Positions 1 to 37,086 of a DNA stretch of 37,086 bases are shown here, in pieces (the stretch's first letter is position 1; each line of letters starts with the position of its first letter). The stretch covers positions 1-37,086 of IMG/VR virus record IMGVR_UViG_3300025168_000250; one strand, written 5' to 3'. The notes below the pieces were generated by a model. The model worked only from the letters and a program-made list of their open reading frames with translations. It did no database searches and had not been told where the DNA came from. Source of the DNA: a virus. The translations under genes were made by a program, and so were the position numbers.

Positions 1-930
1 GGCCTTCAGTCCACTGGTAAGTCATATATGGCAACCCAGATTGCTGCAAACGCTCAGAAGGCCGGCAAGATGGTCGTTTACTTCGATTCGGAGTCTGCCA
101 TCGACCCAACATTTCTGGAACGCGCAGGGTGTGATCTAGAACGACTAATGTACGTTCAGGCATCATCCGTTGAGTTTGTTCTTGAGACTATCGAGGAACT
201 GCTCGGTGCAACAGACGAAGAGTTGGTATTAATTTGGGATTCGTTGGCGTTTACGCCATCAATCTCTGATGTTGAGGGTGATTTCAACCCCCAATCATCA
301 ATGGCTGTCAAAGCCCGCATTCTCGCTAAGGGAATGTCAAAGCTTGTTATTCCAATCGCGGATAAACAAGCAACGTTTATTGTTCTCAATCAGTTGAAGA
401 CCAATATTCCACAGGGCCCAATGGCTCGACAAATTGCAATGACTACACCTTATATCACCCCCGGTGGTAAGGCAATGCATTATGCTTATTCTCTTCGTAT
501 TTGGTTGACTGGCCGCAAAGCTAAGTCTGCCTTCATCGAAGACGAAAAGGGATTTCGTATTGGCTCCGAAGTTAAGGTGAAACTAGAGAAATCTCGTTTC
601 GGTACCGCTGGTCGTTCGTGTGCTTTCCGCATTATGTGGGGCACTGACGATGTTGGTATCCGAGATGAGGAATCTTGGTTTGATGCAATCAAAGGTTCGG
701 AACACCTTACATCTGCCGGCGCATGGTATACATTTGCCACGCCCGATGGATACTCGAAGAAGTTTCAACCTTCAAAATGGACGGAGTTGATTACTTCCGA
801 TGAGGATTTCAAGAAGAGAGTCTTGGATCTCATGGATAAGGAAATCATTCAGAAGTTCGACAAGCGGCAAGGGAGCGCAAAAGAGTTCTATGAAGATCAA
901 GAAGATATCACAGTTCCCGTAAAAGAGTAA
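1..930 (+). CDS. recA: RecA-family recombinase, 5'-truncated by the window edge
   Basis: ATP-dependent strand-exchange protein for homologous recombination and recombination-dependent replication. The reading frame is open from base 1, and its first residues read GLQSTGKS, a Walker A motif. The start codon therefore lies outside the window and the ATG at 28 is internal. Walker B-like LVLIWDSL follows at about bases 223-246. A TPYITPGGKAMHYAYS segment at about bases 445-492 matches the RecA L2/GGxAL region, and this favours bacterial-type RecA over T4 UvsX. The tail is acidic (EDQEDITVPVKE). It is followed by a hairpin terminator and a promoter at 940-991, so it probably ends a transcription unit. 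Family assignment is firm; subtype is inferred from motif style. Confidence 0.93.
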   Translation, partial: GLQSTGKSYMATQIAANAQKAGKMVVYFDSESAIDPTFLERAGCDLERLMYVQASSVEFVLETIEELLGATDEELVLIWDSLAFTPSISDVEGDFNPQSSMAVKARILAKGMSKLVIPIADKQATFIVLNQLKTNIPQGPMARQIAMTTPYITPGGKAMHYAYSLRIWLTGRKAKSAFIEDEKGFRIGSEVKVKLEKSRFGTAGRSCAFRIMWGTDDVGIRDEESWFDAIKGSEHLTSAGAWYTFATPDGYSKKFQPSKWTELITSDEDFKKRVLDLMDKEIIQKFDKRQGSAKEFYEDQEDITVPVKE

Positions 931-939
931 AGAAAATAC

Positions 940-968
940 TTGACTCTGGCCCTCCGATCGGTTATGCT
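940..968 (+). promoter_or_regulatory. sigma70-type promoter inside a terminator hairpin
   Basis: The -35 box is TTGACT (940-945), the spacer is 17 bases and the -10 box is TATGCT (963-968). Initiation is expected near base 975. The spacer holds the 5' arm of the hairpin at 949-985, so transcripts from this promoter lack that arm. It would drive the 67-aa gene at 992 and the exonuclease at 1179. Confidence 0.7.
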
Positions 969-991
969 ATTAACTGACGGAGGGCTTTTTT
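949..991 (+). terminator. intrinsic terminator whose 3' arm is a Shine-Dalgarno sequence
   Basis: GCCCTCCG (949-956) pairs perfectly with CGGAGGGC (978-985), leaving a 21-base loop, and is followed by six T residues (986-991). It would stop transcription arriving from recA. The 3' arm contains GGAGGG (979-984), which is correctly spaced as the ribosome binding site for the ATG at 992. Any read-through RNA would hide that site, while RNA begun at the internal promoter would expose it. The long loop may weaken termination. Confidence 0.65.
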
Positions 992-1195
992 ATGAGTAAG
1001 ACACATCATGAGATGTGCGGTGCATGCGACAAGGTATCACTTGAGTATACGCCAGAAGAGTTTCCACAACCGGGAGAAATAGCAGAACGTATACTGTCTA
1101 GGAATCCCGATTGGGCGAGACTACACAATATGATTTCAACTGCGATTTCAAGAAGAGATAAACTATGGAGAGAATATAATGACAAAAACCGATAA
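992..1195 (+). CDS. small unknown protein with CGAC motif
   Basis: A 67-aa protein of unknown function. It has a CGAC pair of cysteines near residues 9-12, too few alone for a zinc site unless it dimerises. The C-terminal half is charged and probably helical (residues ~30-67). The ATG follows GGAGGG at 979-984, and its start lies directly after the T-run of a terminator, so expression should depend on the promoter at 940. It overlaps the exonuclease start by 17 bases, which suggests translational coupling. No family recognised. Confidence 0.6.
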   Translation: MSKTHHEMCGACDKVSLEYTPEEFPQPGEIAERILSRNPDWARLHNMISTAISRRDKLWREYNDKNR

Positions 1196-2153
1196 TAAGC
1201 GAGTCATCGTTATTGATGCACTTAACATGTTCTTGAGGGCCTACATTGTAGATCCCTCTTTATCAACCAATGGAGATCCTATTGGTGGTATCAAGGGTTC
1301 GTTTAAGATCCTACAGAAGCTAATCAGAATGACAAAGCCTGATTCTGTGGTAGTTGTGTGGGATGGGCCTAATGGCTCCCGTAAGCGCCGCAGCATGGAT
1401 AAGAACTACAAAGCCGGCCGTAAGCCCTTGCGCTTGAATAGAGCCGTTCAGAACCTCACTGAGGACGAAATCTTAAAAAATAAGATCTGGCAACAAACTC
1501 GAACCATTGATTATGTTAATCACATGCCTATCGTTCAAGTCATGATACCGGAAGTCGAGGCCGATGACGTTATTTCGTATGTGACCCAGATGAGTCACTA
1601 TGATGGCTGGCAGAAGGTAATCATTTCTAATGATAAGGACTTCTTGCAGTTGTGTGATGGAGACACTGTATTATACCGCCCAACGGTAGATGAGGTCATG
1701 AATACCAAGCGCGTCGTCGAAACATTTGGCGTTCACCCCAACAACATGGCTCTAGCGCGCTCTATCATTGGGGACGCATCTGATAACCTCCCAGGTATCA
1801 AGGGTGCTGGTGTTACCTCGGTTAAGAAAAGACTGTCGTTCCTTGCATCAGAGAAGGACTACACAGTAGAAGATGTTATTCAGTTTTGTGAAGGCGCTGA
1901 CAGTAAGTTAAAGTTCTTCACGAATATCATCGACGGCCGTAAAGTGATCGAACATAATTACAAAATGATGCAATTATATTCTCCGATACTCTCGATTCAG
2001 TCTAAGACCTTTGTTGACAATGCAATAGAGAACTTTGATTGTAATTTCAATCAGTTAGAGATATACCGAAAAATGCGTGAAGATGGTTTTGGAGAACTTA
2101 ATTGGGAAGACCTCAAAACAAACCTAAATAGAATCAAAATTGATTGCTTTTGA
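1179..2153 (+). CDS. 5'-3' exonuclease / flap nuclease (T4 RNase H / Pol I N-domain family)
   Basis: This 324-aa metal-dependent nuclease is expected to remove RNA primers and 5' flaps from lagging-strand fragments. Acidic motifs of the FEN family appear in order: VIDALN near the N-terminus, VVWDG around residue 60, EVEADD around 127, SNDKDF around 150 and GDASDNLPGIKGAG around 197-210. The last is the metal-site plus helix-hairpin-helix signature. No polymerase domain follows, so it is a stand-alone exonuclease. GGAG at 1167-1170 supports the ATG at 1179. It lies between recA and dnaB, as expected for a replication cluster. Confidence 0.92.
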   Translation: MTKTDNKRVIVIDALNMFLRAYIVDPSLSTNGDPIGGIKGSFKILQKLIRMTKPDSVVVVWDGPNGSRKRRSMDKNYKAGRKPLRLNRAVQNLTEDEILKNKIWQQTRTIDYVNHMPIVQVMIPEVEADDVISYVTQMSHYDGWQKVIISNDKDFLQLCDGDTVLYRPTVDEVMNTKRVVETFGVHPNNMALARSIIGDASDNLPGIKGAGVTSVKKRLSFLASEKDYTVEDVIQFCEGADSKLKFFTNIIDGRKVIEHNYKMMQLYSPILSIQSKTFVDNAIENFDCNFNQLEIYRKMREDGFGELNWEDLKTNLNRIKIDCF

Positions 2154-2154
2154 T

Positions 2155-2182
2155 TTGACTTTAGAGTAGAATGAGTTATAAT
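2155..2182 (+). promoter_or_regulatory. sigma70-type promoter of dnaB
   Basis: The -35 box is TTGACT (2155-2160), the spacer is 16 bases and the -10 box is TATAAT (2177-2182). Its -35 box begins directly after the exonuclease stop codon, and the helicase start is 22 bases below the -10. This would also transcribe the ribonucleotide reductase and groES genes that follow without a gap. Confidence 0.75.
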
Positions 2183-2203
2183 TATTAATCCACGGGAGTT
2201 CCT

Positions 2204-3616
2204 TTGAGTAACAAGGCTAATTTTGCCGACTATGGTAAATCGTTCCAAGAAAACTTGGTTCAACTGATTTACGAAGATAGGCCATTCGCCGATCAGATCA
2301 CTGAGGTGCTGGATCTAAACTTTTTAGATCTGGAATACCTTCGTGTCTTTTCGCGAAAGATTGTAAACTATCGCCATAAATACGGAACTCACCCGTCAGC
2401 GAATGCTGTCGCAACTATCCTCAATACCGATCTTGATGGTGAAGATGAAATAATACGACATCAGGTGAAAGAATACTTCACCAGAATTGTTTCGAAAGAC
2501 ATTGACGAAGACAAAGATTATGTTAAGGAAACTTCCCTTGACTTCTGTAGAAAACAAAACCTAAAAGAAGCCATGATGACTTCCGTTGGGCTTCTGCAAA
2601 CAAGTTCTTTTGATGAGATCTCAAAGATTATCAATGAATCTCTGATCTTGGGTTCAGAGAACAACTTCGGCCATGATTACTTTGCTGACTTCGAGGAACG
2701 CTACAAGCCCAGGTTCCGCAAGCCAGTTACAACCGGCTGGGCCGACGTTGACAAGATTGTTGGTGGCGGATTAGGAAAGCAAGAGCTTGGGGTTGTTGTA
2801 GCCCCCACAGGCGCCGGTAAATCAATGGTACTGGTTCACCTGGGAGCGCAAGCCATCCTTGAAGGTAAGACTGTGGTTCACTATACCCTAGAGCTTCAAG
2901 ACACGGTTGTAGCGTCTCGTTACGATAGTTGCATCACCGGCTATCCACTGTCTGATTTGATGTCGTTTAAGGATGAAATCTACGATACGGTAAAGGACGT
3001 GGAGGGAAAACTGATCGTGAAGGAGTATCCCACAAAGTCAGCTTCTACCAACACAATTCGCTCCCACTTGACGAAGCTTAGAAAACGCGGAACCATTCCG
3101 GGCATGATTATCGTGGATTACGGTGACCTCCTCAAGCCAGTTGTCATTAGAAAAGAAAAGAGGGCTGAACTAGAATCCATCTACGAAGAACTCCGTGCGC
3201 TGTCGACAGAGTTCGAATGCCCCATCTGGACTGCTTCTCAAACAAACCGATCGGGTTTAAATGCAGAAGTTATTACAATGGAACAAATCTCTGAAGCGTT
3301 CAACAAATGCTTCGTGGCAGACTTTATCTTGTCTGTTTCTCGAACAGTCGAAGATAAACAAAACAACACTGGTAAGATTTTTATTGCAAAAAATAGAAAC
3401 GGACCAGACGGAATGATATATAATATCTTTATGGATACCTCGTGTGTCAAGATTAAGGTTTTGCCTAAATCAAACACCATCATTCCATCGGATCCTAAGA
3501 AACCAATAACGAATGTAGCTACTAACCCAGTATCGCTAACACCAGCGGAGCAGAGAGATTTGCTTCAAAACAAATACAGTAAATTTAGAAAAACAAAAAG
3601 GAAACCAAGAGCATGA
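2204..3616 (+). CDS. dnaB: replicative DNA helicase, DnaB / T4 gp41 family
   Basis: A 470-aa hexameric helicase that would unwind the fork for DnaE. The N-terminal ~150 residues are a helical domain. The RecA-like motor starts near residue 175. Walker A is PTGAGKS near residue 200, Walker B is MIIVDYGD near 302, and KNRNGPDG near 392 fits the arginine-finger/H4 region. Size matches the family. The start is TTG at 2204, supported by GGGAG at 2194-2198; no nearby ATG fits. The C-terminus is basic (KYSKFRKTKRKPRA). It overlaps the reductase start as ATGA. No separate primase is seen in the window. Confidence 0.94.
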   Translation: MSNKANFADYGKSFQENLVQLIYEDRPFADQITEVLDLNFLDLEYLRVFSRKIVNYRHKYGTHPSANAVATILNTDLDGEDEIIRHQVKEYFTRIVSKDIDEDKDYVKETSLDFCRKQNLKEAMMTSVGLLQTSSFDEISKIINESLILGSENNFGHDYFADFEERYKPRFRKPVTTGWADVDKIVGGGLGKQELGVVVAPTGAGKSMVLVHLGAQAILEGKTVVHYTLELQDTVVASRYDSCITGYPLSDLMSFKDEIYDTVKDVEGKLIVKEYPTKSASTNTIRSHLTKLRKRGTIPGMIIVDYGDLLKPVVIRKEKRAELESIYEELRALSTEFECPIWTASQTNRSGLNAEVITMEQISEAFNKCFVADFILSVSRTVEDKQNNTGKIFIAKNRNGPDGMIYNIFMDTSCVKIKVLPKSNTIIPSDPKKPITNVATNPVSLTPAEQRDLLQNKYSKFRKTKRKPRA

Positions 3617-5580
3617 GAACATTAAACACTATTAGAAAATTCAGATTGTCCGACTCATTTATAGAGCCGTTCAAGTCAGCAGAAGTCCCCTGGGGCCCAC
3701 TGGGTTATGTTACTTTCAAGAGGACATATGCCCGCCGTCTCAGTGAGTTTGAACCCGGTGCAACAGGCACTGAGGAGTGGTGGCAAACATGCCGCCGAGT
3801 AGTTGAGGGAATGTTCCACATTCAAAAAGAACACGTTGTTCGTCTCGGCTTGGAATGGAACGATAATAAGGCACAAAAGACCGCGAAAGATGCATATGAT
3901 CGTCTATTCAATCTTAAGTGGACGCCACCCGGACGTGGCTTGTGGATGATGGGAACAAAGTTTGTTGAGGAGCGCACCGGCGCCGCATTATTCAACTGTG
4001 CCTTTCGTTCAACTCAAGACATCGATCGCAAAGGCGGCTACATTTTTTCTTGGATTATGGATGCATTGATGGTTGGCGTGGGCGTAGGTTTCGATACGAA
4101 AGGCGCTGGAACTATTACTATCGCAGAGCCTGCGTATACTAATGATGTTCTTGTGATTGATGATTCTCGCGAAGGTTGGGTTGATTCAGTACAAACCTTG
4201 CTCGATGGTTTCTTCTTGGGCGGCAAGGTACCAAGATTTGATTATTCTGCCATACGCGCTGAGGGAGCCCTGATCCATGGCTTCGGAGGCACATCTTCTG
4301 GGGCTGCTCCACTTATCGAGCTTCATGATAACCTAAAAGACCTCTTTACTCCCAAAGTCGGAGAATCTATTACCTCTGTCGATATCGTAGACACAGAAAA
4401 CCTTATTGGCCGCTGTGTGGTCGCCGGCAACGTACGCCGTTCAGCCGCTCTGGCAATCGGAGAACACGATGATGTTCGTTATCTGGAGATGAAGAACGAC
4501 CAAGAGAAGCTTTATCATCACCGATGGGGCTCCAATAACTCTTTTAATGCTGAAGTTGGCATGGACTACGAATGGCACGCAAATCAGTCACAGACTAACG
4601 GTGAGCCCGGCTACATTTGGCTTGAAAACGCCCGCGCATTTGGCCGTATGAAAGACGGGATCAATTACGACGACGCGGAAGTTATGGGCTTCAACCCTTG
4701 TGTAGAGCAAAGTCTGCATAACGCAGAAATGTGTTGCCTTGTAGAAACCTTTCCAGCAAAGCACGAGAATTATGATGATTATGTTAAGACACTTAAATGT
4801 GCTTATCTCTATGGCAAGACTGTGACTCTTGTAAACACGCACTGGCCGGAGACAAACGCCAAAATGCTTAAAAACAGGCGCATCGGCTTATCTCAATCTG
4901 GTATCGTACAAGCTTTCAATAAGCACGGCCGCCGGCCCATGATGAACTGGTGTGACGATGCATATAGCTACGTAAAAGAGTTAGACACGGAATACTCCAA
5001 TTGGCTTTGCGTTCCTAAATCTATCAAGATGACATCTATCAAGCCATCAGGTACAGTTTCCTTGCTAAACGGTTCGACACCCGGTATACACTTCCCAGAA
5101 AGTGAGTACTACATCCGCCGAATCAGGTTCTCTTCCTCGTCTCCACTTGTCGTGCAACTTAAGGAAGCTGGATACAAAACAGAAAAAGATAAGTACTCCC
5201 CGAACACTACAGTTGTAGAATTTCCTATTCATGAAGAGTATTTTACAAAAGGAAAGAAAGATGTTAGTATGTGGGAACAACTTGAAATAGCAGCTCAATA
5301 TCAAAATTACTGGGCCGATAATGCGGTTTCAGTTACAATCACCTTCAAGGGAGAAGAAGCTTCTCAGCTAAAGAGTGCCCTGGAGATGTATGAGACTCGC
5401 CTTAAGGCGGTGTCATTTTTGAGATACCAAGATACAGGCTACGAACAGGCACCTTACGAGCCAATCACAGAGAAACAGTATAACCAGATGTCTGCTAAAA
5501 TTACCCCAGTTCAAAGATTTGAAACAGATGTTGCTGGTGTTGGGACCAAGTTCTGTGATGGAGATTCTTGCGAGATTTAA
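3613..5580 (+). CDS. nrdJ: adenosylcobalamin-dependent (class II) ribonucleotide reductase
   Basis: This enzyme reduces ribonucleotides, probably triphosphates, to deoxyribonucleotides using a B12-generated thiyl radical, with no oxygen needed and no second subunit. The redox cysteine appears in FNCAFRST (C129). NPCVE (residues 361-365) supplies the thiyl cysteine C363 and Glu365. The last residues end in CDGDSC, a CX4C pair (C648/C653) like the reducing tail of the monomeric Lactobacillus-type enzyme. At 655 aa it is shorter than that ~739-aa enzyme. Activity would depend on B12 in the host. It overlaps dnaB by four bases and abuts the next gene. Confidence 0.93.
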   Translation: MRTLNTIRKFRLSDSFIEPFKSAEVPWGPLGYVTFKRTYARRLSEFEPGATGTEEWWQTCRRVVEGMFHIQKEHVVRLGLEWNDNKAQKTAKDAYDRLFNLKWTPPGRGLWMMGTKFVEERTGAALFNCAFRSTQDIDRKGGYIFSWIMDALMVGVGVGFDTKGAGTITIAEPAYTNDVLVIDDSREGWVDSVQTLLDGFFLGGKVPRFDYSAIRAEGALIHGFGGTSSGAAPLIELHDNLKDLFTPKVGESITSVDIVDTENLIGRCVVAGNVRRSAALAIGEHDDVRYLEMKNDQEKLYHHRWGSNNSFNAEVGMDYEWHANQSQTNGEPGYIWLENARAFGRMKDGINYDDAEVMGFNPCVEQSLHNAEMCCLVETFPAKHENYDDYVKTLKCAYLYGKTVTLVNTHWPETNAKMLKNRRIGLSQSGIVQAFNKHGRRPMMNWCDDAYSYVKELDTEYSNWLCVPKSIKMTSIKPSGTVSLLNGSTPGIHFPESEYYIRRIRFSSSSPLVVQLKEAGYKTEKDKYSPNTTVVEFPIHEEYFTKGKKDVSMWEQLEIAAQYQNYWADNAVSVTITFKGEEASQLKSALEMYETRLKAVSFLRYQDTGYEQAPYEPITEKQYNQMSAKITPVQRFETDVAGVGTKFCDGDSCEI

Positions 5581-5808
5581 ATGAATTTCAATCACCTCAT
5601 AGATCCCAGAAAGCTCAGAACGGTCTGCAGGTCCACCAATAGTGAATGCTATTGGGTTCCTGTCGGCTCTGGGCGAAGTATGGGCGGTGATAACGTGCAT
5701 GTTTCCATGATGTGTAAGAGATGCCAGAAAAGAGAAGATATATTCTTAAGTAAGAGAGAATACAAAACACAAGAAAAGATTATCGAAAAGGAGGTAACAA
5801 GTGTTTAA
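5581..5808 (+). CDS. small cysteine-containing protein, possible zinc ribbon
   Basis: A 75-aa protein that starts immediately after the reductase stop (TAA ATG). Cysteines at about residues 16 and 23, plus an MMCKRC knuckle at about 44-47, could bind zinc, but the spacing matches no family I can name. The C-terminus is lysine- and glutamate-rich. It overlaps the groES start by eight bases, and the groES ribosome binding site lies inside its last codons. Function unknown. Confidence 0.7.
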   Translation: MNFNHLIDPRKLRTVCRSTNSECYWVPVGSGRSMGGDNVHVSMMCKRCQKREDIFLSKREYKTQEKIIEKEVTSV

Positions 5809-6070
5809 CCCAGTCAATAGGTATATTTTGATTGAAATGCCGCCCACAGTGGCAGAAAAAGATTCAATCATTCTTCTACCAGAAGATTACCAACCCGAAG
5901 AGCAACAATACGCAGAAGTAACTGTATTAAAGGCTGCAGAAGATGTCCGCTTCGACCTTTATCAAAACGACAAAATCATTGTAGACAGGTCAATGGTAGA
6001 GCAAATAAGCATTGGTAGCACTAATTATGATGTAATTTTAGACAACTATGTTATCGGAATTACTGATTAA
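5801..6070 (+). CDS. groES: GroES-like co-chaperonin (T4 gp31 type)
   Basis: An 89-aa GroES-fold protein that would cap a GroEL ring during folding, most likely of capsid protein. The N-terminus VNRYILIEM matches the GroES opening (RVLV motif). A mobile-loop region with the hydrophobic SIILL stretch lies near residues 22-26 and would contact GroEL. The end DVILDNYVIGITD resembles the GroES closing strand. The GTG start at 5801 follows a near-perfect AGGAGGT. The phage's own GroEL gene is 16.5 kb downstream under a separate promoter, so the two are not co-transcribed as in bacteria. Confidence 0.88.
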   Translation: MFNPVNRYILIEMPPTVAEKDSIILLPEDYQPEEQQYAEVTVLKAAEDVRFDLYQNDKIIVDRSMVEQISIGSTNYDVILDNYVIGITD

Positions 6071-6084
6071 CTAGAGCAACAACA

Positions 6085-7005
6085 ATGGATAAAAACTTCT
6101 ACAACGAGGCCTCCGCCAAAAAACTTGGTTGGGAGCCTTCTTGGTTTGGAGAAAAATACTTTGATGATAAGCTTGTAAGAGCTATTAAAAAGTGGCAACG
6201 GTCCCGGTCTATTTCTGCTGATGGCTTGTGTGGACCCACTACGTTTAGGCGCCTGTGGACTGACCGACAAGCTGAAATTGCGGAATACAAGCCATCCAGC
6301 AAACACTTCTCCAACTATATTGTTTACAACGGGGACTTCTTTCCCATTAAATGGGACAAATTTGTTCTTTGGTCGGAAAAGGGAGGTCTACAAGCCAAGC
6401 CCGGACATTACTATGATTACTCTGGACGCCCAAAACGTCAAATACGTTATTTTGTAAACCATTGGGATGTGTGCTTGAACTCTAATTCTTGTCAAAATAT
6501 ACTTGACAAGAGAGGTATATCGGTTCATTTCTTAATTGACAATGACGGTACTATTTATCAGACAATAGATCTCCAACACGCTGCTTGGCACGCTGGCTCA
6601 ACCAGAACCAACCGCCCATCTGTGGGGGTAGAGATATCTAATGCATATTATCCAAAATATCAAGATTGGTACAAGAGACATGGTTTTGGAGAAAGACCTG
6701 TTATCGACGATGCATGGGTCCACGGCGAGATGCTAGACCCTTTCACGGGATTCTATCCAGCACAGTTAGAGGCCGCACAAGCGCTGTGGGAAGCTATCCA
6801 CCATGCGACAGGTATTCCCTACGAAACACCGACCAATCAATTCGGAAAGACTTCTACAAAGTACGAACAAGATGTTGCCTACGGAAAGTTCTCAGGCTTT
6901 GTAAGCCACTATCACATCAATAAAAAGAAGATAGATTGTGCCGGCTTGGATATCAGATCTATGCTAGACAAGTTCTATGTCAAAGGTGAGGTACCTGATG
7001 AATGA
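6085..7005 (+). CDS. N-acetylmuramoyl-L-alanine amidase (Amidase_2/PGRP) with N-terminal peptidoglycan-binding domain
   Basis: A lysin of 306 aa that cleaves the bond between muramic acid and the stem peptide. Residues ~8-58 form a peptidoglycan-binding domain (IKKWQRSRSISADGLCGPTT). The catalytic domain follows, with the zinc ligand H126 in VNHWD and a second site SHYHINKKKIDC giving H275 and C285. GVEISNAYYP is the family's central strand. There is no signal peptide, so it needs a holin or would act in the virion. It overlaps the metalloprotease start by four bases, so the two are likely co-translated. Whether it is endolysin or tail lysin is open. Confidence 0.92.
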   Translation: MDKNFYNEASAKKLGWEPSWFGEKYFDDKLVRAIKKWQRSRSISADGLCGPTTFRRLWTDRQAEIAEYKPSSKHFSNYIVYNGDFFPIKWDKFVLWSEKGGLQAKPGHYYDYSGRPKRQIRYFVNHWDVCLNSNSCQNILDKRGISVHFLIDNDGTIYQTIDLQHAAWHAGSTRTNRPSVGVEISNAYYPKYQDWYKRHGFGERPVIDDAWVHGEMLDPFTGFYPAQLEAAQALWEAIHHATGIPYETPTNQFGKTSTKYEQDVAYGKFSGFVSHYHINKKKIDCAGLDIRSMLDKFYVKGEVPDE

Positions 7006-7523
7006 GCTTTTTGGGTATTTTAATAGTTATGATGGGTTTAAATACTCCTGATTATACGGAGATAGTTAAGTCGCGAAACCACAAGTGGCTCATGAGTCCC
7101 GTAGTAAGAGTTTGTGTTGATTCCGGTGTGACGCCACCACGAATATCAAATGCATTGGCCTATTGGCAAAGATTGGGATACAAGTTTGATTACACAAGAA
7201 TAGATCACACCGTCCCATGCCCTGATGCTCGATTTGGAGAAATTATTATAGTATTACCTGATAATAGTTTTTCCTTTGAGGACAACCTTGCATCGACCAG
7301 AATAACAGTTTCCAATAAGACTAAAGAGATAGTGAAAGCAAAAATATTCATATTCCCTAGTGCTGCTACGAAAGAAAGAGTATTGGAACACGAAATAGGT
7401 CATGCACTCGGCTGGCCTCACATAAATCGCCCATACCACATTATGAATTCAAACTGGCACACCGGGGGTCACAATTCAAGTGGATTAAAATTAAAACTTT
7501 TCTATAAAAAATATATTGATTAG
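7002..7523 (+). CDS. small metzincin-type zinc metalloprotease
   Basis: A 173-aa protein with HEIGHALGWPH at residues 130-140, the full HExxHxxGxxH zinc site, followed by a Met-turn (IMNS, Met148). This is the matrixin/metzincin pattern. The first ~13 residues are hydrophobic and could be a signal peptide or short membrane segment. The body is a minimal catalytic domain with no visible propeptide cysteine switch. It is translationally coupled to the amidase upstream (ATGA). Possible roles are cell-envelope penetration, lysis or virion processing. Fold and chemistry are well supported; substrate is unknown. Confidence 0.85.
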   Translation: MSFLGILIVMMGLNTPDYTEIVKSRNHKWLMSPVVRVCVDSGVTPPRISNALAYWQRLGYKFDYTRIDHTVPCPDARFGEIIIVLPDNSFSFEDNLASTRITVSNKTKEIVKAKIFIFPSAATKERVLEHEIGHALGWPHINRPYHIMNSNWHTGGHNSSGLKLKLFYKKYID

Positions 7524-7541
7524 AGATTATAATAGAGTTGC

Positions 7542-8432
7542 ATGATATTAGAATATGAGAACATTGTCATAGGCAGTGATCTGCAAGCTTTGCTTTTTGC
7601 ATTTGCAAAACACTACCCAATCTTATACACTGAACCAAAAAAGCCGCATGACTTTGAATTTTTAGATCTTTCTTGGGATCCCAGTTTTCTTCACATAGAC
7701 AACTCCCCGAAAAACTATCAGTCGTTTGACACCCAAAACTTCGAGTTTGGCGCTCAGTCCGCACTGCTTTGGGAAAAGTTGATGTTCCTTCTTTCAATTG
7801 AAGGTATGTGTCCGCTATCAAATTTGTGTCATTCAATAAGATATGACGGGAACAGCCTCATATGTTCCAACGAATATTCAAAATTGTGCGAAATAAAATT
7901 TGACAAATGCTATTATTTCGGTGATAATAGAACATATAAATTAGTTAATGAAAAGGAGAAACATAATGCTAGGTACAAAACCTATGATAGAATTGCTTTC
8001 ACCAATGGTGGAAAGCATGCTATTGACTATGGCGAGACAGGCGATGATTTTGTTCGCAAAGTTTGGTTCTATTCAAGCGACAGAATTTGTGGGAATACTG
8101 GGGTTAAAGATGCTTGTGTACTTTCAATACTCACTAGCCAACAGTTAGAACATCACTCTTTCACTGAGACCATGACGAACTTTAAATTATTGAGCTTGAT
8201 GAAAGATAACGGGGTCAATGGCAAGATCTACAGGTATAACAAGCAAGGCAAGCCTTTATACCGCTCCATGAAGACACACCGTATCAGCAGGCGAAAATAC
8301 TTGATTGATTCCCCGACATGGGATGAAACTTACAAAGTAAAGAAAGTTGAAGACTCAGTTGGCGTATTGCTGCAGGAGGCCGCCGAGTCAGACATGTCAA
8401 AATACAAATACTTAAATGAATACAGCATATAG
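7542..8432 (+). CDS. unknown protein with FAD/NAD-fold-like N-terminus
   Basis: A 296-aa protein. Its opening, YENIVIGSDLQALLFAFA, resembles the beta-alpha start of Rossmann dinucleotide-binding enzymes, but the usual GxGxxG is reduced to a single IGS, so binding is doubtful. The rest gives no motif I can name. It overlaps the next gene by 17 bases and they probably act together. I recall similar pairs in marine phages without a known function. The ribosome binding site is weak (AGAG before the ATG). Confidence 0.6.
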   Translation: MILEYENIVIGSDLQALLFAFAKHYPILYTEPKKPHDFEFLDLSWDPSFLHIDNSPKNYQSFDTQNFEFGAQSALLWEKLMFLLSIEGMCPLSNLCHSIRYDGNSLICSNEYSKLCEIKFDKCYYFGDNRTYKLVNEKEKHNARYKTYDRIAFTNGGKHAIDYGETGDDFVRKVWFYSSDRICGNTGVKDACVLSILTSQQLEHHSFTETMTNFKLLSLMKDNGVNGKIYRYNKQGKPLYRSMKTHRISRRKYLIDSPTWDETYKVKKVEDSVGVLLQEAAESDMSKYKYLNEYSI

Positions 8433-9300
8433 GTTACATATGGCCGGTATCGTTCCGGTTGCAAACATAAAGACAGATCACGAAAATGTGATGCCAGAAG
8501 TCCTGCTTACAATAGACAATGGACTTTCAGCGATTCAAAAATCTGTTTACGAATGTGCTCTTGCTGGCTGCAGCACGATTTGGATTGTTGCTAACGACGA
8601 TTTGGCGCCAATTATTAGGCACACCGTAGGTGACTGGATTTACGATCCTGTGTATTTCAACAGAATGTCTAAATTTGCGAGCCAGGAAAGAAAAGAGATA
8701 CCTATTTACTATGTCCCTATTCACCCTAAAGATAGAGATCGAAGAGATTCATACGGTTGGTCGGTGCTGTACGGCCAATATATGGCCTATCATACATCGT
8801 TTAGGATATCCAGATGGTTAATCCCAGACAAGTATTATGTATCTTTTCCACTAGGTTTATTCGATTTTTCGGTCATTAGGGAAAACAGGAAACTAATTCG
8901 AGACAAGAAAAGTAACTTTTTCTTTACATTTAATAACAAAAACATTAAAAATGATTTACCACTTTCATTTACGATGTTTGGAGAGGATTTTAAAAAATGT
9001 CGCAGACACGTCAACAAAAAAACAACAAGGGAGTTTTTACCCCCTTTACCAAACCAGCGTTTTCCTTCGGAGAAGTTGCCACTGAGCCAGAGATGGTCAG
9101 CACGTCACTTCCCTTTGAGCGTTGTTTTCCATTCAGTGACGATGACGAACAAATCATCGAAGATTGAAACCCCGTGGTTTTACGACGCCCACAATTGGTC
9201 TGATTATATAGATTACATGGCGTCTGGCAACAAGATAGAAAAACCATACAAAGAATTAATCAGACCCCACACTCATGAGAAGTTCCCCTACGAAGAATGA
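8416..9300 (+). CDS. sugar-nucleotidyltransferase-like protein (GT-A-like)
   Basis: A 294-aa protein. Residues ~9-75 (MAGIVPVAN, then NGLSAIQKSVYECALAGC, then IWIVANDDLAPII) follow the layout of NDP-sugar pyrophosphorylases: an N-terminal strand, a 'default target' segment and a dinucleotide-fold crossing. The canonical GxGTRL loop is absent, so activity is uncertain. The C-terminal part has SQRWSARHF and WFYDAHNWSDY segments. A later ATG at 8440 with AGGT upstream is an alternative start, just after the previous stop. The gene may modify surface sugars or be a non-catalytic relative. Confidence 0.55.
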   Translation: MNTAYRLHMAGIVPVANIKTDHENVMPEVLLTIDNGLSAIQKSVYECALAGCSTIWIVANDDLAPIIRHTVGDWIYDPVYFNRMSKFASQERKEIPIYYVPIHPKDRDRRDSYGWSVLYGQYMAYHTSFRISRWLIPDKYYVSFPLGLFDFSVIRENRKLIRDKKSNFFFTFNNKNIKNDLPLSFTMFGEDFKKCRRHVNKKTTREFLPPLPNQRFPSEKLPLSQRWSARHFPLSVVFHSVTMTNKSSKIETPWFYDAHNWSDYIDYMASGNKIEKPYKELIRPHTHEKFPYEE

Positions 9301-9626
9301 TGAATTGGCTTAAAAACAAATTTATACACAAGCTCGAACATTGGAAGTTCGAAAATATTAAAAAATTGTTCTTGCAACATGGCCGCGCCTTTGTTATAAT
9401 ATTTATTGGATGGGAGATCATGGAGGATGTTGTTTTCCCTGCCATTTTTATATGGCTAGGAAACAACGTTGATCCTTGGTATTTGACAGGTGCACCAATT
9501 AGTTGGATTTTGTGCTTGCATCCCATCGCGGTACCGGTTATATGGGCTATATACATTAAACTTTCAGGGAACAAACATGAAACAAACACCAAAATCGACC
9601 ACGAATGCTGCAACCACGAAGAGTAG
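9297..9626 (+). CDS. small membrane protein with two predicted helices
   Basis: A 109-aa protein. There are two hydrophobic segments, at about residues 32-53 (AFVIIFIGWEIMEDVVFPAI) and 66-88 (PISWILCLHPIAVPVIWAIYI). The N-terminus is basic and the tail is short and Cys/His-rich (HECCNHEE). It overlaps the upstream gene (ATGA) and extends 50 bases into dnaE. It lies three genes below an amidase, so a holin-like role is possible but not shown. Confidence 0.6.
   Translation: MMNWLKNKFIHKLEHWKFENIKKLFLQHGRAFVIIFIGWEIMEDVVFPAIFIWLGNNVDPWYLTGAPISWILCLHPIAVPVIWAIYIKLSGNKHETNTKIDHECCNHEE
9372..9400 (+). promoter_or_regulatory. possible promoter upstream of dnaE, inside the membrane-protein gene
   Basis: TTGCAA (9372-9377), 17 bases, then TATAAT (9395-9400). 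The -10 is perfect and the -35 matches four of six consensus bases. It lies within coding sequence about 180 bases above the dnaE start, so it may be chance. Confidence 0.35.
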
Positions 9627-12600
9627 GGCAAACCCAAAGATTAAGTTCGTAGGCCTGCACGCACACTCAGTAGCCGGCTCTATCTTCGACGCCATCGGCT
9701 ATCCCAGCGCACACATGGACTTTGCATATCAGAATGGTTGCGAAGCACTGGCACTCACAGACCATGGTAACATGAACGGTCTTGCAGGTCAAGTTTTGCA
9801 TGCGAAGAAGATGGAAGAAGCCGGCAAGGACTTCAAGCCTATTTTTGGCTGCGAAGCATACTTCACTCCATCGATCGCCGAGTGGCACGACGCCTACAAC
9901 AAGGCGATGGAAGATAAGAAGAGGGCCCGCGCTATCAAGAAGGACGCCCAGTCTGGCGCGACGGTAGAGGACGAGGGCGATAGCAAGAAAACCCAAGGCA
10001 TCCTAAAGCGCCGCCGGCACCTTGTTCTCTTGGTTCAAAACCAAACTGGACTCAACAATCTTTTCAAGTTGGTATCCGAATCCTATCAGCCCGAAAACTT
10101 CTACCGGTATCCACGGATTGACTATGCCCTCTTGAAGAAGTATAATGAAGGTATTATTGCCTCGTCAGCATGCCTAGGCGGCGTTTACGCTGGTAACTAC
10201 TGGGAATACCGGGAGGAAGGCGAAGAAGCCGTCCTAGAGGCCATGAGGGAGTCTACACGGCAGATGGTAGATATCTTTGGAGATCGCTGGTATGCTGAGA
10301 TCCAATGGAACAACATTAAAGAACAACATGAACTGAATCAATATGTTATTCAAGTTGCCAAAGAGTTTGGCGTTTCTTTGCTTACCACCGCTGATAGCCA
10401 CTACCCGGACCCTGAAGCCTGGAAGGACCGTGAGCTTTACAAGCGTCTTGGTTGGCTTGGTAAGGGCCGCCCATCGTGGGCTGAGGATGAGTCCCAACTG
10501 CCAGAGGGTGTTGAAGAGATTGGTTACGAGTTGTATCCAAAGAACGGCGACCAGATGTGGGAGAGTTACAAGCAATACTCCAAAGAACAAGGCTTTGAGT
10601 ATGATGATGACCTTGTTCTTGAGAGTATTGAAGAAAGCCACAGGATTGCGTTTAATCGTATTGAGAAGTTTCTCCCTGACAACACCGTTAGGCTACCAGA
10701 GTTCGTTGTGCCTGCCGGCTTTACTGCCACGCAAGCACTAGTAAACTTTGCTCTAGAGGGCCTTAAGGAGAAGAGCCTGCATACCAACAAGGAATACACC
10801 AACCGCCTCAAGCATGAACTCAATGTTATTGATGATCGTGGGTTCTCAAAGTATTTCCTGACGATGAAGTCGATTGTCGATGTGGCAACTGACATGATGC
10901 TGACTGGTCCTGGCCGCGGCTCTGCTGCTGGCTCACTCGTAGCATACGCACTTAACATTACACAGGTTGATCCAATCAAGAACGGCCTACTGTTCTCGCG
11001 TTTCCTCCGCTCTGATGCGAAGGACTACCCGGATATCGATTACGATGTCTCCGACAGCATGTCATTGAAAGAAAAGCTTGTAGAGATGTGGGGTGAAGAT
11101 TGCGTTGCACCCATCTCCAACTGGAACACGCTGCAGCTTAAGTCATTGATTAAGGACATCTCCAAGCTCTACAACATTGAGTTCACAGAAGTCAACACAG
11201 TCACGTCTATCATGATGCGCGAAGCAACACCGATGGCTAAGCAGAAGCACGGCATCAAGGCTGGTGTCTACAACCCCACTTGGGAAGAAGTGATGGAGTT
11301 CTCGCCTACGCTGCAGTCCTTCCTCAACAAACACCCAGCAGTCAAGACACACGTTGAAGGTCTGGTGGGTCAGGTTCGTTCCTGTTCTCGCCATGCTGGT
11401 GGAGTTGTGATTGCAGAGAACCTTGATGAGAACATGCCTCTGATTAACTCTGGCGGTGTGCGACAGGCGCCATGGTCCGAGGGGCAGAACGTTCGACACC
11501 TTGAGCCCATGGGTTTCATTAAGTTCGACTTGCTTGGTCTATCTACCCTGAAGATGATGGAGGGCGCCATCGAGCACATCCTTCGGCGTCATCACGGCTA
11601 TGAAAACCCAACCTTCGCTGATGTGCGAGAATACTACGAAAAGACTTTGCACCCTGATGTGATTGATCTAAACGACCAAAAGGTATATGAAAATATCTTC
11701 CACGCTGGTAAGTGGGCTGGAGTATTCCAATTCACAGAGCACGGAGCCCAACAGTTCTGCACTCGTGTCAAGCCAACAAACATCATTGATGTGTCAGCCA
11801 TTACATCCATCTATCGTCCCGGCCCTCTTGCCGCGAACGTTCATGATGAATATGTAGAAGCGAAGGAGAGCCCACACTACATCAAATACTTGAATGAAGA
11901 TGCTCGTGACATTACGGAAGAGACCTTTGGCTTCCTTATCTTTCAAGAGCAGATTGCCCTCTTGGCTCACAAACTTGGTGGCCTTACTCTCGACGAGGGT
12001 AACATGCTCCGTAAAGTCCTGACTAAGAAGGGAACTGGTAAGGATTCTGTTAAGGGTCGTCTGCATGAAAAGTTTCTGAAAGGCTGCACTGCCAACAAGA
12101 TTCCACGCGATGAGGCACAAGCCCTCTGGGATAAGTTTGAATACTTCTCCGGTTATGGTTTCAACAAGTCACACGCAGTCTCTTACAGTATCATCTCTTA
12201 CCAGTGTGCTTGGTTGTGGAACTACTACCCAGCAGAATGGATGGCAGCGTTCCTAGACAAGGAGCCCGAGTCCCGAAAGGAAAAGGCTATTAACATCGCT
12301 AAGAAGTTCGGCTTCGAGATCGCTGTGTTGGACGTTAATAAATCCGGTACCGTGTGGGAGATTAGCGATGACGGAAAGACTCTTATCCAGCCCCTGACAT
12401 CAATCAAGGGCCTGGGAATGTCTGCTATCGAGCAAGTGCTAGACAACCGACCCTTCATGAACGCTGAAGACCTCTTGTTCCGTGAGGACGTGTCCTATAG
12501 CAAGTTGAATAAGAAAGCTCTTGACGCGCTCTGTAGGGGTGGTGCTTTGGATAATCTGGTTGATGACCGCTTCTCCGGACGAAAACACTTCTGGTCTGCT

Positions 12601-13050
12601 TGCGTTGTCGAGAGGCCTAAGAATCTTAAGAAGTTTGGAGATAATATCGAGCTGTTTAGACCAGAAGGTGACTTTTCCGAGGAAGAGATCATCCAATTTA
12701 AGACAGATTTGATCGGGGTCTTCCCAATCAACTTGGTGATTTCGACGGAAACCATTGAAAAGCTTAAGGAAAAGTATATCCCACCCATCTCAGAATTCGA
12801 CCAAGAACTGCAGATTTGCTGGTTTATCCCTCGGAAGATCGTAGAAAAGAAGACCAAAAATGGTAAGCTTTATTGGATCGTCGAGGCGATTGACTCTAAT
12901 AACGAACTAACTAGAATTAGATGTTGGGGAGTAAAACCTGAAAAGGATCAGCTTCACATTAATCGACCCTACATGAGTAGATTAGATTATAACGAACAGT
13001 GGGGATTCTCCACACGCTCCATCCGACACAATTTTAGATTATTAGGATAA
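9577..13050 (+). CDS. dnaE: DNA polymerase III alpha subunit (DnaE, family C)
   Basis: The likely replicative polymerase, 1157 aa, the same length class as bacterial DnaE. The PHP domain starts with FVGLHAHSVAGS (residues ~24-35) and LALTDHGNM. The catalytic palm has GPGRGSAAGS near residue 445 and PDIDYD near 484, carrying two catalytic aspartates (E. coli has PDFDIDF). KFDLLGLSTL supplies the third near 650. GYGFNKSHAVSYS lies near 860, and a helix-hairpin-helix (SIKGLGMSAI) and a short OB-like tail follow. The true start is ATG 9577, preceded by AGGGA at 9566-9570; an upstream in-frame extension to 9490 is not supported. No epsilon exonuclease or sliding clamp is seen in the window. Confidence 0.95.
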   Translation: MKQTPKSTTNAATTKSRANPKIKFVGLHAHSVAGSIFDAIGYPSAHMDFAYQNGCEALALTDHGNMNGLAGQVLHAKKMEEAGKDFKPIFGCEAYFTPSIAEWHDAYNKAMEDKKRARAIKKDAQSGATVEDEGDSKKTQGILKRRRHLVLLVQNQTGLNNLFKLVSESYQPENFYRYPRIDYALLKKYNEGIIASSACLGGVYAGNYWEYREEGEEAVLEAMRESTRQMVDIFGDRWYAEIQWNNIKEQHELNQYVIQVAKEFGVSLLTTADSHYPDPEAWKDRELYKRLGWLGKGRPSWAEDESQLPEGVEEIGYELYPKNGDQMWESYKQYSKEQGFEYDDDLVLESIEESHRIAFNRIEKFLPDNTVRLPEFVVPAGFTATQALVNFALEGLKEKSLHTNKEYTNRLKHELNVIDDRGFSKYFLTMKSIVDVATDMMLTGPGRGSAAGSLVAYALNITQVDPIKNGLLFSRFLRSDAKDYPDIDYDVSDSMSLKEKLVEMWGEDCVAPISNWNTLQLKSLIKDISKLYNIEFTEVNTVTSIMMREATPMAKQKHGIKAGVYNPTWEEVMEFSPTLQSFLNKHPAVKTHVEGLVGQVRSCSRHAGGVVIAENLDENMPLINSGGVRQAPWSEGQNVRHLEPMGFIKFDLLGLSTLKMMEGAIEHILRRHHGYENPTFADVREYYEKTLHPDVIDLNDQKVYENIFHAGKWAGVFQFTEHGAQQFCTRVKPTNIIDVSAITSIYRPGPLAANVHDEYVEAKESPHYIKYLNEDARDITEETFGFLIFQEQIALLAHKLGGLTLDEGNMLRKVLTKKGTGKDSVKGRLHEKFLKGCTANKIPRDEAQALWDKFEYFSGYGFNKSHAVSYSIISYQCAWLWNYYPAEWMAAFLDKEPESRKEKAINIAKKFGFEIAVLDVNKSGTVWEISDDGKTLIQPLTSIKGLGMSAIEQVLDNRPFMNAEDLLFREDVSYSKLNKKALDALCRGGALDNLVDDRFSGRKHFWSACVVERPKNLKKFGDNIELFRPEGDFSEEEIIQFKTDLIGVFPINLVISTETIEKLKEKYIPPISEFDQELQICWFIPRKIVEKKTKNGKLYWIVEAIDSNNELTRIRCWGVKPEKDQLHINRPYMSRLDYNEQWGFSTRSIRHNFRLLG

Positions 13051-13055
13051 AAATT

Positions 13056-13658
13056 ATGAACGTCATTAGAAACTACAGCCCACTTCTGAAAGAGGTGGAG
13101 CTTAACAATGAGCCAATCATCATCAGAGTTAATAAGTTTGATGAACCAACGGCAAAGGCCTTTTCGGGGGCTGTGATGAGAGCACAAAACACAGGACAGC
13201 AAATTTTACCAATTATTATAGATAGTTACGGCGGTCAAGTATACAGCCTGATGTCTATGATCTCAGATATCAAGCACTCCAAGATTCCAGTTGCTACGAT
13301 AGTCCAAGGTAAAGCAATGTCCTGCGGTGCTATCTTGTTTAGTTTCGGTGACGACGGACATAGATATATGGACCCAGATGCAACTCTTATGATTCACGAT
13401 GTATCATCGATGGGTTGGGGGAAAGTAGAAGAGATTAAAGCCTCGGCTGAGGAAACCGACCGCCTGAACCAGAAGATTTACAGTATGATGGCAGAAAATT
13501 GCGGCCACCACACGGATTACTTCTTGGATATCGTTCACGATAAAGGCCATTCAGATTGGTTTTTAGAATACGATGAGTGTTTAAAACACAATTTAGCTAA
13601 CCACAACTACATTCCTGACTTTACAGTATCGATTCAGGTCAAATTTAGCTTCCTATAA
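13056..13658 (+). CDS. clpP: ClpP-like serine protease (first copy)
   Basis: A 200-aa protease of the ClpP/crotonase fold. IDSYGGQVYS (residues ~55-64) is the oxyanion-loop GG motif. Ser89 in KAMSCGA and His114 in MIHDVS are the catalytic pair. Asp167 in SDWFLEYDE aligns with the third triad residue. It starts five bases after dnaE, so it belongs to the same unit. It may partner a host ClpX/ClpA ring to redirect host proteolysis, or process phage proteins. No Clp ATPase is present in the window. Confidence 0.85.
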   Translation: MNVIRNYSPLLKEVELNNEPIIIRVNKFDEPTAKAFSGAVMRAQNTGQQILPIIIDSYGGQVYSLMSMISDIKHSKIPVATIVQGKAMSCGAILFSFGDDGHRYMDPDATLMIHDVSSMGWGKVEEIKASAEETDRLNQKIYSMMAENCGHHTDYFLDIVHDKGHSDWFLEYDECLKHNLANHNYIPDFTVSIQVKFSFL

Positions 13659-13694
13659 GCCATCTACGTCTATATACGATGTGGAGTTTAACAA

Positions 13695-14426
13695 ATGGCT
13701 GCTATTGACAAAATCAAATGGAAAAGACTGTTGAATGAATTGTCTTTTCTTCACGAAGAAAATGATCTAATAGAATCAGTCATATCTGACTCGAACAAAT
13801 CTTTTCAAGAATACTATCAGAGTTTTTGCGATAGGATGAGTTTTGATATCGACAGGTTGAACGAAAGCAACCATGATAGAATCAGTAAGTTGTACGGAGC
13901 CTCAGAGGAATCCAGTGATATCGAGTCTACTAAAAAATTGCTTGAAGACACCTACAATGAAATAACAAAATATCTAGAGCCTCCAGTGTATTCTTTTGAT
14001 GAAGAAAAACAAGAAGAGGCGCCAGACAATGATTATGAGATGACTCAAGACGAAACAGAGATGCATGAGGCGTTCACCAAACTTTTCAGATCTCTGGCTA
14101 TGAAATTACACCCAGATAAGTTAAGTTCTTCCTTGACAGACGAGGAGAGAGCTGATATGATACATTTATTCAACAAAGCAAAAACATCATTAGATGAAAG
14201 AAAATATTTTGTTTTGTTAGACTTGGCTTACAAGTTCAACATCAAAACTCCCAGAAACTATAAACAACAAATTCGATGGATGAAAAGTGAGATTGAGATG
14301 CTGAAGAGTCAAGTAGAACAACAGAAGCAAACTTATAACTATGCCTTTACGGAATGTGAAACAGAGGCCGAGAAAGACAGGTTAGTTAAAAAATTCATGA
14401 AACAATTATTCAATATTAATTTTTAG
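13695..14426 (+). CDS. J-domain (DnaJ-like) protein with long coiled-coil flanks
   Basis: A 243-aa protein. The J domain lies in the second half: FTKLFRSLAMKLHPDKL carries the essential HPD at residues 139-141, followed by FNKAKTSLDE. The first ~95 residues and the last ~55 are strongly helical and probably coiled coil. It lacks the zinc-finger and substrate domains of DnaJ. It should stimulate a Hsp70 ATPase, presumably host DnaK, since none is encoded here. It sits between a ClpP-like protease and purA. SD-like TGGAG precedes its ATG. Confidence 0.83.
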   Translation: MAAIDKIKWKRLLNELSFLHEENDLIESVISDSNKSFQEYYQSFCDRMSFDIDRLNESNHDRISKLYGASEESSDIESTKKLLEDTYNEITKYLEPPVYSFDEEKQEEAPDNDYEMTQDETEMHEAFTKLFRSLAMKLHPDKLSSSLTDEERADMIHLFNKAKTSLDERKYFVLLDLAYKFNIKTPRNYKQQIRWMKSEIEMLKSQVEQQKQTYNYAFTECETEAEKDRLVKKFMKQLFNINF

Positions 14427-14434
14427 GAGGTAAC

Positions 14435-15421
14435 TTGATTACAGATATTGTCTTGGGTATTCAACATGGTGATGAGGGAAAAGGTAAAGTCACTCACCAC
14501 TTACTCAAAAACGGAAACTACACGCACTGTGTTAGGTTCAATGGCGGCCAAAACGCAGGCCACACGATTTACCACAATGACAAGAAGTTTGTGACTCATG
14601 CAGTCCCAGCTTCGGTATTTTTTGGCATTCCCGCGATCATTGGTCCGGGTTGTGTTCTCAACATAGATAAGTTTCTCAAGGAATTAAATTACTTGGCTGA
14701 AAATGGCGTCGATGTAGAGAACAATGTGAAGATCGCAAGAAACGCACATATCATTACAAAGGGTCATATTCTCGAAGACTCAACCGATGAAAAGATAGGA
14801 ACCACCAAATCAGGAAACGGACCAGCGTACCGAGACAAGTTTGCAAGAACTGGCGTGCGCGCCGAGTACGTTAGACTCCTAGAACCTTTCATCGTTGATA
14901 TGCATGAGGAGCTATATCAGAACAAGGATGCGGTCGTATTAATGGAAGGCGCACAAGGCTTTTGGCTTGACGTTGACTGGGGAGACTATCCATATGTCAC
15001 AAGCAGTAACTGCGGCGTAGGTGCAGTTATTAACAATGGAATTAATCCGCGCTCCATTAGGGATATCTGGGGGGTCGCAAAGGTGTACGAGACCTATGTT
15101 GGCAAGAAGAAGTTCCAGCCAGATAGTACTGTGTTTAATAGAATTCAAGAAGTCGGCGCTGAATTCGGCGCTACAACTGGTCGAGTGAGGCAATGTAATT
15201 GGCTCAACTTCGGACAACTCAACAAAGCTATTGAGATGAATGGAGTAAACAAACTCGTATTTAACAAGGTAGATGTCCTCAGAGAGGTAAAAGCATGGGG
15301 AATGAAAAGCCCAGACGTTATTTTTGCTGAGGGTGAAGACGGGTTTGTTAAGTATATCACCGAAAACATGCCAGAATGTGTAGATGAAATTTTCTTCTCT
15401 GCATCCCCAAAAACTATTTGA
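14435..15421 (+). CDS. purA: adenylosuccinate synthetase, short form (PurA/PurZ family)
   Basis: PurA couples IMP, aspartate and GTP to make adenylosuccinate, the precursor of AMP. The P-loop-like GDEGKGK (residues 12-18) keeps Asp13, the catalytic acid. NGGQNAGHT carries the catalytic His43. IGTTKSGNGPAY, EGAQGFWLDVDWG, YPYVTSSN and FGATTGRVRQ are all in place. At 328 aa it is about 100 shorter than bacterial PurA and similar in size to archaeal PurA and phage PurZ. As I recall, PurZ of diaminopurine phages replaces this Asp, so the sequence favours a PurA-type reaction. The TTG start follows AGGAGG at 14425-14430. Confidence 0.9.
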   Translation: MITDIVLGIQHGDEGKGKVTHHLLKNGNYTHCVRFNGGQNAGHTIYHNDKKFVTHAVPASVFFGIPAIIGPGCVLNIDKFLKELNYLAENGVDVENNVKIARNAHIITKGHILEDSTDEKIGTTKSGNGPAYRDKFARTGVRAEYVRLLEPFIVDMHEELYQNKDAVVLMEGAQGFWLDVDWGDYPYVTSSNCGVGAVINNGINPRSIRDIWGVAKVYETYVGKKKFQPDSTVFNRIQEVGAEFGATTGRVRQCNWLNFGQLNKAIEMNGVNKLVFNKVDVLREVKAWGMKSPDVIFAEGEDGFVKYITENMPECVDEIFFSASPKTI

Positions 15422-15446
15422 CTTTCTCTCAGAGAATGGTTATACT
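15418..15446 (+). promoter_or_regulatory. sigma70-type promoter with palindromic spacer
   Basis: TTGACT (15418-15423), 17 bases, TATACT (15441-15446). The -35 overlaps the purA stop codon. The spacer contains the perfect 13-base palindrome TTCTCTCAGAGAA (15424-15436), a possible repressor operator. It would drive the cluster from 15470 through dUTPase, methyltransferase and thioredoxin to the GMP reductase-like gene. Confidence 0.72.
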
Positions 15447-15469
15447 TTAAATACACTAAGGAGATTACA

Positions 15470-15721
15470 GTGTCAACAGAAGATAAACGTAAACAATATG
15501 TAAAGGAATATATCAATTCCCTTGTGGCTATCGAAGAAGCGATGGAACCATATAAAGAACAAAAGCGCGAACTGCGTGCAGAGTTCAAAGAAAACGGATG
15601 GCTTGATACAGACGAGATTCGCGCGGCTGTAAAAGCATACCGTCTTTTCAAGGACAAAGTAGACATCGAAGAAGTTGTTGAAAACTTCAACATGTTTAGT
15701 GGTGGTTCTCGTGATTATTGA
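15470..15721 (+). CDS. small charged helical protein, unknown
   Basis: An 83-aa protein rich in Glu, Lys and Arg, with predicted long helices and no cysteine. It is first in the operon behind the promoter at 15418. The GTG start at 15470 follows AAGGAG with good spacing. The last 11 bases overlap the dUTPase start. No family recognised. Confidence 0.65.
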   Translation: MSTEDKRKQYVKEYINSLVAIEEAMEPYKEQKRELRAEFKENGWLDTDEIRAAVKAYRLFKDKVDIEEVVENFNMFSGGSRDY

Positions 15722-16169
15722 GTTCACTCGCACCCGTACCAACGCTCATGACCCTGAGAGGGCTAACCCCTCCGATGCAGGTTTGGATGTGTTCTATTCG
15801 CCAGAACAAGACAACCAAGCCATTGCAATCACTCCCGGCGAAAGCAGTGTTATCCCAACAGGACTCCGTTTCGGTGTTCCTCACGGATACATGCTGGAGG
15901 TGAAAAACCGAAGCTCCGTCGCAGCCAAGCGCTCACTTATTGTGGGTGCGTGCGTGGTAGACTCTGGTTATGATGGCGAGGTGTTCGTTAATCTTCACAA
16001 TATTGGGAAGGAAACCCAGTATGTTCGTGGTGGAGAGAAGATCGCACAGCTCGTAATGATCCCGGTTGTTAACTTTCGTGCGATTCAGAGCCCTAATAGC
16101 GACCTTTATCGAAGTTCGATTACAATTTCTGACAGGGGCGATGGAGCCCTGGGGAGTACTGATGGATAG
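15711..16169 (+). CDS. dut: dUTP diphosphatase (trimeric dUTPase)
   Basis: Hydrolyses dUTP to dUMP, keeping uracil out of phage DNA and feeding thymidylate synthesis. All five dUTPase motifs are visible: PSDAGLDVF, KNRSSVA, ACVVDSGYDGE, RGGEKIAQLV and RGDGALGSTDG. From the GTG at 15711 the protein is 152 aa and opens IIEFTRTR, a typical dUTPase start; a longer frame reaching back to 15675 adds only unrelated sequence. It overlaps the genes on both sides, suggesting a coupled dNTP-handling operon. Confidence 0.93.
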   Translation: MIIEFTRTRTNAHDPERANPSDAGLDVFYSPEQDNQAIAITPGESSVIPTGLRFGVPHGYMLEVKNRSSVAAKRSLIVGACVVDSGYDGEVFVNLHNIGKETQYVRGGEKIAQLVMIPVVNFRAIQSPNSDLYRSSITISDRGDGALGSTDG

Positions 16170-16635
16170 ATCAACTCAAGTAGTAATGTTTAGCTCCAAG
16201 ACTGGAAACTGGGCCACACCCCAAGAGTTTTTCGACAAACTGGACTGGCGCTTTGGGCCATTCACTCTGGATCCTTGCGCCAGCATCAGCAACACCAAGT
16301 GTACTAATTTTTATACGGAAGCAGAAGACGGTCTTTCTAAAAATTGGGAAGGCTTCACATCTTTTGTTAATCCGCCATATGGCCGCGGCATTGAGAAGTG
16401 GATCGAGAAAGCATACAAGGAGTCACAAAAGCCAGACACGAAGATTGTTATGCTGATTCCAGCCCGCACCGATACACGTTATTGGCATGATTATGTCATG
16501 AAGGCATCAGAGATTTATTTCGTGAAAGGCCGCCTTAAGTTTGGTGACAGTGTAAACTCTGCCCCATTCCCATCGGCAGTTGTGGTCTTTGACGGCCGCA
16601 ACGATCTCTGGCGTGTTGAAGGTTTGAATCGATGA
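16162..16635 (+). CDS. phage N6-adenine DNA methyltransferase (Dam family)
   Basis: A 157-aa methyltransferase of the phage Dam type. The catalytic motif is NPPYG in SFVNPPYGRG near residue 72. FTLDPCAS near 34 is typical of the family, as is the ending SAPFPSAVVVF. It would methylate adenine, probably to protect phage DNA from host nucleases. No partner restriction enzyme is adjacent, so it is an orphan. The start at 16162 is supported by GGGGAG at 16151-16156; it overlaps dut by eight bases and the next gene as ATGA. Confidence 0.87.
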   Translation: MDRSTQVVMFSSKTGNWATPQEFFDKLDWRFGPFTLDPCASISNTKCTNFYTEAEDGLSKNWEGFTSFVNPPYGRGIEKWIEKAYKESQKPDTKIVMLIPARTDTRYWHDYVMKASEIYFVKGRLKFGDSVNSAPFPSAVVVFDGRNDLWRVEGLNR

Positions 16636-16901
16636 ATCGTTCAACCCGTCGCGCCATGAAGAAACAGGTCGGTGCTAAAGCTCAAGAAAAGATGGCTAAT
16701 CAAGTAGCACAGTTTGGAAAACTACCACAAGCATGCGATGCATGCCAAAAAGGTTTTGACAAGAAAAACAAAGATATGGTACAATCATGGAGTGTAGTGG
16801 TTAAACAAGAGGTGGTTAGGCTATTCTGTCCTGATTGCATTGAGAAGACACAGGAGGTATTAAATGGCAGTACGCCGGATATCAACGCCAGCACTGAATA
16901 A
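16632..16901 (+). CDS. small zinc-ribbon-like protein
   Basis: An 89-aa protein with two Cys pairs, CDAC at about residue 35 and CPDC at about 67, spaced as in a zinc ribbon. The N-terminus is basic (MNRSTRRAMKKQ), suggesting nucleic-acid contact. The FDKKNKDMVQSWSVVV segment between the pairs resembles conserved proteins I recall from marine phages of unknown role. It overlaps the methyltransferase by four bases and the thioredoxin-like gene by 38. Confidence 0.68.
   Translation: MNRSTRRAMKKQVGAKAQEKMANQVAQFGKLPQACDACQKGFDKKNKDMVQSWSVVVKQEVVRLFCPDCIEKTQEVLNGSTPDINASTE
16756..16785 (+). promoter_or_regulatory. possible internal promoter before the thioredoxin-like gene
   Basis: TTGACA (16756-16761), 18 bases, TACAAT (16780-16785), 11 of 12 consensus bases. 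It lies inside the zinc-ribbon gene, in codons for a conserved-looking FDKKNK stretch, so part of the match may be dictated by the protein. Confidence 0.4.
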
Positions 16902-17235
16902 GATTTTATCAGGCAAGGTCAATGAAGACGCGATATGCGTAGTAAAATTCTATTCCAATGGGTGTCACCTGTGCCACAACTTGAAAGAATATTATCAGGA
17001 TCTGTCCGAACTTGATGAGTATGAAGGTCTTCAGTTCTTTGCTTTTAATACTGACGACCATCCACAAATAGAGAAGAAATTAAATTTCAATGGTGTTCCC
17101 ACCATATCACTAATTAAAACTTACGCTGACGATAAAAAGTCAAAGATTAGGGTCTTGTCAGATCCTCAAAAACCCAACGAGCACACTTGGTATAGTGTGA
17201 ATGACATTCGTAATTTCATTAAGGAGGAAAGATAA
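16864..17235 (+). CDS. thioredoxin-like protein with CHLC active site
   Basis: A 123-aa thioredoxin-fold protein. VVKFYSNGCHLCHNL carries a CxxC redox site (CHLC at about residues 34-37), and FNGVPTISLI supplies the conserved cis-proline. The dipeptide between the cysteines differs from thioredoxin's GP and resembles glutaredoxin-like variants. It could re-reduce the C-terminal cysteines of the phage ribonucleotide reductase. AGGAGGT at 16852-16858 supports the start. Confidence 0.83.
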   Translation: MAVRRISTPALNKILSGKVNEDAICVVKFYSNGCHLCHNLKEYYQDLSELDEYEGLQFFAFNTDDHPQIEKKLNFNGVPTISLIKTYADDKKSKIRVLSDPQKPNEHTWYSVNDIRNFIKEER

Positions 17236-17624
17236 TGTCTGATTTTAGTTTAAAGAAAAGGTACGAAGCCGTCTTGCTTCGTCTCAAGTCACAACAAATT
17301 GAGCTTCTGGTCCAAATCACGGATATGCTTGAAAACCCCAGAGGAGACCTCGCTGAGGTTCAGGAGTTGGTCGAAGATTATACGCAGATCGAAGGGGCAT
17401 TTATAACATTCAAGCAGACAATTGGTGATTACATCAATTCCAAGGAAGCTGAAAACGCCCCACCACCACCGCCGGTAGAAGAAAAGCCACCACCCCCAGA
17501 CCCAGAGTCGTCCAAGGTGGTAACTCCGGAAATGTCACCAACCATGAAGCGCTCCCAGTCTGCAAGAAAGCCTCGCAAGAAGAAAGCTGCCCCTGCTTCT
17601 AAACAAGCAGAAGGTGAAGAATGA
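17235..17624 (+). CDS. coiled-coil protein with proline-rich and basic tail
   Basis: A 129-aa protein. Residues ~1-75 are helical and probably form a coiled coil. Residues ~77-95 are a proline-rich linker (PPPPPVEEKPPPP), and the tail is basic (KPRKKKAAPASK). This architecture suits a tether or DNA-contacting adaptor, but no family is recognised. AAGGAGG supports the ATG. It overlaps the GMP reductase-like gene by four bases. Confidence 0.65.
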   Translation: MSDFSLKKRYEAVLLRLKSQQIELLVQITDMLENPRGDLAEVQELVEDYTQIEGAFITFKQTIGDYINSKEAENAPPPPPVEEKPPPPDPESSKVVTPEMSPTMKRSQSARKPRKKKAAPASKQAEGEE

Positions 17625-18661
17625 GTGATGCACTTTCGTATGATGATGTGCTATTGGTACCTCGGTATTCCGACATACGAAGTAGGACAGAGGTGTCAGT
17701 TTCAACAGACCTTGGTAATGGGTTGACGTTACGTCTGCCTGTTATCGCGTCACCAATGGATACAATCTCAGAAACTGCTATGGCAGTAGCGATTGGAAAC
17801 ATAGGCGGCGCCGCCATCATCCACAGGTACAATGGTATTGAGATGCAGTCTCGAATGACTGCGATGGCTAAGGATTTAGCCAAGGAAAAGTACAGCAACG
17901 ATATTAATATTGGCGCTGCAGTCGGCATATCAGGTGACTACATTGACAGGGCGGTATCGCTACTTAAGTCAGGCGCCACTTTCTTATGCGTCGATGTGGC
18001 CCACGGACATCATGTGCTGATGAAGGAGGCCATTGAAAATCTACGCAAACACATTGGTCAAAGCGTTCACATCATGGCTGGTAACGTTGCCACACTTGAG
18101 GGTATTAACGACTTGTCAGACTGGGGCGCAGACTCAGTGCGATGTAATATCGGCGGCGGCTCTATTTGTTCTACAAGAGTTCAAACCGGCCATGGTGTAC
18201 CTGGCCTCCAAACTATCATAGACTGCACTAAGACAGATAGAGATGTAACAATCATTGCTGACGGCGGACTAAAAAACTCTGGTGATATGGTAAAAGCTTT
18301 CGCCGGTGGCGCCGATGCGGTCATGTGTGGTTCGCTTCTATCAGGCACAGATGAAACCCCTGGCAAGATCACCGAAGACCTAAACGGAACGAGGTGGAAG
18401 ACATACAGGGGAATGGCTTCTAAAGAAGCTCAAGTAAGCTGGAGGGGCAATTATTCCTCCTATGAGGGAGTATCTGCTCGCGTGCCTTACCGCGGTTCCG
18501 TTGTCCGTATACTAGAAGATATCGAAAGAGGCATCCGGTCTGGATTCTCTTATAGTGGCGCCAGAGATTTAGCGGAGTTTCAGCTTGTTGCTGAGATTAT
18601 TCGCCAAACTCCTGCCGGCATGGGCGAGAGTAGAACGCACATTCTTGGGAGAAAATGGTGA
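17621..18661 (+). CDS. GMP reductase / IMP dehydrogenase family enzyme without CBS domains
   Basis: A 346-aa TIM-barrel purine enzyme. The opening LSYDDVLLVPRYSDIRSR and the active-site loop GGGSICSTR (Cys183) are diagnostic of the superfamily. The length equals GMP reductase (about 345) and there are no CBS domains as in IMPDH (about 490). The flap between GMAS and YEG is about 20 residues, as in GMP reductase, and lacks the Arg-Tyr pair IMPDH uses to activate water. SPMDTISE and IHRYN look more IMPDH-like, so a single reaction cannot be fixed. If it is GMP reductase, it makes IMP, the substrate of PurA encoded 3 kb upstream. Confidence 0.85.
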   Translation: MSDALSYDDVLLVPRYSDIRSRTEVSVSTDLGNGLTLRLPVIASPMDTISETAMAVAIGNIGGAAIIHRYNGIEMQSRMTAMAKDLAKEKYSNDINIGAAVGISGDYIDRAVSLLKSGATFLCVDVAHGHHVLMKEAIENLRKHIGQSVHIMAGNVATLEGINDLSDWGADSVRCNIGGGSICSTRVQTGHGVPGLQTIIDCTKTDRDVTIIADGGLKNSGDMVKAFAGGADAVMCGSLLSGTDETPGKITEDLNGTRWKTYRGMASKEAQVSWRGNYSSYEGVSARVPYRGSVVRILEDIERGIRSGFSYSGARDLAEFQLVAEIIRQTPAGMGESRTHILGRKW

Positions 18662-18984
18662 GCGATGACCTCAAATATGGCAAAAACGATAAACGAATTG
18701 TTTTTACCGATACAGATCATCGTCACGCACAATTGCATGTCAGATTAAAAACTGACGGAATGAAACAATCACAATTTTTTAGAAGTCTCATAACAGGCTA
18801 CATCAATCAGGATGAGAGACTTGTTAGCTTCTTCGACGATATAAAGGACCAATCAATCGAAAGAAAAACAAAATCAAACAAACTTCGTAAAAAAGGCAAA
18901 GAAGCCTTGAACGCTTCTGGATTTTCAGATACGCAATTGGAAAACATATTTGACTTAATCGCAGAGGAGTACCCAGAGTTATGA
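18655..18984 (+). CDS. small ribbon-helix-helix-like protein
   Basis: A 109-aa protein. A strand-like segment (HAQLHVRLKTDG) is followed by two helices (MKQSQFFRSLITGYINQDERL), the pattern of an RHH DNA-binding fold at about residues 24-58. A basic linker (ERKTKSNKLRKKGK) and an acidic helical tail follow. It could be a transcription regulator, perhaps of the palindrome-bearing promoter at 15418, but that link is only positional. It overlaps the neighbouring genes by a few bases. Confidence 0.58.
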   Translation: MVSDDLKYGKNDKRIVFTDTDHRHAQLHVRLKTDGMKQSQFFRSLITGYINQDERLVSFFDDIKDQSIERKTKSNKLRKKGKEALNASGFSDTQLENIFDLIAEEYPEL

Positions 18985-19229
18985 ATTACGACGGCTTACG
19001 AAACTGCTCTAGGAAATGTTTAGAACTAGATATAGAGTGCCCCTCTACCGACTGCAGGATGTGGATTGATTATCCAGATGAGAAGAACTGTACTCTCATA
19101 TCGGTCAATGAAAATGATTCAATGACTCTAAGAGAGATTGGTGAAAGGATAGGAATATCCTTTGCCAGAGTTAAACAAATCGAACAAAAAGCGCTTAGTA
19201 AAATCAAGCGTTTTAACATAGAATGGTAA
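18981..19229 (+). CDS. mini sigma-factor region 4-like protein with Cys-rich N-terminus
   Basis: An 82-aa protein. Residues ~48-76 (MTLREIGERIGIS, then ARVKQIEQKALSKIK) match the helix-turn-helix of sigma70 region 4, including the RVKQIExKAL recognition helix. There is no region 2, so it could not melt a promoter alone. The first 40 residues hold five cysteines (about 9, 13, 20, 25, 37) that may form a zinc knuckle. It is the last gene before the virion block and overlaps the RHH-like gene as ATGA. It could retarget host RNA polymerase to late promoters. Confidence 0.72.
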   Translation: MNYDGLRNCSRKCLELDIECPSTDCRMWIDYPDEKNCTLISVNENDSMTLREIGERIGISFARVKQIEQKALSKIKRFNIEW

Positions 19230-19253
19230 TTTTATACGTTTTTGTGAAAATAA

Positions 19254-19268
19254 AGACTATTTATTATT
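19254..19268 (+). promoter_or_regulatory. ACTATT(T)ATTAT motif before the acidic virion-type gene (candidate late signal)
   Basis: The 94-base gap between the sigma-like gene and the acidic protein gene is very A+T-rich and holds a version of the ACTATTTATAAT motif also found at 27229, 32046 and 33840. Coordinates are approximate to one or two bases. No good -35 box is placed before it. Confidence 0.35.
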
Positions 19269-19322
19269 GACTAATTTTGATGCCAAATTTATTAATTTTA
19301 TTAAATTTAAAGGAGAACTATA

Positions 19323-19949
19323 ATGGCTCGCAAAACACTTTTAACCGAATCTGAGATTCGTAGTTTTTTAAAACTGGCCGATCTTAAACACATCGGTGAC
19401 GACAGGATTCACGAAATGTACGGTACGAAAATGCCCGGCATGCGTGATGACGAAGAAGAAATGAAAGAAGAAGAAGATCCTATGGCTGATATGGCCGATG
19501 ACGACGCTATGCCCGGTATGGCGGATGATGCCGAAATGGGTATGGATGCTGAACCCGCAGACATGGACGTTGATATGGGCGCTGATATGGCCGCACCCGC
19601 CGGCTCTGGAATGGTTTCCATCGAAGACTTCATGGGCGCTCTTGAAGCTGCTCTGGAAGATGTGACCGGACAACCAGTCGAAACTGAAGTTGACATGGAA
19701 GATGATGCCATGGACGACGACGGCATGGATGATGACGGCATGGGTGATGATATGTCTGGTATGGATGATGCCATGCCCGGCATGGACGACGATGACGACA
19801 TGGACGCACCAGCAGCCATGATGGAAGAAGAAGAAGTTGTTAACGAAGTTGCCCGACGAGTGGCAGCCCGCCTTCAGGCTAAAAACAACAAGGCCGAAAT
19901 GGTCGATCAACTTGCAGAAAGAATCTTAAGCCGATTAACATCAAAATAG
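19323..19949 (+). CDS. highly acidic Asp/Met-rich protein, scaffold- or core-like
   Basis: A 208-aa protein made of three parts. Residues 1-30 are a conserved-looking helix (LLTESEIRSFLKLADL) that I recall from marine phage structural proteins. Residues ~38-175 are low complexity, dominated by Asp, Met, Glu, Gly and Ala, with MPGM and MDDDG units. The last ~35 residues are an amphipathic basic helix (VARRVAARLQA, then DQLAERILSRL). Very negative internal regions with helical ends are common in prohead core or scaffolding proteins. AAAGGAG precedes the ATG and a terminator follows at 19979. Role inferred. Confidence 0.72.
   Translation: MARKTLLTESEIRSFLKLADLKHIGDDRIHEMYGTKMPGMRDDEEEMKEEEDPMADMADDDAMPGMADDAEMGMDAEPADMDVDMGADMAAPAGSGMVSIEDFMGALEAALEDVTGQPVETEVDMEDDAMDDDGMDDDGMGDDMSGMDDAMPGMDDDDDMDAPAAMMEEEEVVNEVARRVAARLQAKNNKAEMVDQLAERILSRLTSK
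19710..19754 (+). repeat. short 15-base tandem repeats encoding MDDDG units
   Basis: Three adjacent 15-base units begin ATGGACGACGACGGC (19710), ATGGATGATGACGGC (19725) and ATGGGTGATGATATG (19740). The first two encode the same five residues with different third-position bases, so the protein repeat has been kept while the DNA drifted. Confidence 0.7.
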
Positions 19950-19978
19950 TTGACAAAACTTTTGTGAGTCATTATAAT
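19950..19978 (+). promoter_or_regulatory. perfect-consensus sigma70 promoter abutting a terminator hairpin
   Basis: TTGACA (19950-19955), 17 bases, TATAAT (19973-19978): all 12 consensus bases at ideal spacing. Initiation near 19985 falls inside the 5' arm of the hairpin at 19979-20002. It drives the membrane protein gene at 20020 and the ClpP-like and 465-aa genes after it. Confidence 0.85.
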
Positions 19979-20010
19979 AACCACTAGCATATGCTGGTGG
20001 TTATTTTTTT
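19979..20010 (+). terminator. intrinsic terminator after the acidic virion-type gene
   Basis: AACCACTAGC (19979-19988) pairs with GCTGGTGGTT (19993-20002) through one U-G wobble and an ATAT loop. A run of seven T follows (20004-20010). It would stop transcripts from the acidic protein gene. Transcripts from the promoter just upstream begin part-way through the first arm and should not form it. GGAG for the next gene follows at 20011. Confidence 0.82.
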
Positions 20011-20019
20011 GGAGATATC

Positions 20020-20424
20020 ATGGACCCTTGGTGGCTATACGCCCTTGTATTTATATTCGGATATGTAACGTGCCAAACGTTTTATTTCCTCAATTCTGCC
20101 AGAGTGTCATTAAAACTAATGAAATCAAGCAGAGTTATCTACTTATTGATGATGGTAAAGGCAATGGAAAAATATAAGATTGCCGAAAAAGTTATGATAT
20201 CTCACTTACAGGAGTCAAATAAAGATCAGGATATAATTGATGCTTTTAAAAATAGCATTGAAAGCGAACGTAGGGGGTTCAAGGCAAGAAGCATTAACTG
20301 CCTTATTAACAATACTCCCCCAACTTTTCGTGAAGTCTTGGGATTTGATGACTGGGAGAGTGCGATAATGTATCTGACACTACATCAGGAAGAAGCATTC
20401 AAATTTTGGAGATTAAAAGAATGA
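20020..20424 (+). CDS. N-terminally membrane-anchored protein, unknown
   Basis: A 134-aa protein with one membrane helix at about residues 4-24 (WLYALVFIFGYVTCQTFYFL). The remainder is a soluble, mostly helical domain ending in a Trp-rich segment (DDWESAIMYL, then FKFWRLKE). Similar proteins occur in marine phages as far as I recall, without a known role. GGAG at 20011-20014 supports the ATG. The stop overlaps the ClpP-like start as ATGA. Confidence 0.68.
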   Translation: MDPWWLYALVFIFGYVTCQTFYFLNSARVSLKLMKSSRVIYLLMMVKAMEKYKIAEKVMISHLQESNKDQDIIDAFKNSIESERRGFKARSINCLINNTPPTFREVLGFDDWESAIMYLTLHQEEAFKFWRLKE

Positions 20425-21065
20425 TTAATAAGATTTTAGATATTATTGGAAATAAAGGCACTTCCAGTGATAAACCAAGCGAACAAGAACAGTTGGCCTT
20501 AGAAGCTGAATTAGAAAAATTGCTTTCCCAAGCCCAAGGGCCGGATCTTAGGATCATTGGTCTCTTCTCGGAAGTCACTGATGATAAGGTAGCGGAATTA
20601 ATCCATGCGATGATATACTTAGATGAAGTAAACGCGATTAAAAAGACTGAGCTTCCAATTGAGTTTTACATCTCAACCTACGGTGGTTCAGCAGATGATA
20701 TGTTTGGCATGTACGACATCATGAGAGTTATTAGAAACAGAACAGAAATCCACACAGTCGGTCTTGGCAAAGTCATGTCAGCCGGTGTTCTTTTGTTGGC
20801 TTCGGGCACAAAAGGTAAAAGATGTATTGGAAAAAACTGCAGAGTTATGATACACTCAGTTATAGGTGGCAACCACGGACCTCTTCATAACTTGGTGAAC
20901 GAAATGGAAGCCATCGAGCAAATCCAGAAGATGTATAGTGAGGCCCTTGTTGCAGAAACTAACATGACAAAGAAAGATTTAAAGAAATTATTAGAAAGAA
21001 AAGTAAACGTGTACCTGACAGCCGAAGAAGCGGTAGAATTGGGTATTGCTGATATTATTATTTAA
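20421..21065 (+). CDS. clpP: ClpP-like serine protease (second copy), possible prohead protease
   Basis: A 214-aa ClpP-fold protease, closer to bacterial ClpP than the copy at 13056. ISTYGGSADD carries the GG loop. Ser120 in GKVMSAG and His145 in MIHSV are the catalytic pair. The position of the third triad residue appears to be Asn196 (VNVYLTAEEA) where ClpP usually has Asp, judged by eye from the LTAEEAVELGIAD ending. The start at 20421 uses GGAG at 20408-20411; an in-frame TTG at 20406 is less likely. Its place between virion-type genes suggests capsid maturation, though pairing with host Clp ATPases is also possible. Confidence 0.86.
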   Translation: MINKILDIIGNKGTSSDKPSEQEQLALEAELEKLLSQAQGPDLRIIGLFSEVTDDKVAELIHAMIYLDEVNAIKKTELPIEFYISTYGGSADDMFGMYDIMRVIRNRTEIHTVGLGKVMSAGVLLLASGTKGKRCIGKNCRVMIHSVIGGNHGPLHNLVNEMEAIEQIQKMYSEALVAETNMTKKDLKKLLERKVNVYLTAEEAVELGIADIII

Positions 21066-21076
21066 GGAGAGCCAAA

Positions 21077-22474
21077 GTGCCAAAATACACAGACGATATG
21101 TTTATCGAAGTTAGAAAACCTAAACCAACTAAAGCACCTGATAACAACTTTTATCAGATCTTTGAAGAAGTAGCCAAAATAGTACAAAGTGGCATTATTC
21201 AGGAGCAGGAACCGGGCCAATTCAAAGGTCCTGAGACCGCTGACGAAATAAGAAAGTTATTACCAACTCTTAAGATTACTGAAGATTGGGGCAAGGTTGG
21301 AAACAGAGATCGGGAAGTGATTGAATCCTTCACCGCCAGTTTGGGAGGTGAGAACACTTCGGTCGAGCAAAAAATTCAACTTATGAACCAAGTCATTGAG
21401 GGCCAGAGCCCTGATGTTGGCGATATATCCGATGTGCTTACAGTTATGATGGTTGTAGAGGTTCTTAGCTCCATTCTAGGAGAGTTTACAGAGTCTGCAG
21501 GGGGTTTTATTTTTGAAGGCTTCCTTGCCGGCTTGTTTGGCGGTAAATCAGTGCAGATCACCCAGCCATCTGACATCACTGCTGCGACAGGCGAAACTGT
21601 CTCAGCGTCCGGAAAGCCAATTACAGACGTTGTGCTTTCGGGCAAACACTATTCCCTGAAGCTGCTTGGACCTGGGACAGCCGTCATGGGTTCATTTAAG
21701 AACATGGTCGATCACTTTGTAGAAATTGATTCGATTACATATCTGGATGCTCGCCGCGCTGGCAGTAATCTTGAGTTCTCTGAGTTCGATATCACACTAC
21801 CGACATTCTTGCAAACATTCTACTACCCACTTGTTAGGTACCAAAAGAAGACCGCAGTAGTAGACACTCCACGTAAATTACAGAATGCTCTCAACAAGCT
21901 TGGTGATAAGGTGTTCCAGGTTAGGCTATCCAAGAGGTTGAACCGCGTAACAAACATCAAGCCAGAACAATTCGAAGAGTTGTTGACAATGCAAAACCTT
22001 GCAGAGTATGGACCTTTTGAGATACAGTACTCCGACGAGAAGTTTGGTGGAAAAGTCAAACAGTACTTTGGAAGCGGAAGGATCTTTAATGACGTGCAGG
22101 CCGCTGTTGAATCAAAAGATAAGGCCGCCATCCTACAGGCGTTACGTGAGACACCTGCCTACAAGAAGCCAGAACAATTCAACCTCACCAGATCGCAGAC
22201 AGAAAAGATCGATTCTTACAGAGAACTTGGTACTTTACAACTGGGTGACGAAGCCCTCAAGAAGACTTGGATGGCGTATGGAGAGAGGCTGATGCAAACC
22301 ATCGGCCCAGTTTATTCTTCGCTCAACAATTTCACCAATAACATTAACAGGTACTTTCTTTCAGCACCAACTGAAGGTGAGTCTCGAACTGGATACGGTA
22401 GACAAGCTATCAGAGATGCCACCGTACTCGACCAAGCCACTGATAAAGCAGTTGGCGAGTTAAATAAATCATAA
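21077..22474 (+). CDS. 465-aa unknown protein in the virion-type block
   Basis: The GTG start at 21077 follows AAGGAGA. Residues ~137-160 are hydrophobic and glycine-rich (GGFIFEGFLAGLFGGK). A GKPITDVVLSGKHYSLKLLG stretch near 178-197 looks like the core strands of a PD-(D/E)XK-type nuclease fold (Glu, then Asp, then xLK), but this is a weak visual match. The C-terminal half is helical and basic-acidic mixed. It sits directly after the ClpP-like protease, with which it may be co-expressed, and before the groEL promoter. It could be a virion protein; function unknown. Confidence 0.65.
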   Translation: MPKYTDDMFIEVRKPKPTKAPDNNFYQIFEEVAKIVQSGIIQEQEPGQFKGPETADEIRKLLPTLKITEDWGKVGNRDREVIESFTASLGGENTSVEQKIQLMNQVIEGQSPDVGDISDVLTVMMVVEVLSSILGEFTESAGGFIFEGFLAGLFGGKSVQITQPSDITAATGETVSASGKPITDVVLSGKHYSLKLLGPGTAVMGSFKNMVDHFVEIDSITYLDARRAGSNLEFSEFDITLPTFLQTFYYPLVRYQKKTAVVDTPRKLQNALNKLGDKVFQVRLSKRLNRVTNIKPEQFEELLTMQNLAEYGPFEIQYSDEKFGGKVKQYFGSGRIFNDVQAAVESKDKAAILQALRETPAYKKPEQFNLTRSQTEKIDSYRELGTLQLGDEALKKTWMAYGERLMQTIGPVYSSLNNFTNNINRYFLSAPTEGESRTGYGRQAIRDATVLDQATDKAVGELNKS

Positions 22475-22480
22475 AACAAA

Positions 22481-22509
22481 TTGACATAATCTTAATATTG
22501 AGATATAAT
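22481..22509 (+). promoter_or_regulatory. perfect-consensus sigma70 promoter of groEL with inverted repeat
   Basis: TTGACA (22481-22486), 17 bases, TATAAT (22504-22509). An inverted repeat, TTAATATT (22492-22499) and AATATTAA (22507-22514), spans the -10 and could be an operator. It is not followed by a T-run, so it is not a terminator. The groEL ATG is 24 bases below. Confidence 0.85.
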
Positions 22510-22532
22510 ATTAAAACAACTAAGAGGTACTA

Positions 22533-24116
22533 ATGAGTCGAGCATATGACGACAACCAATCATTACAGCAAAAGATTATCACAGGAGCCAACGTTCTAGC
22601 AGACAACGTTGCTTCTACACTTGGCCCGAGAGGCCGCAATGTCCTGCTACAAGAAAAAGGTAAAGCACCTTTTATCACTAAAGACGGAGTTACGGTAGCT
22701 GCGTTTGTGTCACTGGACGATCCATTCGAGAACGCTGGGGCTCAAATTATCAAACAAGCTGCCATCGAAACTAACAACGGTGCTGGAGATGGTACCACAA
22801 CGTCAACCGTGTTGGCTCGCGCAATCCTTACGGAGTCTCAGAAGTTTATTGCTTCAGGGATTTCTCCGATTGAACTGCAGCGCGGCATTGATTTAACGGT
22901 AAGGGAAGTTACCAAGAACCTTAAAGAGATGGCTATTCCGGTTAACAGTCTGGAAGACATCCAGCACATCGCTACCATCTCTGCCAACAACGATTCAACC
23001 ATTGGGAAGTTAATCTCCATGGCATTCGACAGGGTAGGACAAGATGGCTCGATCACTATTGAAGAATCAAACTCTATTGAAACATCCCTGGATGTGACTG
23101 AAGGGTTTAGCTTTAATTCTGGATATTGTGCCGGTGCATTTATAACAGACGAACGTCGCTCCGTGATGCAGTATGATGAGCCGCTAGTATTGGTTACCGA
23201 TTACCGCATTACAACAGTAGAACAGATTCTACCCATCCTTGAAATGACTGCCAGAGAGGGCCGCCCCCTAGTTATCGTTGCCGAAGATGTTGAAGGTCAG
23301 GCTTTGGCTGCTATGATTATGAATGCCATGCGTGGTACAATGAAGGTGGCAGCAATCAAAGCCCCTGGCTACGGCCACGAGCGACGAAATCTGCTGTCCG
23401 ACTTGGCAACATCTGTTGGGGCAACGTTTATCTCCAGAGAGAGTGGCGCCAAACTGCAAGAAACCAAGATGGTAAATTTTGGTACATCCAAGTTTGTGGA
23501 AAGCACCAAGAACGGAACTATCTTTGTGGGTGGTAATTCAAATGTCGAGACAATCCAAGGGAAAATAGAATCCCTACGCTCACAGATAGAGACAACCGAA
23601 TCGATAGAGGAGTGTGATCTCATTCAGAGACGCATTACCAGGCTTGCCTCTGGCGTTGCAGTTATCCGAGTTGGCGGCAGCACCGAGGTGGAGATGACTG
23701 AACGAAAGCACAGGATTGAGGATGCTCTTGAGGCAGTCAAGGCCGCACAAGATGAAGGTGTTGTTGCCGGCGGCGGCACCGCACTACTTAGGGCATGCCA
23801 AAAGATAGTCATCTCTACTGAGACGGGGGTTCAGGAGCAGGCCAACGGCGCCATCATCGTAAAGAATGCATGTTACGCGCCCATAAAACAAATGGCAAAG
23901 AATGCTGGCCTCTCACCCGACATCATTGTTGATAAGGTACTTGGCTCAGAAGATGGGTACGGCTGGAATTTCAGAACCAACCAACTCACTGACCTTGCTA
24001 ACGATGGAGTTATAGACCCCGTTAAAGTAACTAGAACAGCCCTGCAGAATGCTTCCAGTTGCGCTGGCACTCTGATTACCACCAATCACGGGATCATACA
24101 AACGGAGAATAAATGA
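22533..24116 (+). CDS. groEL: GroEL-like chaperonin (Hsp60)
   Basis: A 527-aa group I chaperonin subunit. STLGPRGRN (residues ~28-36) and GAGDGTTT (~83-90) form the ATP site. EDALEAVKAAQDEGVVAGGG near 395-415 carries the catalytic Asp and the second nucleotide loop. KAPGYGHERR lies in the apical domain. It is nearly full length but lacks the Gly-Gly-Met tail, ending instead in IIQTENK. With the phage GroES at 5801 it can form a complete phage folding chamber, probably for abundant virion proteins. It has its own strong promoter and AGAGG precedes the ATG. Confidence 0.95.
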   Translation: MSRAYDDNQSLQQKIITGANVLADNVASTLGPRGRNVLLQEKGKAPFITKDGVTVAAFVSLDDPFENAGAQIIKQAAIETNNGAGDGTTTSTVLARAILTESQKFIASGISPIELQRGIDLTVREVTKNLKEMAIPVNSLEDIQHIATISANNDSTIGKLISMAFDRVGQDGSITIEESNSIETSLDVTEGFSFNSGYCAGAFITDERRSVMQYDEPLVLVTDYRITTVEQILPILEMTAREGRPLVIVAEDVEGQALAAMIMNAMRGTMKVAAIKAPGYGHERRNLLSDLATSVGATFISRESGAKLQETKMVNFGTSKFVESTKNGTIFVGGNSNVETIQGKIESLRSQIETTESIEECDLIQRRITRLASGVAVIRVGGSTEVEMTERKHRIEDALEAVKAAQDEGVVAGGGTALLRACQKIVISTETGVQEQANGAIIVKNACYAPIKQMAKNAGLSPDIIVDKVLGSEDGYGWNFRTNQLTDLANDGVIDPVKVTRTALQNASSCAGTLITTNHGIIQTENK

Positions 24117-24337
24117 TGAAAGCCGGCGACTTAGTTTATGTCCCGCAAGATGCAAGTGTTTGGGATGTTCCCGAAGGCGGAGGCGGCTCCCTTGCGATGG
24201 ATAAGACCAAGAAGCCAACTGCAGCTATCTTCTTACGAGAGGTAGCAGAGAAATATTACCGAGTTTATATTCGCGGTAGAGAAGCAACAGTTTTTAAAAA
24301 ACAAGTATACCCAATGGAGAAACAAAATGCTAGTTAA
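24113..24337 (+). CDS. small SH3/KOW-like 'GDLV' protein
   Basis: A 74-aa protein that overlaps the groEL stop by four bases. It opens MKAGDLVYVPQDA, and a later EKYYRVYIRGREATV segment suggests a small five-stranded barrel. Two other proteins here, at 35572 and 36834, also open with a GDLV strand, suggesting a family of small barrels. Function unknown; co-translation with GroEL is likely. Confidence 0.6.
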   Translation: MMKAGDLVYVPQDASVWDVPEGGGGSLAMDKTKKPTAAIFLREVAEKYYRVYIRGREATVFKKQVYPMEKQNAS

Positions 24338-24620
24338 ACTTACAGAGGTCTGTCAAAGAAATACTCTTACCTCTTCAAAACAAGAGTATTCCTTACAGGA
24401 TATCTTTGTTAACCCAGAACATGTGGTGATGATTAGAGAAGATGCCCGCCTCGGACAACTCAACGAAAATGTTTCGTTGCTGCCGGGAATGGATAACAAC
24501 CACCGCTTTACGAAATTAACAATAAACCGCGGCCAGACTGGTACCGAAATCGTCGTCATAGGTTCGCCGCAGATTGTTGAGGAAATGCTGCATAAAAGCA
24601 AGAGCGTCATAAGAGGTTAA
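24327..24620 (+). CDS. conserved phage protein of unknown function
   Basis: A 97-aa protein. The body reads as alternating strands (YSLQDIFVNPEHVVMIRED, then FTKLTINRGQTGTEIVVIG) with a C-terminal helix (PQIVEEMLHKSKSVI). The VNPEHVV and INRGQ segments resemble a small family I recall in cyanophage-like genomes. GGAG in the preceding gene's last codons supports the ATG. No function known. Confidence 0.62.
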   Translation: MLVKLTEVCQRNTLTSSKQEYSLQDIFVNPEHVVMIREDARLGQLNENVSLLPGMDNNHRFTKLTINRGQTGTEIVVIGSPQIVEEMLHKSKSVIRG

Positions 24621-24621
24621 A

Positions 24622-25053
24622 ATGAAAGATACCAGAGTAAACATTCAATATTCAATCGATCTACAAGATTTACCAGAAGAGATTTCTAGACTAATAGATA
24701 ACTCTACTAGTTTTCTAGAAGTAGCTTTAGAGGACAGTCAATATCTTTCTGACAAGGAAGATCATTTGACCCTTAAAACGCTGGAAGAAATAAACTCATT
24801 GCGTATGTCGCTATCTAAAGTTGATTACATCCTTGACGATATAACTAAAATTGCAGGAGGATACCTTAGAATGACTATGGATCCATCTACTGAAGAAGCC
24901 CAAGTGACTCAGAGGCACGAAGACCCGAGCCCAACTAACCCCTTTGTGGACTCCGCAGGAACAGAGACCACCATTAGCGAACTTCAACAGAAGTTGAGTG
25001 ATTTTACAGAGAGAATCGGTAATGAAGAGTCCGCTGAAATCACCGTGGAATAA
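24622..25053 (+). CDS. helical acidic protein, unknown
   Basis: A 143-aa protein. Two helical regions (about 10-85 and 113-130) flank a disordered, proline-containing linker (EDPSPTNPF). The composition is acidic and has no cysteine. It starts right after the previous gene and overlaps the methyltransferase-like gene by 32 bases. It may be a coiled-coil adaptor; no family is recognised. Confidence 0.6.
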   Translation: MKDTRVNIQYSIDLQDLPEEISRLIDNSTSFLEVALEDSQYLSDKEDHLTLKTLEEINSLRMSLSKVDYILDDITKIAGGYLRMTMDPSTEEAQVTQRHEDPSPTNPFVDSAGTETTISELQQKLSDFTERIGNEESAEITVE

Positions 25054-25786
25054 AGGAAAATCACTAGGGGTACTCAAAAAAATTATCCCCAATGGTTCCG
25101 TAGTACATACCTTCTTGTTTTACGATGGCATCCTTGAAACGGAGCTTTCTAAAACAAAGAGGTTTGTTGTATCGCACACGAATAAATACGTAAACTATGA
25201 GTTTTGGCAATGTCTATTCAATGACCCAGAACGTGTGAGCGCAGTTGCCGAGCACTTCTATCCGATAGAGAACAAGAATATATTCTATGTTCTGCAAAAG
25301 AATTGGCTAAAGTATCCTGATCCGTTTGTAAGAACCGGCATGTACTTTCTGTTAAACCAATCGACAGACACATCCCAGATAACTCATGGCGAACTGATTG
25401 AAAACGAATCATTACCTCGCACAATTCGGGACATCAAAGACTTTAAAGCACAGAACTTCCACTTGCAGTTTGATAAGGAGGAAGAGCTTTACGACTCAAT
25501 CAACAACATAGACACAAGGTGTGACTATATTTTTATTCCTGTTGGTAACTTCTCTATGAACCTTTTTGAAAAAGGAAAAGAAGAAGGGTTCGAGCAGACT
25601 AAAGTAATTCATAAAAATATTAAAAAGTTTATAGACACCACCGATAGAAAGGTTATACTGTTATATAAGTACTCTAAACAGGTTACTGATTTTTACAAAG
25701 ATTGTAATCAGTATATCGTAGACCAATGGGGTCGACAAACAAGCAGTACAAAATACGCCAACGAGGTCTTGATTGCCAACTTCTAA
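25022..25786 (+). CDS. degenerate D12-class DNA adenine methylase-like protein
   Basis: A 254-aa protein with the outline of D12-type N6-adenine methyltransferases. An N-terminal PLKSPWNKGKSLGVLKKI replaces the usual PLKWxGGKxxL motif. FVRTGMYFLLNQ matches the internal FLxLN motif. YIFIPVGNFS lies where the catalytic DPPY should be. The methyl-transfer motif therefore seems lost, and the protein may bind DNA or another ligand, or act on something else. ATG 25022 puts the conserved motif at residue 3; the earlier in-frame ATG at 24998 is inside the previous gene. Confidence 0.62.
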   Translation: MKSPLKSPWNKGKSLGVLKKIIPNGSVVHTFLFYDGILETELSKTKRFVVSHTNKYVNYEFWQCLFNDPERVSAVAEHFYPIENKNIFYVLQKNWLKYPDPFVRTGMYFLLNQSTDTSQITHGELIENESLPRTIRDIKDFKAQNFHLQFDKEEELYDSINNIDTRCDYIFIPVGNFSMNLFEKGKEEGFEQTKVIHKNIKKFIDTTDRKVILLYKYSKQVTDFYKDCNQYIVDQWGRQTSSTKYANEVLIANF

Positions 25787-26123
25787 TATCATATTTGCAT
25801 GCGCCCTTTTCGCTTTGGGCCAAACACTCGGCTGGTTTCAACTAAACTCTCAATTTGTATGGGGTTGGTGGAAAGACAAGCCAGTCTTCACAGCCGTGCT
25901 ATTTTCTGTACCCACAGGCATATGCTTCTGGTACGGGATCAAGATCTGTTACGAAGAATGGGGTCAAGTCTGGGGCCCAAGATTTTTAATTTTTAGCATG
26001 TCTTATCTAACGTTTCCAATTTTGACTTGGTATTACTTAGGTGAGAGCATGTTTACAATAAAGACGATGTTATGTGTGTTTTTATCCATGATGATCGTTA
26101 CAGTACAACTATTCTGGAGATAA
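25773..26123 (+). CDS. multi-pass membrane protein, DMT-like
   Basis: A 116-aa protein with about four hydrophobic helices (residues ~4-22, 38-58, 70-88, 95-114). QTLGWFQLNSQFVWGWW and FLIFSMSYLTFPILTWY are distinctive. The arrangement resembles half of a drug/metabolite transporter and is similar to proteins I recall in cyanophages. The best start is TTG at 25773 with GAGG upstream, overlapping the previous gene. It lies just above the sugar-phosphate pair, which may or may not be meaningful. Confidence 0.6.
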   Translation: MPTSNIIFACALFALGQTLGWFQLNSQFVWGWWKDKPVFTAVLFSVPTGICFWYGIKICYEEWGQVWGPRFLIFSMSYLTFPILTWYYLGESMFTIKTMLCVFLSMMIVTVQLFWR

Positions 26124-26125
26124 TA

Positions 26126-26458
26126 ATGAAGATTGTAGAAAAACCATGGGGCTTCGAATACATCTGGGCCGAAACTGAAGGATATGTGGCTAAGATGCTC
26201 CATATTGAACCTAAACAGAGACTATCATTGCAGTACCATGAAGTCAAAGAGGAGACGGTCTACGTCCTTGAGGGTGTCCTTCTTAATTGGACCGATGAGA
26301 AAAGCCCACCACAAAAATACAATACCGGCCATGTGCTGCATGTGAAGCCCAATCAAGTTCACAGATTTGGCGCTGGTAAAGAGATGGTAAGGTTGATGGA
26401 GGTCTCTACTCCACATCTTAATGATGTCGTACGACTCGCGGATGATTACAAGCGATGA
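26126..26458 (+). CDS. mannose-6-phosphate isomerase-type cupin
   Basis: A 110-aa single-domain cupin. EKPWGFEYIWAETEGYVAKML opens like the C-terminal isomerase domain of type II mannose-6-phosphate isomerase / mannose-1-phosphate guanylyltransferase. SLQYHEVKEETVYVLEG gives the metal-binding His/Glu of cupin motif 1, and HVKPNQVHRFGA is motif 2 with the last His. It would interconvert fructose- and mannose-6-phosphate. GGAG before ATG 26126 sets the start. It overlaps the phosphomannomutase-like gene by four bases, so both are probably made together. Confidence 0.8.
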   Translation: MKIVEKPWGFEYIWAETEGYVAKMLHIEPKQRLSLQYHEVKEETVYVLEGVLLNWTDEKSPPQKYNTGHVLHVKPNQVHRFGAGKEMVRLMEVSTPHLNDVVRLADDYKR

Positions 26459-27213
26459 GTGATATTTATCTTTTTGATGTGGACGGAACTCTCACACCAG
26501 CCAAGTCCAAAATAGACCCTTCGTTCAAGAAGACGTTTGCGAAATGGTGCGAGGGCAAAGAAGTATATATTGTTTCCGGCGGCTCCTTTGTCCGTTTAAT
26601 CGACCAACTAGGTCATGATATTATCGACCAGACGGGAGGGATGTTCCCTTGTATGGGTAACATTTTTTACCAGAAGAGAGACCAAATAAATGAGTCAGGA
26701 TTCAGCGAGTGGGAAATTATATATGAAAATGAGTTCAAAGCCCCTAAGAATCTTACTCGTTCATTGAATTCTCTTGTTGCTAAGTCAGAGTTTCCCACAA
26801 AGACAGGCAACCACTATGAAAAGAGGGTGGGTATGATGAACTTTTCGATCGTCGGCCGGAATGCCAATAAGGCTCAGAGGAAACACTACGAACACTGGGA
26901 TGCTGAAAACCATGAAAGAAAAGTAATTGTCGAAAAACTCGCAAAGAAATACCCGACCCTTGACTTTGTGATCGGAGGTGCAGTCAGTATCGATATCTTC
27001 AACAAGGGCAACGACAAAGCACAGGTTATTCCTCGTTACTTTGAAGAAGCCATAGAACACAATCAGATTCACTTTGTAGGCGATAGGATCCCTTTTCCGG
27101 GCAACGACCACTCCTTAGCTCAGAAACTCCGTCAGCACCCAAATGGCGCCGCTTACGAGGTTAATAGCTGGCAAGAAACCGCGGAACTATTAAAGACTGC
27201 GCCTTTTGCGTAG
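26455..27213 (+). CDS. HAD-family phosphomannomutase-like enzyme (eukaryotic PMM type)
   Basis: A 252-aa HAD enzyme. FDVDGTLTPA carries the nucleophile Asp8 and acid/base Asp10. MMNFSIVGR, GGAVSIDIFNKGNDK and HFVGDRIPFPGNDHSLA match, in order, the substrate-binding and metal-binding blocks of PMM1/PMM2-type phosphomannomutase. It would convert mannose-6-phosphate to mannose-1-phosphate. The ~250-aa length fits. Direct coupling to a mannose-6-phosphate isomerase-type cupin supports this over a generic HAD phosphatase. Confidence 0.83.
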   Translation: MSDIYLFDVDGTLTPAKSKIDPSFKKTFAKWCEGKEVYIVSGGSFVRLIDQLGHDIIDQTGGMFPCMGNIFYQKRDQINESGFSEWEIIYENEFKAPKNLTRSLNSLVAKSEFPTKTGNHYEKRVGMMNFSIVGRNANKAQRKHYEHWDAENHERKVIVEKLAKKYPTLDFVIGGAVSIDIFNKGNDKAQVIPRYFEEAIEHNQIHFVGDRIPFPGNDHSLAQKLRQHPNGAAYEVNSWQETAELLKTAPFA

Positions 27214-27228
27214 ATACTGGTAAAAACA

Positions 27229-27240
27229 ACTATTTATAAT
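27229..27240 (+). promoter_or_regulatory. ACTATTTATAAT motif before the 1146-aa gene
   Basis: ACTATTTATAAT at 27229-27240 lies in the 44-base gap after the phosphomannomutase-like gene and 17 bases before the ATG at 27258. It includes a TATAAT (27235-27240), but no -35-like box sits 16-18 bases above. Candidate phage-specific late signal. Confidence 0.4.
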
Positions 27241-27257
27241 GTTGGAGTTTAAATAAA

Positions 27258-30200
27258 ATGAGTATTTCTACAGGTAATTGGTTTGAGTATCTTCGTGAAG
27301 AAGTGTTAACAGAGGGTTTGCGTGACATTGGTTTGCCCGAAAGCGTCGTTGATTATATCGAGAACGCGATGGCTGACTCACCTGAGAAGTCAAAGATGTA
27401 TGCCGGCAATCAGTGGAAAGAAACCATCTTGCCACCGGGATATGCAAGGGAAGCTCAAGAGTATTGGAATACGTTCATGTCTAACGTTTTTGCAAGCAAG
27501 CTTGCAAGAACAGAAGACAATAAGATAGTTGCTAGAACTGTCCCAGCATATGATATTAATAATCCAAGCAAGCAGCGCGCCCCATATGATGACGAACAAA
27601 TAAAACAAAATGAGCGAATCGCTTTTGTCGTTCAAAACGTATCCAATGCACTTGCTAAACCAGAAGGCACCTGGCGCAAGACATTCATGAAGGCTCTCAA
27701 GGGTTTAAGCAAAGCTGGTGTCCCATCCGAAACGGTCGAAAGCATAAAAGAAGAACTTGACGCCACCATAAGTCGCAGCTTTAGTATGTGGTGGCGGCGA
27801 TTCGATCAATTGTTTGCGTGGCTTAACGATGAGCCCACCAACTACGAAATGATTAAGGGCGAAAGTAATATTGACAATGCTTATGGCATCGCTCTGGAAG
27901 ATTTACGAAGCAAAGAAAACCCAGATCAGATTATGCATCAATTCGACGATGGCTTTTACTGGTATGACCTCCGCACCTCTAACTGTTCTATTGAAGCAGA
28001 GCGAATGGGACACTGCGGCTCCGACAGTCGCGGCAGCCTTGTATCGCTGCGTCGTCGTCAGGACAAGCGTAAAGCATCATCTTCTTATGTTACGATGACT
28101 TGGACGATGGATACTCTTTATCAAATTAAGGGACGAAACAACAACGCGCCCGATTCTGATTTATGGACTTACATTAATTGGTTTATCCAGAACGAAGAGA
28201 TATCAGAGGTTCTTGAAACCGGCGAACACTCTAATGATCTCCAAGGCTTTGAAGATATGAACGAAGCCCTCCAAGAGATGAACCCTGATGTTAATTTCGA
28301 AGGAATGCTGGATATAGACGCGCTGCAAGAAGCCGTCGACAGGGTTACCAACGACTACGATGGTGATTATACTTCAATCGAAGCAGAAGTCCAAGATCCG
28401 GCAGATTACGGCGGTGATGGGCGCTCAACAACAATTTACGTTAATACCACCTTCTCTGCTGATATCAATTTAGGTTGGCCCGACATTGTTCGATCGAACG
28501 ACTTACTATACCCATCAGTTGGTGGCGACTCAGATGAGGCAGACGATAACTACGCGGGAATCCCTGAAAATTCATATTCAACGTTAGCTGCAGACTTTGA
28601 ATCTGAGATTGGCTTAGACGAATTGGGGTATGAACTGCCCGGTGACGCTGAGAGTGAGTATGAAGTTGCGATGTTACAAGGCGTCCAGCCAGACGATGCT
28701 GACTACGACGCGGACTTCCCGCAGACAGCACACTTACGTATTACAATTAGATCTACTGAGATTGTGGCGGCCGATGATGCCGATGGCGCTTTCGATGAAG
28801 TGAACGACATAGCCAGAGATCTTTACAGCAGCTTAGAAGAAAAATCCGCAGAGATTATTGAAGAACTCAGAACCAATTTGGTTAATGAGGACTATGCCGT
28901 CAAGGGTGCTTACGACAAGACCCGCACCTCATTGGCTGACAAAGAATTCAACCATTGGAACGTTTCGCAAGAGGCATCCACGCTTTCATTCCAATGGGCG
29001 GCGGAGGGCGGCAACAATGTTATAAACGACGGTGCCGAAATTCCATTGGTTGTGAAAATGTATGGGATCTCCTCTGCTTCTCTTGTCAGTCGAACATACT
29101 CGCAAGTATTCGCCGCACCCTTGCAGGGTCGCCCACCTAGGTTGGAGAACCCAGATCTAAATCGCAACATGGCGAGAAACCTAGAGAAGCTTTTCAGAGC
29201 TACCCAAGAAGATCCGAAACAGCAGAAGATGGACTTCGGTGCTGGATACGACACTAAAGCGCCCGCACTGGTCTTAGCTAAAGACTCTCGCTTTATTATC
29301 CAAGGCAGCAGATCCGAAGTGGCACAAGGTGGTAGTTATCCGAAGCAGCCAATCGATTGGATTTACGAGCTTCGAATGAACTCCAACACATCAAGTGAAG
29401 AGCTGCGAGTCGTCCAAGATATATTAGATTTCTTCGACGAAAACCCACAGATGGTGAACCAAGCAGCGCTACAAACCATCAATGACGCCCTGTCCTCTAC
29501 GGTGATGGATGCCGAAAAGGTAAGAGAAGGAGTGGTTTCAGGTCAAATGCCTCAGTCTATGATTCAAAGGCTTGACAGTCAGTATGCCAGTCAGGCAGAT
29601 GACAGACCTGAGAATGTAGACGCGGCCAAGATGATGATGACTGCTCGTTGGTTCAACCAGAACCTCGCTTCGATGGATGAGGTTGCCAAGTATGTCGCTT
29701 ACTACCAATATTTGCGCCCGATGGTGGGGGGAAGACTTATAGGCGCGCGCCTTCAGATTGAAGTCGATGGCGATGACGCTGGTAAGCCAACGGACTTTGA
29801 TTCTAATATACAGTCTCAACTTGTGAGAATGGGTGCGCCTGGTATTACAAGGGCTGCACGCACTGAGGCTCAAGAGAGTACTGAAGAGCAGATCAATAGA
29901 ATAAATGGAATGCTGCAAGAAAGAGACCCCAACTACGATTTAAGATTGTATAACATCAATGTAGATGTCTCCCTACAAAACGATCAGGGCGGCACACTAC
30001 AGCAGACAGAAACAGAAATTCGTGGCATCGAGGGAGTGACAACCGTCCGGACTATCGGCGAGATTCAAAAGATCGGTGCCTCACAGATAGGGACATACAA
30101 CATTAAATTCGAGTTGTTGGGAACTCAAGGTCGTGTACCGTACCGCGACAGAATTCTTATTCCGGGCTTAATGAGAATAGCAGGATTGAAGATTCTTCGT

Positions 30201-30698
30201 ACGTCCGCAATCGAACAAGTTTCACTCCGCGGTAAGAAACTCACCCAAGAAGGTAAGCCAAGAACATTAAAAGAATATGGTGGTACAGTCTCTAATTTTG
30301 GTGGCCTAGTCGGAGGTTTGGGCTTTGCTCGACAGCACCAAGGCCCTCGCATGCCGTCCGAAAGAAAGATGATGCAGCAAATTCTGGGTGACTGGGTAAA
30401 CGCCAGTGTAATGGATTATGACAGACCAATGAACGTACATAATATGCAGTATCACGTCATGATGCCAGTTGAAGAGTTGATTCCATACATAAGCAATAAA
30501 TACTTCAGAGCACCAAAAGATGCGTTTGATGGGATGTATCAGAATTTTATCCAAAACGGGCCCGGAGCACCGGTGTACGTTGCTATTGGTAAGAATAACC
30601 GCATAAAAATTACAGGTGGTGAAGATATTATATGGTTTGCTAAGAAAGCCGGCCAACAAGAGGTTCCGGTCTTCTTCAGCTATCAATTACAAGTATAA
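27258..30698 (+). CDS. very large virion-type protein with MGHCG motif
   Basis: A 1146-aa protein, among the largest here. The N-terminus (WFEYLREEVLTEGLRDIGLPESV) resembles openings of large marine phage proteins. Residues ~240-300 hold ERMGHCG, SLRRRQ, YVTMTW and YQIKGRNNNAP, a pattern like PcfJ-family proteins, where the His-Cys pair is conserved. A long acidic, Asp-rich middle (about 350-520) follows. The C-terminal part contains GFARQHQGPRMPSERKMM. No membrane segment. Location suggests a virion or injected protein, but function is unknown. GGAG at 27244 precedes the ATG. Confidence 0.7.
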   Translation: MSISTGNWFEYLREEVLTEGLRDIGLPESVVDYIENAMADSPEKSKMYAGNQWKETILPPGYAREAQEYWNTFMSNVFASKLARTEDNKIVARTVPAYDINNPSKQRAPYDDEQIKQNERIAFVVQNVSNALAKPEGTWRKTFMKALKGLSKAGVPSETVESIKEELDATISRSFSMWWRRFDQLFAWLNDEPTNYEMIKGESNIDNAYGIALEDLRSKENPDQIMHQFDDGFYWYDLRTSNCSIEAERMGHCGSDSRGSLVSLRRRQDKRKASSSYVTMTWTMDTLYQIKGRNNNAPDSDLWTYINWFIQNEEISEVLETGEHSNDLQGFEDMNEALQEMNPDVNFEGMLDIDALQEAVDRVTNDYDGDYTSIEAEVQDPADYGGDGRSTTIYVNTTFSADINLGWPDIVRSNDLLYPSVGGDSDEADDNYAGIPENSYSTLAADFESEIGLDELGYELPGDAESEYEVAMLQGVQPDDADYDADFPQTAHLRITIRSTEIVAADDADGAFDEVNDIARDLYSSLEEKSAEIIEELRTNLVNEDYAVKGAYDKTRTSLADKEFNHWNVSQEASTLSFQWAAEGGNNVINDGAEIPLVVKMYGISSASLVSRTYSQVFAAPLQGRPPRLENPDLNRNMARNLEKLFRATQEDPKQQKMDFGAGYDTKAPALVLAKDSRFIIQGSRSEVAQGGSYPKQPIDWIYELRMNSNTSSEELRVVQDILDFFDENPQMVNQAALQTINDALSSTVMDAEKVREGVVSGQMPQSMIQRLDSQYASQADDRPENVDAAKMMMTARWFNQNLASMDEVAKYVAYYQYLRPMVGGRLIGARLQIEVDGDDAGKPTDFDSNIQSQLVRMGAPGITRAARTEAQESTEEQINRINGMLQERDPNYDLRLYNINVDVSLQNDQGGTLQQTETEIRGIEGVTTVRTIGEIQKIGASQIGTYNIKFELLGTQGRVPYRDRILIPGLMRIAGLKILRTSAIEQVSLRGKKLTQEGKPRTLKEYGGTVSNFGGLVGGLGFARQHQGPRMPSERKMMQQILGDWVNASVMDYDRPMNVHNMQYHVMMPVEELIPYISNKYFRAPKDAFDGMYQNFIQNGPGAPVYVAIGKNNRIKITGGEDIIWFAKKAGQQEVPVFFSYQLQV

Positions 30699-30702
30699 AC
30701 AT

Positions 30703-31497
30703 ATGAATAAAACACTCAAGAACATTTTAAAACTTGTAAGTTTCACCGCGGTTATCTCTTTTTTAACTTTTTTGGTTTTTTACGGTCAAATAATCTCCAA
30801 CAACAAGCCCCATGATAGAGCGCTTGTGGCGAATAAAGAGGTCTCAAAATTATACTCTGTTACTCACAAGAACGCCATTAAAAGATCCAGAAACAGCTCT
30901 GTGAGAATCATGTCTTTGGATACCCGCGCTGGCCTGATGTCTACGTCTAGCGCAACTTACTTCAGTTATCGATCACAGTATTATGTACTGACGACAAGTC
31001 ATGGTTTGATGGGTGGTTGCGAAACAATTCAAATTGAAGCTGACGGCGATCTGTTTGATTGCTTAGAAGTGAAAAAGATAGATAAAAAGACCGACTATGC
31101 AATTTTACAAATAGAAAAGATCGACACCAGAACGCCAATAAAATTTCCTTATCACTTCACTTACGGTGGAACACAATGGAAATCTTCTTTTTCATTAATG
31201 AATAAGGTAATGTATACGGGATACCCAAATTCAATTGGGCCGCTAACTATCGGTGGCTCTGTTATGGGTTTTGATCCTCAAGGGTACATCTACGTTCATT
31301 CCTATGCTTGGTCTGGTTCTTCTGGTTCTGGAGTATTTGATACTAAAGGTAAACTAATAGGCTATATTATGGCAATTGATGTTGGTCGTACAGAATACGG
31401 CTTTGCAATTTTAGAAAATGTTATGTTAGTGGTGCCTATTTATAAAGTCGACTGGTCGGCTCTAGCAAAAGAAGGAGAACAAGATGTCAGAAAATAA
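30703..31497 (+). CDS. membrane-anchored trypsin-like serine protease
   Basis: A 264-aa protein with an uncleaved-looking N-terminal membrane helix (residues ~9-31). A chymotrypsin-fold domain follows: His100 in YVLTTSHGL, Asp131 in KKTDYAILQI and Ser207 in SGSSGSGVF form the triad. C106 and C120 could make a disulfide. The protease would face the periplasm or outside. It could process virion proteins, degrade periplasmic barriers or act in superinfection exclusion. The start at 30703 has a poor ribosome site and comes four bases after the 1146-aa gene, so re-initiation is likely. Confidence 0.83.
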   Translation: MNKTLKNILKLVSFTAVISFLTFLVFYGQIISNNKPHDRALVANKEVSKLYSVTHKNAIKRSRNSSVRIMSLDTRAGLMSTSSATYFSYRSQYYVLTTSHGLMGGCETIQIEADGDLFDCLEVKKIDKKTDYAILQIEKIDTRTPIKFPYHFTYGGTQWKSSFSLMNKVMYTGYPNSIGPLTIGGSVMGFDPQGYIYVHSYAWSGSSGSGVFDTKGKLIGYIMAIDVGRTEYGFAILENVMLVVPIYKVDWSALAKEGEQDVRK

Positions 31498-31666
31498 AAC
31501 ACAATGCTTTTATACCAACATGATGAATACTCTTGATAATTTGGATGGTAAGGTGAACGAGATACAAACAAGCATTCGCATATTCAAGGCTATGATTAAT
31601 GAAAGAATCAACACTGAAGAATCAAACACAATTGAAAAAGTTAAAAAGGAAAAAGAAAGTGAGTGA
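31484..31666 (+). CDS. small coiled-coil protein
   Basis: A 60-aa charged protein, probably a single long helix (NTLDNLDGKVNEIQTSIRIF). AAGGAGAA upstream supports the ATG. It overlaps genes on both sides by 14 and 8 bases, consistent with a real, coupled gene. No function recognised. Confidence 0.6.
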   Translation: MSENKTQCFYTNMMNTLDNLDGKVNEIQTSIRIFKAMINERINTEESNTIEKVKKEKESE

Positions 31667-32054
31667 AGAACCCAATACCGAAGAAGAACCCAAAGAAACT
31701 TCAACAGATGCCGATAGTCTTCGACCAAAGAAACCAAGCAATCGAGCACCAGAGGGTATAAGAGCCTTTACTGTGTGTAGGCAAAGTGACGAGACTGGCA
31801 TCTCTGGCGAAGGCGTTGTCATTGAAGGCGCCACATTTGCCACAGGACACACAGTAATTCACTGGCTGACCCCGGCACCACGCGGCAGCATCGCATTTTT
31901 TGATGCTTTCGATGATTTTGTGAAGATCCATGTAAGTTCCCACCCTACAAATAACACCATTATTACCTTTGAAGACGGAGAACAATTCCTATTTAAACCG
32001 GATGGTTCCGTAATCAAAAATTCAGATGACTTAGAGTCACAAACAACTATTTAG
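31659..32054 (+). CDS. small phage protein with SGEGVV barrel-like domain
   Basis: A 131-aa protein. The first ~35 residues are disordered and acidic. The rest (ISGEGVVIEGATFATGHTVI, then IHVSSHP, then IITFEDGE) forms predicted strands of a small beta domain that I recall in several marine phage proteins. The GTG start at 31659 follows AAGGA. The stop codon overlaps the ACTATTTA motif at 32046. Position among tail-type genes suggests a virion accessory. Confidence 0.6.
   Translation: MSEEPNTEEEPKETSTDADSLRPKKPSNRAPEGIRAFTVCRQSDETGISGEGVVIEGATFATGHTVIHWLTPAPRGSIAFFDAFDDFVKIHVSSHPTNNTIITFEDGEQFLFKPDGSVIKNSDDLESQTTI
32046..32053 (+). promoter_or_regulatory. ACTATTTA motif before the propeller gene
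   Basis: ACTATTTA overlaps the last codons and stop of the upstream gene, preceded by AACA as at 27229. An AAGGAG ribosome site and the ATG at 32080 follow. Same motif family as at 27229 and 33840, lacking the TATAAT extension. Confidence 0.3.
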
Positions 32055-32079
32055 TTAAACGCCTAAAAGGAGATTTAAA

Positions 32080-33177
32080 ATGGCTTATAAATTTAGAATG
32101 CCGGGTGGTCCAACCACGGCTAACAGTTCCCCAACCCCTGCTACTCGCTGGGTCATGGGTTTGAGTAATTCAAGAGTTGGTTATGCTCCCAACTCTGATC
32201 GCACCAGTTGGACTTGGTACGATTCGGTTGCCGGAAGTGGTAACCCAGATGCATTAGATGTAGCATATGGTAAAGATGGTAGTGGAAACGGTATCTATGT
32301 CATGTCACGCGATGTCGGTGCAAACGAATTGTTTGTGAGTAGTACCGATATAACTGACGGCTCAGACTGGACTACTGTTGACCTTCCCGATGGCAACAAT
32401 AAACCCTATTCGATTGCTTGGTCCACAGATTCCACCAACTCTAATTCTGGTGTGTGGTTCGCTGTCGGAGATCAAGGCAATGAGAAGATCTACAGAAGTA
32501 CAAACGGCGCAGTCGCTTGGTCTGCAATCGATTTGAGCGGACTTACCGGCCACGTTGATGACGTATCCATCTCACAAATTGCCAGCAATGGTAGCGGGCA
32601 CTGGGCGTTCGGCCAAGGGGATCGCTTTTACCTGAGTACAAATGATGGCGCCTCGTTTTCGGTATCCACCCCCTTCACTGCGGACAAGATCTTAGGTATC
32701 GCATACACAAATTCATCATGGGTAGTCGCCTATGAAAGAAGTAATTTGATGTACGCACGTTCTTGTGCTGGTTCCGATACCACAACATGGAGCAGTGAAG
32801 TGGCTATTGATGGAAATGGTGGAAATGTTCCAGTTCCGACTTCTAGCCTGGGATCAAGATGCACCATTGTTGCGTCTGAAGGCAATGTGGCTTTCATGAG
32901 TCACGGTACTGGTAACTCTAACGGACGTATCGGCCACTGTGATATAAATGGAGCAACTATCAGCAACATGGAAACGGTTCGACTTGCCAACTCGCTGGGT
33001 TCTGACGGACCAAAAGATATGGCAACCGATGGCACTACATGGCTCATTGGAACAATCGACGGCGATACTTGGGAAAGTACCGACAATGCCGCCAGTTGGA
33101 CCAAAACCGCTGATGCATCCTTCAACTCAACTGCTGATATTCTTTGTGTAACCCCTAACATTCACTTACCAATTTAA
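32080..33177 (+). CDS. Asp-box (BNR) beta-propeller tail protein
   Basis: A 365-aa protein built of repeated strands rich in Ser, Thr, Gly and Asp. Several Asp-box units are visible: STDITDGSDW, STNGAVAW, STNDGASF and STDNAASW, spaced as in sialidase-like propellers. No sialidase catalytic triad (FRIP arginine) is evident, so it is more likely a binding than a cleaving domain. It may be a receptor-binding or baseplate-decorating protein. AAAAGGAG supports the ATG, and the fibre-like gene follows nine bases after. Confidence 0.75.
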   Translation: MAYKFRMPGGPTTANSSPTPATRWVMGLSNSRVGYAPNSDRTSWTWYDSVAGSGNPDALDVAYGKDGSGNGIYVMSRDVGANELFVSSTDITDGSDWTTVDLPDGNNKPYSIAWSTDSTNSNSGVWFAVGDQGNEKIYRSTNGAVAWSAIDLSGLTGHVDDVSISQIASNGSGHWAFGQGDRFYLSTNDGASFSVSTPFTADKILGIAYTNSSWVVAYERSNLMYARSCAGSDTTTWSSEVAIDGNGGNVPVPTSSLGSRCTIVASEGNVAFMSHGTGNSNGRIGHCDINGATISNMETVRLANSLGSDGPKDMATDGTTWLIGTIDGDTWESTDNAASWTKTADASFNSTADILCVTPNIHLPI

Positions 33178-33185
33178 GGATATAT

Positions 33186-33839
33186 ATGAGTTACAATTTT
33201 TCAAAAGGATCTCGCAAGTTTGGTGATATAACATCCGAACTTGATAGTAATACTAAGATTGATTTTGAAGAAGACTACATTGGTTTAAAAACCGGAGGCA
33301 GCGACAGACTTGTTGTCTCCGGTTCCAACGTTGGTATTGGCACCACCCAACCTTCAGACTTGTTAACCCTTGATTCTTCTACTCCATGTATTCAATTCAA
33401 TGAATCTGGCGCTAATCGATCTAAAATCTTTGTTAATGATTCTGATAACCTTGTTTTTCAACAACAGCAAACTAACAAGCACATTGTTCTTAAGATCAAC
33501 GATGCTGGTACAGTCCGCGAGGGAATGAGACTTAACGGCGCCGTCCCCGAGGTTGTTATCAATGAAGGTTCAGACGCTCTTGTTGATTTTAGAGTAGAGT
33601 CTAACAGCAATACACACATGTTTTACGTGGACGGCGGCAACAACAAAGTCGGCATCAACACGAATAACCCAGCACAGATATTGGATATTAACGGTGACAC
33701 AATACGTTTGCGTAACCAAAGAACAATTCCAAATTCCAATACGCTTGGCGAACCGGGAGAAATATGTTATGATGCTAATTACTTATACATATGCATCGGC
33801 ATTGACACATGGAAACGATTACCATTAGACACTTGGTAG
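33186..33839 (+). CDS. tail fibre-like protein with VGIGT repeats
   Basis: A 217-aa protein. Two copies of a fibre motif, VGIGTTQPSDLLTL (residues ~49-62) and VGINTNNPAQILDING (~155-170), are the kind found in tail spikes and trimeric adhesins. The end, GEICYDANYLYICIGIDTWKRL, is a compact terminal domain often found on phage fibres. No S74 autoprotease domain follows. It is probably trimeric and binds the host surface. AAGGA precedes its ATG. Confidence 0.76.
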   Translation: MSYNFSKGSRKFGDITSELDSNTKIDFEEDYIGLKTGGSDRLVVSGSNVGIGTTQPSDLLTLDSSTPCIQFNESGANRSKIFVNDSDNLVFQQQQTNKHIVLKINDAGTVREGMRLNGAVPEVVINEGSDALVDFRVESNSNTHMFYVDGGNNKVGINTNNPAQILDINGDTIRLRNQRTIPNSNTLGEPGEICYDANYLYICIGIDTWKRLPLDTW

Positions 33840-33851
33840 ACTATTTATAAT
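33840..33851 (+). promoter_or_regulatory. ACTATTTATAAT motif before the nucleotidyltransferase gene
   Basis: Identical over 12 bases to the copy at 27229-27240 and ends one base before the ATG at 33853. A start of transcription below it would fall inside the gene, so as a promoter it would give a leaderless or shortened message. It may instead be another kind of signal. Confidence 0.35.
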
Positions 33852-33852
33852 T

Positions 33853-34776
33853 ATGAACGGAACAAACTGGAAAGACTTCATAGACTCAATTCATGAAGTG
33901 AGTGACTATCAACAGAAGGTCAAGGATGGCTACGTAAAAAAGAGGGACCAGTACACACAGTCTGGTAAACAAACTGCAGGCGGTGCTCCGTTTGACGAGG
34001 AACCCCCTAAAGGACGCTCTAAGTCCTCTCCAGCCGGCTTTGGCGGCGCCCTCGAAGAAGAGGTTGAGCCTGAGTCATTCGACACTCACGACACCTTACA
34101 GCCCGATATATGGGATGGCGAGAAGATAAAGTCAGAAATTAGAGAAAAGCTTGTAGAGATCGCTATGGATTTTATGGAAGGTCTTCCAATCGCAGTCGAT
34201 GTCAAAGACATCACCCTGACTGGCTCACTGGCAAACTACAATTGGTCTAACTACTCGGACGTTGATTTACATATTATCGTAAACTTCTTGGATGTTGACG
34301 AGAACATAGCTCTCGTCAAGGCATTCTTCGACAATGCAAGAATGAAGTGGAACAACGATCACGATATCAAGATGAAAGGCTACGACGTTGAAATTTATGT
34401 TGAAGATCAAAATGAAGTCCATAAATCATCTGGGTTGTATTCCTTGAAAGATGATAAGTGGCTTAAGCGCCCCAAGAAATACAGAAGCACCATCGATTTC
34501 CCCTCTGCCCGAAAGAAGGCAGAGGATATAGAATTCCAAGTTAACATTGTCAACAACCTGATAACCGCCAAGAAATACGAAACGGCGATGAAGAACGTGG
34601 AAAGAATAAAAAGAAAAATATCCAACATGCGAAGGGCAGGCTTAGAAAGCACCCTCCAAGAGTTTTCGATTGAGAACATCGCATTCAAAATCCTCAGAAG
34701 AAATGATACATTAGCGTATTTAAATGATTTAAAGAAACGCGCATATGATGATATGATGACTGTAAATGAGGGATAA
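33853..34776 (+). CDS. nucleotidyltransferase-fold (MNT-like) phage protein
   Basis: A 307-aa protein. Residues ~1-75 are variable and partly disordered. The Pol-beta-like nucleotidyltransferase core has LTGSLANYNWSNYSDVDLH (GS at 124-125, Asp136, Asp138), and Glu180 in GYDVEIYVED is a likely third metal ligand. The C-terminal ~100 residues are helical and basic. Similar proteins follow tail genes in phages as I recall. It could adenylylate or otherwise tag a protein or nucleic acid. No Shine-Dalgarno is visible before the ATG. Confidence 0.78.
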   Translation: MNGTNWKDFIDSIHEVSDYQQKVKDGYVKKRDQYTQSGKQTAGGAPFDEEPPKGRSKSSPAGFGGALEEEVEPESFDTHDTLQPDIWDGEKIKSEIREKLVEIAMDFMEGLPIAVDVKDITLTGSLANYNWSNYSDVDLHIIVNFLDVDENIALVKAFFDNARMKWNNDHDIKMKGYDVEIYVEDQNEVHKSSGLYSLKDDKWLKRPKKYRSTIDFPSARKKAEDIEFQVNIVNNLITAKKYETAMKNVERIKRKISNMRRAGLESTLQEFSIENIAFKILRRNDTLAYLNDLKKRAYDDMMTVNEG

Positions 34777-35012
34777 TGAATTTTGTTGAGATAAAACAAG
34801 ACGGTAAAGTTTTCCCAGGTGAATACTTACTATATGAGCCCACACAAACAATTGTTCTTTGCGGCGCCTTCAACCGGGAGTCAAATATGATTCGTGCCTA
34901 CGGTAATGGAAAATATATTGAAGACAAAATCAAAACTTTCAAAAAGATTGAAGTTACGCGCAAACAACAGAAGGAACAATACAAGTCACGCTGTAAAGGT
35001 TGTGGCGGATAG
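34776..35012 (+). CDS. small phage protein ending in a CKGCGG motif
   Basis: A 78-aa protein that starts in the previous stop (TAATG). Strand-rich first half (KVFPGEYLLYEPTQTIVLCG), basic second half and a C-terminal RCKGCGG cysteine pair that might bind metal. Function unknown. Confidence 0.58.
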   Translation: MNFVEIKQDGKVFPGEYLLYEPTQTIVLCGAFNRESNMIRAYGNGKYIEDKIKTFKKIEVTRKQQKEQYKSRCKGCGG

Positions 35013-35035
35013 CAATTTATGGAGATAACAAAGTT

Positions 35036-35290
35036 ATGAGAAAAGCGTTTTTTACCTGCGGCCCTTTCGCAGAAATACTTAATAGAGTAGAAGATTTTGG
35101 TTCAGGGTTATATTTTTCTCAACTTTATTACGATACCATCATGGAACACCAAGAACTCGAAGTGCAACTCTCGCAAGCAAAGGAAGAAGACGATGATCTT
35201 CTTATAAAAGAAATTGAAAGACAGATTTGCTTTATAGAAAATGCATGCAAGCTCACTCAACTCACTGATTTACCAAATTTAGACAACTGA
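35036..35290 (+). CDS. small helical unknown protein
   Basis: An 84-aa protein with helical, acidic second half (QLSQAKEEDDDLLIKEIERQI). ATG 35036 with GGAG at 35021-35024 is preferred over an in-frame TTG at 35000 that would overlap the previous gene. No family recognised. Confidence 0.55.
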   Translation: MRKAFFTCGPFAEILNRVEDFGSGLYFSQLYYDTIMEHQELEVQLSQAKEEDDDLLIKEIERQICFIENACKLTQLTDLPNLDN

Positions 35291-35291
35291 A

Positions 35292-35555
35292 ATGACGAAG
35301 ATTAATATATATTGCTTGTTTGACAACCATCAATCTCTCTGTGGTGTCTATTCCTCCATCAAGGCGGTTCACCGTGATGGTTTAAAGTTATGTAATGACG
35401 GCCACTCAGCCGTTCACATTCGCTACAACGGGGAATACCAGAAGCCCAACGTAACTATGTTGAGAAACATATTCAAAGGTGAGACGGACGTGAAGATTAA
35501 TTATCTTTCTGATAAAACAAAGATTACCATATTGAAAACCAGCATTAAAGAATGA
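35292..35555 (+). CDS. small unknown protein
   Basis: An 87-aa protein that starts one base after the previous stop. It opens with strand-like INIYCLFDNHQSLCGVYSS and has a helix with AVHRDGLKLCN, a layout reminiscent of small phage proteins that bind or mimic other proteins. No function can be assigned. Confidence 0.55.
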   Translation: MTKINIYCLFDNHQSLCGVYSSIKAVHRDGLKLCNDGHSAVHIRYNGEYQKPNVTMLRNIFKGETDVKINYLSDKTKITILKTSIKE

Positions 35556-35571
35556 TGTTAGTATATATTAT

Positions 35572-35811
35572 ATGGGACTCAAACGAGGCGACTTAGTAAA
35601 ATGGGTATCGCATCACGATGCGTTCGAGGCATCACCAATGGGAGTAAAGGGGATCTCCCCCGTTTATCGTCATGGTATTATTTTAGAAGTGTCGAAGAAA
35701 AAAAGCACTGCTATTATAGCTCACTGTTACGATTGTGATGGTGTTGCGCTAGTTATTTTAGACGTGAAATATGACAACGTTGAAGTATTAAGTAGGAACA
35801 AAGATGGCTAA
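35572..35811 (+). CDS. small SH3/KOW-like 'GDLV' protein (second copy)
   Basis: A 79-aa protein. LKRGDLVKWVSHHD opens like the protein at 24113. Strands HGIILEVSKKKSTAIIAHC and LVILDVKYDNVEVL complete a likely small barrel. No convincing promoter or Shine-Dalgarno precedes it. It overlaps the next gene by eight bases. Function unknown. Confidence 0.58.
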   Translation: MGLKRGDLVKWVSHHDAFEASPMGVKGISPVYRHGIILEVSKKKSTAIIAHCYDCDGVALVILDVKYDNVEVLSRNKDG

Positions 35812-36109
35812 TATATTTTTCACCGGCGAAAAGCTGGATAAGCAGGAAGCAATCAACTCAGTGATGGTTGAGATTTCTAACTATTTTGATGGGCGCTATG
35901 AGGCGAAAGCCGCCTCCGATGACGGAGGTTCAGTTCTCGAAGTGTATGTTGAGGTTGATAAGCCTTCAATATCCATCCTAGAGCAGCACCCCGATTTTCC
36001 TTTGTTTGAGATCGTTCCAAAGTGGGGTGGTTGGCGCTGTCAAGTTATCAAAGTACCCCCTGGATATATAGATTCGGTTATGTTGGTACCAGAAAGAGAT
36101 GACTACTAA
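35804..36109 (+). CDS. unknown 101-aa protein
   Basis: Alternating strands and one helix (KQEAINSVMVEISNYF, then SVLEVYVEVDKPSISIL), with a Trp-containing GGWRCQVIKVPPGY segment. No recognised family. It is the last gene before the promoter at 36131. Confidence 0.55.
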   Translation: MANIFFTGEKLDKQEAINSVMVEISNYFDGRYEAKAASDDGGSVLEVYVEVDKPSISILEQHPDFPLFEIVPKWGGWRCQVIKVPPGYIDSVMLVPERDDY

Positions 36110-36130
36110 CATTTCCCTGACAAATAATGC

Positions 36131-36159
36131 TTGACGGTTTACTCTCCATGCTATATATT
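36131..36159 (+). promoter_or_regulatory. sigma70-type promoter
   Basis: TTGACG (36131-36136), 17 bases, TATATT (36154-36159). Initiation near 36166 leaves the ATG at 36168 almost without a leader, which supports the second ATG at 36180 as the true start. Confidence 0.68.
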
Positions 36160-36179
36160 ATAAGTATATGGAGAACAGT

Positions 36180-36812
36180 ATGAAAACGCAAATTGAAGAA
36201 GCTCTTAGTCGCCCTGTATGCACCGGTTGGGATCGTGGGTTCCTTGAGTCAATCTTGAACCAACTTGAGCGCAATCGTCAGTTGTCCGATAAACAGATGG
36301 TGACTGTTCGCAAGGTTGTTGACCGTAACGGCACCAGCGCTCAGACCCTTCACGATGAGTGGGAATCGGTGTATGCCAAAGAACACAAAGAAGAGGCGAT
36401 GGTGTTAGCTCGATACTATGCAAGCACTGGCTATTTCACAGAACTCGTACAAGACATCCAAGCAGGTGTTGTTCCCGATATGCGAGCCTACACCAAGATG
36501 CGAGGCAACAAGTATGCAACACAAGTCTTGGAGACCCATCACGCACAGCCAAAGTATAGTGTGGGGACGTTTGTTGTTGCTCGCGCCAACTGTCTGACCT
36601 CCAATGTCTCAATCGAAAAAGCGTCTACAACATATTACATTCAGCAACTTGAGGCCGCCAAGGCTTTCAGATCGAAAGGTGGCATCATTTTGGCTGTCAC
36701 TGATCGAATCCGTACGCATGCCAAGGGTTCAAAAACATACAAGATTCTACCAATCGGTTCGACAATCACTGTGTTTGTGGAAGAGCGTCATATCAAGTTG
36801 AAAAGAAAGTAG
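36180..36812 (+). CDS. unknown 210-aa phage protein with two-part layout
   Basis: The first half is helical (GWDRGFLESILNQLERNRQLSDKQMVTVRKVVDR, cut here at known helix breaks, residues ~15-52), then a YYASTGYFTELVQDI segment and a KMRGNKYATQVL motif. The second half is strand-rich (SVGTFVVARAN, then TYKILPIGSTITVFVEERHI). I recall similar proteins in marine phages without known function. ATG 36180 has GGAG at 36170-36173; the earlier ATG at 36168 has none. Confidence 0.65.
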   Translation: MKTQIEEALSRPVCTGWDRGFLESILNQLERNRQLSDKQMVTVRKVVDRNGTSAQTLHDEWESVYAKEHKEEAMVLARYYASTGYFTELVQDIQAGVVPDMRAYTKMRGNKYATQVLETHHAQPKYSVGTFVVARANCLTSNVSIEKASTTYYIQQLEAAKAFRSKGGIILAVTDRIRTHAKGSKTYKILPIGSTITVFVEERHIKLKRK

Positions 36813-36833
36813 GTTGAGGCAACTACATATGGT

Positions 36834-37070
36834 ATGTTCGATGATATACCACCACGATATGGAATAGGCGACCTCGTAAGGGGTTCATACGATTACATTG
36901 AGTACTACTACTGGCATGAGGATCGGGAAGATTACATGTTGGCACAACACACTGGCGTGGTGGTTGAGATAGAATATGAGATCGAATATTTCCAAGATTA
37001 TGTTTACACTATACTTTGCCTTGATGGCGTCAAAAGATTCTTCATCGAATCAGAACTAATAAAACTCTAA
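36834..37070 (+). CDS. small SH3/KOW-like 'GDLV' protein (third copy)
   Basis: A 78-aa Tyr-rich, acidic protein. YGIGDLVRGSYDY opens as a barrel strand, then HTGVVVEIEYEIEYF and CLDGVKRFFIESELIKL finish the likely fold. It shares the GDLV opening and length with the genes at 24113 and 35572. A weak GAGG lies 14 bases above the ATG. Function unknown. Confidence 0.58.
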   Translation: MFDDIPPRYGIGDLVRGSYDYIEYYYWHEDREDYMLAQHTGVVVEIEYEIEYFQDYVYTILCLDGVKRFFIESELIKL

Positions 37071-37079
37071 AGAAAACCC

Positions 37080-37085
37080 TTGACA
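37080..37085 (+). promoter_or_regulatory. TTGACA -35 box at the window edge
   Basis: A perfect -35 hexamer right after the last gene, in the same position relative to a stop codon as the other promoters here. The -10 box would lie beyond the window. Confidence 0.4.
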
Positions 37086-37086
37086 G

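Follow-up and report, generated by a model that had tools for sequence, protein, structure and literature searches.

The uvsX-exonuclease junction

The window, by which we mean the whole stretch of DNA analysed, is a 37,086-base viral contig of IMG/VR (IMGVR_UViG_3300025168_000250). It opens inside a uvsX/recA-like recombinase gene, whose 5' end is cut off by the window edge and whose stop codon lies at 928-930. Downstream of this gene, a promoter, a hairpin and a Shine-Dalgarno (SD) sequence overlap within a short module at 940-992, which is followed by an operon. The features are as follows.

1-930, plus strand: uvsX/recA-like recombinase gene (PF00154, E 6e-27; PHROG 97 UvsX-like, E 3e-45)
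940-945, plus strand: -35 hexamer TTGACT, 9 nt past the uvsX stop; TTGAC is invariant in 20 aligned relatives
948-956, plus strand: hairpin 5' arm within the promoter spacer, containing the anti-SD CCTCC and showing covariation
963-968, plus strand: -10 hexamer TATGCT, enclosed by the hairpin loop, which spans 957-977
974-977, plus strand: expected transcription start, about 7 nt past the -10 by sigma-70 spacing
978-986, plus strand: hairpin 3' arm, holding the SD GGAGG (979-983)
986-991, plus strand: T6 tract, putative terminator U-tract and SD-to-start spacer (terminator score d, 30)
992-1195, plus strand: 67-aa ORF with its ATG at 992, opening the downstream operon
1179-2153, plus strand: 5'-3' exonuclease gene (PF02739, E 1e-27), the constant downstream gene among relatives

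No family match was found for the 67-aa ORF in Pfam and PHROG profile searches. The window also encodes a DnaB-type helicase, a class II ribonucleotide reductase (RNR), DNA polymerase III alpha and GroEL. Because of this gene content, including Pol III alpha, the phage is not a T4-type phage proper. Searching cultured phage records with the module region by blastn gave no match, and tblastn with UvsX, helicase and Pol III found only distant cultured relatives. The nearest by UvsX and helicase was Microcystis phage Mel-JY01, at 30-38% identity. From the sampling places of its relatives, we infer that the phage group is marine.

Anatomy of the module

The promoter, TTGACT-N17-TATGCT, matches 9/12 consensus letters and is weaker than in most relatives. 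GCCCTCCG (949-956) pairs with CGGAGGGC (978-985), and the stem reaches 9 bp (948-956/978-986) when one G-U pair is counted. Both the -10 and the expected start fall in the 21-nt loop; the ATG lies eight nt beyond the SD. The predicted fold of 945-995 has an energy of -26.8 kcal/mol. As expected of an intrinsic terminator, a stable G+C-rich stem (-24.7 kcal/mol) is followed by a U-tract, T6, and d is 30; the 21-nt loop is large for such a terminator and counts against strong termination. A generic terminator scan passed over this hairpin because it allowed only loops of 3-8 nt, and Rfam gave no match above its gathering score in the window. Re-reading the sequence found every element of 940-992 at the coordinates that the original prediction had assigned to it. 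The 5' arm does lie in the promoter spacer, the -10 and the predicted start do both sit in the loop, and the 3' arm does carry the SD of the next gene.

The module among UvsX relatives

We fetched 80 IMG/VR contigs by UvsX similarity, a single collection, which together with the window gave 81. The module was present ahead of the exonuclease operon in 60 of the 81, and 43 distinct module cores were found. The initial table had 61 rows, from which one match (L016, with TTGGAA and no T-run) was discarded as spurious. About 20 relatives had no recognisable module, some of them because the contig stops near the site. When promoter, hairpin and T-tract were scanned for jointly, the window gave 2 sites, compared with 0.17 per dinucleotide shuffle.

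In about one third of the modules another gene stands between uvsX and the module. The module thus keeps its place ahead of the downstream operon. One such intervening gene is a 110-aa His-rich lipoprotein-like ORF (L029:4940-5272); with a lipoprotein-like gene in between, the module lies about 300 nt further on. The gene directly after the module also differs: it may be missing, or be the 67-aa ORF, a UvdE endonuclease gene (L047:2012-2944) or a deaminase gene (L075:4967-5410). Judged by these neighbours, UvdE, deaminase and lipoprotein-like ORF, the junction appears to be a place of gene gain and loss.

Compensatory change in the hairpin arms

The modules were grouped by single linkage into ten arm families, and 5' arms were paired with their own or with swapped 3' arms. 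Own arms gave -21.3 kcal/mol and swapped arms -11.9 kcal/mol, and 0/20000 permutations were as good; these modules had been selected for a hairpin. Because of that selection, the swap was redone on promoters lying no more than 60 nt from the uvsX stop, chosen irrespective of pairing. In this unselected set of 20 clusters, own arms again paired better (-17.7 compared with -12.1 kcal/mol; permutation p about 0). An alignment of 20 modules, built without structure from modules of the hairpin set, showed both-sided changes in 10/15 pairs. Its covariation score was 0.396; shuffling gave 0.255 +/- 0.022 (0/500), and sliding the structure along gave 0.09-0.18.

The kind of mismatch was also informative. 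Among mismatches flanked by Watson-Crick pairs, G-U outnumbered A-C by 27 to 4 in the distinct modules, and the unselected set had 19 G-U, 0 A-C and 4 others. Swapping the 3' segments of the unselected set gave means of 8.6 G-U and 1.5 A-C, so the G-U excess is partly due to base composition, and own arms still exceed it. Since the tolerated mismatch is G-U and not A-C, which would be unexpected for a DNA operator or for a minus-strand RNA, the hairpin is indicated to be one of plus-strand RNA.

We considered whether the inverted repeat could instead be an operator, bound as DNA by a protein that represses or activates the promoter, as dyad symmetry centred near the -10 would allow. Loop length ranges from 3 to 34 nt among the modules, which argues against an operator of fixed spacing; arm variation is compensated, the mismatches are G-U and not A-C, and the T-run stands on one side only. 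Loop length, covariation and the bias towards G-U led us to reject the operator reading, which we regard as very improbable. These results indicate that the predicted hairpin is a real element, a conserved plus-strand RNA structure with a 5' arm that precedes the expected start.

Proposed mechanism and its two outputs

The module is probably a self-insulating promoter, that is, an insulator that senses where the transcript began. RNA arriving from uvsX would hold both arms, so that the hairpin folds and the transcript is released at the U-tract; in uvsX-derived RNA that escapes release, the SD of the next gene would stay paired. RNA from the embedded sigma-70-type promoter would begin 3' of the 5' arm, form no hairpin, be elongated and expose the SD. 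Since the hairpin would thus read the origin of the transcript, the exonuclease-helicase-RNR operon would be expressed only from its own promoter. With any normal start site, RNA that begins at the local promoter lacks the 5' arm; promoter activity, the start site itself, termination, the translational block and the extent of the operon are what we infer from the sequence. A polymerase that terminates at the T-tract would still cross the promoter, and promoter occlusion would not be prevented.

We investigated both outputs across the 43 distinct modules. Termination was scored by the d'Aubenton-Carafa formula in an implementation of our own, which is approximate and trims outer pairs ending in T. 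The score d was above 0 in 22/43 modules, with the window high at 30; about half of the relatives have too poor a T-tract to make a good intrinsic terminator, and predicted termination is thus not uniformly strong. An SD in or overlapping the 3' arm was commoner than a good terminator score, being found in about 35/43. In the window, the predicted SD pairing was 1.00 in read-through RNA and 0.13 in locally started RNA, modelled from about 7 nt past the -10. Over the modules the means were 0.97 and 0.45, and the latter, not being near zero, counts against full exposure of the SD as modelled.

The two outputs are separable among relatives. In nine modules (L008, L012-L014, L041, L043, L046, L050 and L057) the SD is separate from the stem, which is still kept; most of these have a good T-run, a weaker one being found in L012, L014, L046 and L050. 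In L052, L062 and L073 the SD is inside the arm and the T-run is short, with TTT before the start codon. Because of this separability, the constant core is the promoter inside the hairpin, with the 5' arm upstream of the start, and lineages appear each to use termination, SD hiding or both. Since the T-tract doubles as SD-to-start spacer, the length of the U-tract and the spacing of the SD may have to be balanced against each other. The original prediction that recA-derived RNA hides the ribosome site agrees with the pairing of 1.0 predicted for the window; termination and hiding, which it expected together at this site, are separable among relatives.

The counts of about 35/43 and 22/43, and the several modules with only TTT ahead of the start codon, would also suit a hairpin that mainly hides the ribosome site in read-through RNA, giving timing or insulation of the T4 gene e type, with termination weak or incidental. 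Yet stems with a separate SD are kept and have a T-run in L008, L013, L041, L043 and L057 (weaker in L012, L014 and L046), the window combines T6 with d = 30, and Mel-JY01 carries at the same junction a plain terminator-like hairpin without a recognised promoter. We therefore consider this reading unlikely, and prefer the self-insulating promoter with two outputs.

A second promoter-terminator overlap in the window

The genome was also searched for the same arrangement, as had been proposed with the original prediction. A second overlap of promoter and terminator was found.

19950-20005, plus strand: class II promoter-terminator, TTGACA-N17-TATAAT, conserved in 42 viral contigs
20020-20424, plus strand: 134-aa ORF behind the class II module, adjoining the head maturation protease gene

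The class II promoter is a perfect consensus match. Its terminator hairpin starts at 19976, within the -10, so that transcription is expected to begin inside the 5' arm. The stem, AATAACCACT/AGTGGTTATT, is kept in the 42 contigs with variable loops. Unlike in the module at 940-992 (class I), the SD is separate and lies downstream. Most of the larger contigs scanned had one class I and one class II site, and never more per contig; at the scan threshold, G003, G004 and G014 had class I only and G006 class II only.

Consensus-like promoters also begin 1-10 nt past an upstream stop at 930-940, 2153-2155, 19949-19950 and 22474-22481, with a hairpin at some of them only. The consensus promoter before groEL (22481-22509) overlaps an A+T-rich inverted repeat, TTAATATT/AATATTAA.

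Comparison with known systems

In T4, the genes e, soc, 49 and I-TevI have hairpins that sequester the SD in longer upstream transcripts (PMC3014915). Late promoters just upstream of gene e give RNA that lacks the 5' strand and is translated, with an effect of about 100-fold, and I-TevI follows the same logic (PMC3014915). The translation half of the proposed logic is therefore experimentally established in T4 gene e. As in gene e, the window SD is sequestered in upstream-started RNA (predicted pairing 1.00), and the -10 at 963-968 lies beyond the arm at 948-956, so that the start is predicted past the 5' strand. Unlike gene e, with its late promoter and temporal switch, the window has a promoter of the sigma-70 early type (TTGACT-N17-TATGCT) and not of the T4 late type, TATAAATA. 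The T4 hairpins serve as a late-promoter timing switch, and terminators are unmentioned in that review (PMC3014915), whereas in the window a U-tract lies behind the stem at an operon boundary. At T4 modB (L230, NC_000866, minus strand, about 13185-13130), a hairpin, GATATGATAGC/GCTATCATG, is predicted with a promoter-like -10, TATGAT, in its 5' arm and with both the SD and the AUG of modB in its 3' arm; here the promoter is of early type and the logic is the same.

PeSLs (promoter-early stem-loops) of T4-type phages are reportedly dense in regions of gene shuffling, as Arbiol 2010 and Comeau 2014 are said to have found. They are cited in PMC4503421 as composites of promoter and terminator between genes. 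At the sequence level, the window likewise has a sigma-70-type promoter overlapping a terminator stem-loop. In RB49, two minus-strand sites, 3201 (L122) and 112374 (L231), have the 5' arm in the spacer, a -10 within the loop or at its edge, and a tail rich in T; they are probably PeSLs. Their SD is outside the hairpin, whereas the window has it in the 3' arm. The window phage also differs in having Pol III alpha and not a T4-type polymerase.

Because of this composite build, and of the two RB49 sites with the same geometry, the module could be taken for a mobile, PeSL-like recombination cassette that serves mainly to shuffle genes. The genes flanking it differ among relatives (UvdE, deaminase, lipoprotein-like gene or none), which may suit such a role. 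However, PeSLs are described as many similar copies in variable regions of one genome, whereas class I modules occur about once per genome at a fixed junction, with no more than one class II site in any contig scanned, and their arm sequences have strongly diverged between relatives. We judge a cassette role improbable, and retain the self-insulating promoter.

IS10/IS50 are protected from read-through in a similar way: read-through RNA hides the transposase SD, and RNA from the internal promoter does not. These are transposon ends and are not known to have a fused terminator, whereas the window module has a putative one. phiX174 is reported to have an overlapping promoter-terminator that appears to decouple neighbouring genes; an SD in the stem is not described there (PMC9135205).

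The same layout outside the clade

We searched for the pattern TTGAC, CCTCC, TATAAT, GGAGG and T5, in that order. It matched four bacterial contigs (Lentisphaerae, Clostridia, Melainabacteria and Ruminococcus; L232-L235), for which the chance expectation is about 0.02 matches in the 257-Gb bacterial set under equal base use, a figure that real base bias would raise. In two registers, the pattern matched 30 viral contigs. Several belong to unrelated phages: on the fetched stretches of L236, L237 and L242-L250, neither UvsX nor the exonuclease gave a match. Stems in the cases outside the clade were nearly all longer than the pattern demands, and most had a start codon directly after the T-tract. 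Two controls, in which the 5' arm of the pattern was made non-complementary, gave zero matches in viral contigs. One case, L246, may be a coincidence within a coding region. The Lentisphaerae case (WC36) sits behind a sulfatase-like gene. Judged by these matches, about ten unrelated lineages of phages and bacteria appear to have the full architecture.

Phage genomes are compact, each part is common and the window has many chance promoter-like sites, so an ordinary terminator, promoter and ribosome site might overlap by accident. Against such an accident, the module is conserved, covaries and is far above shuffles, and the control patterns matched nothing. We hold it to be extremely improbable.

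Implications

The logic of the module is not wholly new, as its pieces are known from T4 gene e, PeSLs and phiX174. Against the searchable literature, what is new is the union of three functions in one stem, its fixed junction despite divergence and its recurrence in unrelated genomes. We tentatively suggest that origin-sensing terminator/promoter/SD hairpins could form an unnamed, recurrent class of compact operon insulator, kept despite large sequence divergence at a replication-operon boundary in uncultured marine phages and independently evolved in other phages and in bacterial chromosomes.

By this arrangement, a promoter would gain built-in protection from its neighbour at almost no extra DNA, and one stem would set both transcription and translation by the origin of the RNA. 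Its conservation with compensatory change makes the module testable by simple reporters. The module may also serve as a natural part for insulated promoters in laboratory constructs, and could help to recognise where operons begin and end in genomes beyond the reach of culture.
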